Shown one piece after another: positions 1-50,338 of a stretch of 50,338 bases of DNA. Position 1 is the stretch's first letter. Every line of letters begins with the position of its first letter. This DNA is from Trachipleistophora hominis. Its lineage: Eukaryota; Microsporidia; Pleistophoridae. A model generated the notes under the pieces. It searched no databases. It worked only from the letters and a program-made list of their open reading frames with translations, and had not been told where the DNA came from. The stretch is from NCBI GenBank assembly GCA_000316135.1, contig JH993832.1, forward strand, positions 85,598-135,935. The letters run 5' to 3'. Both the position numbers and the translations under genes were made by a program.

Positions 1-1
1 T

Positions 2-1357
2 GGTGCGGCTGGTGCAGCCGGAGCGGCCGGAGCGGTTGGTGCAGCCGAAGCAGCAAGAGCAGCCGCAGCAGCTGGAGCGGTTGGTGCAGCAAGAGCAGCC
101 GGAGCAGCAGGACTTGCCGGAGCAGCAGGACTTGCTGGTGCATCTTATGCTAACGGTGCTGCTCGATTAGGACTCCTTAACAAATCTATCTATCCGATGA
201 ACGGGTCATATGGTCATATGGGAGCAGGATACAGAAATGGGTACTATAATGGCGGACCAGAGTACGAGATATTCAATGGCCGGTATTTTGAACCGTACAA
301 TCATGGGCACAGAGCTAACAGATTCGGAAGCGGGGCTCATGCCCGAAATTTTGCAGACTTTGAGGTCGATATGTATAGCGGTGAATCAACTCAAGAAAGT
401 GAAGAATTGGGGCAAATGTATGAAGATGTTACTGGGCAACACAACACTGGTCTGGATATAGGACTTAGAGGTGGATTTGGCGGTCTTGCAGGCGTGGCAG
501 GTGCAGCCGGACTTGAAGGTGGGCTTGGTCATGGAAGGGGAAGCCACACAATCTGGACACATCCCATCGGTCCTAATGCACTGGCAAGCATAGTTGAAAT
601 CAACGAGCTGGGCGGTCCGGCTGGGCACTCGGCCTTCAGACAGGAACGTGTCAACAACCTGGCCCATGATATTGCTAATGGACGTGTTGGCGGTATGCTT
701 GGCGAAGCAGCGTTGAAAGGAAATGGCGGTCTTACGGGTGCTGCTGGTCTGGGAAAAATTATAGGCAATGAACCAGGCTTTGGATCAAACCTTGGTGCAT
801 TTGCAGGCATTGCTACTGCATCAGGTTTGAATGGCGGAATAACTATGAGTCCTGAGGACCTGGGATATGAAGGTAAGGAAAGTTTGGGCGCAACGTCCAG
901 AGTAGCTGCGGCGGGAAAGCTTGGTCAAAGTCTCGGCATAAAGGCTGGTCTAAATGCTGGAATAGCAGACTCGCTAAGCTTGGAAACATTGGCTGGACTG
1001 GGACAAGGAATGGCCGTGGCACATGTATTAGATGATCACACGAATGCTATCAAGATTGAAGGTATTGAAGGACCGGCAGCTAAAGTAGCAGGATATGCGG
1101 GTATTCCTGGATCTGGTGGTTATGGCAGCTACGCATCGTTATTAGGAATGGGACCAAGCGGGTCTGCCTCATGGGCAGCATCACATGCTCTTGGTGCTCG
1201 TGGAGGTGATGCGGTAGCTGAGAATGCGGCCTTTAATGATGTTAAATTGATAAAACGGTTGAATGAAGATATACAACGCAAGAAAGAAGATGTTATTGAA
1301 GACACGCTGAAGAAAAAAATGTTAGAAGCTGATCTTGAGGAAGAGCTTAAGAAGTAA
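2..1357 (+). CDS. Gly/Ala-rich repeat protein, 5'-partial
   Basis: The frame is open from the left edge of the window to a double stop (TAA TAA), so 451 residues are visible and the start is missing. The first 60 residues are almost pure Gly/Ala tripeptide-type repeats (GAAGAAG, AAGLAG). The middle is Gly-rich with scattered G-x-L-G and A-G-x-x-G-L units, a Tyr/Gly/Asn stretch near the ATG at 197, and His. The last 40 residues change to charged, Lys/Glu-rich, probably helical sequence ending LEEELKK. GC content is clearly higher than in the AT-rich DNA that follows. Low-complexity Gly/Ala proteins of this kind are typical of structural extracellular material such as silk-like or spore-wall proteins; that role is inference. 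An annotation starting at the internal ATG at 197 would cut off real sequence. No catalytic domain was recognised. Confidence 0.8.
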   Translation, partial: GAAGAAGAAGAVGAAEAARAAAAAGAVGAARAAGAAGLAGAAGLAGASYANGAARLGLLNKSIYPMNGSYGHMGAGYRNGYYNGGPEYEIFNGRYFEPYNHGHRANRFGSGAHARNFADFEVDMYSGESTQESEELGQMYEDVTGQHNTGLDIGLRGGFGGLAGVAGAAGLEGGLGHGRGSHTIWTHPIGPNALASIVEINELGGPAGHSAFRQERVNNLAHDIANGRVGGMLGEAALKGNGGLTGAAGLGKIIGNEPGFGSNLGAFAGIATASGLNGGITMSPEDLGYEGKESLGATSRVAAAGKLGQSLGIKAGLNAGIADSLSLETLAGLGQGMAVAHVLDDHTNAIKIEGIEGPAAKVAGYAGIPGSGGYGSYASLLGMGPSGSASWAASHALGARGGDAVAENAAFNDVKLIKRLNEDIQRKKEDVIEDTLKKKMLEADLEEELKK

Positions 1358-1723
1358 TAAATTGTAAAAAGTAAATAATTCATAGTATATTCAAGTTATA
1401 CTTTGTACTATTGTTTAACGTTTTGTATAGAAGAAAACGAACATGTATTAACGTATTTTAGTAAAGAATTAAAATGGTTTTATAGTAGTGTGTCGTACTT
1501 CGGATGATAATTTCTCTTTATGACCGTTGACTTGAAAATTTTTAATTGAATACCTACACATGGACGAAAATAAACGTGAAATTTGCAACGAATGTCTCTG
1601 ATCTGATCTTTAACAGGTTTTTAGCGAACTATTTTAACGAAACAACACGTAAAACATCCCGTTTTGCCTGTTATAGCCTTTTTTCGTATAGAAAAACTGC
1701 CCTTTGGATTGTCTGGTCAAGAG
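1358..1723. other. AT-rich intergenic spacer
   Basis: No supported gene or RNA. It separates the GC-rich Gly/Ala gene from the first small secreted-protein gene; base composition falls sharply at its left edge. Confidence 0.6.
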
Positions 1724-2080
1724 ATGTTAACAACTTTTTTATTTATTAGGCTTGTTATGTCTTTGGCATCATCGGTATACAAGGGGGAGGGAAAGTACTA
1801 CCGTGGCAGATACATTAGCCTTAAAGACATGCGTAGCAAAATAAATGTATATGATCCCGATGCAAAGGACGAGTACAACGAAGATCATACAAAAAAGAAT
1901 GTTATTATGGATAATGAGGCATTTGATATGTTTTTCCGTCCTGATGAGAGAAAACAGGATGAAAACGAACACGTGCTCACGGAGGAAGAGTTGAAGACAA
2001 AACAAAAAATGAAAGAGTTCGAGGATGAGAAAAACACATATCTCGTGTTTCTAAGACGAAAGTATGGTATAAAAAGATAG
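1724..2080 (+). CDS. Small secreted paralog A
   Basis: 118-residue protein of unknown function. The ATG at 1724 is chosen because codons upstream in frame offer only a TTG, and starting here gives a good signal peptide (MLTTFLFIRLVMSLASS) followed by a charged mature chain. The mature part carries YNEDHTKKN..I.NE.FD.F, which matches YNPDHTKRN..I.NE.FD in the protein at 4016-4552. The C-terminus (EKNTYLVFLRRKYGIKR) fits the aromatic/basic tail shared by the neighbouring proteins (see 2346, 11908, 13446). It is probably exported or secreted; a role at the host interface is inference. No enzymatic motif is seen. The DNA upstream lacks the CCC motif found before the housekeeping genes. Confidence 0.72.
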   Translation: MLTTFLFIRLVMSLASSVYKGEGKYYRGRYISLKDMRSKINVYDPDAKDEYNEDHTKKNVIMDNEAFDMFFRPDERKQDENEHVLTEEELKTKQKMKEFEDEKNTYLVFLRRKYGIKR

Positions 2081-2345
2081 TGGGATCATTAAAAGGAGAT
2101 TTTTTATATTTTAATAATCTGGTGATCAAACGGTAAGAAATAAGCTTATATAAGTGCTCTTTTGATAAAAAATAGAAAATTGTTCATAATACCATTTTGA
2201 ATCGATAACGCTGTCAAAACAGCCAATAAAATGTTTTAAGTTTCATTCTGATTGTACCATATATACATTCCGTGCATACTAATTTCGATGTAACACTTAA
2301 AACATAGATTACATACTATATTTGGCAGAGAATCAATGTATTCTT

Positions 2346-2798
2346 ATGGCTATAAACATAATATTTGGAATCGTTTTGTTTAACTCGGCTGTATTATTCC
2401 TTGTAGGAGAGTATAGTCGTTCTAAAATGGAAAGAATTTTGCAGAACGACAAACTATCGTTCAGCAGTTTATTTCCAGTTCAATGGAAAAATGCAAGGAT
2501 AGGAGCTGCAGAGGAGCGGGAAAACGAGGCCGTCCTCTCAAATATTTTAGCTTCTGGTGGAAAGAGAGCATATAGTAGCCTGGTTGAAGAAATTCATAAA
2601 TTAGATCGGGACAGCAGAAAAACAGAAAGGGCTGGTAAAAATGTTTTTAACCTGACCTGCTGGATTCATGACGAAGACAATTGTACAAGTAATCGAAAGA
2701 AAAAGACCGAATCAAATAAGTCGGTGATGCTTGGTCCCAATTTAACTGTGGAGAGAGAGAAACATTATGCTTATTTAAACCGGAAGTTTTCCATATAG
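2346..2798 (+). CDS. Small secreted or membrane-anchored paralog B
   Basis: 150-residue protein of unknown function. The ATG at 2346 is the first in frame and opens a hydrophobic segment of about 20 residues (AINIIFGIVLFNSAVLFLV), a signal peptide or uncleaved anchor. The rest is hydrophilic with a Lys/Arg/Glu-rich middle, two cysteines (NLTCWIHDEDNCT) that could pair in the secretory pathway, and possible N-glycosylation sites (NLT, NCT). The tail EREKHYAYLNRKFSI resembles the tails of the other small proteins in this cluster. It lies 265 bases after the gene at 1724-2080 on the same strand. Likely a diverged family member; the only relation is the tail and the architecture. Confidence 0.7.
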   Translation: MAINIIFGIVLFNSAVLFLVGEYSRSKMERILQNDKLSFSSLFPVQWKNARIGAAEERENEAVLSNILASGGKRAYSSLVEEIHKLDRDSRKTERAGKNVFNLTCWIHDEDNCTSNRKKKTESNKSVMLGPNLTVEREKHYAYLNRKFSI

Positions 2799-4015
2799 CT
2801 TATTTTATTCAATACTTTAGTGTTAAAATAAAAATTATTCTTTTGTCCAAAAATAAAAGGGGAATTAATTAAGTTTTATTACTATTTTTGTGGAAATATT
2901 ACCTTCTGTATTAATTATCAGCAGTAGATTACTTATTAGACAAAATACCACAGTACGTAGTAAATTATTAAATAATCAAGCCAATTCAAATCAACACAAC
3001 AACCATTGTCTTTTAATACGCTTTTATTCAAAATTGAGGATTTTTGCGCCATAGTTCAGTATCTATAACATACTTTTCTTTCAGCTAAAGTACCTATAAA
3101 ATTGAACTGTAACTCACCAGCCAGTGTTATTTTTCTACCATAAAACCATAAATTTTCGTAAGGCATGTTTTCAACACAGCTTCGCAATTAAATTACATTT
3201 TTGACCTATACAGATGCTTATGGCGCATTGTTTTAATATTTGACGGTTTTAGTTGTTGCGATGGATGACAAAGTTATGAAAATTAATTTTTGGCTGAAAT
3301 AGCGACAAAAACGATTTCAAGTGCAATATTTACATGTATTATCGCACATTATATTCCGATATATTATTACAATGCTTTTCAGAGGATTATTATTTCTAAA
3401 CGAATAGTTAAATATTTTCTTTCAAAAGTTTTGGATAGTTATAACATTCATTCAGGTTATACTAAAACAATTTTATTGGTAAAAAATAGATCATACAAGT
3501 TATGATAAAGCTTATTGGTGAACATTGAAACTAGTTTCAGTTCTTTGTGTTGATATTAGTATTGAGTTATTGGTTGAATTAAAGGATTAAAATCTCCAAA
3601 GACTTTCACTGAGCTATGGTATGGTTATTATAGTTATATCATATGAACTAGATTTATACACCAGAAGATTAGAAATTTATACCTAAACAACAGTACTGGC
3701 TGATAAGCACGTATTTAAGGTTATCATAATCGTAAAACTTTGCATTTATTCGCTATAAAATAAGGTAAGTTTATGTTTGTTATCAAGGTAATATAGTAGG
3801 TGCAGTGGTTTCAGAGTATGCTAATATTTAGAGATGTAATAGTACATGCCTTTTTAAAACATGAAAGGTAAAACATCGCTATTTCTCATAAGAATTTTTA
3901 CAATCAGGATGTCGTTTATATTACAATACATAGGATACATCCTAGTTGACAGATACAACCATGATTTTTTAACGTTTCACTGTTTAAATGCTCTTTCATT
4001 GTTGTGAATGCAAAC
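2799..4015. other. Intergenic, no gene supported
   Basis: AT-rich. A 71-codon frame (about 3290-3505) starts only with TTG, has no hydrophobic leader and no recognisable motif, and was not accepted. No RNA gene was recognised. Confidence 0.6.
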
Positions 4016-4552
4016 ATGTTCCTTTGTATTCTATTGATAGGTACTAACTCTCGTCTGCACACACCTAAAAATACGAACTTTGCTGCTATGATAAATATAG
4101 GTAATAATGGACATATAGAAGATTGGAGGTCATTGAGCGATATCAAACAAGATTATATTCACGAGAACTCTCCATATAACGAAGAGCCGCATTCTAAAAT
4201 GGTACGCGAAGGTAACTTGTACGAGGACTATAATCCTGATCACACCAAGCGAAATACGGTAATAAGAAATGAGGTATTTGACTTAATGCTCAAAAAAAAC
4301 GACTTCCGTTATGTAGACCATGAAATAAGGAACATGATAAAAAGAGATCGTGAAGAGTATCAAAATCTTCTAGCTGAAATAGGTTTGCGTCCAAAAAAGG
4401 ATAATTTTGGTGACATGAACGCAGATTTAAACGATAAAAAAACAGATCCACAGCAGAAGAAAAACATTGCGTTTAATCTTGAAGTTCAACAACACAAAAA
4501 ATTTCTCTTAAACAGGTTTGAAAATGAAGTGGATGAGGATCGTGTTGATTAA
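4016..4552 (+). CDS. Small secreted paralog C
   Basis: 178-residue protein. The frame can be extended to a GTG at 4004, but the ATG at 4016 gives a compact signal peptide (MFLCILLIGTNS) and is preferred. The mature region is Asn/Asp/Lys-rich. YEDYNPDHTKRN..IRNEVFDLMLK corresponds closely to the same motif in the protein at 1724-2080, so the two are paralogs. The C-terminal part has the Lys/Phe/Arg run HKKFLLNRFENE, which is a variant of the family tail with an extra acidic extension. No cysteine pairs and no catalytic motif. Secreted effector-like protein by architecture; function unknown. Confidence 0.75.
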   Translation: MFLCILLIGTNSRLHTPKNTNFAAMINIGNNGHIEDWRSLSDIKQDYIHENSPYNEEPHSKMVREGNLYEDYNPDHTKRNTVIRNEVFDLMLKKNDFRYVDHEIRNMIKRDREEYQNLLAEIGLRPKKDNFGDMNADLNDKKTDPQQKKNIAFNLEVQQHKKFLLNRFENEVDEDRVD

Positions 4553-6929
4553 ACATAAAGTAAGTTATTCAAATGTATCATTGTGAACAGTAAGTTTTAG
4601 TAGGTAATGGTTTGCAACAAATAAAATAGATATAATGGTTCAATGATAAATTCTGTATCTATATTTCACGGTGATGTTCCAACTCTTGGTGTTTTCATTA
4701 GTTTATCATATTATTAGCCTTGTTCGTTAACATGTTAATATTAAGTCGAAGAACTGTAGAGTAAATATAACAAGCAAATTCATCGCAATTAACTTCGTTT
4801 AAGTCTTCTATGTTTTAAAATAGGTAAAGTGTTGAACATTTATATGGTAATTTGCGACGCTACGGCAAGAAACAATATTTATTTGTTAGCTTAAAATATC
4901 ATTTTTAACATGCAGTATATATTTGCTTGCATTAGCACCCTCTAATATTCTAATGCCTGAACTTTCTCAAACACTACATGTGTTTTTTTAACTTAGTCTC
5001 CCAAAAAATCGATGTAATTTTCTTGGTTTGCTAGAAATAGACATCTCATTAATCTCTGATTGGTTTCTTTTTCTCGTCTTCCAACGTCAATTTTTCCTTA
5101 AAATTTTTTGCGTTTTGTTCCCTCTTTTTCAACTATTTTGATATACAAGCTCCTTTACTTACATCTTTATTATGATTTTTACTCCGTTCTAGCTTAGTTC
5201 TTTGTTTATTAATACTTGTTCTACCAAGGAATTACTCAGCATTTAAATAAGCATTCTATTTTAAACAATCCTCCTTGTGTATATTCGGATGGTAAATATT
5301 ACTTTACATCGTTCCTCATAATATTGTAGGAAAACTCGCTATTCATTGTCCATAAAATATCCGAATTTTTTTCTTTTGTTCCCAATAAAAGACAGTAGAA
5401 TAAGTTTTAGTAAAATTATTCAAAATATATCAACGAATCACTACTAATGTGACCTTTTAATGGGTTGATTCAAACTAGGAGGAAGCTAACAGGTTAGGAA
5501 ACAATACGAAATGAAGTAATATTGAATAAGAAAAAAATGGCAATATACCCAACTATCAACAAGAACGAGTGTCTTAGATGACCTATAGGATGGATATAGA
5601 AGCAAAATTCAGTATGTCGGTTATCGAGAAATTTTGGTAAAATGGATTAATATAAATATTTAAAGAGCTTAATCTGCATCGATGAGACCATACAATAAAA
5701 TTTTTACGTTTCGTTACGTGGTAAAATATAAAATTGATTTTGATATAGTTGAATAATCCATTTCAGAGAAGAAACTAATTTTTTTACAAGTGGTCTTTTA
5801 ATCATCAAGATAGTTGCTCCGTTTCTGTTTTACAAACCGAATCAAAACCTAACTATTAACTCAATATATTTGCAGTTTTATTAAAGTCACAAACCGATTC
5901 ATTTTCAAGCTTCATCCCCGTATTCTTACTTTTCTGTACAGAAGACTAAAAATTAAGTCGCTGATAAAATTATGTTATAGTATTTTTGATAGTAAAGACA
6001 ATCAAACGATTTATTTAAGATAAATTGCGTAACGACTTTATAATATTTAACTTTACATAGAATGTGAAACCCAAATGTTTATTTTTCCGAAGTAGTTTAT
6101 TTTTGTAGAATTAACTAATATTCGTTAATTTTTTGCGGGAATAAGATGAAGGATAATAGCGAAAAACTACCAAGTTATTAAGTGATTTAAAATATTAAAC
6201 AGGTATGATTATATAACATTTCAAAGCAATCAGTACTTAGTCCAACAAAAATAGGAATTTTTTAGCAGACACGAAATCTTAACATCTGATCTTATACATT
6301 TAGATAACACCTTATCCACTTTTTTCGGTAAATATTTGGCTGTGTACAAATTAAATGTAAAGATAATCAATATATTTTCTTACTTCTTTAAAAATACCGG
6401 GATTATATTTCGATTCTCATTATAAATATTATCTCCCATTCTAAGATTTATTTTCATGGTTAAATGTTTGAATAACTACTTCGTGTTTCTTATGATAATC
6501 AATTTTTCAATTCGATCGAATGTTTCGCAATATAAAAATAGACAATTCTACAAAATATACGTGATTATGCTTTGAACGTTTTAAGCACAACTACCATAGT
6601 TTTCGAATTTTTTTAAAACACACTGGAGAAAGTTAACATCAGTATTTGAAGGCAATTCAATTTATTCGATACAATGTGAAACATGGCTGGTTCAAAAATT
6701 GTTTCAAATGGATGTACATATCAGGTGATTATGATGAAAACCTTAGAATGCGATTTGAAAACCTGTAAATTTTTATTGAATTGGCTTTGTATAAAAGTTT
6801 AGGGTACGAATTATTTTGAAACAGATTCAAATCAATGAGCCACGAAATACAACAAACTGATAGCTAAAATAAAACATCTGTATCGCCCGAAAATATAAAA
6901 ATAAATTACATATATTCTAACACATTTCT
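4553..6929. other. Long gene-free AT-rich region
   Basis: About 2.4 kb with stops in all frames. No supported coding frame, tRNA, rRNA or clear repeat. Could be a graveyard of former genes, but no trace was recognised. Confidence 0.6.
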
Positions 6930-7769
6930 ATGTTACGTATAGTTCTGTGCATTAATTTACTACTTATCACGGTTTGCGGATGTACAGTGTCCCAATCTTC
7001 TAATGAAGAAAAAAACGACATGTCTAAGCAGCTTATAAACTGGTTTTTCAAAGAAAAGTTGCTTAGCATGTTAGGAACAGGTTTAAAAACAGCGAATGTA
7101 GAAGCAAATTCAGTTCTTACCAGGATAAAACCAGATGAATCTTTATTAAGTGAGGCAGTTGAACAATATTCCAAGAATAAAAATAAGAAAAATTTATTGG
7201 GAAATCCTATATTTGACGACAACGGAAATTTAATCATATTAAACAGTAACGGGAAAGATAAAAGCAGTTTGAAGGATCATGATAGTGAAAATATAAGAAA
7301 AACCACTGTCACTAACGATAGCGCCTACGTCAAACGGACGCCTGATGGTGAGAATATAGTTGAATTTGAACGACAAGCTAAGCTTTCATCTAATCCAAAT
7401 ATACGAAAACAACATTATAAAAACTATGAACTATGCACAGACTCTGTTCCAACATGTAGAGAAAAGAGGATCGTTAGAATATATAGGAACGACGAAAGAA
7501 AGCACCTCGAAAATTATAGTTCATCATCTGATGGTGGTTCAATAGATTTCGATTCTTCGCACTATGCTGATATAAAACATCATGATGCTCCCGTGAAGAA
7601 AAGAACATATTCTTCTCCACATTCGATGATCTACACGATCAATGAATACTATAAATCTAAACCATACCAGAGAAAAGTACGTGAAATTTCGATGTATCAA
7701 ATTCCTGGTAATCAAATCAATCCTCTTATTCCAATCAGCAGATTAGAGAGACACAATATTGTTTCGTAA
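6930..7769 (+). CDS. Secreted hypothetical protein, 279 aa
   Basis: ATG at 6930 begins a clear signal peptide (MLRIVLCINLLLITVCGC, with Cys at the likely cleavage zone). The mature protein is hydrophilic, rich in Lys, Asn and Ser, with a helical-looking stretch (about residues 30-75), a Ser/Asp-rich segment near residue 197-210 (SSSSDGGSIDFDSS), and a basic C-terminal third with KKR and RKVR. Only two mature cysteines are close together (LCTDSVPTC). No known domain is recognised. It sits on the same strand in the run of small secreted proteins but lacks their shared tail, so it may be an unrelated secreted protein in the same neighbourhood. Confidence 0.72.
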   Translation: MLRIVLCINLLLITVCGCTVSQSSNEEKNDMSKQLINWFFKEKLLSMLGTGLKTANVEANSVLTRIKPDESLLSEAVEQYSKNKNKKNLLGNPIFDDNGNLIILNSNGKDKSSLKDHDSENIRKTTVTNDSAYVKRTPDGENIVEFERQAKLSSNPNIRKQHYKNYELCTDSVPTCREKRIVRIYRNDERKHLENYSSSSDGGSIDFDSSHYADIKHHDAPVKKRTYSSPHSMIYTINEYYKSKPYQRKVREISMYQIPGNQINPLIPISRLERHNIVS

Positions 7770-8933
7770 TGCCAGGAGAACTGGGAGTTCAAGAACCAAC
7801 CCCCCATGTACTTGCGTATACGCGCTACAATAGATCAAACTTGAATGGTAAATTGTAGACTGCAATTAAGTAAAACTGATATATGTTAAAAGAAATATAT
7901 TTTTATTGTTAAAGACTATAAAAGTAAAATACAGAAACGAACGTATATAACTATTGACAAATCAATAGTATTACCTAAGTCAAGACGTTATACCTAACAT
8001 TACATAAAAAACCGTTTTTCGCCAAATTACAACCAAGAACTCATATGATAAAAAAAGATATGAAATTCACTTAAAAACTTTTGATAAGATAATAAAGTCT
8101 TCTGGTTAATTATATGCATACACATAGTTAGCTGCAATTGATAAATAAGATTTTACATCAGATGAGGAAACTTGATTTATATGAACTTGGAAACGATTTT
8201 TGTATATTTAGTTTTTATAAATGGTAAAAACAGGTTTTTGACGTTTTCATTGGACCGTATGAGAACATACGAGTATATTAATAAACAGAAACAGATTTAA
8301 CGTTAACTTTGTGGCTATCTTGTGATCTAAGGTTGTTTTATTTATCCACAATATAAAAAGCTCTCATTTTCAAAATGAATGTTAAATGTTGATAAAATTA
8401 TAAACGGTGACTTGATCTTGAACCCGTTAGAAGAATATTTGAACGGGCTCATAATCACTAGGGGTACATCTTCATGTAGATCCTGATAATTTCATGCTGA
8501 GCTTTAGGAGTATATTACTCTAACAAAACTTATCGACTGTGTTTATGTTCGAAGTAGATCATGAATTGCTTATCTCAATGGTCGCTTCTTATGGATTCTG
8601 AATAAGGCAACTGAAAATTGCTTCCTAACCTTGTTGCGATAATAAATCAAAATAAATCAGCAACAGTTGAACGTTATTCTGTTCAAAATAAAAGTGAGAA
8701 CTTATAAAACATAACATTTTATAACTACGATTAAATTTTATCCACCATGTTAAAAAACATTTAAGAAATTTGTTATTTTATCTTTTATTTCATATGGAAC
8801 CAGATTTATACATCTATTCTAAAGTATTTAGTGAACATAAATGATCAAATATAAAGATAAGAGCTTAAATATTTGTCAGATTACATTTATTGGTTAGAAA
8901 AAGGATCAATAAATGCCTATTGATTCACACGAG
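7770..8933. other. Intergenic between convergent genes
   Basis: AT-rich spacer between the plus-strand gene ending at 7769 and the minus-strand gene ending at 8934, so it holds two 3' ends. No gene or RNA recognised. Confidence 0.6.
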
Positions 8934-9887
8934 TTATTTTTTCTTCCCGTCAAGAAGATACGAAGTTTTAATTCTTTCACCGCAATTGAGAATCAACTTT
9001 ACCTTGTCAACATCCATATCACCAGTATAAAGATGATTTTTGTACAAATCATGATCTTTAGAAACTCGGTTTGTTTGCTCGGGATGGTCTGATAATTCTT
9101 TGTGGATAAGAATAATATCACCCGATGTCTCATGTTCAGTATTCTCTAAAAAAGTGGTGGTAGACTTTTCGTATTTTCCTATTGATTGGCTGTTAGTAGC
9201 ATTGTTATTGCAGGAACTATTGTTTTTGGTGCAGTAATGTGCAGTTTCATGGTGCTCTTTCTCGTTCAAATTCTTTACTATATTAATTTTAAGATAGTTT
9301 TCGACAATAACGTTTGACCTGTTTCCCGGCATAATTTTTCCATAGCTTTTATCTATACTATTGTTTTTTTCTACAGCCTTATAAACCTCCTCATTAGCTA
9401 GTTCAACCAAATTATTCGTTTGATCTTGACCAATACTCGGTTTTTCAGCTATAGCTGAGTTTTTTTTACCATGAAAGCTTTGTCTTATATAATGTTTTTC
9501 CCGCTCCCTGGCAGCCACGGTTGATGGTTTCACATACCAATTGTCATGATTAACCACATGTCTCAATTCGCACATCCTATATTCATTCATAGCACATTCA
9601 TTTTCGATTAAAACTGCGCTAGCTTTAGTTTCTTCTCCAATATTTTGACCTTTGCACAACCGTTTCATTTTTTTAACCAAGTCACCGTGCTTTTTGTCAT
9701 CGATGTCACAATGTGCCTTTGTTCTGACCTGATCACCGAGTTCATAAACAATTTTTGGCCATTGATGAAGGTGAGTGTCCTCCATCTTTGTAGGTATTTT
9801 CTCTACTATTCTATTCTGTACACACGCTACATCTTTGACAATCATAATTTTGTCCTCATAAAATCGTATTAGATCTCGAACATTCAT
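8934..9887 (-). CDS. Hypothetical hydrophilic protein, 317 aa
   Basis: ATG-started frame of 317 codons, the only gene of the 1.7-14 kb cluster on the minus strand. It has no signal peptide and no membrane segment. It is Lys/Asn/Glu/His-rich with scattered single cysteines (about residues 22, 60, 78, 98, 106). Near residue 127-140 it has AREREKHYIRQSF, which recalls VEREKHYAYLNRKF at the end of the protein at 2346-2798; with such short, charged sequence this may be chance. C-terminal half is low complexity (runs of Asn and Ser). Function unknown. Its length and lack of stops in AT-rich DNA argue for a real gene. Confidence 0.65.
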   Translation of the reverse strand: MNVRDLIRFYEDKIMIVKDVACVQNRIVEKIPTKMEDTHLHQWPKIVYELGDQVRTKAHCDIDDKKHGDLVKKMKRLCKGQNIGEETKASAVLIENECAMNEYRMCELRHVVNHDNWYVKPSTVAAREREKHYIRQSFHGKKNSAIAEKPSIGQDQTNNLVELANEEVYKAVEKNNSIDKSYGKIMPGNRSNVIVENYLKINIVKNLNEKEHHETAHYCTKNNSSCNNNATNSQSIGKYEKSTTTFLENTEHETSGDIILIHKELSDHPEQTNRVSKDHDLYKNHLYTGDMDVDKVKLILNCGERIKTSYLLDGKKK

Positions 9888-11907
9888 TGTTTACCAATTC
9901 TTTTCTCTTTTTATATTTACTTTGATGGCTTTCTCATGGTGATAAATAAACAAAAATGCACATTCTATGAATGGTGTTTAAGAAACTCCTTTTTATAGCC
10001 GCTTTGTAGCACCATTGATTATTTATTACTCAATTAAATCTCGTATAAGACCAATTTATTGGCCATCAACAAATGAAGGCGTATTTTATGTGATTAGTGA
10101 AGGAGCACATAACAATTAAAAGACGTTTTTTAAGAAAGTAACATTGTGGAAATTGGTTCCGAACAAATACTGCAAGAACAACTTTAAAATATATTCGTAA
10201 AAATTCCTATTTGTGATAAAATTACAAAACTATTTATCAATCCACTGTTGATCAGGACCAGGCGCCAATGCAAATTTATGTATTTCATAACACATATAAT
10301 CGTTATTCGTGTAATATGAAATGAAACAAAATGGTTTGTGTTTTCAAAGAATCACCGTTGATCAATAGTAAAGAAGAGACGAATTCAAATTACGAGGCGT
10401 GTCCAAATAAGATAAATCTCACACATCAAGCAATTATCTAAAAAAATTATTTCCTAGAAAGGTATTAATCAATCGGTCCTTGACATGAAGAAAACATTTT
10501 TGTTTGTATGGAAACCCAGCAGAATCGTATGGTGATCGTTTATTTCAAGAACCTGCCAGATAGCGATAAAAAGGCGTACAATAATTATTATTTTTAGGAT
10601 TTAATCCCAGTAGAAAAACAACATGAATAATCTCTAAGATCACGCAGAATATTAATTAGGTAAATGTTTTTTGCTACATCGTGAAAATTATCGATGATTC
10701 TCGCTTATACAATATTTTTTAATAGTTTCGTTGTAGTATCAAAATTACGATTTCTTAGTTTTGTTTTAAAATATAACATGTAATGTATTTCATTGTAAGA
10801 TATTATTAAAATGCTTGATATTCTTAAAATTCATAATGTAACATATTCAGCTGTTTGGGATCAGTGTTTTCTTATCAGTTAAATATATTAACGTTACCAT
10901 TTTTCGGAATTCTTCCATGAAGAAAGTTTGCTGTTAAGAATTTAGTGAATGCCTCATGTTTATCTATAAAAGCTTCATGGAAAACACAGGGTGTTTGTCC
11001 ACGAAGAGCGTTGTCACTGCTTATAAAGTAATACTATGGACAGGCTATCTTATATCGCGTGATGTTGGCTATTCGGGTATACAATCATCGTGTTTCTTCT
11101 GTATCGTGGTTTCGTTATTTTGGATCATGAAATTCTGCCTCTTTCTTGTGGTGCAAAACAAAAATATTTTTATAACAGCGCTAATTACGACAATGACATG
11201 ATTGAATTCGATAATGATTATGACCTGATCAGGAAGCCTCGCTTTTTAACGACTCTTTCGAGCAAAATTTTGCCTTTTTTGAGTTCTTTAAAATTATAGT
11301 ATAGGATTAAAGCATGTCAAAAACCACATGATGGATTTATTTCAAGAATTTTTTAAATTAAATATAATTTATTTACTACTTTAGTTTCTCCTCACAGCAC
11401 TACGTCACACCATTCATAAATAAACTTCTTGCGGGTTACCGCCGATTATAGTCTCGTCGGCCATTCGTTCATGAATTTACTTCAAGAAGACATAATTTTT
11501 TATTTCTTTTTATTAACAGAAGTATGTTCTGATTGCGAAACTAAATGGAAGGATAACAAGATATAAATAATAATATGCTAAAGTGTAGTATTTAACTTTT
11601 CGGTTGTTTAGATCAAATAGGCTTTGTATGTACCAACTTGTATCCTTTTTCCTTGTCACTGATTACCATATAGGTTTACAATTTCAGAAACATCTATTTT
11701 GCTAAATTTACGTAAAATATAATCCGTTTCTTAGTATTATTCTTGTATCTTGTCACTCGATCAACTTTAATCATGTTTTTCCGTTTTTAAATTGTTTCGA
11801 TTTCTAATAATTGGCAGCAGATACTTATCGTGCCTAGAAAAGATCATATTTTTTGTTTTAGTTTGACAGTTGCTCGTGAATATATAAATGTATAACTGTT
11901 CGTTAAC
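9888..11907. other. Intergenic with possible gene remnant
   Basis: No confident gene. At 10956-11299 two overlapping plus-strand frames occur: one from the ATG at 10956 (81 codons, hydrophobic second half) and one covering 11090-11299, where FLLYR is followed by a Tyr/Asn/Asp-rich stretch (YFYNSANYDND). This resembles the leader-plus-acidic pattern of the neighbouring secreted proteins and could be a decayed copy, but no intact reading exists. Confidence 0.4.
11415..11480 (-). repeat. Possible diverged copy of hairpin repeat
   Basis: On the minus strand CATGAACGAATGGCCGACG is followed by an inverted pair around TCGGCGG and by CAAGAAG, the same order of elements as in the conserved copies at 22856 and 35530 (CATGAA, GGCC hairpin, second hairpin, AGAAGAG). 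Strongly diverged; may be coincidental. Confidence 0.3.
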
Positions 11908-12561
11908 ATGGTTTTATGTATTTTTTACTTTATATGCGGAGCCATGAATCATCGCCTTAATTACATGCCACACACGTATACATCAGATGATAATGGTGAT
12001 AATAACGGTATATATTCTTACTCTTACCATGATCGAAGAAATCCAGAAGATAATTCACTCTATAAATATAAAAATAAGACTGACGATATGATGAACTTTG
12101 ATCAACGATTGTACCATAACATAGAACAAGTGTTAAGGAAACGGTCTTTATATAACACTTACCATAATAATGGCATTATTGACTACAATAATAGTGTCAA
12201 AGAAAAAGTTAATCGGGGAAATGCTACGCCGGGTGAATATGACAATTTCAAACAGATGGAAAAGGAAGAAATTCGTACAATGAATGAAAATCAGCCAATT
12301 GCTGGTGAAACAAACAATGTAAACAAGGAAAAAAAGAAATTTAATGTGTTGAAGTGGTTGGAAAACTACGATGATGAGATGGAGGAGGACTCAGAAGCAG
12401 AATTGCAAAAAATACTAGAAGATGAAAGGAAGAAACAGGAAGAAGAGGCAAAAGAACAAAAAAAGAAACTTGAGACAAAAGAAAGAGAAAATGCGAAAGA
12501 AAAAGAAAATCGAAGGATCCGTTTTCTGCAATGGGTTAAAAGAAAACTAAAAATCGAGTGA
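11908..12561 (+). CDS. Small secreted paralog D
   Basis: 217-residue protein with an N-terminal hydrophobic leader (MVLCIFYFICGAM) read as a signal peptide. The mature part begins Tyr/Asn/Asp-rich and holds SYHDRRNPEDN, which matches SYDRRNHEDN in the next gene (13446-14021). The C-terminal 80 residues form a strongly charged Glu/Lys helix (coiled coil-like, about residues 145-205) ending RRIRFLQWVKRKLKIE; the next gene ends HKNRFLQWARHEYNVE. VLKWLENYDDE also parallels VVSWLYEDNEE next door. These two genes are therefore a recent paralog pair within the secreted family. Function unknown; secretion is inferred from the leader. Confidence 0.8.
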   Translation: MVLCIFYFICGAMNHRLNYMPHTYTSDDNGDNNGIYSYSYHDRRNPEDNSLYKYKNKTDDMMNFDQRLYHNIEQVLRKRSLYNTYHNNGIIDYNNSVKEKVNRGNATPGEYDNFKQMEKEEIRTMNENQPIAGETNNVNKEKKKFNVLKWLENYDDEMEEDSEAELQKILEDERKKQEEEAKEQKKKLETKERENAKEKENRRIRFLQWVKRKLKIE

Positions 12562-13445
12562 CCAAACACATTATTAAGAACGATAAGAATGGAATGTGTA
12601 TTACATTTGACCTCAAGGTGCATTTCTTAATATTATTAAATAATTTAAATGTAGTTATAAAATATGAAAGAAATTTTCAATACTATTTACATCAGAATAC
12701 GACAATTCTGGTGCATCGTTAAGAAAATGTAACTAAATTTTTATTGAGCTTGTGCTAAACCGAAATACTATGCTTTGATTGTAGTATTCTTGCCTACATG
12801 GCATATAAAGAAGCGTTGAAAACTAAACCGGATCACCAATTTAGCTCGAGAAATAATAAAAATACTTTTATTACTCTAAGTATATCATAAAAAACAATAA
12901 CATGATGATTGTATCATAATTTGCACGATAATAGGACACCCATTTTGCCGATGTTTACTAACGATTAACATGATACCATGGAAAAATAACTCATTATTAT
13001 CATGATCACAGAGGTGGTTAATGTGCTGATTAAATATGTACCAGCTAAATTGTAGTTTAAATTACTAATCGTGCTAATTTTACTGACATGACCTTTTTAT
13101 CAAATAAATATAAGTGAAACCACATCTATCATCTTCCAAACACGTTACAGAGTTAAATTAAACTTACTTTAATTTTTAGAAGATATTCAATGAACACTCG
13201 GTTTGTCTTGCAGGAAACAGGTATGTTTTTATAATACAACGACTCACAATTCTCGGAATTATATCAATAACGTGCACCAATGCCCATCATTATATTTTTA
13301 AAAACACATTCCTAATAAGACATTCTAAGCATATCATTGAAACTTTCGTGAATTACCGTAAATGTCATTTTAAAGGCACTTGAAATAATGAAAGTTCAAA
13401 CAACATTGGTTAAGAACTTAAAATATTTCCACAAAATATTTTCAC
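12562..13445. other. Intergenic spacer of the paralog pair
   Basis: AT-rich. No gene, RNA or retained duplicate of flanking coding sequence recognised. Confidence 0.6.
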
Positions 13446-14021
13446 ATGTTTCTTCTGTTTGTAAGTTTTTCGTATTGTTACTACAGCAATGATGTTCTTG
13501 GTTCTTACAAAACCGATAAGCCACCGTTTAACCCAGTGGATCGGCATTCATGGTCTTATGATCGGAGAAACCACGAAGATAACATAAATTTTCGAAATGC
13601 AAAAGAAATTGTACGAGAAAATCCTGAACCATCGTATTTTGATCAGCAAGTACAGATTACAAACTTATTTGATGCTGCGTTATCTGGATATAGTAGTAGA
13701 TTTAACAAATTCAGACGTATTAATAATAGAATGAATAACATACGCTTAGCAATAAAGCAAAACGAGTGTGTTGTGAACGATAAATACGTTGGTGAAGAGC
13801 CATTAAACGTTGTGTCTTGGCTTTACGAAGATAATGAAGAAGAGAAAAAAATGGATAAAGATTTGCAACGAGAAGTAGAAAACAACGTCATGCATGCCAA
13901 GGAAAAGCGAGATAGACTTATGATAATGGCTGAAGAACACCTTAAAAACAGACGATTAGAAGACCGTGAACATAAAAATAGATTTTTGCAGTGGGCAAGA
14001 CACGAATATAACGTTGAGTGA
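13446..14021 (+). CDS. Small secreted paralog E
   Basis: 191-residue protein with a signal peptide (MFLLFVSFSYCYYS). SYDRRNHEDN at about residue 36-45, VVSWLYEDNEE at about 120-130 and the tail HKNRFLQWARHEYNVE align in order with the gene at 11908-12561, so the two are tandem paralogs. The protein here is shorter because the Glu/Lys helix before the tail is shorter. One unpaired cysteine in the mature chain. It ends with TGA, which shows that TGA is an ordinary stop in this genome. Function unknown; effector-like by architecture. Confidence 0.82.
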   Translation: MFLLFVSFSYCYYSNDVLGSYKTDKPPFNPVDRHSWSYDRRNHEDNINFRNAKEIVRENPEPSYFDQQVQITNLFDAALSGYSSRFNKFRRINNRMNNIRLAIKQNECVVNDKYVGEEPLNVVSWLYEDNEEEKKMDKDLQREVENNVMHAKEKRDRLMIMAEEHLKNRRLEDREHKNRFLQWARHEYNVE

Positions 14022-14476
14022 GTATTTAATTAATTTTATAATATTAAAACTGTTTTTAAGATTCAATATATTATGTTAGTGCTGAGGAGATACTATTGGA
14101 TCAGTAAATGTTGCGATGCAAGGTAATTTATTTATATAATTGAGTAGAGGTGGTTGGTCCGAGGCCGGCAGATGTCATTCAGGATGCATTCACAACAAAG
14201 CGGATTTTAGTTTAACAAGCTTACATTAAGGAAAATATTTGTCAGTATATCAATTACCTTTAACTATAAAGAATAAAACGTGTATAATATGTAAGATTTA
14301 TTTATCGTAGAGGTTTAATGTTTATTATGTATAACACATAATATGAGATTTGTTAAAATCATATAGCTACTGATTTGATCCGTATATATAACATAATATG
14401 CTGTTGGTGCGATGTACATGCGTAAGTTAATTTAATTTCAACATATGTAAATATTAGAGCGCTTTGTATCTTCGGC

Positions 14477-14539
14477 AGTGCCTGAACAAGCGGTTAGCCA
14501 CCGCTATCTTGTGGAACACCACAGGTAGTGCCTGAACAA
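14477..14539. repeat. 13-bp direct repeats enclosing two hairpins
   Basis: AGTGCCTGAACAA occurs at 14477-14489 and again at 14527-14539. Between them lie AGCGGT/ACCGCT (14489-14505, 5-nt loop) and a stem CTTGTGG/CCACAGG (14508-14525, 4-nt loop, one wobble). The block begins about 50 bases beyond the stop of the minus-strand cullin gene, so it could be part of that transcript's 3' end or a small mobile remnant. Confidence 0.6.
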
Positions 14540-14587
14540 AAAAATATTCTTCGTTAATTTTATAACCAACTTTAATATTTACGAATA

Positions 14588-16321
14588 CTATGGACAATAA
14601 TTTACTGTATCACCACTTCGTGTACAATAGCCTTTTTGTTCCAATGCTGCTACTCGGTCACTAACTTTTATTCTACCACCCTCGTCATACAAATCGCTAA
14701 GCTTGCACTTTTTGATTCTCTTTAACTTCCTCATAATTCTTGCATCAATTTTATAGTCGTCATTTTGCGCAATAGATGATGTTTTATCCCTCAACAATCT
14801 AAAATCAGGACATAAATTTGAATCTCTCGTGATGAGAAACGACAAATTATCACTCATTATACTGCATATAGGATCGATGTGGTCATAAAATACATCATGC
14901 TCAGTTTTGTTCTTAAGAAAACTCTTGAAAAAGTCTCTTTTATCCTCGATACACATAAATTTCGTTTTCCTGATCTTCTTATAGATAATATTTTTGTTTC
15001 CGTAGTTATCAATGACATATTTTATCATTTTATATTGAAATAAAGTGCAAATAACCACAAAACCTTCAATTCTTATCTTCAGGGTGCTAAGGGTCTTATT
15101 ATACGCAAAATCACAGGATATCTCGGGCGGAACAGAAAAAGTAAGTTCCTCATACTTCGGCCACCTGAAATCGAGAACAGGCTTCTCGCTGTTCTGTATC
15201 ATCTGCAATGATTTTCTAAATATTTTGTTCCGCATTACCATTTTGCCTCTTCCTGCGATATCAAATACTTCCAGAGGTATATTTTCGTCCATATTGGTAT
15301 CGACGTTTTCAGTAATCTCAGTAACCGTCACCCGTCTATTTTCCTGGTTTTTCTCCAACATTACGTCGCATTCCTCGCTCACATCCTCTCTCTTCAATAT
15401 CTTGTTCGCTAAGTATGTCCTATAAGTTTTTTCAAACGTATCAATCTGATTTAACGATTCCAAAATGAAATTCAAGTTTTTCTTGGGCTGTGATTGCAGC
15501 CTGTACACGTTTCTGATAAATATGTCCTCGTTCCTATTCAGAAACTGCTTAAACTTGCCAAGTATATTGCCGAACAGATTCACATGTAGCATGTACTCAA
15601 ATGAGAAATTATTATTAAGACACTCTTCAAATTTTCTCGTGAACAGATTATACTGATTTGCCCGTACAAACAAATTAAAAAGATCTGGAAATTTCTCAGT
15701 CATCGATATTTCATAAATGTTCTCAAATTTGTTCAAATAAAGATCAAGAAAGCACGTCTCAATTGTCTTAAAGTCCAAGATTCCTTTACTCTCCCTCTCA
15801 AGTATCCTAAAAATCATGCTCAGTTCCTCCTTCTTATCCGAAGCTTTGCTTATCTCCAAGAAGTAGTTATTTATTATATTCTTCTTTACATGTCTAAAAA
15901 CCACGTTATACACCTTGTACCTCTTCAATACATGAATTGTTTCCTCATCTATCGTACTATTCTTTACAAGTATTTCGTTCTGCAACTCTTCTATGTTTTT
16001 GAGCATGTATTTCTTGTATACGTTTTTGTACCTTTTGTACAGCTTTAATCCCTTGATCGGAGAAAAGATTACACAGAGCAAACTGATCAACTCCCTGCAC
16101 TTTCTTTCATTTTGAACAAAAGACTCTAAATCAACGTATTGCACTTCGTTAATGTACATCTCAATCAGCTCGATTATCTTTTTGATGTACAATTTGTCGT
16201 GGTTCAACAAGGAGATGTTAGAGGCTATCTCAAGTATACTTGCGTATCTCATTGTAGGCTTGTTCGTGAACATATTGGTGAGAAAAATATTCAGAGAGGG
16301 CCAGTAGACCAGGTTCATCAT
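14588..16321 (-). CDS. Divergent cullin-family protein
   Basis: 577 residues, ATG ATG start. The N-terminal 330 residues are helical, in keeping with cullin repeats. FEKTYRTYLANKILKRE (about residue 297) matches the conserved cullin stretch around Y-x-x-x-LA-x-x-LL. Then come WP.....FSVPPEI (about 387-401), where cullins have the WP...LP segment of the cullin-homology domain, and a C-terminal winged-helix domain (about 524-577): DARIMRKLKRIKK, then ..KVSDRVAALEQKGYCTR....VNY. That domain resembles the cullin tail with its IVRIMK neddylation segment and terminal Y-x-Y. Cullins scaffold RING ubiquitin ligases; APC2, the cullin-like subunit of the anaphase-promoting complex, is an alternative. 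Start supported by CCCTTAGT directly upstream of ATG. It is shorter than typical cullins (about 750 aa), as is usual in microsporidia. Confidence 0.75.
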   Translation of the reverse strand: MMNLVYWPSLNIFLTNMFTNKPTMRYASILEIASNISLLNHDKLYIKKIIELIEMYINEVQYVDLESFVQNERKCRELISLLCVIFSPIKGLKLYKRYKNVYKKYMLKNIEELQNEILVKNSTIDEETIHVLKRYKVYNVVFRHVKKNIINNYFLEISKASDKKEELSMIFRILERESKGILDFKTIETCFLDLYLNKFENIYEISMTEKFPDLFNLFVRANQYNLFTRKFEECLNNNFSFEYMLHVNLFGNILGKFKQFLNRNEDIFIRNVYRLQSQPKKNLNFILESLNQIDTFEKTYRTYLANKILKREDVSEECDVMLEKNQENRRVTVTEITENVDTNMDENIPLEVFDIAGRGKMVMRNKIFRKSLQMIQNSEKPVLDFRWPKYEELTFSVPPEISCDFAYNKTLSTLKIRIEGFVVICTLFQYKMIKYVIDNYGNKNIIYKKIRKTKFMCIEDKRDFFKSFLKNKTEHDVFYDHIDPICSIMSDNLSFLITRDSNLCPDFRLLRDKTSSIAQNDDYKIDARIMRKLKRIKKCKLSDLYDEGGRIKVSDRVAALEQKGYCTRSGDTVNYCP

Positions 16322-16332
16322 ACTAAGGGATC
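16322..16332 (-). promoter_or_regulatory. CCC-type start motif of the cullin gene
   Basis: On the minus strand GATCCCTTAGT directly precedes the ATG. CCC-like motifs immediately upstream of the start are a known feature of microsporidian genes; the same pattern is seen here before Ran, DusA, tubulin cofactor A and the thioredoxin-like gene. Confidence 0.55.
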
Positions 16333-16405
16333 GTACAAAATTTAATTTTTGAGGACTGGTAGGGTGTAATAAGCGGCTTAGATGTTGTTGGATATGGTAA
16401 AAACA

Positions 16406-16500
16406 CCATGAATCAAGGGCTGGTGGCCATGAACGGTCTTAGCGGACTGAAAGAGTATATGTGAGAATAAATAAACAACGTTTAGCTTAAAAACGTACTA
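16406..16500 (+). repeat. LINE 3'-end repeat, solo copy
   Basis: CCATGAATCAAGGGCTGGTGGCC, then GAACGGTCTTAGCGGACTGAAAGAGTAT, then AT-rich sequence with AATAAATAAACAACGTTT. The order (CCATGAA, first hairpin, second hairpin, AGAGT, tail) matches the 3' ends of the two LINE copies on the minus strand at 39.6 and 45.9 kb. No reverse-transcriptase sequence is present upstream. Confidence 0.75.
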
Positions 16501-16901
16501 AGTTCATTCGTTTGCTACTTATGATGTTGAAACAAAGAAATATTATTGGAAAAATTCTTTTTGATGAATAATACGTGCTCTATGATGATATACCGTTTGG
16601 ATTGAGGTAGTGTTTGCTCTGGAATAGAGATAAGCGTATAATTCAGTACAAACGTAGGATGTTGGATCAATGAGTGCATTACTGAGTAAAATAGATCAGA
16701 CTATTCTATACGATGAAGAGAAATAATTTTTAAAATTTTAATCCAGAGTTCGCCACGGCAACATAAAGATTTGCGTTAAGATGCCAAAAACGACAACAAA
16801 TGTGTGAAATATCCAAAAAATATGGTTAAAACCACCACACAAATAACCTAAAGACGTATAGAATAAACCGCTCTTCTTAAAGAAAAATATTTTATTTAAT
16901 A

Positions 16902-17010
16902 GGAGAATGCGCGTACGCTTTCTCCCTACACAAAAATTAGGTGGCTGACACTCCCAATGGGAGAATCAATGCAAGTGCATGAAGATTTGCTCCGCGTTCG
17001 GATCTTCTCC
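16902..17010 (+). ncRNA. Candidate structured RNA (three hairpins)
   Basis: Three good stems in 110 bases of otherwise AT-rich DNA. First, GGAGAA-T-GCG-CGTA-CGC-T-TTCTCC (16902-16925). Second, CTCCC-AAT-GGGAG (16951-16963). Third, GAAGAT (16981-16986) with ATCTTC (17002-17007), closing an inner TCCG/CGGA stem. GC content is raised over the whole block. The first stem's 5' arm can also pair with CTTCTCC at 17004-17010, closing the whole element. No known RNA family was recognised, and the stems could be a decayed transposon end. It is directly followed by GAGGTAAGT, which looks like a 5' splice site. Confidence 0.4.
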
Positions 17011-17581
17011 ACGAGGTAAGTGGGGGGTAAATTTTTGAAAATTTAAATAATTTGTTCTTTTTTGAATTTAATAGGAAAAAGAGTTGAAGAAGTTACATAC
17101 ATGAGCAATAGAAGTATTAAATAAGAACAATGGCGTTTTAAATTAAGATAAAATTACGTAAATTTGTTTATTGGTTCGTTAGTAATACTACAAAGTTTTA
17201 TGGATTAAAACTATGAACTAAAGGTTGAATAGGCCACGATGGATGCTAGCACACGAAGAAGAGCGTTAAATAGGCGTTGGGTAGAATGTTGAATCAATTA
17301 AATGTATTTTTTTCAAAAATTATGAATTAGACCATTACAAAGGTCATAATGCTCAACAAAAAGGTAGACAATATCATTCATGATTTCGAATAAGAGTGAA
17401 AAATACGCAGAAATAGGATCTTATCCTTAATAGTTAAAGCATCAAATATATTTAATACTGTTTTTACATAAAAAACATGTAAATACATTCTCATAGAAAG
17501 CTGGGGAATAACATCGTAATTATAGTTTTAATTTTGATGGTAGGGAAACATGGAAGCTTATTAACATCGCACAATGAAATA
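17011..17581. other. Intergenic, with one decayed repeat
   Basis: AT-rich, no gene. Holds the decayed hairpin repeat listed at 17225-17290. Confidence 0.5.
17225..17290 (+). repeat. Diverged LINE 3'-end repeat
   Basis: TGAATAGGCCACGATGGATGC followed by TAGCACACGAAGAAGAGCGTTAAATAGG. The latter half matches the minus-strand copy at 22575-22637 (CTAGCACGCTAAGAAGAGCC). Both are diverged from the consensus in the second hairpin. Confidence 0.5.
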
Positions 17582-17764
17582 TCAACTGGTTTCTTTATCA
17601 AGTTCGTCCGCTATTGCAGGCTTTTTTGTTACCAACTTTTTTTTCGCTTTCATTCTTGGACTAGGAATCATCTTAGGGTCTGGTGGTACTGAAAAACTAG
17701 ACCCTGCGTATTTCTCATTCATTTTGTCAACCGATTCTTTGTGTATTTTTTTCTTATCCGTCAT
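17582..17764 (-). CDS. Minimal EDC1/PNRC-type decapping activator (candidate)
   Basis: 60-residue basic protein, ATG start. Residues 18-38 read KYAGSSFSVPPDPKMIPSP, with Y19-A20-G21-x-x-F24 followed by the proline-rich segment I33-P-S-P36. This is the layout of the short motif in yeast Edc1 and animal PNRC proteins: a YAGxxF activation segment followed by an LPxP-like segment. In those families it binds Dcp1 and stimulates Dcp2 removal of the mRNA cap. The remainder is Lys-rich and probably unstructured, as in the family. The match is a short linear motif, so chance cannot be excluded, but spacing and residues agree closely. The gene stands alone, between the cullin and endonuclease III genes on the same strand. 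The opposite-strand frame over the same bases is regarded as a shadow. Confidence 0.6.
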   Translation of the reverse strand: MTDKKKIHKESVDKMNEKYAGSSFSVPPDPKMIPSPRMKAKKKLVTKKPAIADELDKETS

Positions 17765-18208
17765 TTACAAGGATCGGTATTAATTTTTTAAAAAATCTCC
17801 TTCAATTTTAGTGTGCAGCCTTCCACCTAAACAAGTATTGTTGGACAAATATAAATTAAAACGGTGTTAATAACAACATAATGATATAACTGATGTAGCT
17901 CCGTTATCCAGTGATTATTCAATATTATATTCTACTAATGGTAGAATACACCGCGATCAAAGTTTATTTTTATGACTACTTGGTTACTTTTCCAAATTCT
18001 TGTTTCTTTGTATTCTAAAAATTGAATAAACATAGGTCGCAAGGCCGCGGTTGGTGCTCAGCGCGCCAGGAAAGTTTGTTTAGTGTGAGAAGCGTTAATT
18101 AAACTGACTTTCAACAAAAAAAATGAATAAACATTGGTTTCACAATGCGAGACTGTTAAGTACGAGGTGTTAAAAACGTGTAATCATTTATTATCCACCA
18201 TATATGGT
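17765..18208. other. Intergenic spacer
   Basis: AT-rich except for the short GC-rich decayed repeat at 18030-18095. No gene recognised. Confidence 0.5.
18030..18095 (+). repeat. Diverged LINE 3'-end repeat
   Basis: AAGGCCGCGGTTGGTGCTCAGCGCGCCAGGAAAGTTTGTTTAGTGTGAG has the same order as the conserved copies: GGCC element, second hairpin (GGTGCTCAGCGCGCC, stem GG.GC/GC.CC), then A-rich link and TGTTTAG..TGAG. It stands out by GC content. Confidence 0.5.
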
Positions 18209-18912
18209 CTAAAAACTAAATTTTTTCCCGTACTTACAACAATAATTCACCACACACTCATTACACTTAGGTTTCTTTGGCAGGCATACAGTTTGACCAA
18301 ACCCCACCATCACCTTGTTAATTTGTCCCCATTCTTCTTTATCATAGATCTGTTCAAGTTGTATTCTGGTCTCTTCTGGAGTCTTAGTTGTAACTACACC
18401 CAGTCTATTAAATATTCTGTGCACATGTGTATCCACACCTATTCCAACAGTTTTATTACACGCTATTTGTAAATAAAGAAATGCTATTTTATTACCAATT
18501 CCTGGTAATTTTACGAGCTCATCATATTCTGTTGCCATTTTTCTGTTAACAAAATATTCTGCTATCATTTTTATGTTCTTAGCCTTCTTAATGTAATAAT
18601 TGGCATTTTTGATTGAAGAGCTCAACTCATCAAGCGAAAGTAAGCTGATGGTATAAGGAGAAATACCTTCGCCGTATTTTCTTACCAGCAATTCGTTAAG
18701 ATTATGGATTGTGGTGTATGTTGTCTTATCTCGTGTTTGCTGAGACAGTATTAGCATCATCAATACTCTAAATTTCCTATGTTCTTCATTTTTGTGAACG
18801 GTACACACGAACATCCCATCGTATCGACCGGAGCAACCAGATGTTTCCTTTGCTCCTTTATCACTTGAATAACTTCTTTCACAGGGGATCCATGATGATG
18901 TTTCCTAATCAT
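18209..18912 (-). CDS. NTH1: Endonuclease III homolog, 1-base deletion near N-terminus
   Basis: Base-excision repair DNA glycosylase/AP lyase. The main frame (ATG at 18814, 201 aa) has LILSQQTRD (substrate pocket helix), the helix-hairpin-helix LPGIGNK with catalytic Lys109, catalytic Asp128 in VDTHVHR, and the 4Fe-4S cluster C177-x6-C184-x2-C187-x5-C193. The eukaryotic N-terminal segment is found in another frame: ATG at 18912, then KEVIQVIKEQRKHL and APVDTMG, which matches the APVD..G segment of human NTH1. The two frames join at a GGG run (18815-18817 on the plus strand as CCC). One extra base there would give a continuous protein of about 234 residues with family spacing. So the gene is either a sequencing or assembly indel or a young pseudogene; the 18814 start alone would lack a conserved segment. 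Confidence 0.88.
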
Positions 18913-20848
18913 AAAAGTACCACGTATTTTATACGTTCTCCTTTATTTTCTCCTTGGTTTTTGCGTTAATACTCAGCAATTTTACTTTAATTTCAAACAT
19001 ATCTTCTGGTAATTTCTATTTACACGGTGCTTTTATCATATGTAAAACTTTTCCATTGTGTAATATTGAAAGACGTACAAGTAGATTAGAGGGTTGTTTT
19101 AGCGTTGTATGTATATTATATGATGGTCGTTTCGCAACAACTCGCTGTTTATTTATAATATTATACTTTTTGTTCTATGTTCCAATTTTACAGTATTTTT
19201 TTAGCCAACATGAACGTTATGTATATAAAAAATGAAAATCACGAACTTTTTTTCGAAAAAAATGAAGATTCACTTCTTGTACCTTGATTGTAACAGGACA
19301 AATAGACCATTTCAAACAATAAAAAAAAGTATTTCTATATAAACGTTCGTTCAACCAACTCTCATACTTCTCATACGCCTAGACAAACTCTCTTGGTACG
19401 CTAAGCGCCGAACGAGTTCTCGGGTTCACAGCCATAATGGCTTTATTATTCCAAATATATCTCAACAATTTAAAAATATTTTATATATATGTAAACATGC
19501 CATCTATGAGTATAATGTTGGCATACGTAGAAATTTAATTGAATGGTCTTTTTAAAAATCTTTGAATGTAACATTAAACAAAAGTATAAATCGTACAAAT
19601 TTACTCAACTCAGCAATTTATAAACTTCCTATAAACATATTAATGGCTCTACAATTCGTAGCTCTGCCATAGTTGAACGCACTATCTAAACCAGGAATAA
19701 ACTGGTAAAACAACATCATTGAATACCACGCGCTATATTAATCCTAAAAATTGCAGCAATGTCATTTCTGATCATCCTAAAACAATAGATCGCAAAGTAA
19801 ATCATATTTTAACTACAACGCCCAAAACCACAGATTTTTCTAAAAGAAAACAGCTCATTCATCTCAACCATAAAATATCCAGCATGATATACGAATGCAT
19901 CCTCAACGAAACACTAATTGATAGAAAGAACGATATAACTAAACAAAAAAATAATGAGCACCCTCAGATACAGAAACTTCTTGCTCTTATACTGATCCAT
20001 ACCAAATATGAACAGAAGGAAATTTAAAGAAGTAACTCCTTTATTTCTAGCCTATTAAATCGTAAATCATCAGAAACTATTCGTTCATCACCAGTCAGAA
20101 CAGGTCAATGAAAATTAGTCATCACTTGATTTTGAAGCAGCCACCATTACTTAAACATTCCTTCGCACTGGCAGGCAGCCAAACACAGATTTAAATCAAT
20201 TCACGAAAAACCGTTTACCACAATTTAAGATTGTAGAAACAGTGAAAAAAACAAATTAATGATCATGATGTGTCCCGTACGCATAGAGGGGAAGGATGCG
20301 GATGTAACATTATCCGGCCAAGCTTATACTAGTTCTCTGATGGGTGAAAATTTTTTTGAATTTTAAATTCGAAAATGCAAAAAAATTTGAAACCTTGAAC
20401 CATGGCTCAATTAAAGCCTGGCAAGTTAATTATAATGTCATCTTTATACATATATCTGGTAATACGTGTCTAAAACATATTTCTGTTCTACTTTTACCAC
20501 AATAAGAAGGTTATGAATAATAAATGATCAATCCGATTGGTATAAAGTATTCTGATGTCTTAATAGAGTAAGCAAAAACGACCATATATTTATATGATTG
20601 GTATATTATTAATCATAATTAATGGATTCCTGTCTATAATGTCAAAATGTCGAATAAAAATGTTGCTATGTCAAGAATAGTTTTTATGCCTGAGTGTAGA
20701 AATGACTTGATTTCGATCACAATTTTATTCTGGGCTATTCTCACAAAAGTGCACCGAAGGTATGAAAGCAATACACCAACGAAGCCGAATATATAAATTT
20801 ACTTTTGGTGTTAATCATTTATAATTTATGGTAATAATTTGAACGTAT
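18913..20848. other. Intergenic, repeats and no supported gene
   Basis: Contains a decayed minus-strand repeat (19350-19440). A 102-codon plus-strand frame at 19719-20027 (Lys/Asn/Thr/Ile-rich) has only a TTG start and no recognisable domain; it could be a decayed gene. A somewhat GC-richer patch at 20270-20340 has no clear structure. Confidence 0.5.
19350..19440 (-). repeat. Diverged LINE 3'-end repeat
   Basis: On the minus strand: AAGCCATTATGGCTGTGAACC, then CGGCGCTTAGCGTACCAAGAGAGTTTGTCTAGG, then TATGAGAAGTATGAGAG. The portion from GGCGC onward corresponds to GGTCCCAGCGGACCAGAAGAGTGTGTTAGG of the intact copies. Confidence 0.45.
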
Positions 20849-20955
20849 CCACGAATTAAAGGCCGACGGCTATCATCGGTTCTAGCGGACCAAAAAAGCA
20901 TCTATGTGTGATATGAGCTTGTGAAAGTAAATAAAGATGTTTTTGGTTAAAAAGA
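20849..20955 (+). repeat. LINE 3'-end repeat, solo copy
   Basis: CCACGAATTAAAGGCCGACGGC, then CATCGGTTCTAGCGGACCAAAAAAGCAT, then a tail with AAAGTAAATAAAGATGTTTTTGGTTAAAAA that matches the tails of the copies at 35530 and 39570. The second hairpin GGTTCTAGCGGACC keeps its stem. Confidence 0.7.
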
Positions 20956-21049
20956 TTTGATCATAAATTTCTGGTGGGTTGTTAGAGAATACTTTAGAAA
21001 GTTGTACATATCCAAATTGTTATGAAAAATAAACGACTATTTTGATGAA

Positions 21050-21400
21050 TTAAGGATATAAATGATGATGTAATGAAGTTGAACGGATGGGAACGGCAGG
21101 AGGAGGTATTAGAGGTGCGGGATAATGTGGATTCGGAAATGATTGGTTTGTGTTCGGAGAGGTATGAGGAGGTGGTAAGGAGCAACAGTGGTCTAAAGGA
21201 TGACGTCGACGAAAGGGTCGCACGACTGCAAGGTGTTCATTATCAGGTGGATTGAATGCTCCGGTCGAATGAGTAGCTGCATTTGGTGCGTTTTTCTGCT
21301 TTGGAGATGGTTTTCTTGTTTGTATAGGACTATTTAGTTGATCCGGCCTATTATATTTCCGGTTGGACAAGTAATTATTTGTTATAGGTGTGTAAACGCT
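21050..21400 (-). pseudogene. Proline-rich protein C-terminus, cut by the N gap
   Basis: Minus-strand frame open from the gap edge (SVYTPITNNYLSNRKYN...) to a stop at 21050. It is rich in Pro, Asn, Ser and His, with PPP and HHH runs near the end, and GC-richer than the flanks. Its upstream part is lost in the N run. The sequence on the other side of the gap (21718-22300) is a decayed coiled-coil region on the same strand, so both may be one broken gene, perhaps a retroelement gag-like or other low-complexity protein. No domain recognised. Confidence 0.4.
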
Positions 21401-21717
21401 NNNNNNNNNNNNNNNNNNNNNNNNNNNNNNNNNNNNNNNNNNNNNNNNNNNNNNNNNNNNNNNNNNNNNNNNNNNNNNNNNNNNNNNNNNNNNNNNNNNN
21501 NNNNNNNNNNNNNNNNNNNNNNNNNNNNNNNNNNNNNNNNNNNNNNNNNNNNNNNNNNNNNNNNNNNNNNNNNNNNNNNNNNNNNNNNNNNNNNNNNNNN
21601 NNNNNNNNNNNNNNNNNNNNNNNNNNNNNNNNNNNNNNNNNNNNNNNNNNNNNNNNNNNNNNNNNNNNNNNNNNNNNNNNNNNNNNNNNNNNNNNNNNNN
21701 NNNNNNNNNNNNNNNNN
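21401..21717. other. Assembly gap
   Basis: 317 bases of N. Any reading frame drawn across it is meaningless. Confidence 0.99.
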
Positions 21718-22300
21718 ATTATATTTTTCTTTAAAATAGATACTAGCGCTGTTCTCATACCACTTTTGCTAATATTTTTCTTAAATCTTCTATATTTGCA
21801 TAAAACTTGATGGCACAAAGTATCAGTATCCACACTGGTGGCTAGTTCAGCGAATTGTTAATATTATCTTGTAATAGCGAAAGCCCCGTGGCGACCGAGT
21901 ACATATCTTCTACGATGATGTATATCATGGTCTCAAGCAAGCTAACATTATATGTACTAATGTTTGTGATAAGTTTACATATCTCATTTTGTAAGTTTTC
22001 AGCCTCCTTTTTTACATACCTAATTCATTCCAACGTGTCCTCTGTGCACCTCTCGACCATTTCATTTTGTAATTTATCGCACAGTTTTTCAAAACGCTTC
22101 TTTTTCTATATCTTTTCTCTGTTCCTTACCAATTTAATAAAGTGCCAACAAAATTCAAAAAAACGATAATGAATATCGTGTTATATCGCTTCAAAATTAG
22201 AAACGTTTGTTAGATTCCCTCTCACATGTTTTCCGCTTGTAATTCCTCTATTAACGAGCTACTCCTCTCCGTATTCAGAATTTCGGTTTTGAATGCAAAA
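21718..22300 (-). pseudogene. Decayed coiled-coil protein gene
   Basis: Minus-strand reading gives runs of helical sequence interrupted by stops and shifts: SSSLIEELQAENM then stop (about 22255); KRFEKLCDKLQNEMVERC, an in-frame TGA, then YVKKEAENLQNEICKLI (22100-21990); a stop near 21850; and, in the next frame, VDTDTLCHQVLCKYRRFKKNIS up to the gap. The heptad-like LQNE repeats suggest a former coiled coil. The parent protein is not recognised. Confidence 0.45.
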
Positions 22301-22574
22301 CAAATGCCTCATGAAATGCATATCGTTGGAAATATGTTCTATATTTATATTTTTTTATACGAATTCGTTATCAATTATTTTTTAAAAATAATTGATTAAG
22401 AGCGTAGCAATCAGTTTATTGTAAACATCTCAGCATTGTCAAATATTCTCAGTACTACGCTTTTTATTATTGCAATCCTACATTTTTTTAAAACCAAAAT
22501 ATATCGCTTGTGTGTTTTTTTGAGGAAACATATTTAATCAATTAATAATTCTATATTACATCAAAAATACATTT

Positions 22575-22637
22575 AATAGGCTCTTCTTAGCGTGCTAGTA
22601 CTTACTATGGCCTGTTCGGCCTTTAGTTCATGGATCG
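22575..22637 (-). repeat. Diverged LINE 3'-end repeat
   Basis: Minus strand: CCATGAACTAAAGGCCGAACAGGCC, then TAGTACTAGCACGCTAAGAAGAGCC. First hairpin (GGCC/GGCC) is kept; the second resembles the copy at 17225. Confidence 0.6.
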
Positions 22638-22855
22638 TTTGTGTAATCATATTGTTTAATTACTTTGCGAACGTAGAAGTAATGTACTTACAAATTTAGT
22701 AGAGTTTCGTCTTTATTTACTCATGTCAATCTTAATCAACATTAACTTTGTGGTTTTCTTACATTTACTCACCGTTTTGAATGATTACTACGAGAAAAAA
22801 CGAACAGATGTCCAAATGGAAGAGGAACGTACATAGCTTCACGATAAGAGTTTTC

Positions 22856-22965
22856 CTTGAACCAAGGCTGGTAGTCATGGTCGGTCCCAGCGGATCAGAA
22901 GAGTGCGTTGAGTTGGTGAGATGTATAGTGATGATAGTTCAACATATTTTTAGATAAAAAAATTT
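22856..22965 (+). repeat. LINE 3'-end repeat, well preserved solo copy
   Basis: CTTGAACCAAGGCTGGTAGTCATGG, then TCGGTCCCAGCGGATCAGAAGAGTG, then CGTTGAGTTGGTGAGATGTATAGTGATGATA and an A/T tail. Nearly identical to the LINE 3' end at 45.9 kb through the second hairpin. Confidence 0.78.
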
Positions 22966-24480
22966 CGTGATAAAAGAAATAATAGGTGAAATATTTTTGG
23001 AGTAACTCAAAGCAATGGATATTATAAACGCTATAAAGTGAGAGAAAGATAATTCTGTGTTATAAAATTGAAAAAATCCTATTTCCGCAAATAATGGAAA
23101 AAATACTGGATTTGAACGAGCATCTTGTTTTAAGTGATGTTTTAAATGAAATTAAAATTCACGGTTAACTTATTGTTTACAGAATCTTTTTTTTACGTGT
23201 CATGAGCCTACTATTGTAATAATTTATAAATTTTCACTATAAATAGAACTGATCGAATACCTTCATACGTGTCGAAGTGAAATATTTGCAAAAAAACTAA
23301 ATTTTTACTTTTAAAAACAACATACTTACTTCGTTTCAATAATACAAGCAAAAATTTATCAGAAGAACGTGCTGATACCTTACATACAGCACAATTATGC
23401 TGTTTGTATACAAAAAAATGGTAGAATATCTTCCATTTATTTCAATAGAAATACTTGATCATTACTTTAAGCTGACCATGTAGTTTAGAATCATAAACTC
23501 ACCATAATAAAATGAAAACAATCACAATGTGTATTAAAACTTAGTTTAACAGAATATATTTTTATCAAATATCTTTTTCTTGGAAAGTCCCTCCGCCAGC
23601 ACCAACAAACTTTCAACCTCATACAACGTTTTTAGCGATTACATTGGTTACAATACCAATGTGATTGCCAAACTTTCAATTATTGTATTTGTTGAAATTA
23701 CCATCAATACTTTTTATAACAGTGTGTTCAGAATTCTTTGTTGTTTAGACGTATTGGGAGTCATTGGCTAACAAGTATTTATAGTGACTGTCATTCCTAA
23801 CAGTATTATTTTTAAAAATGCGAATGATCACAGATTTTCAGATCAACAACTTTCGCAATATAAAATTTTCTATGTCCAAACTGAATTTTAAAGATAGTAT
23901 TGAATTAATGGCACGTTTATCTCAAGTGATAGTGTTTTTTTTACACACGCGACCCATGGCTATTTTTTAGACAAGGAGGCCTAGTATATTGATGAGAATT
24001 TTTAGATCTTACAAATAAGTTGATTATCGAATATGTAAAAATCATAGGATCCAAAGTTTTATGAGGAGTCCTTTATTGTTGAATACATTAATCGTTCAGA
24101 AAGGTAAAAACAAGACTATAAATTACTTTTAATCATTTAAACCATTTCAACATGAAGATAAAAGATTTTGTTCTGTACCTGTTTATAGAATAGTAGTAAA
24201 AATACATTTAATATCTTAAAGATGCTCTTACTTTTATTGCAGAAAGATGAGATTTTCAACCAATAATTAATTTCCTAGCGCCTGCTAAAGAGCGAAAGCT
24301 TAATAATCTACTTAATATGATAAAACAACAACTATTAATATAAAATATAACAACTTTCCTCATCTCAACTAATTGAATTAAGACGACTTGTTTTACAACA
24401 AACCTGAACAAATAAACACCTGAACTAAATAATGCTCAAGAATACGATCCAGCATGATAAATGAACGATGTTTTACTTTC
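22966..24480. other. Intergenic, no gene supported
   Basis: AT-rich; short frames without ATG or motifs only. No RNA gene recognised. Confidence 0.6.
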
Positions 24481-24747
24481 TCATAAATTATAACTTTTTT
24501 CAGCATGTTTCTCTTCCTTCTCCAATTTTTCTAATTTCGAAACGTACTCCTGAATATTGGACTCGACACTTAGTATTGTCTGTTCAACCTCAGTTAGCAT
24601 CTCATTCAACAATTTTAATTCGTACTCATCGCTGCCATTATATTTCTTTATTTTCTCCAGCACGTTCTCTTTCTCTTTAACATAGTAGCTATGCTCTTTT
24701 TTTAGCCTGTCTAGTGCATTAGTAAAGATTTGTCGCTTTTTTATCAT
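24481..24747 (-). CDS. TBCA: Tubulin-folding cofactor A
   Basis: 88-residue all-helical protein from the ATG at 24747. RLKKEHSYYVKEKENVLEKI followed by the short loop KYNGSDEYELK and ..EMLTEVEQTI..VESNIQEYVSKLEKLEKEE..AEKSY follows the three-helix layout of human TBCA (RLVKE..MYEKEA...KI, then DGENYDIKKQ, then L.ES...I). TBCA captures beta-tubulin released from the chaperonin before heterodimer assembly. The frame stays open upstream to an ATG at 24852, but the extra 35 residues have no counterpart in the family. The ATG at 24747 is preceded by AACCCACGGG, a CCC/GGG motif typical of microsporidian starts, so the shorter start is preferred. Length fits the family (about 100 aa). Confidence 0.72.
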   Translation of the reverse strand: MIKKRQIFTNALDRLKKEHSYYVKEKENVLEKIKKYNGSDEYELKLLNEMLTEVEQTILSVESNIQEYVSKLEKLEKEEKHAEKSYNL

Positions 24748-24756
24748 CCCGTGGGT
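24748..24756 (-). promoter_or_regulatory. CCC/GGG start motif of TBCA
   Basis: Minus strand AACCCACGGG abuts the ATG at 24747. It supports that start over the upstream ATG at 24852. Confidence 0.5.
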
Positions 24757-25174
24757 TCCGAATTTTTTTAGCGTTAACACGTTCTGTGAACCAGAAAAAC
24801 GTATGCGCTGTGAAGTGTGTTTTGTAGTAAAGTAATTAAATATGTCTCTCATAGAAAAGTGCGTAAAATATATAGAAAAAAATAAAATACTTTAGATAAA
24901 AAAAGCTCTGTACCAACAGATGGACGAATAATTTTATAAATGTTTTTGCCGAGTGAATCCATCTTTTTCGTTGATGGTTAATTCCAACAAAGTAAATGTA
25001 TGCAACGAAAGTATCATATTAAGCTAAATATACTACCTAATAAAGAACATATGCTCCCGAAATAAGAATAGTTTATGATTCACGCCATTTGATTTTTGGC
25101 TCATTATCATAACATCTATGACACAAATGTTTCAAAGCAAATAAAAATAAAAAAGTAAATAATTTCAAAATAGT
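24757..25174. other. Divergent intergenic region
   Basis: Lies between the minus-strand TBCA gene and the plus-strand gene at 25175, so it probably holds both promoters. Only AT-rich sequence is seen. Confidence 0.5.
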
Positions 25175-27658
25175 ATGCACATAAAGGCCTTCAAAATGGA
25201 TATGAAACCACGACGGTTCTTGTTCATTAACCATACTCTTTATTTGCTCACTCACAGCGCTATTCACATAATTGATTTCAAAGGGGATATAAAGCCCGAC
25301 ATATCTTTGGAGAATGTAACGTTAAATGAGAGTAAGAGGGAAGTAATAACCGGGGACGAGAATGAAATGAAAGTAATGAACCAGAACAATGAAAGAAATG
25401 TCACAAATGGTAAGAAGATCTTAGAACGAGCAATTAATATAGATGTTAAAGATGTACTGGTAGTAAAACAATATGTTCTAGTGCAGAGCGTAGATAATGA
25501 TATGTATTATGTTAAAGCTGGCAAAACAGGCCTTACAAGGTATTGTATGAAGGTTGAGAAGATTGTCTATAACGAGAAAATATATTTTATCAATGATAAT
25601 TGTATATTTGAAACGAGTGTGACAAAATTAAGGGAATATCCAAAGGTTGTTTTGGTATTTCCTGGTAAAATTGAGAATTTGGAGATTCTAGATGGTAGGT
25701 TATTGTTTTTTGCAAGCAGAAAGGTATTTTTAGCTGAAAAAACGAATTTGTATTACGATAATTACATATCTAGTGTTAACAGCAACGATAATTTCACCGC
25801 AAACTCTAATGCTAAGGAGTCAGATTATCGTTCATCCAAAAAATTGTGTAGGGCCTTCAACTTTGTTGAAATTGGAGCGTTAAGCGAGTTACAGTTCGTA
25901 TATACAGCGAATAACAAGCGTTTTGTCTTGCTAACAACGATAGATAGCATCATAGTTCTCTCTTACAACACAGAAACGGTTGTACTAAAAAAACCTGATG
26001 AGTTGCATCACATATTACTTGTGGATTCGTACATTCTGATCTTTTCTCATAAAATTCTTATTTACAGCGCGATCGATGGTTTACCAATTAAAGAAATAGC
26101 GCTTACTGCTTTTAATGCGGTATATGACGAGGTAAGTGACTGTTTGGTGATGTATAATGGAGTGTTGTTTTGTGCTAGCATGTCTGAGTTGATCAATGGT
26201 ACAGATGGTGAAATAGAACAAATTTGTTCTCCCGGTGATATTGAACAGAATAATAGAAAGTTTATTCGTGATCCACTGAATTGTGATAAATATGTCGATA
26301 AAAAGAAGAATATAAGTGTTGCAAAACATCTTACCGCTGATGAAGAAGCGAATAGTGGAGTACCAACCAATTTTTTCACAAATGATCAAACCAAAGATCT
26401 AAACAGGGATATGCCTAAGGAATACTTTGAATGCGATGAGAAGACCTTAATCACTGAAAATGACGCTATGAATAGCAACACGACTGTAGAGGAGGAAAAT
26501 GATTTATATGAAGAGACAAATATACAAAAAGAGAGTAATTTTGATGCTCTGATAAAACATAAGCTGTTTAAATTTGCCTATCCGATAAATCCCAAACAAA
26601 CATTTCTGCATTACAGCAGATGTGCCTACAAATCGCAAAACGTTTTAAAGGCACTGTTTTTCTACGCTCAGACAACCAAAAAATACGCATTTGACAGGTC
26701 GAATGTTATAGAACTGTGTCAACAAAAGAACAAAATAGATTTAATGACGTATAAAGTGGCATTAAAATGTGATATAGCAAATAACATGCGCGTAACGGTA
26801 GGTGATCTCATATATTTTTTGTGTATAAGAAGCGTTTTTATGAATAAGGAAACAAATTACCTCTTTTACTTGTTCTGCATCTTAGAAATGAAAAAGCATC
26901 AGAGAAACTTACTCAGATTTGCAATTGAAAATGAAATTCGGATAAAATTGCTGGAGAGGATTGATATTTACGAATTGATTAAGGAAAAAATTGAGCAGAA
27001 AACGGTTGGCAAAGAACAACAAATACGTAGTGAGGAGAGCAACGAACTGTTAGCTCAAGAAGAGAATGTTAAATATTCGACTTCAGCTGAATTTCTATCA
27101 TTTAAACCATTAAGTGAACATATATCAACTGAGCACAGAGAAAATCGGTCTCTAATTACAAAACATCTATCCAAAAAATTAGTAGTGCAATATTGGAAGA
27201 TTTACAAACCAGAGAAAGCGGTTATTTATTATTTTGTTACCGAAAAATATGAAAAATGCGCACGCTTGCTTTTAAAAACACATCTCAAAATACCACAGCT
27301 TCAAAGTTTACTCTTAAAAATTCAGCTGTTTACCAAAGTCGCTAATGTATCGGTGCTCAAGCTTTATGACGTATATTTTCCTGATTTATTAATGTTATTA
27401 ACGAAATATGATGCCACAGAAAGCTTACTTCTTTATTTTAGACATGTTATAGATCCGCTTAAAAAGTCACAGATAATATTGAAAAGTGTGCAAAAAATGG
27501 ATGGAAAAGGATGTGAGATGATTCTGAGTGCCATTAATGAAATGGAAATGAGTGAACATATGAAGGATTTTAGTGAAACTTTGGAATTTGTGTGTAATGA
27601 AAAAAAAGAGGTAAAAGGAAGCATTTTTAAGTGCAGTGGCAAAGTTATTAATCCATAA
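25175..27658 (+). CDS. Large protein, possible HOPS/CORVET-type VPS subunit
   Basis: 827 residues, the longest intact gene of the window. The N-terminal 350 residues are beta-rich with repeated short hydrophobic strands (FLFINHTLYLLTHSAIHIID; YILIFSHKILIYS), as in a beta-propeller or citron-homology domain. Residues 365-450 are an acidic, low-complexity linker. From about 460 to the end it is helical with tetratricopeptide/clathrin-like spacing (LKALFFYAQTTKKYAF; YWKIYKPEKAVIYYF; LLKTHLKIPQLQSLLLKI; ATESLLLYFRHV). Propeller plus alpha-solenoid is the architecture of Vps39, Vps11, Vps18 and Vps41, which tether endosomal and vacuolar membranes. The assignment rests on architecture only. An alternative ATG lies at 25196; either start is possible. 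Confidence 0.6.
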   Translation: MHIKAFKMDMKPRRFLFINHTLYLLTHSAIHIIDFKGDIKPDISLENVTLNESKREVITGDENEMKVMNQNNERNVTNGKKILERAINIDVKDVLVVKQYVLVQSVDNDMYYVKAGKTGLTRYCMKVEKIVYNEKIYFINDNCIFETSVTKLREYPKVVLVFPGKIENLEILDGRLLFFASRKVFLAEKTNLYYDNYISSVNSNDNFTANSNAKESDYRSSKKLCRAFNFVEIGALSELQFVYTANNKRFVLLTTIDSIIVLSYNTETVVLKKPDELHHILLVDSYILIFSHKILIYSAIDGLPIKEIALTAFNAVYDEVSDCLVMYNGVLFCASMSELINGTDGEIEQICSPGDIEQNNRKFIRDPLNCDKYVDKKKNISVAKHLTADEEANSGVPTNFFTNDQTKDLNRDMPKEYFECDEKTLITENDAMNSNTTVEEENDLYEETNIQKESNFDALIKHKLFKFAYPINPKQTFLHYSRCAYKSQNVLKALFFYAQTTKKYAFDRSNVIELCQQKNKIDLMTYKVALKCDIANNMRVTVGDLIYFLCIRSVFMNKETNYLFYLFCILEMKKHQRNLLRFAIENEIRIKLLERIDIYELIKEKIEQKTVGKEQQIRSEESNELLAQEENVKYSTSAEFLSFKPLSEHISTEHRENRSLITKHLSKKLVVQYWKIYKPEKAVIYYFVTEKYEKCARLLLKTHLKIPQLQSLLLKIQLFTKVANVSVLKLYDVYFPDLLMLLTKYDATESLLLYFRHVIDPLKKSQIILKSVQKMDGKGCEMILSAINEMEMSEHMKDFSETLEFVCNEKKEVKGSIFKCSGKVINP

Positions 27659-29235
27659 CAAGCATTTAACTGCACTATATGTTGAAAAAGCATATTAATG
27701 CCAGTATTCACTAGATGTTATTGCATCATTCCGATGGATGAAGCATAATAAAACAATTCATAGGCCACGAGTACAGCATGATAGTAGTCGTTTGTCATAT
27801 TTAAATGGCCTGTCCCTGAACCAGAAACTATACAGATTTAAGTAACCACATGTACGGAAAATATCAATAGCGCTACCAATAAATCCTTAAGTATCTATCT
27901 TTCATAAAGTTTGACTTGATTACGTTTATATATGCTTTTATGTCCTTTGTCATTTATTTAAATTACCAATATTCTCATAATTTTTTAAAAGCTTGTTTAA
28001 TAAATATCCCATATTCTATATTACTACTATTCCATTTTAATAAATTCTCTTGCTCCCATAAATAGTCATTAAATAATACCCGAAAACGAAAAAAATAGTA
28101 GTATGTTCATCCTAGAAAGAATATATAATGTGACAAATCTAAATATGATTTCGGTAAACAGTTCTATGCTGTATAAAACCAATATCATAAATAAAACTGT
28201 GATTATGTAATGCGAATCTTGTGTCTATTAGTCAACATTTTAGTCACAATATAAGAGGAAATGTTTATTATTTACGCTATGTATAGTATATTAGTGATTG
28301 TTTTGGTAAATACTCTGTATAATGTTTAATAAATTAATAACTCTCATTCTTACAATAGAATTATGTATTAGTCAATATTCATATTTATTTTTTTCTGATT
28401 GTATTTCTTTAATAATTCATTATTTACCTATTGAAAATGTTTTTAATCCTATCCAAACAAATACAATTAATATTTTTCTCTTAAAAGTGGTACTTTGTTA
28501 TTGAACATGCGAAGTTGAGTTGAAATATCAAAGTAGGCACGTGCAAATTTACATGTGAGTCTTTAAAAACAAGTCGAAAGGCTTAGACAAATTATTCTAA
28601 GCGAAAATTTTAAGCTACTGTTGTACCACCGTAGAAATAGAAGATTTCCCTCTTTATTCATATTAATCATAATATTTATAATTAATAGCTATTTAAAAGA
28701 TTTTCTGGAATAATTGAAAATATTTCTTGGCAAAGACAGTTTCCCTAAATGAAACATACAAAAGAATTTTTTATTAATAGTCCATTGAACTAATAATTGA
28801 AATGCTACCCAAGTGTGCAGTTTGATATCTTGTCCAATACCTGTCAACACATATGACGTGAAATAAATTTTTATTAAATGTATTAAATTATATCGAGCAC
28901 GAGTATTTTCTAATTGTAAAATCTGATTAGCTTATAAAAATGCCGAGAATATGATACATAGCTATAAAAAATTTTAATTGATGATGTCCACGTTAGAATT
29001 TGCTGATTTCAAACTAGTTACTATACTACAAAAATTTGTAAAATGATAAATGGTAAATCAATTAAATGTCAAAAGGAGATTATTTAGTCACGAAAAAGGA
29101 GAAACTCCATAAACTAAACGCTATGGGATTTATTGTTAATGCGAGCCACCAAACTGTTACATATTACTCCCATACAAGTAGAAATTTCAACATGATTTAA
29201 TTAACAATTTAAATTAACCCAAAAAAAATAATTAG
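27659..29235. other. Long AT-rich region, no confident gene
   Basis: A 60-codon ATG frame at 28322-28504 (plus) begins with a hydrophobic leader but is almost entirely AT-type codons; chance is likely. Nothing else seen. Confidence 0.5.
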
Positions 29236-29418
29236 CTAGTTATGGTGCGCCTTCAAAAGTGCATTTGATAAATAAACTGTGAGATTAACAACACAATCCA
29301 TAATAAATGATCGTTTCTCCGTATATTTTGTGACGTTATAGACTATATTTATTGCAAAATCACGACTAATGAGTGCACACGCTTTTGCACATGCCAAAAA
29401 TACAAAAATTCTGATCAT
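29236..29418 (-). CDS. Possible very small secreted protein
   Basis: 60 codons from the ATG at 29418. The N-terminus MIRIFVFLACAKACA looks like a signal peptide with Ala/Cys before a cleavage site. The rest contains one possible glycosylation site (NVT) and no known motif. The frame extends upstream without an ATG. Codon composition is less AT-biased than in surrounding DNA. A chance frame is a real alternative. Confidence 0.35.
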   Translation of the reverse strand: MIRIFVFLACAKACALISRDFAINIVYNVTKYTEKRSFIMDCVVNLTVYLSNALLKAHHN

Positions 29419-29571
29419 TGATCGTATAATTGTAGTTTTCCCTCCATGTTTGTGTTGTTGATAGGACCCTCTCACCGTATATTCTTGTAAATAGGGACCT
29501 GTTATCAGCAATTTATCTCCATGGAGCTAAATTAAAAAGGAGAGGATAAAAAACTCTTTCTTTTCTAATCC

Positions 29572-30114
29572 ATGCCTCTAAATCTTGAGAAAATCGAGAA
29601 AACGATTACATCGATGGATCGCACCTACGATGCTAATTTTGGTGAATGGATACGAAACGAAGAAAACTGCAAAATAATAGCGTACCATCTAAAAAAGTAC
29701 ATAGTAGATTATCCAGCTCACGATTTTGTAGTTGTTTTGAAGTGGATTGTGAAAGACTGGACGTTGCGCAGTATAATAATCCTTACCAAGATGATGATTA
29801 TCACGGATTTGGAGGAATCGTTCGAAAGAAAGATGGACATCCTGCAAGGACTCATATTTACATGGAATCCTGTATTTATAGCGGAATTTGTAGTGAGCGT
29901 GAGCAGAATGCTTAACAGCACCATGAAAAAGACATTTGTTTTGAGACTATTTGAAGAATTTGAAAAAGAGAGAATCAAACTGGTCGTAGAGCAAATGGGA
30001 AATAAAATAGAAGAAGGAATTAAAGCCTTGCTCGTAAGAAGTATGAGTAGTGGACAAAGAAAGAAGAGGAGTGTCAAAAGAAAGCGGTTGCTTGAGGCCT
30101 ATAACATTTTATAA
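29572..30114 (+). CDS. Hypothetical helical protein, 180 aa
   Basis: ATG start; continuous frame of 180 codons. Predominantly amphipathic helices (for example YIVDYPAHDFVVVLKWIVKDW, KKTFVLRLFEEFEKERIKLVVEQM) with a basic C-terminal tail (GQRKKRSVKRKR, about residues 161-172) that looks like a nuclear localisation signal. No signal peptide. No family was recognised. Minus-strand and shifted frames over the same bases lack domains and are shadows. Confidence 0.7.
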   Translation: MPLNLEKIEKTITSMDRTYDANFGEWIRNEENCKIIAYHLKKYIVDYPAHDFVVVLKWIVKDWTLRSIIILTKMMIITDLEESFERKMDILQGLIFTWNPVFIAEFVVSVSRMLNSTMKKTFVLRLFEEFEKERIKLVVEQMGNKIEEGIKALLVRSMSSGQRKKRSVKRKRLLEAYNIL

Positions 30115-30918
30115 GAATGTAGTTGATATTAGTGAATGGTTTCTCTACCATTCAATGAGCAATCCTTAGGTTGAAAAAACATATGTGTTCACCGCTTTAG
30201 GTTTACCATGCCGTGTTGGCACATTACAAGGCACGTGCCAATTTATACCAATTTTTGTATTATGACGATAAACACATTATAGACTATAAATTAGCTCTTT
30301 AAACTTATTATTTTACTCGATTTATTATACTAAAACAGGAAACGATATTTAGCTTGAATAAGTGCTACCTGGTTGCAGTGTTATTCATGTATATGAAGTT
30401 TTTTATACTTTTCTTAATATTTATCATTTATTATTCTCTACAAGTTTGTTATCTTTATAAATTTACTCCGAAATTAATTTTTTGAGGATATGACGCTTTA
30501 TTTATTTGTCAAGCTGATGTTTTAATGTTCGTGATAAATTACCTTAGATCGTTTATCGTTAAGACAATTTAAACTTAGAACCACACCAAAAGATTTAATA
30601 TGTACCAGCAATTAGATTCTACGCCGCTAATATTTTCTGTCTACAGTTTAAACCGTTCCTTGGTAGCGAATTTCAATCAAATGGATAGGTTATTGAATGG
30701 GACAGTGATTTTTTATATGTCATCACAAAACGATTCAAAAAGACGTCTTGGCAACAAAATTAGGTTTTACGATTTTGCTTGATTTATAAAACCATTTTAG
30801 TTAAATCTTGACCAAAACAAAAAATTATACAGCCTAATATATAATTTAACAAGAAAAAACAGAACGTGCGCACGAATGTGACCAAATGAGAAAATCAATC
30901 AAACATCATTTAATTATC
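30115..30918. other. Intergenic between convergent genes
   Basis: AT-rich. A GC-richer patch at 30208-30240 (TGCCGTGTTGGCA, GGCACGTGCC) has small inverted repeats. A 60-codon ATG frame at 30600-30782 has no motif and was not accepted. Confidence 0.5.
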
Positions 30919-31581
30919 TTATGAATTGTCATCAGGTAACTGCATGTCTTGCGCTTTGTGCACGGCATCCATGACATCCGGCGACTCGTATATGACATTG
31001 GGGTCTAACACAACCTCAGGTGGCTGTAAATTGATGTTCTCAACAAATTGCAGATCCTCGATGCCTGTGAGCTTCCTAGCAGCAACGAGAAAAGGCACCT
31101 CAAAATGGTGGTTGCTCTTAGCCGATATGTCCACATAACAAGTGATATCCCGGCTAAGGTGCTCCCTGATGTATTTCTGGTTCACTTTCCTGTCTTTAAG
31201 ATCAATTTTATTACCGCAAACTATCACCGGTATATTAACGTTGTTCTGAGTGGTCAGCAGGCGTAGCTTACGCAACCATGTCTCAACATTCCTGAACGTA
31301 ATACGAGAGGTAACATCAAACATTATAATTGCTGCACTTGCACCGATGTAGTACACATCATTGAGCTGGGCGTACATCTCCTGGCCTGCTGTATCCCACA
31401 CTTGAAATGATATGTCAGTGTTGTAATTTGTCTTGAACGTCACGTCCCGAACATCCACACCAATTGTAGCGATGTACTCCCTTCTGAAAGAACCTTCTTT
31501 TATCCTTTGCAGGTACGTTGTCTTACCTGTGCCACCATCTCCTATTAATATTAGCTTGTATTGATTGAATTGCTGGGCCAT
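30919..31581 (-). CDS. GSP1: Ran GTPase (nuclear transport)
   Basis: 220 residues, close to the family length (about 216). P-loop GDGGTGKT (14-21), effector/switch I with TIGVDV (39-44, Thr39 at the Mg-binding position), switch II WDTAGQE (62-68), NKID (124-127) and SAK (153-155) for guanine. DVTSR, LKDRKV and the YYIGA segment are the Ran version of these regions rather than Rab. The C-terminus has the Ran-type switch PPEVVLDP and ends in a short acidic LPDDNS in place of the DEDDDL tail. No C-terminal cysteines, so no prenylation. Ran-GTP directs cargo binding and release by importins and exportins. Start confirmed by ACCCCCTATAA directly upstream. Codons are less AT-biased than in neighbouring genes, consistent with high expression. 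Confidence 0.97.
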   Translation of the reverse strand: MAQQFNQYKLILIGDGGTGKTTYLQRIKEGSFRREYIATIGVDVRDVTFKTNYNTDISFQVWDTAGQEMYAQLNDVYYIGASAAIIMFDVTSRITFRNVETWLRKLRLLTTQNNVNIPVIVCGNKIDLKDRKVNQKYIREHLSRDITCYVDISAKSNHHFEVPFLVAARKLTGIEDLQFVENINLQPPEVVLDPNVIYESPDVMDAVHKAQDMQLPDDNS

Positions 31582-31593
31582 TTATAGGGGGTA
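31582..31593 (-). promoter_or_regulatory. CCC-type start motif of Ran
   Basis: Minus strand TACCCCCTATAA directly before the ATG: the clearest microsporidian-type CCC motif in the window. The 30 bases further upstream are a T/A tract. Confidence 0.65.
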
Positions 31594-32309
31594 AACGAAA
31601 ATATTTTTTTAAAAAATGAATTATAGAAAAGAAATAAAATTTAAACGTGTAATGTAAACGGTGTGTTTAAGAAGATGGTTGGTGATATCTCAGAGAGTTC
31701 GTGGATGGACAAATAGAGAGCAAGAATTTATTTATATTGTCTTATAATTCAATGCTTTTTCGTATGGACTATCTATTTGTTTACTATAGGGGCCATAAAT
31801 AACAAATAAACCTTAAATTTTAACACGCATCCTTCTTGTTACCCTTTGTGTTTCGTTAATAACCTTAATACAAAATATTCAGCGTAGGCCGTATCACAAA
31901 AAGATACGAGATATAGGGTGTAGCAATGCTTTGAGTAAATACTAACAGATCACAAATGAAGGAATACAGAAATACTCAACAAATTGAAAAGTTGTGCTTG
32001 TAACAAATGAATTTAAACCCATTTCGACCAACAAAACAATTCAACTGCACGCAACCAAACATTTTATAAGAAACGTACGTATCATATGGATGTAGCAAGC
32101 AATGCTTTCTACACAGCGTATTTCATAGAAATACAACGTGTAAGACATTAATACACACCAATTAAAAACATTTTTAGTTTAATGTCAACATCAATAGATG
32201 TTATCGTATCAATTCTTTCGGTGTAACCGTTAAATAAAGGGCCCTCTTTGATTGGTAGGTAAGATAAATGGAGACCAACAAAAAATACGGCGTTTAAGAT
32301 TAAAATAGG
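31594..32309. other. Intergenic
   Basis: AT-rich, upstream of Ran and downstream of the DusA gene. No gene or RNA recognised. Confidence 0.6.
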
Positions 32310-33368
32310 CTAAGAATTCGATACGTTTCTAACACACTGCAATATTTCATCTTGGCATGCACTAACAGCAATTTTTTTAGCCGCTAGTGTGGCTAAAAGA
32401 ACTTTAAAGCTTTTTGTTCCTTTTTTTCCTCTAAAAATATTGATCAGTGGGACAATATCACAGGGTTTTAGGCTTTTATCCTGGTTTAACGTACCAAGAT
32501 AGGTTTTTATAATGTAATAGTAATCTATCTGCTTTTGCAAGCCCTTGTGTTCGTTCGATAAGCTTAATAAATCGCTTTGTTGAACTGCTTGTTGATTCGT
32601 TGAACTATCCGATCTTAAACTATCACCATGAGAATCGTTGTTTTCATAGGCTGCTTTATTACGCGCCTTTATGTCCTCAAACGCAAAGACATTCTTCATA
32701 ACTGTTCTCCCTAACATAATACCGTCTAATCCATCACCATCAGCTAAGCATTTTACACCGCCATTCAAATGAATGTTCAAAAACGGCATCTTACGTTTAA
32801 GTGCATATACAAATTCATAGTTGAGCATCGGAACATTTCTATTTTCCTTCGGTGATAATCCTTTTAACCAGCATTTACGTGCATGTATGTAAAAATCTCT
32901 ACATTTTGTATTGCTGGCCACCTGTTCGACAAAACCGTGAAAAAAAGCAAAAGAGTCATTCTCATCCACGCCAATTCTACACTTAATGGACAATGTAACA
33001 TTGGTAACGTTATAAACTTCGTTGATAATGTCTATTACAAGCTGTGCTTTAAGCATCAACGAGGCACCAAACTGACCTTTGGTTACTTTGGGTGACGGAC
33101 ATCCCACGTTGAGATTAAATCTGCGAAACTCTGTTTGGCTGATTATTTTCAAAACAGCAAGACTAATTTTCACCGGATCACTTCCACCTAATTGTATGAT
33201 TGTGAGTGGATCATATGCGCCTATACGTGTTTGATAATTGTCGTTATTTAAAATATACTCAGCTGATAGCATTTCTGTGAATAAGTGCACGTCGGAAGAA
33301 ATAATTCGAATTAAAGACCGGAACTGTGGCGTTGTCACTTTCAGCATGGGAGCTAAACTTAATATCAT
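32310..33368 (-). CDS. dusA: tRNA-dihydrouridine synthase, DusA-type
   Basis: 352 residues from the ATG at 33368; the frame extends further up only with a TTG, and the family begins at the LAPM segment, which here follows the Met at once. FMN-dependent reduction of uridine to dihydrouridine in tRNA D-loops. Seen: LAPMLKVTTPQFRSL...TEM (FMN site), QLGGSDP, NLNVGCPSPKV with catalytic Cys90, KCRIGVD, IHARKCWLKGLSPKENR (about 161-177) and HLNGGV (about 201). The HARK-x-WLKGLSPKENR stretch is diagnostic of bacterial-type DusA (D20/20a), not of the eukaryotic Dus1-4 families. The C-terminal 100 residues are Lys/Ser/Asn-rich with a weak helical end. Start supported by CACCCTC just before the ATG. 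Confidence 0.92.
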   Translation of the reverse strand: MILSLAPMLKVTTPQFRSLIRIISSDVHLFTEMLSAEYILNNDNYQTRIGAYDPLTIIQLGGSDPVKISLAVLKIISQTEFRRFNLNVGCPSPKVTKGQFGASLMLKAQLVIDIINEVYNVTNVTLSIKCRIGVDENDSFAFFHGFVEQVASNTKCRDFYIHARKCWLKGLSPKENRNVPMLNYEFVYALKRKMPFLNIHLNGGVKCLADGDGLDGIMLGRTVMKNVFAFEDIKARNKAAYENNDSHGDSLRSDSSTNQQAVQQSDLLSLSNEHKGLQKQIDYYYIIKTYLGTLNQDKSLKPCDIVPLINIFRGKKGTKSFKVLLATLAAKKIAVSACQDEILQCVRNVSNS

Positions 33369-33375
33369 GAGGGTG
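33369..33375 (-). promoter_or_regulatory. CCC-type start motif of the DusA gene
   Basis: Minus strand TCACCCTC immediately precedes the ATG at 33368, which favours this start over the longer TTG-started frame. Confidence 0.5.
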
Positions 33376-35059
33376 ACTAAAGTGGCGGTTATATATGATA
33401 CATTAAGAAATTTAAAATGGGACGATAAAGGATACGGCAACGTAATAAAATGAACAGCGCTTCTAATAAATAGTTCATATATATTGCATTTAACAGTAAA
33501 TATTAGGCTATATGTAGTTCTATTAGAGTGCAACGAGTAAACTTATCATGAATTGACATCTGTAAAAGCAACGTCATATCATAATTGTGCTGTATGTTCA
33601 CCAACTATGATAATTGCTGCTAAATACACCATTCGTTTACGAAATAAAACACTTCTAATTATGGAATAGCTAATTTTTGGAAGTTGGTACAATTTAGACA
33701 AAACTATCGTTCTTGGTGAACTAATTGATTAAATTATGGATTATCAATAATATAAAAATGAGACTTGCTTGGCGTAGAACCATCATTATATCTTGATGAA
33801 TGTTGATATGAAAAATAATAATTGCACTATACACGATTTATCAATTCGACTACCAGAAAATGCCTGTAGTATATGATTAATTTTTTTTAATAACACATAG
33901 AATGTTATTAACATGTAAAACCATGAGATCTACTCAGTTGTATGTGTATGCCGTTGTATGAAATTATGACAAATAAATTTAATTGGTTAATAACAAGGCT
34001 ATATATAACTTTCACATAGAAATCAGGCGAATAGAATAACACATGGTTGATATTTAAATACCTGTACCAACGTGTTGTGTTGAAGATCAAATTTATATAA
34101 CCGAATGTATAATTCGTTTTGCTTCCATAGCGACTGTATAAACTATTGTAAAGCATTTTCTTTACAATTTATAGCAAACGAATATAAGATTTATTCTATT
34201 CATCAAACAATATACAATAACAATGTTTGTATCCTTTTATCAAGATTAATATACAGAATGAGCTTCTCCAAATACTAACACCAATTTAATGTTTAAATTA
34301 TATTTTTAAAAACAATGTTCTTATAAAATTAGGTATATTAAACTAATCATTAACTTATTACGTTTACTATTCATACATCACCATAACTAATAAGAAAATA
34401 TTCATAATATATGATTATTTATTACTTGCCACTATATTTACACAAATTGGCAAAGAGATAAGAACTAACACGAGACCTTATTTTTCAACAACCGTGCAAA
34501 CGTATTTATTTAGTTTCAGATTCAGATCTAAAATGCAATGCTGTAGTAACGTTTAAGATCTGTACTCACAAAAATTCTACTATAACCAACCCAACTAAAA
34601 GCGTTTTTATACTTTTTCATTCTGACCAACTAAATCATGAAAATATAATGCAAAATAAAAAAGTTATATCGTATGAATATGGTAGTATATCTCAATATAT
34701 TTATTTATCTGATATTTTGAAATTTTTATTACTTGATAAAATCGTTTCCATCATTAATAGGCAAGATTATAATAATTTTAAAAAACAAAATCAACTTTAC
34801 TAATTTATTCTATCAGAAAAATCGATTGTACAATCAATTTTAATTATACTCTGTTAAAAAAAGCTTATACTAATTAAATGTCCACTTCTACAAAATGTAG
34901 CACAACTAAAGGATGTGTTTTATAAGTAACATTCGTAGAGTTAAAAAGATTACGTATCAATCATCATATGATTAATAGTAAAAATTTCTTTTTTAATAGA
35001 AATTATATCTAAATATATAGTTTTATCACGTAATATATACAGACGTTGTTGTTTCCTAT
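33376..35059. other. Long AT-rich region without confident gene
   Basis: An 82-codon minus-strand ATG frame (33908-34156) is Tyr/Asn/Ile-rich, lacks a leader or motif, and is probably chance. No RNA genes recognised. Confidence 0.55.
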
Positions 35060-35362
35060 TCGTCCAGTGAAGTGGACGAGAGTGGTTAATAATAGGTTTT
35101 TATGGTTGTTTATAGAGATTGGAACGTTAAATTAGAAAAACATACGATTCTTCTTTCTTTTTGCTTTTATATTAAATATATTTTTATAAAAAAAATTATC
35201 CGATAAATATATTGCCGTAACCCACTAGATGTGGATCCCCTTTTAGGAACTTGCTGATGATCGATTTATTAAACTGTTTTGTTTGGTAATGCGGAGCTTA
35301 CCAACTGTTACCATTGATGTTCCTTGTTAGGTGGTAATACGGTACTTGTCGACTATTACCAC
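35060..35362 (+). repeat. G/T-rich island with perfect hairpins
   Basis: Three inverted repeats: TCGTCCA/TGGACGA (35060-35079, 6-nt loop), GGTAA/TTACC (35285-35302) and GTGGTAATA/TATTACCAC (35331-35362, 9-bp stem, 14-nt loop). The plus strand is G/T-rich from about 35275 to 35475. A LINE 3'-end repeat follows at 35530 on the same strand, so the whole block may be a non-autonomous element or the body of a decayed LINE relative. No coding frame found. Confidence 0.45.
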
Positions 35363-35529
35363 GGTTATGTTTATTGTTGTGTGTTGCTTCTTCAGTGGTA
35401 GTTTCTTGTGGGTATCTGGTTGGTCGATTCATCTCGTTGATTGTTGTCGTTGGCTTGTTGGTGGCAGAGAGGGTAAAAGATGTACTTAATTTTAAATTAA
35501 TTTAAAGGTGTCTGCGGTACGACAATATG

Positions 35530-35645
35530 TTCCATGAATCAAAGGCCGATGGCCATGGTTAGTCCCAGCGAACCAGAAGAGTGTGTTAGGTTAAGTGAAG
35601 TGTGCGGTGGTAATAAATATACTTCAGAAAAAAATATGTTAATCG
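35530..35645 (+). repeat. LINE 3'-end repeat, well preserved solo copy
   Basis: TTCCATGAATCAAAGGCCGATGGCC, ATGG, TTAGTCCCAGCGAACCAGAAGAGTG, then TGTTAGGTTAAGTGAAGTGTGCGGTGGTAATAAATATACTT. The tail matches the LINE copy at 39570 (GAGTGAAGTATATAGTGGTAATGC). Confidence 0.78.
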
Positions 35646-36565
35646 CAACATACACCATCGTAAATGCTTGTATGTAAACATCTTTTTGCTCTATAATTGA
35701 TGATAATTTTCTTTTCATCTAAATTATGATTGTTATTTGGGGTTAATCTTAATCTTTCTTCGAAGAATAGAAAGAAAACGTAGTAACATGTGGTTTCAGT
35801 TTCACTGTAGGTGGTTTATGAATATTTACCAGCCTCTTTCTAAGACTAACAGATATTGGTGAAACATACTGTTGATGAATCATCTCGGGTTGGCGCCATT
35901 ATTTCATTTTTTTATTGGTGTTTCGAAGCTTAAAACATAACCTTTTGTTTACTTTTATGCAAACGTTTGGAGAGGTTAATTAGTTAAAATTGAAAAAATG
36001 ACCGTGCAATAGACGTTCAATTGATAAGGTAAAATGTACACAGCTCTGTGATTTAAAAACAATTTTATAAAAAAGAGTTTTTTATATCATGATATCGAGT
36101 TTGCGGATAATAGCACATGATACATATGGTTTGATTAAAAATTATATAATTTAATTAAGTTCCAAAGACTCGTGACCGTTATATGCGATATTTATACTAC
36201 AGGCAGCATCAGACAACGTATAGCAATAATTCAAATAAAGAAATGTATTGGACCTATAAGAAGGTAAGAACTATGGATTGAATATTACTAAACATACATC
36301 TTTTACTATTGCCATAAATTATCTTTAAAGGATGCGCATTTTTTAAAAATATCTGTATGTGAATAATTAACGGTACTAAATATAGTAGCCAACCATGCTT
36401 TAGTGTTTTAATTTAGTTAAAGCAGATAATCAAAACGTTACTATTCTAAATTTAAAAATACACCGAAAGATAATACAAAACTACTCATCACGGTAAATAT
36501 AAAAAGAAAAATATAGGTTAGCATTTTACTGTACAGATTCATAGAATTTGAAGTAGCCATAGTTC
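35646..36565. other. Intergenic
   Basis: AT-rich; no gene, RNA or clear repeat. Confidence 0.55.
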
Positions 36566-37087
36566 TCAATCTTTTGTGAATATGTCAAATAAGCTAAAAA
36601 ACATAATCACACCTATTATACCAAACATCATAGATACAAACCAGCCAGGAAGTGTTTCTATTACTTTTATCAACCTTACATAAAAATGTAAAAACGGCAA
36701 AAGTATAGAAGCACTCATTCTTGTTGATAAATGATTGGGATACACTTGTTTATGGGACATCCACTTTTTTTCGTTAACAACTTGTTTCAGTTCATCGAAT
36801 GAATATACATTCAATCTGTAAAAGCGGTCGTTCTCATGAATAGTGAACGCAGGAAATGTTGTAGTGAATAGACAGAGACCAAAGTAAACTTCTTTATATG
36901 GATTTAGCTTGTATATTTTGATATTAAGCTCAGGCAACCTTTTTTCTACAGCTGTACACAGCGTACATTTTAGATGTTCCCTTTCAATGTGATGAAATAT
37001 TAAAAATGTATCGGTTGAGTGGAAGACATCCGCTGTTAAAGATGGATAATTCTCATAGGATAACAATAAACAAAGTAAAATTTTCAT
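36566..37087 (-). CDS. Membrane-anchored thioredoxin-like protein
   Basis: 173 residues from the ATG at 37087 (the frame opens further only with TTG). Signal peptide MKILLCLLLS, then a thioredoxin-like strand (DTFLIFHHIE) followed by C41-TL-C44 at the start of a helix (CTLCTAVEKRLPEL), the position of the redox CxxC in thioredoxins and PDI-family proteins. The cis-Pro position is plausible in TTFPAFTIHE (about 80-89). A single hydrophobic segment near the C-terminus (GWFVSMMFGIIGVIMFF, about 149-165) gives a type I ER-membrane protein like TMX or Ost3/6-type oxidoreductases. It ends FTKD, without KKxx. Probably a disulfide handling protein of the ER. CCCTACAA precedes the ATG. Confidence 0.68.
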   Translation of the reverse strand: MKILLCLLLSYENYPSLTADVFHSTDTFLIFHHIEREHLKCTLCTAVEKRLPELNIKIYKLNPYKEVYFGLCLFTTTFPAFTIHENDRFYRLNVYSFDELKQVVNEKKWMSHKQVYPNHLSTRMSASILLPFLHFYVRLIKVIETLPGWFVSMMFGIIGVIMFFSLFDIFTKD

Positions 37088-37096
37088 TTGTAGGGT
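37088..37096 (-). promoter_or_regulatory. CCC-type start motif
   Basis: Minus strand ATACCCTACAA directly precedes the ATG at 37087. Confidence 0.5.
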
Positions 37097-38339
37097 ATGG
37101 AATATCAAACAAGGATGTCAGCATGAAATATAGATTAAATAATTTATGTTTGTAAGTATTTTAAACAAATTTGGTATGATCTTTACATGATGATAGTTAA
37201 TAACAAAATATTTTTTGCGAATACAACCTATCAAACCTAGGAAACTGAATATTAAACGTTCCTTAATACATCTTTGATTTCAGTTTAAACTGTACATTTT
37301 TAGATAAATAAAGTACTAATATCTGACATAATTCTACGTTTATTTTGAAAAAAATGATCATAAAACGAGCATATAATGAAACTCAGCACCGTTATTATAA
37401 TCCTACTTTTACTTAAGTAAATTATACGTGAGAGAACTTGATAGATATAAATATTACTGATTTTGTTGTAGCCTTAGCATAATGATTAGTACTAGCAACT
37501 TGTATTTAGTTATACGTGTAAAATATATTTACATGACAAAATTTAAGATGAAAAATTAATATACCAGGTTATAAAAAATTATTTGTAAACAACAAATATA
37601 ACTTCTATAAAACAAGATTTAATTAACGAATAAAAAACAGCGATTTAATTTTGTTGATAGGTCAAATAAGATTTTTCGATATTACTTTGCTCGTTCCTTT
37701 GCATCTAGATAATCTTACAGTACGAAATCATGAAGAGATTTTGAGAAGACAAAAAACATCAGCTAATCTTTAACAGCGTAGCAATCATCAGTTAAATCAA
37801 TATGTAAAACATGACAATTGTTTGACCGATAAGATACGGGATAATATTTAATTTTGCGATATAGTCATTTATTGGACGAAAACAATCCACGAAGTGACTA
37901 TACAAGATGGCATATTGAAATGTATACAAGTTTTACCAAGAAACGTATGAAATCACATCCTTGAATCATTAGCTACTTAACATTGTTCATAACCGTATAT
38001 CATAGATCATAATAAACTATCAAACCATTGCTCGATATGTAATTCAATTAATTTAATTTTATTTCAAAATAATTACAAAATTAAAAACATGTAAATTGAT
38101 ATTTGTAATGAGAAACAACAATAATCGAGTATATAAATAACTAATTATTGTTTAAAAATTACTTTTAATATCCCAACACAATACAAATGTTGTTCCAGCA
38201 GCCATTCGTCGTTATCAAACTTTAGGTCAATTATACATACGAGTTAGTGGTTTGCTTATCCATATGGTAAAGAATAGAATCAAGTAATATACATTGGTAG
38301 TATAAATAAGGATATTTATTTGAAAATAAATACACACTA
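37097..38339. other. Intergenic
   Basis: AT-rich; no gene or RNA recognised. Confidence 0.6.
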
Positions 38340-39527
38340 TCAAAACTCGTAGTAAAATTTTTCCTCAAACACATTAACATTGACGTAAACACTGGCAAAT
38401 AAAATCTTGAGCTCATCATACTCCCAATCGAGTTCATTAAGACTTTGTAAAAATAGTAAAACCTCATTAAAATCCTTACTAAGAATTTCTTTCCTCAAAT
38501 TTACAACTAGAGAAACTGCAAAATATATAACAAAAAGCTCATAATTACTTGTAGCGAGCATTGAATCTAAGAAAAGAAGATAGTATTCAATCTTAAATTC
38601 TCGCACAAAGAGACAATTAAACCACCGAAATGCAAACATGTGTAATTCAAGTCCAAGATTGGTAATGTGGGCGTATAAAATTGGATCAACCATTTGAAGC
38701 ACTCTCCTGAGCTTCTTTATTGCCTTGGTTATTCCCTGTTGCCCGTCTATAAAGTAATCTTGAAATGTATCGAGTAGTTTCGAAAACGTGGCATACACCG
38801 TAGATTCAACAAAAAATTCGTTTTTATACACTTCTATGAGTGGAATGAGTAGATCCGCCATTCCTTGTACGTAGCCGATTGCCGGTCGACGTTTGGCCAC
38901 AATTTTTAGAATATTGACATAAATAAATTTCAAGGATATATTATTATATACAAGATGTTGGCTTGGTATCCGATCAACATCAATTTCTATTTGCTTTGCT
39001 ACCTTCCTATCGACATCAATTTTAAACTGCACATGAGACACGTAACAACTGCTGCTCCCTGAAATTTCATTTATATTCAGGATTTTCTGGAAGTATACGT
39101 TATTATTTTCAACTATTTCTTTGTAGTATGCATCAGTCTGTAAAGAATTTATCTCTAAAAGCAACCGGTATACTTTATTACGATGATGATGCGGGACGCC
39201 ACACCATGTATATTGCCGTAATTTTGTAAGATTGATTGTTGGTGAGTTGAGCGCATTTTCTATGAGGGCGTCTTTGTTTCTAAGGTCTATGGGGATTGTA
39301 TAACATGGACGAGGGTTAATACGATATTTTATTTTATTCAGTCCTGGACCGTGTAGACGCCGGATGATAAATGAAATAGAAAAAATGGGACAAATGTATT
39401 GCGTAAAAATACATTTTTGGTAATAAACGTGTCCATTACATCAATTGTGGCCTTTTCCGTTTTTGAAGATAAGATTGCTGACAACTATTTTTTCATCAAA
39501 AACGCGCTTACTTATTGCTTTACTCAT
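38340..39527 (-). CDS. Gyp1-like TBC-domain Rab GAP, interrupted by TGA
   Basis: Frame of 395 codons from the ATG at 39527, broken only by TGA at 39441-39443 (codon 29). After the stop no in-frame ATG occurs until deep inside the catalytic domain. TBC domain from about residue 100: LRQYTWCGVPHHHRNKVYRLLL, IDVDRIPS with Arg finger R186, and AIGYVQGMADLLIPLIE with Gln finger Q221. GYVQG.(N/A)DL..P..E is characteristic of Gyp1/TBC1D22. These enzymes speed GTP hydrolysis by Rab proteins at the Golgi and endosome. TGA is a normal stop here, since other genes end with it. So the gene is either a recent pseudogene, contains a base error, or starts at an unusual codon after the stop. The C-terminal half is helical as expected. 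Confidence 0.8.
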
Positions 39528-39569
39528 TTTTTTAACTGCATAAATGCTTTGTTGCTTCGCTAGAATCAA

Positions 39570-40800
39570 GCATAGTTTTTCAAAAAAGCGTCTATTTTTC
39601 CAAAAACATGTTTATGCATTACCACTATATACTTCACTCAACTTAACACACTCTTCTGGTCCACTGGGATCGATCATGACCACCGGCTTTTAGTTCATAG
39701 AAGAAATCGGTGCGCCGCCTTGTGCAATAATTTCGCACGCATCCTCAAAACAACAGAAAGATATGTTGCTACCGCAGCAGTGACCTTAACAGGCAAGTTA
39801 TAACTTGCATGGGATCCCTCTCCCAGGATTATGCCAAGAGATTCCTTTTCTCGGGGATTTTCACATGTGTTTAGTTCCTGGTAATTTCTCATCCAGTCAA
39901 GGAACCTTGTTCTGTACTCGGGCCATCTCTCACATCTCTATAGGAGGTGCTATGCAGTTTCCCTTTCCTTCTTCCCGCACAATGGGCATTTTTCTCTATA
40001 AATCGGAGCGATTGCGCTGTATCTAGCGAGGCCATAGGGATATACATAAGTGCGCCGATTCGCATTTTGATTAATACAGCCCATCCGCTGTAAATCGCTG
40101 GATTAGCGACGACGATCTTCCAAGATAGTAGTAGCCAATTAATTGGCTCCACCTGCCTAAACCGGCTTATCATACTCCCATCAGTGTATGACAGCCCATC
40201 GATCATCCTGGACTTGACAGCTTGAATTGCCTTACGTTGTGTGGCTGGTATTTCACAGTGTAACAGACTGTGCAGCCAAAACTCGTTCCGGTGATCCAGG
40301 TGGCACTCGAACACTTGAATGGCTGATTCATTAGCTCACCAATTGTTGTTCGATTGGCCTTCCATTTCAGGAAGGCGCACGTCCTTGACTTTACTGCCCA
40401 CATAGCTACGCACACAATGCGCAGCTTCTGATAGGCCGCCTTCCTGTAGTAGCTAGAACCACAAGCCGGTACGTCCTTTAATGCGTGATCTATCACTCGC
40501 TGCAAAGGCGCCAGGCGAGCAGCTACATACTTCTCCCAGGCCAAATACCATTGTTCCACACTTACCGATGTCCAGTGACATCTTTCAACGTTCGCACCAG
40601 TCGCTTATCTTCTGCGGGCTGCTCTCCAATTCGTAAGCAAACTCTGCAAGTATAACAGCATCGTCAGCAAACAGCAGGTCGGAAATAGATCACGCGCCTG
40701 GCTGCATTGCGACTCCGCTAAGGTCGTCGAATAAGTCGTTGATGTACAGATTAAACAGAATCGGCGATGCTGGGCATTTTTGTCTAACCTCGCCTTTAGT
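39570..40800 (-). mobile_element. 5'-truncated LINE (non-LTR retrotransposon), decayed
   Basis: Read on the minus strand from about 40800: reverse-transcriptase palm sequence CPASPILFNLYINDLF, then stop-interrupted DLLFADDAVILAE (FADD catalytic box at 40660-40671), KMSLDIGKC, and thumb/C-terminal regions in two further frames (40559-40203 and 40314-39889), including a Trp-rich segment and the remains of a C-terminal Cys/His motif. The last coding piece ends at 39695. It is followed by CTATGAACTAAAAGCCGGTGG, the two hairpins, AGAAGAGTG and an AT tail. The 5' end including the endonuclease and fingers is absent, as is usual for LINE insertions. Several stops and frameshifts make it inactive. 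GC content is far above the flanks. Confidence 0.85.
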
Positions 40801-41216
40801 TACAGAATTTATTTTTTGGCAAACATTTTAAGTATATTACTTGCATTAACATAATGATCAAATGTTTTATGGCCATGTCGCATCGTGCATCCTAGCTAAT
40901 ATTGCAGGTAGCACTATATATTGAGTGCATGGCGTTTAACCATACCTAATCACTAAATTAATTCCGGCGTACAAGCCCTAATAAGTCGATACCTATACCT
41001 AAAAATGATAAACTTTTGTAATTAACTTTTACTTAATTTGATATGTTTCCTTGTCAAGACTTACGAATTTACCTGGTGCTTCCACTGCCAATTCTTCTAA
41101 ATTGGTAAAACCTATGTAATTTCGGAGAAGATTAAAAAGACGATAGTGTTGTCTTTTCATAGGATTACAATCGATTACTGTTGGTAGATTAGTATCAAGA
41201 CCATCCATGGAAAGTA

Positions 41217-43493
41217 TTAACCGTCTAACAACAATTTTTTCTTTTTATGGGCGCAAAAATCAACATCATTTTCAGAAAATATTTTGATTTTCAAAGACTC
41301 GAGTTCAACAGGTAAACAATCGAAAATGTGTTCGTATTCCATTATAGACCTAGAAAGAACCATGTGCTCGATCCTTTTATGTTTTCTAAGCAGTTGCATT
41401 GTTTGTAAATCCAAATTGTATAAATTAGCACGTAAATGTTTATAAATATTTGTGTCCACTATTTCAAAAGTGGTGAGCTTGTCAGGTATATTTCTGATTA
41501 TATCATTGCTAAAAAACGCACAATCAACGATTAACGTTTGCAAACATACTAATTTTTTCAGCGTCTTCAAATTTTCTTCGTTTAAGCCACATCCTACTAG
41601 ATTTAAATATTTCAATTTGTTTCTTATGTTAAAAGTGAAGATTTCACATATAAAAATGTTCGTTTTAAAATTTAAAAGATCGGCGCTTTCGTTATTTGAA
41701 TGCTCACGAGACAATTCGTATTTAGAAAGCTTCTGGGATAGCCATAGATTGTTACCTAGGGAGTTAAAGACCTCATCTTTGGAAATTGATAAAGATGGAT
41801 ACGAGGCAGATTTTTTGGTATGGTCAAAACTTCTAACTGTCAAGTTTTGTAAATTAATACATTTCGTTAAACAGTACTTAAGATATTCTTCGCTCAAATT
41901 GCAGGCAATGTCTAATTCTCGGATATTATCTAATGATGGAAAGCTTATCTTAAATGTTGATTCATCGTTTAATCCAAAAATTAAACCAAAAGCTTCTAAG
42001 TTTTCAACCTTTGACAGATCATACATGCCAGAGCAATGATAAAAACGGACTTCGTTGCATCCTCGATTGATACTAAAACGTGAACTAGTGGCAAGTCTTA
42101 TTTCACGTAAAATTACAGCATGTATGTGACCTGGGAGTTCAAAATAATCTTCTATATCCACATTCTCTAGTATTAACGTCTTAACTCTGGATAGAGCGGT
42201 TAAAAGGTTTTTTATATCATGAAATGCTGTATTTTTCAATGTTACTTTTTCTAAAGACATAGAGCATGAGGGATTGATGGCAACTTTAGGAGAGTCCAAT
42301 TCTAAATGTTTACATCCTCGACCAAGCACTAGCTCGATACCCTGTGCTGTTTCAACGCGTTTTAAACGGATAGTCTCCAAATCATCAGAGAATACAACAC
42401 TGTGTTTAAAGGTATAATTTTCAATTTGCAATAAACATCCTTGACTTGTTCCCGTGCATCTATCAAAATACAACGTGTTGTGCCTGTTGAGTTCCATCTT
42501 TCTCAATCCGGCAACTCCTGTCATGTCGATTAGACCCTCAAACTCAGAGATAGAGAGAAGAGAAATGCTTTCATTAATTCGGATAGAAAAATCTGATGTT
42601 ATAGTGCAGTTCGTTAACAAAAATGCTCTAACACTTGGCGCAAGATCAAAATTATGGTTCATATTCATGGTAGAAATGTTTAAGTAGGATAGTAAAAGAT
42701 GTATTGTGGGATTGTAGGTGATTGATGTTGCGTTGGTTAATGTAATTGCTTTGAGGTTCTTTGCATTTGAAGCATCAATATTTATTTCGGAAGAACATAC
42801 TCGGACACTCTCTAGGCAGTTGTTTAACCGCAATGCTGAACCTTCGTTAGCAGTGATTTTGGCAAGAGATAAAAAATTAACATTTTTTTGGATCATAAAG
42901 ATGTCGCAGATTCGCTTATTAACGAGTTCCAACTTAGAAGGGACTTCTGAACAACTGCTGGTTAAATAAAACTCCTCTTCTGGCGAGATCTGTATTACTG
43001 ATTCATTAGTGGTGATATTTGTTAAGATACCGGCGATATTGATCGGAAATTTGCATTCTGACACATAAATATCTTCACAATAATTATGTTGAATAGTTGG
43101 TATATGTATATTAGAATATAAAATGGGTAACGTCAACGTTTTATCTTCATGTATCGGTGTGATATCCATATCACCATCTTTTCTTGTTATAACGATTACT
43201 TTAGATGAAATATTCAACTCTTTGAGATCAGAAAGTTCAAGTTGGTTAAGCGATGTAACATTTGGAATGGAAATAACACCTTTAAATTGATCAAATATTA
43301 AATTATTGCACTGCTGACTGTTAATAAGTAATAACTCAGCTATTTTAACTCGAAAGAATTTTGCTGTATCAACATTCATCTCAATAACCAACTTATCAAA
43401 TGATAGGCTTCTTATAAAAATGGCGAAGGATTCTTGGTTATTTTTGCGACTTCCAACGAACCTGAATATTCTGTCAAACATATAGCATGACAT
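41217..43493 (-). CDS. LRR gene, C-terminal segment
   Basis: 758 codons; an ATG at 43493 exists but overlaps the middle segment out of frame, so this reads as the continuation after a frameshift. Many irregular LRRs (VTSLNQLELSDLKELNIS; VAGLRKMELNRHN; LLTALSRVKTLILENVDI; LDNIRELDIACNLSEEYLKYCLTKCINLQNLTV; KLKYLNLVGCGLNEENLKTLKKLVCLQTLIVD). Such solenoids bind proteins; the partner is unknown. Ends KKKKLLLDG by a second frameshift. Confidence 0.8.
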   Translation of the reverse strand: MSCYMFDRIFRFVGSRKNNQESFAIFIRSLSFDKLVIEMNVDTAKFFRVKIAELLLINSQQCNNLIFDQFKGVISIPNVTSLNQLELSDLKELNISSKVIVITRKDGDMDITPIHEDKTLTLPILYSNIHIPTIQHNYCEDIYVSECKFPINIAGILTNITTNESVIQISPEEEFYLTSSCSEVPSKLELVNKRICDIFMIQKNVNFLSLAKITANEGSALRLNNCLESVRVCSSEINIDASNAKNLKAITLTNATSITYNPTIHLLLSYLNISTMNMNHNFDLAPSVRAFLLTNCTITSDFSIRINESISLLSISEFEGLIDMTGVAGLRKMELNRHNTLYFDRCTGTSQGCLLQIENYTFKHSVVFSDDLETIRLKRVETAQGIELVLGRGCKHLELDSPKVAINPSCSMSLEKVTLKNTAFHDIKNLLTALSRVKTLILENVDIEDYFELPGHIHAVILREIRLATSSRFSINRGCNEVRFYHCSGMYDLSKVENLEAFGLIFGLNDESTFKISFPSLDNIRELDIACNLSEEYLKYCLTKCINLQNLTVRSFDHTKKSASYPSLSISKDEVFNSLGNNLWLSQKLSKYELSREHSNNESADLLNFKTNIFICEIFTFNIRNKLKYLNLVGCGLNEENLKTLKKLVCLQTLIVDCAFFSNDIIRNIPDKLTTFEIVDTNIYKHLRANLYNLDLQTMQLLRKHKRIEHMVLSRSIMEYEHIFDCLPVELESLKIKIFSENDVDFCAHKKKKLLLDG

Positions 43494-44371
43494 GTATCAT
43501 CTGAAAAGATGCCAGGTATTCTAAACTCTCCTTTACATTCAGAAATTTGGATTCGCTTAAAGTTCTTATGGATCTCAATATGGTTAGATTCCGAAACGGT
43601 CATATTATAAAACTCAAACTCTTCTACCTCTGGTCCAAATCGTATCGTTTCGTGTATTCCCAGATCTGATAAATATAAATAACCAGAATCTCCGTCGTCG
43701 TTCTTTTTAAAACATAAATTTTGTCCAGGTACATAAAACCCGTACCCTCTAACACCGAGTTCGATTATTTTTAAACGCTGAGTTTCTCCTAATTCTACAT
43801 ATCCTACGCAATTGTTCAGAGAGATTTTCTTAATATTTGCGTTAAGTTTTAGGGAACCGATTGTTCTGAAATCAACACGTGACATTTTAATTGAAGAAAT
43901 AGTGGGAAGAAAATGCACATGTTCAATTAAAAACGCATTTCGTATCATCACATCCACCATTCCGTTGTTCTCCTTTACTATTCTCGAATGAAAGTGTCCC
44001 TGTTCAAAACGAACTGCTAATGGAGAGCTGGCAAAACCTGCAAAATCCGCACATAATTTCAATTCATCTAATGTAATTTCTTCTAAACTTGCTGGAAATA
44101 TTATGTGCATATTCCGCTCTGTCACAATTTTTTTCAAAGCAATCCTTCGTATATTAGATGGCACATTAACACTAGAATTTCTAATTATCGCATTCTCTAT
44201 TGTTAAACGTTCGATGATATCTGTACATTGTAACAGTTCAATTGAGAACGCTCTGTCAAAATCAATATTAAATAATTTTTCGATATAAGGAATATGCACA
44301 ATGCCTGTGCTTTGTATTATTTTGATTTCTTTACAACCACATCCGATTTTCAGTTCGTAATTGTCCGTTAT
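43412..44371 (-). CDS. LRR gene, middle segment
   Basis: Same frame as the preceding segment, open from directly after its TAA. An ORF-only view would start it at a GTG (44299). Repeats of about 22-25 residues with L/I/V at the conserved positions (VPSNIRRIALKKIV; FPASLEEITLDELKL; LNANIKKISLNNCVGYVELG). It ends in SGSLEVAKITKN then a premature stop; the next frame continues with QESFAIFIRSL. No proper start of its own, so it is not an independent gene. Confidence 0.65.
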   Translation of the reverse strand: MTDNYELKIGCGCKEIKIIQSTGIVHIPYIEKLFNIDFDRAFSIELLQCTDIIERLTIENAIIRNSSVNVPSNIRRIALKKIVTERNMHIIFPASLEEITLDELKLCADFAGFASSPLAVRFEQGHFHSRIVKENNGMVDVMIRNAFLIEHVHFLPTISSIKMSRVDFRTIGSLKLNANIKKISLNNCVGYVELGETQRLKIIELGVRGYGFYVPGQNLCFKKNDDGDSGYLYLSDLGIHETIRFGPEVEEFEFYNMTVSESNHIEIHKNFKRIQISECKGEFRIPGIFSDDTCHAICLTEYSGSLEVAKITKNPSPFL

Positions 44372-45643
44372 TTACGCTTTTTCTAAAATAATTGTTTCAA
44401 GAGTATCCGGCAAAGTTAAATTGCAGTTAATTTTTGATTCAGAGATTGACAACACTTTTAAATTCAAAGGTAATTGTGATCTTTCACTAAAAATACATTC
44501 CTTATAATAAATATGTAGCTGCTTGGTGGACATATCTTTAAAACTTAGATGGTTTTGTACACCTGTCAATCGAAAAATACATACCTCGAGACAATCAAGT
44601 GCAAGGAACTCGCATTTCAATACCTTGTTCAGTTGCTCAGCAACCTTCTTGGTCGAATCTTTCTCGCTCGTAGAATTTTTTTCTATTCTATAAAAAACGT
44701 CTGAAAAATCGATATCTAATGTTAAACCGAACCCTGATGATATATTCTCATAATATTTGCACAAAAGTTCATGATTACAAATCAAGAAATATCCATCCAT
44801 ACGTATATAACGAGGCAGGAAAAAATAACACAAACTATAAATGTCAGCGTATGCAAGCGATCTACTATCACTGTCCCGTCCAGCTATCGCTGCGTTGCCA
44901 AATTTATCTGTAGTAGAGATATCGATGCAATCTAACATTTCACATATTGCATTTTCTAATTCCTGACGAAAAGGCGTGTTTGTAGAATGTTTGGTTTCTG
45001 TCTCCCTGTTTTTTTCTGTTTGTTCTTTATCTATAACACTAAGTCTGCTAGACAATTCGGAATCATCGAGGAGCTGCTGCGCCAGCGTTTGTAATAAAGG
45101 CGTTTTGTTGTGTAAAAATGTTAAAAGGTGGCAAATAGTGATATAAAGTTCATCATCAGATAGTTTTACATTGCTGTCCGTTTTTAAATTTACCACTTTC
45201 ATGAACAGAGGCTTTGTGACAGGAATTTGAATCGTACGATATTTGTATTCACCATCCTTTGGATCGTCCCGTTTAACAGATACATCTTCATTCCTATTTT
45301 TAACTACTGAATTATCATATGAGCATTCCATATCAGTAGTATCGATTCCTTCCATCGATTCATCTTCGTCTCTAATATTTGTGTTACTATTAGAATGTTC
45401 TTTTATTTTTGGTCTAAGAACCTTTAAAGGATCGTTGACAGTATCGTAATCTTCTATTTTGAACACACTTAACGTTTTATTTTTTATTATATCCTCGGAT
45501 AGATGTGTAAAAACATTCATCAGATTCATATCTTCAAGGCTATCACATAAAATAGTATCAGTTGGCGTGTTTTCCCTTTCGCTATAAAAACATAGAATCC
45601 ATTTTGTCATAATATTCGAAATGTGAGGTAAATGGCAGTTCAT
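44372..45643 (-). CDS. LRR gene, N-terminal segment
   Basis: 423 codons from ATG at 45643 to the in-frame TAA. N-terminus MNCHLPHISNIMTKWILCFYS is at best a weak leader. Residues 70-230 are acidic and low complexity. Residues 265-345 look folded (YADIYSLCYFFLPRYIRMDGYF). From about residue 345 irregular leucine-rich repeats start (LALDCLEVCIFRLTGV; LPLNLKVLSISES; LPDTLETIILEKA). Microsporidian LRR proteins commonly have such an N-terminal domain before the repeats. Confidence 0.75.
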   Translation of the reverse strand: MNCHLPHISNIMTKWILCFYSERENTPTDTILCDSLEDMNLMNVFTHLSEDIIKNKTLSVFKIEDYDTVNDPLKVLRPKIKEHSNSNTNIRDEDESMEGIDTTDMECSYDNSVVKNRNEDVSVKRDDPKDGEYKYRTIQIPVTKPLFMKVVNLKTDSNVKLSDDELYITICHLLTFLHNKTPLLQTLAQQLLDDSELSSRLSVIDKEQTEKNRETETKHSTNTPFRQELENAICEMLDCIDISTTDKFGNAAIAGRDSDSRSLAYADIYSLCYFFLPRYIRMDGYFLICNHELLCKYYENISSGFGLTLDIDFSDVFYRIEKNSTSEKDSTKKVAEQLNKVLKCEFLALDCLEVCIFRLTGVQNHLSFKDMSTKQLHIYYKECIFSERSQLPLNLKVLSISESKINCNLTLPDTLETIILEKA

Positions 45644-45834
45644 GGTGTGTAAATACCTTTTGCTTAAATACTTTTAATTCTCCTTTATGATTATGTTTTG
45701 ACAGTTTCCTTAAAAAATATATGATAAAAAAGGTGAAAGCACGTCCTTATTCTTAACTATATTTGTGATTACCAATAACATTATATATGCAAATTTAACC
45801 AGATAATAGATTATAGTTAAAATAAACTATTATT

Positions 45835-46275
45835 AAAGTGGTTTTTTTATTAAAAGTTAGTTTAATTATCACCTTATATCATATCATCTAACTAAACACA
45901 CTCTTCTGGTCCGCTGGGACCGACCATGGCCACCGGCATTTGGTTCATGGAGGAAATTAGTGCGCCACCTCGCGCAACGCCTTCGCGCGCACTTTTATAA
46001 CAACAGAAAGGTATGCTGCAACCGCAACAGTGACCTTAACACGCAAGTCGTAGCTTTCGTGATACCCCCCTCCCAAGAGTACCCCGAGGAATTCCTCTTC
46101 TCGGGGATTTTCATATATGTATAGTTCCTGGCATCTCAACATCCAGCCAAGGAACCTTGATCTAGGTCCGGCCCATCTCTCACACCTCCATAGGAGATGC
46201 TATGCGGTTTCCCCTTCATCCTTCCCGCAGAATGGGCACTTTGCCCCATAAACCGGTGCGATTACAATACATTCT
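45835..46275 (-). mobile_element. 5'-truncated LINE 3' end
   Basis: Minus strand from about 46275: CPFCGKDEGETA, stop, HLLWRCERW, the C-terminal CCHC-type knuckle (C-x2-C ... H-x4-C) of LINE reverse transcriptases, then FLGWMLRCQELYIYENPREEEFLGVLLGGG to a TAA at 45957. The 3' UTR follows: CCATGAACCAAATGCCGGTGGCC, ATGG, TCGGTCCCAGCGGACCAGAAGAGTG, TGTTTAGTTAG and a T/A tail ending near TTAATAAAAAAACC. It is better preserved than the copy at 39.6 kb (NPREEEFLGVLLGG against NPREKESLGIILGE), so both come from one family. Confidence 0.85.
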
Positions 46276-46464
46276 TCCTGCCTCCACATTTTCATCGGCA
46301 AAAAATAATAACTCACCTTCCTGGCCTGCTGGAGTCGGAAACCGTAACTATACACTTAAATTAATCGAATAATAGTGTCGAATACTTGAATGAAATGAAA
46401 AAAAAAACATGAAAATATAAAACTTAACTTTCAAGACTTTTAATAGCTTGCAACAGCAGTATTG

Positions 46465-47739
46465 TTATTGACTCATAACCATAGGTGGCTGTTGATTTGA
46501 GTTTCTGGAATCAAAGTTGATTTCTGAGCATCGTTGTCGTTGTTTAACGCGAGTGTCTACTCCTGGTCGAGTTGACATCGAATTTGTTATATTTGATTTT
46601 TTTTCGATGCGCTTTATTAATTCCGGATTTAACTTTTTGGATTGAACAGCGCTTTTATACGAACTATAAGATTTTTTTTCCTTGCTTTCCGGATTCCAAA
46701 ATCCTTTAACACCCTCCTTGGTTGGTCGTAGTTCTGTACGTTTCGGCAACGTGTCCTTCGTTGTCTTTTCAACTTTTAAAGAGCCTCTATAGTGCGACCT
46801 AGATAATTCATAATTCAGACGGTCTTCTAACGATTCTGTCCTATCGTTCACGTGTCCATCTCTAACATATCGTGCAAAATGATCGTTCTGAATGTTCGAA
46901 ATTTTGCTATTTAAGCAGGTAACATAATCACGCATGGTGGAAAAAAACTTCGTCAAAAGCTCACTTGTTAAGTTTTTCCCATCAATAATATTAACACGCA
47001 TCAAATTTAAGCTTCTCGCTATTTCCAAAGCTTCTAAAATCTTACTATAGCCTTCTGACTGGCGATCGAATACGTTTAGCTTTGACGTCAGACTTGAATC
47101 GATAACATAGCACTCCTCAATATATACCCAAAGACCTTTAACATCCGAAAAATCGGACATAATCTGCTCAAAGAATGAGATGGTCATATTTTGTAGGTTT
47201 GAACCTTCACGGCTCAGTAGAAAAATAAACTTTATTATTTTTCGTTTCAATCTTTCGCATTTCACATTTTGTTTTCCTTCTTCAGTTGATTCCTGTTCCT
47301 CTTTTAACAATTGCTCGCAAATCTCTTGTGATATCTTCTTGGCCTGTTTAAACGTCTTCACTTCCTTCAGCTGGACTGTTAGATCTCTGAGACATTCTTC
47401 ACCTTGAACCAAAAAATTGGCCAGAATAGGTCGATATTTTTCGACAAAATCATTTTCGTTACTAATCAAATCGATTGGCCTATCTTCTGAAGTCGCTGTT
47501 ATGGACATAGTGCCCTCTTCATTATCAGAAATCGTTAAATTAGTGTCGTCTGATCCTTGTTGTGTTTGTATGATATTCGCAGTAAAGGATGCTGCTTCAT
47601 CTCCAGAACTATCGGAATCCGCAGCTGCTTCAACGATTTGCATCATACAACCCGCTGTCGACCAATGAAGGCACAAAGGAAGGATCCAAGAAGTAAATAA
47701 AAAAGTAGATAGTAACTTAGACATTGACTTCACAAGCAT
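46465..47739 (-). CDS. Large secreted protein with basic C-terminal tail
   Basis: 424 residues from the ATG at 47739 (another ATG at 47724; the frame continues upstream only with TTG). Signal peptide SKLLSTFLFTSWILPLCLHWSTAGC. Then an acidic Ser/Asp/Thr-rich segment (about residues 40-95: AADSDSSGDEAASF), a helical domain (about 95-290: YRPILANFLVQGEECLRDLTVQLKEVKTFKQAKKI, WVYIEECYVIDSS), and a Lys/Arg/Ser-rich unstructured tail (about 300-424) with KKEKK-type clusters. Microsporidia secrete many proteins of this pattern; a role in the host cell is inference. No enzyme motif recognised. It lies just upstream of the second LINE copy. Confidence 0.7.
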   Translation of the reverse strand: MLVKSMSKLLSTFLFTSWILPLCLHWSTAGCMMQIVEAAADSDSSGDEAASFTANIIQTQQGSDDTNLTISDNEEGTMSITATSEDRPIDLISNENDFVEKYRPILANFLVQGEECLRDLTVQLKEVKTFKQAKKISQEICEQLLKEEQESTEEGKQNVKCERLKRKIIKFIFLLSREGSNLQNMTISFFEQIMSDFSDVKGLWVYIEECYVIDSSLTSKLNVFDRQSEGYSKILEALEIARSLNLMRVNIIDGKNLTSELLTKFFSTMRDYVTCLNSKISNIQNDHFARYVRDGHVNDRTESLEDRLNYELSRSHYRGSLKVEKTTKDTLPKRTELRPTKEGVKGFWNPESKEKKSYSSYKSAVQSKKLNPELIKRIEKKSNITNSMSTRPGVDTRVKQRQRCSEINFDSRNSNQQPPMVMSQ

Positions 47740-49919
47740 AGCTTTCACTTGCAAAAAATTTACTGCCTTTATATATTTTGAATATTTCTTTATTTGTTGA
47801 TGTTCTTTATATAGGTTCAATTATTTTCGGCAGTTTCCTTAAAGAGCCTAATATCCATAAGAACCATCACATTTTCAGGCGTCCTTGCACAAAAGTTATT
47901 ACATGTGTTGAACCAAAGTCCGTGTTTTTCATGATAATTAAAAGATATAAGAAGTTCGCTGTTTTTATTTCTTTAATGATGAATGAACTATAAATGATCA
48001 ATTTGCTCACAAAAACGCAAGAAATTTTTTTTTGTCAATTGAGAAATATATCAAATGCATTAGAGGTTTAGAAATTATGGAATAATACCATATAATACAT
48101 AAAAAATCATTGTTACTAATTATGTAATAAATGTTATACAAATGGTTTGCTTGTTCCTTATTTGATTAATTAAAATCTTTAGATTGTACAAATGTGTCAT
48201 AAAGTTTTGTTTTTGTTTATTTTAATCCAGCAAAAAAAATTTTGCATCAGGTGACGAAGTAATTATAATATAAGTTTTGAATTGTATGTAAACTTTGTTC
48301 GACTACATTTAAATCGGCCAATAAAGGCTTTAGTTTCTAAAATTTGTATTGTTTTTCCATTTTAACACACGAGTAAATTACTAGTAAACGGTTTGTATAA
48401 GGCACAGAATACTCCTCAAATATGTTGTTACATTGAAATAAGCGTTATTTTTAGCTGGTATTTTGACATCCTGAAAATTGATTATTTGATGATTGAAAGT
48501 TAAAAATAGCGTAGAACAGGCATGTAATGAGTAACATTGGTTTTCAAAAGCTTATCATGATGCAGAACCTTGTTTTGTATACAAATAATGTTTTTATTGG
48601 ATTTTAGACAAACTCAAAATAAGTAAATATGACTTATATATCAGATAACGAATAGTCTGTGTTACCAGAAAATTTGTATGATAGGTTTTTCGATATGGTT
48701 AAATTTTCAAGTAGCTGGTTGTTTTATTATCCTTAAATACTTGCTCATGTGATAAATATTTTACTTGTTAAAAATATTGGAGATGGTATTCGAGTTGAGA
48801 AAATGTTGCTAATGATATATGTTATCTTTTTATAAATAGAAATCATTTTAATATTACATTTTCGTCTATATGCACGAATAAGTAACTTTCATTCTCAACA
48901 TGGATAGTGCTGGTGTAAAATAATACTTCGTTTATGTTTTTGAATGAAAATATTATAGGTAGCTTTTCACAAATAAATTCGTGTTATATTACGAAATTAA
49001 ATCATTTACTGTCGTATAAATACAAAAATGTGCATCCTTGCTATAATTTTGTTTTACTCCCTGTACCTTATGAAAACAACATAGAGCCTTGTTTATATGT
49101 CTGTAAATATTTCTAATTGTACGATCGAGGAAGACTCAAATTAGCCATTCGTTGTTCTGTATTATTATCACCGAGTTATACATCTTTTCATATCATGTGA
49201 ACGAGATGTAGCCAAGAGCTATTTTGAACCGCCAGTAGCTTCCATAATATTTTCAATATACCAAAATTCTGTTATTAGTGCATGCTTTTACAATATTCCA
49301 GTGTTTAGAACCGCAATCAACTAATATGTTATTACGTTATATTCGCTATAATACAATAATAACATACGTCTTCTAGTTATTATCCTTCAACACATTTAGC
49401 TGTAAATTGTTTCTATTACAAATCGTTAAACCGTCCTCACAGCTTATTTCTGTTAGAACTTACCAAACAAATTGGTGAATAATTCAAAGCTTTCAATACT
49501 TCACACTAATAAGAATATAACGTAATTTTAATTACATAAAATGCCAAAGGCAATGTGTCTCTATTGAATTCATTTGAATAAGCAAAATGATGTAATCACA
49601 CATCATGAACAACGTCCCATTTTTTTCTATGTTTTATATATGACTTTATTACAGCTAAATAATTCAAATTCTTTGTATTTCCAGAACACACTATCCGTTT
49701 TGCGAATTATAGTAAAATGTTATATGACTATCCCTCAGAACAAAAAACTTAGTAATATATAGTTACTAGCTGCGCTATTCCGTCTATAAAACGGAAGGTA
49801 GAATTAGTGTAGACCCGATCAAATATATTTTTTTTGATTTCTAGATTAAACCTATGTCAGTTATTTTCATGTTGATCAATATTTTTCGATAGGAGTTAGA
49901 AAATTAATTTTCTGCATGT
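47740..49919. other. AT-rich region without confident gene
   Basis: Short frames at 47778-47993, 48934-49116 and 49574-49762 lack leaders, motifs or, for two of them, an ATG. None accepted. No RNA genes recognised. Confidence 0.6.
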
Positions 49920-50025
49920 AGCAATTTTTTTTACTAAAAATCAGTTTAATTATCTCTCTCATACACACTACCTAATCAAATCTACTCTACTGGTCCATAA
50001 TGACCGATCATGGCCACCGGCAGCT
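49920..50025 (-). repeat. LINE 3'-end repeat, solo copy
   Basis: Minus strand GCTGCCGGTGGCCATGATCGG, then TCATTATGGACCAGTAGAGTAG, TTTGATTAGGTAGTGTGTATGAGAG and AGATAATTAAACTGATTTTTAGTAAAAAAAA, whose tail matches the copy at 45835. The CCATGAA segment is missing, so this copy is cut slightly shorter at its 5' end. Confidence 0.7.
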
Positions 50026-50338
50026 AGCGTTAATAACATATTTAAATGATATTGATTGTTCATGACTGTTAAGTGAGTTTCGTAAGATGAGAACTCCATA
50101 ATAACTCATAACTTTTTATCTACTGCCAAAACATAAAAAAATATTTTGTGATTTTTTCTCGAACTGACCAACCAGCCTGTAAGTTGTCTTTTTATTATTA
50201 TTGACGATGATATCGTTCTTGATTACGGCTTAATTGTTCAACCCTATGAGAAACGAGAACTGTACAGAAATTGTAGATATGTAAAAAACCAGAACAAACT
50301 AAGAACAGATTATATTATAACCGAATAATTTAAGTTCC

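What the first reader, a model, noticed from the sequence alone, without database searches (positions are those of the whole stretch)
17582..17764. 60-residue protein with an EDC1/PNRC-type decapping motif
KYAGSSFSVPPDPKMIPSP reproduces the YAGxxF activation segment followed by a proline-rich LPxP-like segment that Edc1 and PNRC proteins use to bind Dcp1 and activate Dcp2. Nothing else is left in this protein but Lys-rich disordered sequence, so it would be a minimal decapping activator in a reduced eukaryote.
Basis: partly seen in the sequence, partly recalled or inferred. Interest (0 to 1): 0.75.

Follow-up and report, generated by a model that had tools for sequence, protein, structure and literature searches.

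The report
Tiny mRNA-decapping activator in a microsporidian
A 60-amino-acid gene in the human-infecting microsporidian Trachipleistophora hominis carries the paired motif by which yeast Edc1 and animal PNRC proteins switch on the enzyme that removes mRNA caps, which suggests that this switch survived extreme genome reduction; it is probably real but untested.

Summary
The minus strand at 17582-17764 encodes a 60-aa ORF with KYAGSSFSVPPDPKMIPSP. It is the only PNRC-profile match in the held 5.5 Mb (E 0.033; 3 of 14 bacterial controls also ring below cut-off). Its 18.3 bits miss Pfam's cut-off of 21 but exceed the 17.7 of a crystallised K. lactis Edc1 peptide. YAGxxF followed by [LIVM]PxP never arose in 200 Mb of simulated DNA. 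Codon usage is gene-like, rank 4 of 59 free small ORFs. The genome is Trachipleistophora hominis (Dcp2 100% identical to that species' entry). The arginine that docks the YAG tyrosine is kept in 12 of 13 Dcp2 rows aligned with S. pombe, T. hominis included; the hinge position is I or V in 13 of 13.

Not shown: Dcp1 (no match; about 65% of the published assembly held, no positive control), orthologs (none), transcription, activity. The ORF appears unannotated.

Best reading: a minimal Edc1/PNRC-type activator that clamps Dcp1-Dcp2 in its active form; a new member of a known kind.

The parts
17582..17764 (-). 60-aa ORF, ATG to TGA; candidate minimal Edc1/PNRC-type decapping activator; not found in the protein database, so apparently unannotated
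   Evidence: translation; codon usage 0.222 bits/codon, rank 4 of 59 small ORFs outside long ORFs (31 training ORFs mean 0.131, sd 0.097; small-ORF mean -0.094); no candidate, not even itself; single copy in the held genome
17693..17710 (-). YAGSSF: Dcp2-activating YAGxxF motif (residues 19-24)
   Evidence: motif definition from PMC5861098
17657..17668 (-). IPSP: LPxP-like proline segment expected to bind the EVH1 cleft of Dcp1 (residues 33-36)
   Evidence: alignment with PNRC2 (LPKP) and K. lactis Edc1 (LPKP)
17663..17710 (-). Stretch matched by Pfam PNRC PF15365 (profile 1-16 of 20)
   Evidence: E 0.0021, 18.3 bits (cut-off 21); only match in the held 5.5 Mb, E 0.033
17711..17755 (-). Residues 4-18, Lys/Glu-rich, modelled as most of a helix (4-19) running up to the YAG motif
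   Evidence: single-sequence model, pLDDT about 85 over residues 1-20
17780..17795 (-). T-tract/A-tract TTTTTTAAAAAATTAA 16-31 bases before the ATG; promoter-like by position only
   Evidence: by eye a similar A/T tract lies before the Ras-family gene at 30919-31581; neither the strict TATA pattern nor a CCC motif is present in the 120 bases shown

Best explanation
The ORF is a real, unannotated gene of Trachipleistophora hominis whose product works like the activating segment of Edc1/PNRC2. The IPSP segment would bind the aromatic cleft of the Dcp1 EVH1 domain. Tyr19, Ala20 and Phe24 of YAGSSF would thread between the Dcp2 regulatory domain, hinge and Nudix domain: Tyr19 stacks on Dcp2 Arg28 (S. 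pombe Arg33), Ala20 packs on the hinge valine (S. pombe Ile96), and Phe24 plugs the Dcp1-Dcp2 interface. This would hold Dcp2 in its closed, catalytic form and speed cap removal. The lysine-rich remainder may hold RNA. Shown here: ORF, motif, coding-like codon usage, a complete-looking Dcp2 with conserved docking residues. Inferred: expression, the presence of Dcp1, binding and activation.
For: PNRC profile match, the only one in the held genome. PDB sequence match to human PNRC2 5kq1_C, 17.5 bits, 10 of 20 aligned residues identical; a PNRC2 20-mer matches K. lactis Edc1 (6am0_C) with only 13.0 bits (a different query length, so a rough comparison). Calibration: 19 residues of the K. lactis Edc1 peptide score 17.7 bits on the profile, this protein 18.3 whole and 21.4 as a 20-mer, a PNRC2 20-mer 34.2. 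Both motifs together absent from 200 Mb of simulated DNA. Codon usage rank 4 of 59; the antisense frame that is also open scores -0.173. Dcp2 present with regulatory and Nudix domains. Of 13 Dcp2 rows beside S. pombe (T. hominis plus 12 hits), the Arg33 equivalent is kept in 12, the hinge I/V in 13, and the Trp43, Asp47, Phe36 and Tyr92 equivalents in 13. PMC5861098 (sections 7 and 8 read) reports that R33A and I96G abolish Edc1 activation without large defects when Edc1 is absent, so their retention points to an activator still in use.
Against: Whole-protein score below the Pfam cut-off (18.3 vs 21); the profile also rings below cut-off in 3 of 14 bacterial controls, so sub-cut-off matches do arise without decapping. 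Ile replaces Leu in the proline motif. No ortholog in the protein search or in two contig collections that are not meant to hold microsporidia. Dcp1 found by none of one family and four protein queries and not among ORFs of the 126 kb that I could read (best E 0.69). No strict TATA box or CCC motif upstream. No transcript evidence.
Confidence: 0.72

Rival explanations
1. A real small gene, but the YAG/PxP match is a coincidence: the product is a lysine-rich basic protein (for example nucleolar or ribosome-associated) unrelated to decapping.
For: Coding-like codon usage says nothing on function; the profile score is under the curated cut-off, and 3 of 14 bacterial controls also give sub-cut-off matches at E <= 10; a weak phmmer hit to ribosomal protein S7 exists (E 1.1), which is noise level.
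Against: Both tandem motifs in the right order and spacing, the only profile match in the held genome at E 0.033, none in 200 Mb simulated, and a Dcp2 with the Edc1-docking residues in the genome.
Confidence: 0.14
2. Not a gene: a chance open frame in a 1.9 kb intergenic stretch.
For: 81 ORFs of at least 50 aa lie in this window, many of them surely not genes; a 69-aa frame on the other strand overlaps it; no strict TATA or CCC element upstream; no entry in the protein database.
Against: Codon usage above the mean of the long ORFs; motif statistics; PMC4589312 (passages seen) reports 32 missed genes of 25-84 aa in E. cuniculi, all confirmed as transcribed by RACE, so microsporidian annotations do miss genes of this size.
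Confidence: 0.1
3. A PNRC mimic aimed at the host's decapping enzyme rather than at the parasite's own.
For: The best sequence match in the PDB is to a mammalian PNRC2 (17.5 bits); a PNRC2 20-mer matches yeast Edc1 less well (13.0 bits).
Against: By eye no signal peptide (MTDKKKIHKESVDKM), no evidence of export, and the parasite's own Dcp2 keeps the docking residues.
Confidence: 0.04

Closest known systems
Metazoan PNRC2 (PDB 5kq1_C, 4b6h_C)
   Same: YAGxxF-S-x-PP-x-P...(L/I)PxP in the same order and spacing; 10 of 20 aligned residues identical
   Different: The PNRC2 chain in PDB 4b6h has 135 residues, and PNRC2 works with Upf1 and Smg5 in NMD (PMC8984151, passages); here 60 residues and IPSP for LPKP
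Yeast Edc1 (K. lactis peptide 6am0_C; S. cerevisiae Edc1)
   Same: Edc1 is described as a small, intrinsically disordered protein with a YAG motif and an LPxP motif (PMC8984151, passages); similar score on the Pfam profile (17.7 for 19 residues of K. lactis Edc1, 18.3 here)
   Different: The K. lactis protein is longer (motif tyrosine is residue 359); FSVPP here versus FATEAP
S. cerevisiae Edc2
   Same: Small decapping enhancer of the same group
   Different: Edc2 lacks the YAG motif (PMC8984151, passages); this protein has it

Membership tests
Edc1/PNRC-type decapping activators | YAGxxF Dcp2-activating motif | tested here: met
   YAGSSF at residues 19-24
Edc1/PNRC-type decapping activators | Proline-rich Dcp1-binding motif (LPxP) directly C-terminal of YAGxxF | tested here: inconclusive
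   IPSP in register with LPKP of PNRC2; conservative L to I change, binding untested
Edc1/PNRC-type decapping activators | Partner Dcp2 with regulatory domain and the Arg and hinge residue needed for activation | tested here: met
   Dcp2 at L001:1489-2199; Arg28 aligned to S. pombe Arg33, hinge Val aligned to Ile96 (Val for Ile)
Edc1/PNRC-type decapping activators | Partner Dcp1 (EVH1) in the same genome | tested here: inconclusive
   Nothing; no positive control; 5.5 of about 8.5 Mb held; PMC5113988 states Dcp1 is present in microsporidia (section read)
Edc1/PNRC-type decapping activators | Orthologs that retain the motif | tested here: inconclusive
   No candidate (needs three shared 5-residue words, about 33-105 aa only); search viral and prokaryote collections
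Edc1/PNRC-type decapping activators | Stimulates Dcp1-Dcp2 decapping | not testable with these tools
   needs a decapping assay
Pfam PF15365 (PNRC), formal membership | Whole-protein score at or above the curated 21 bits | tested here: not met
   18.3 bits, so it is not filed as a formal Pfam member; the 19 residues of K. lactis Edc1 that I tested also fall short at 17.7

The most novel reading that the evidence does not exclude
An Edc1/PNRC-type activator belongs to the minimal eukaryotic decapping machinery: microsporidia, otherwise stripped of regulators, kept a protein pared down to a short helix plus the YAG/PxP switch, and across microsporidia it is co-conserved with the Dcp2 arginine it docks on, with orthologs overlooked because they are tiny and unannotated.
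Probability: 0.35. Interest if true: 0.65.

Novelty: new member of a known kind. Interest (0 to 1): 0.5.

Why it matters
In reduced eukaryotes it is open which regulators of mRNA decay are dispensable. If this protein activates Dcp2, the Edc1/PNRC switch has outlasted extreme reduction, and a 60-aa natural activator would be a convenient minimal system for decapping biochemistry. It also shows how short-motif proteins can drop out of microsporidian annotations. My paper searches found no report of a microsporidian Edc1 or PNRC: microsporidia+Edc1, 0 papers; microsporidia+PNRC, 1 paper, on mRNA-cap chemistry, of which I saw only the listing and the start of the abstract; microsporidia+Dcp1+Dcp2, 2 papers; microsporidia+mRNA decay+decapping, 4 papers; microsporidia+P-bodies+Dhh1, 1 paper. 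The library holds open-licence papers only.

Tried and rejected
Dcp1: Pfam DCP1, S. pombe (18), Arabidopsis (31), Drosophila (55) and an S. cerevisiae N-terminal part (65) as queries gave no match in the held genome; a protein search with S. pombe Dcp1 gave 4 proteins, three named Schizosaccharomyces and one unnamed, so no microsporidian Dcp1 to search with (19); a DNA pattern for the W.K..(I)EG stretch gave 2 places, both in short frames unlike Dcp1; an HMM from five Dcp1 sequences over ORFs of the 126 kb held gave best E 0.69. Taken as uninformative, because XRN_N (32), PAT1 (56) and LSM14 (57) also gave nothing, none of these searches had a ringing control, and 5.5 Mb is held against 8.5 Mb published (PMC3486916 abstract).

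Orthologs: protein search empty (8); viral contigs (48 pattern matches, none confirmed, 33) and prokaryote contigs (247 pattern matches, none confirmed, 34). No second copy in the held genome (70). Introns: the relaxed T. hominis intron pattern quoted, limited by me to 200 bases inside, has no match on the minus strand between 18209 and 16322 (59). Rfam: nothing at gathering scores in the window (61). Repeats around the ORF: a few weak pairs (62). A model of the complex with Dcp1-Dcp2 was not tried: the tool folds one chain.

Counts that drop rows: the Dcp2 alignment used 12 of 14 hits; P0006 (identical to the query) and P0019 (Nudix-only fragment, 36% coverage) were left out. The codon test left out ORFs holding N, and its 31 training ORFs are chosen by length only.

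Full report
WHAT IS THERE. The minus strand at 17582-17764 encodes a 60-residue protein from ATG to TGA, with a TAA codon directly before the ATG. It is MTDKKKIHKESVDKMNEKYAGSSFSVPPDPKMIPSPRMKAKKKLVTKKPAIADELDKETS. It lies in a stretch of about 1.9 kb between two longer genes on the same strand: an HhH-GPD DNA-repair protein at 18209-18814 (PF00730, E 5.6e-20) and a 577-aa ORF with no Pfam match at 14588-16321.

MORE THAN CHANCE. Pfam's PNRC profile finds it at E 0.0021 (18.3 bits, cut-off 21), and across six frames of the held genome it is the only match at E <= 10 (E 0.033). The same search rings, below the cut-off, in 3 of 14 bacterial control genomes, so a sub-cut-off match by itself proves little. 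Against the PDB its best matches are the two PNRC2 chains (E 0.043 and 0.047). As a yardstick I scored 19 residues of the K. lactis Edc1 peptide whose complex with Dcp1-Dcp2 has been crystallised: 17.7 bits, so a proven activator also falls short of the Pfam cut-off; the matching 20-mer of this protein scores 21.4 and a human PNRC2 20-mer 34.2. That PNRC2 20-mer matches K. lactis Edc1 with only 13.0 bits, less than this protein matches PNRC2 (17.5), though the query lengths differ. In 200 Mb of first-order Markov DNA with the window's composition, YAGxxF occurs 942 times in six frames, but never followed within 2-12 residues by [LIVM]PxP. That pattern was written after the fact; the profile searches were not.

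IS IT A GENE. Length is no argument (81 ORFs of at least 50 aa in the window). Codon usage is: trained on 31 non-overlapping ORFs of at least 150 aa from the window and contig C1, the ORF scores 0.222 bits per codon (training ORFs mean 0.131, sd 0.097) and ranks 4 of the 59 ORFs of 45-90 aa that do not overlap them (mean -0.094, sd 0.161); the antisense frame that is also open scores -0.173. Upstream lies a T-tract/A-tract 16-31 bases before the ATG, by eye like the one before the Ras-family gene at 30919-31581, but neither a strict TATA nor a CCC motif, the two elements that PMC3486916 reports upstream of 194 and 977 T. hominis genes (passages). The protein has no entry in a 5.8-billion-sequence database that does hold a T. 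hominis protein, so it appears unannotated. That is plausible: PMC4589312 (passages) reports 32 missed genes of 25-84 aa in E. cuniculi, all confirmed by RACE.

THE ORGANISM AND THE PARTNERS. A Dcp2 gene at L001:1489-2199 (236 aa) carries the DCP2 domain (E 1.2e-18), matches S. pombe Dcp2 over regulatory and Nudix domains (E 6.4e-35) and is 100% identical to Trachipleistophora hominis Dcp2. The window is therefore from T. hominis, a microsporidian isolated from a patient (PMC3486916, abstract). I aligned the query with 12 of its 14 hits and S. pombe Dcp2. Of the 13 rows beside S. pombe, 12 have Arg at the Arg33 position (P0018 has Tyr, next to a gap), 13 have Ile or Val at Ile96 (T. hominis Val), and 13 have the Phe36, Trp43, Asp47 and Tyr92 equivalents; 11 of 87 regulatory-domain columns reach 12 of 13, and the Arg33 column is one of them. 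This bears on function because R33A and I96G in S. pombe Dcp2 block activation by Edc1 but cause no large defect without Edc1, and the Edc1 tyrosine stacks on that arginine (PMC5861098, sections 7 and 8 read). Their retention suggests that an Edc1-type peptide still binds in microsporidia; it does not prove it.

WHAT IS MISSING. Dcp1 was not found by family or by four protein queries, nor in the 126 kb that I could read. I draw no conclusion: the held genome is 5.5 Mb against 8.5 Mb published, no search had a positive control, and the conserved exonuclease domain XRN_N was also missed, although PMC5113988 states that microsporidia have Rat1, Dcp1 and Dcp2 (section 10 read). No ortholog of the 60-mer was found, but that search needs three shared five-residue words, and the nearest Dcp2 other than T. 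hominis's own is only 61% identical. There are no transcript data.

HOW IT WOULD WORK. By analogy with the solved complexes, IPSP docks on Dcp1 and YAGSSF threads between the Dcp2 regulatory domain, the hinge and the Nudix domain, limiting hinge motion so that the composite active site closes on the cap (mechanism of Edc1 from PMC5861098; its application here is inference). The N-terminal stretch is modelled as a helix ending at the tyrosine (residues 4-19; single-sequence model, mean pLDDT 74.2, pTM 0.27). The basic tail might add RNA contact; that is inference, prompted by the report that yeast Edc1/2 bind RNA (PMC8984151, passages).

VERDICT. A probable minimal Edc1/PNRC-type decapping activator. 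I do not file it as a formal member of Pfam PF15365, whose cut-off it does not reach; I do claim that it probably works like Edc1/PNRC2, at 0.72. New member of a known kind, of interest because of where it is found.

Noticed in passing
window 39695-39892 (-) and 45957-46142 (-): Two short ORFs of 65 and 61 aa that are 63% identical over 57 residues with no Pfam match; likely pieces of a dispersed repeat or mobile element.
   Followed up: partly
window 11908-12561 (+) and 13446-14021 (+): Neighbouring ORFs with related C-terminal halves (33% over 80 residues) and, by eye, hydrophobic N-termini; look like a small tandem family of secreted or membrane-anchored proteins.
   Followed up: partly
window 41217-43493, 43412-44110, 44372-45643 (-): Three adjacent ORFs with leucine-rich-repeat-like sequence by eye, the first two overlapping in different frames; of the two that I scanned (41217-43493 and 44372-45643) neither has a Pfam match over its cut-off. 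Could be one broken gene or a family cluster.
   Followed up: no
window 21375-21758: An open frame that is mostly N: the window holds 317 masked or unknown bases and this frame reads as a long run of X.
   Followed up: no
window 21073-21255 (+): 60-aa ORF with the best codon score of the 59 small free ORFs (0.461); a candidate small gene or gene remnant.
   Followed up: no
window 38340-38861 (-): RabGAP-TBC domain that starts at profile position 94 of 216; the N-terminal part of the domain is not in this ORF, so it may be truncated, spliced or broken.
   Followed up: no
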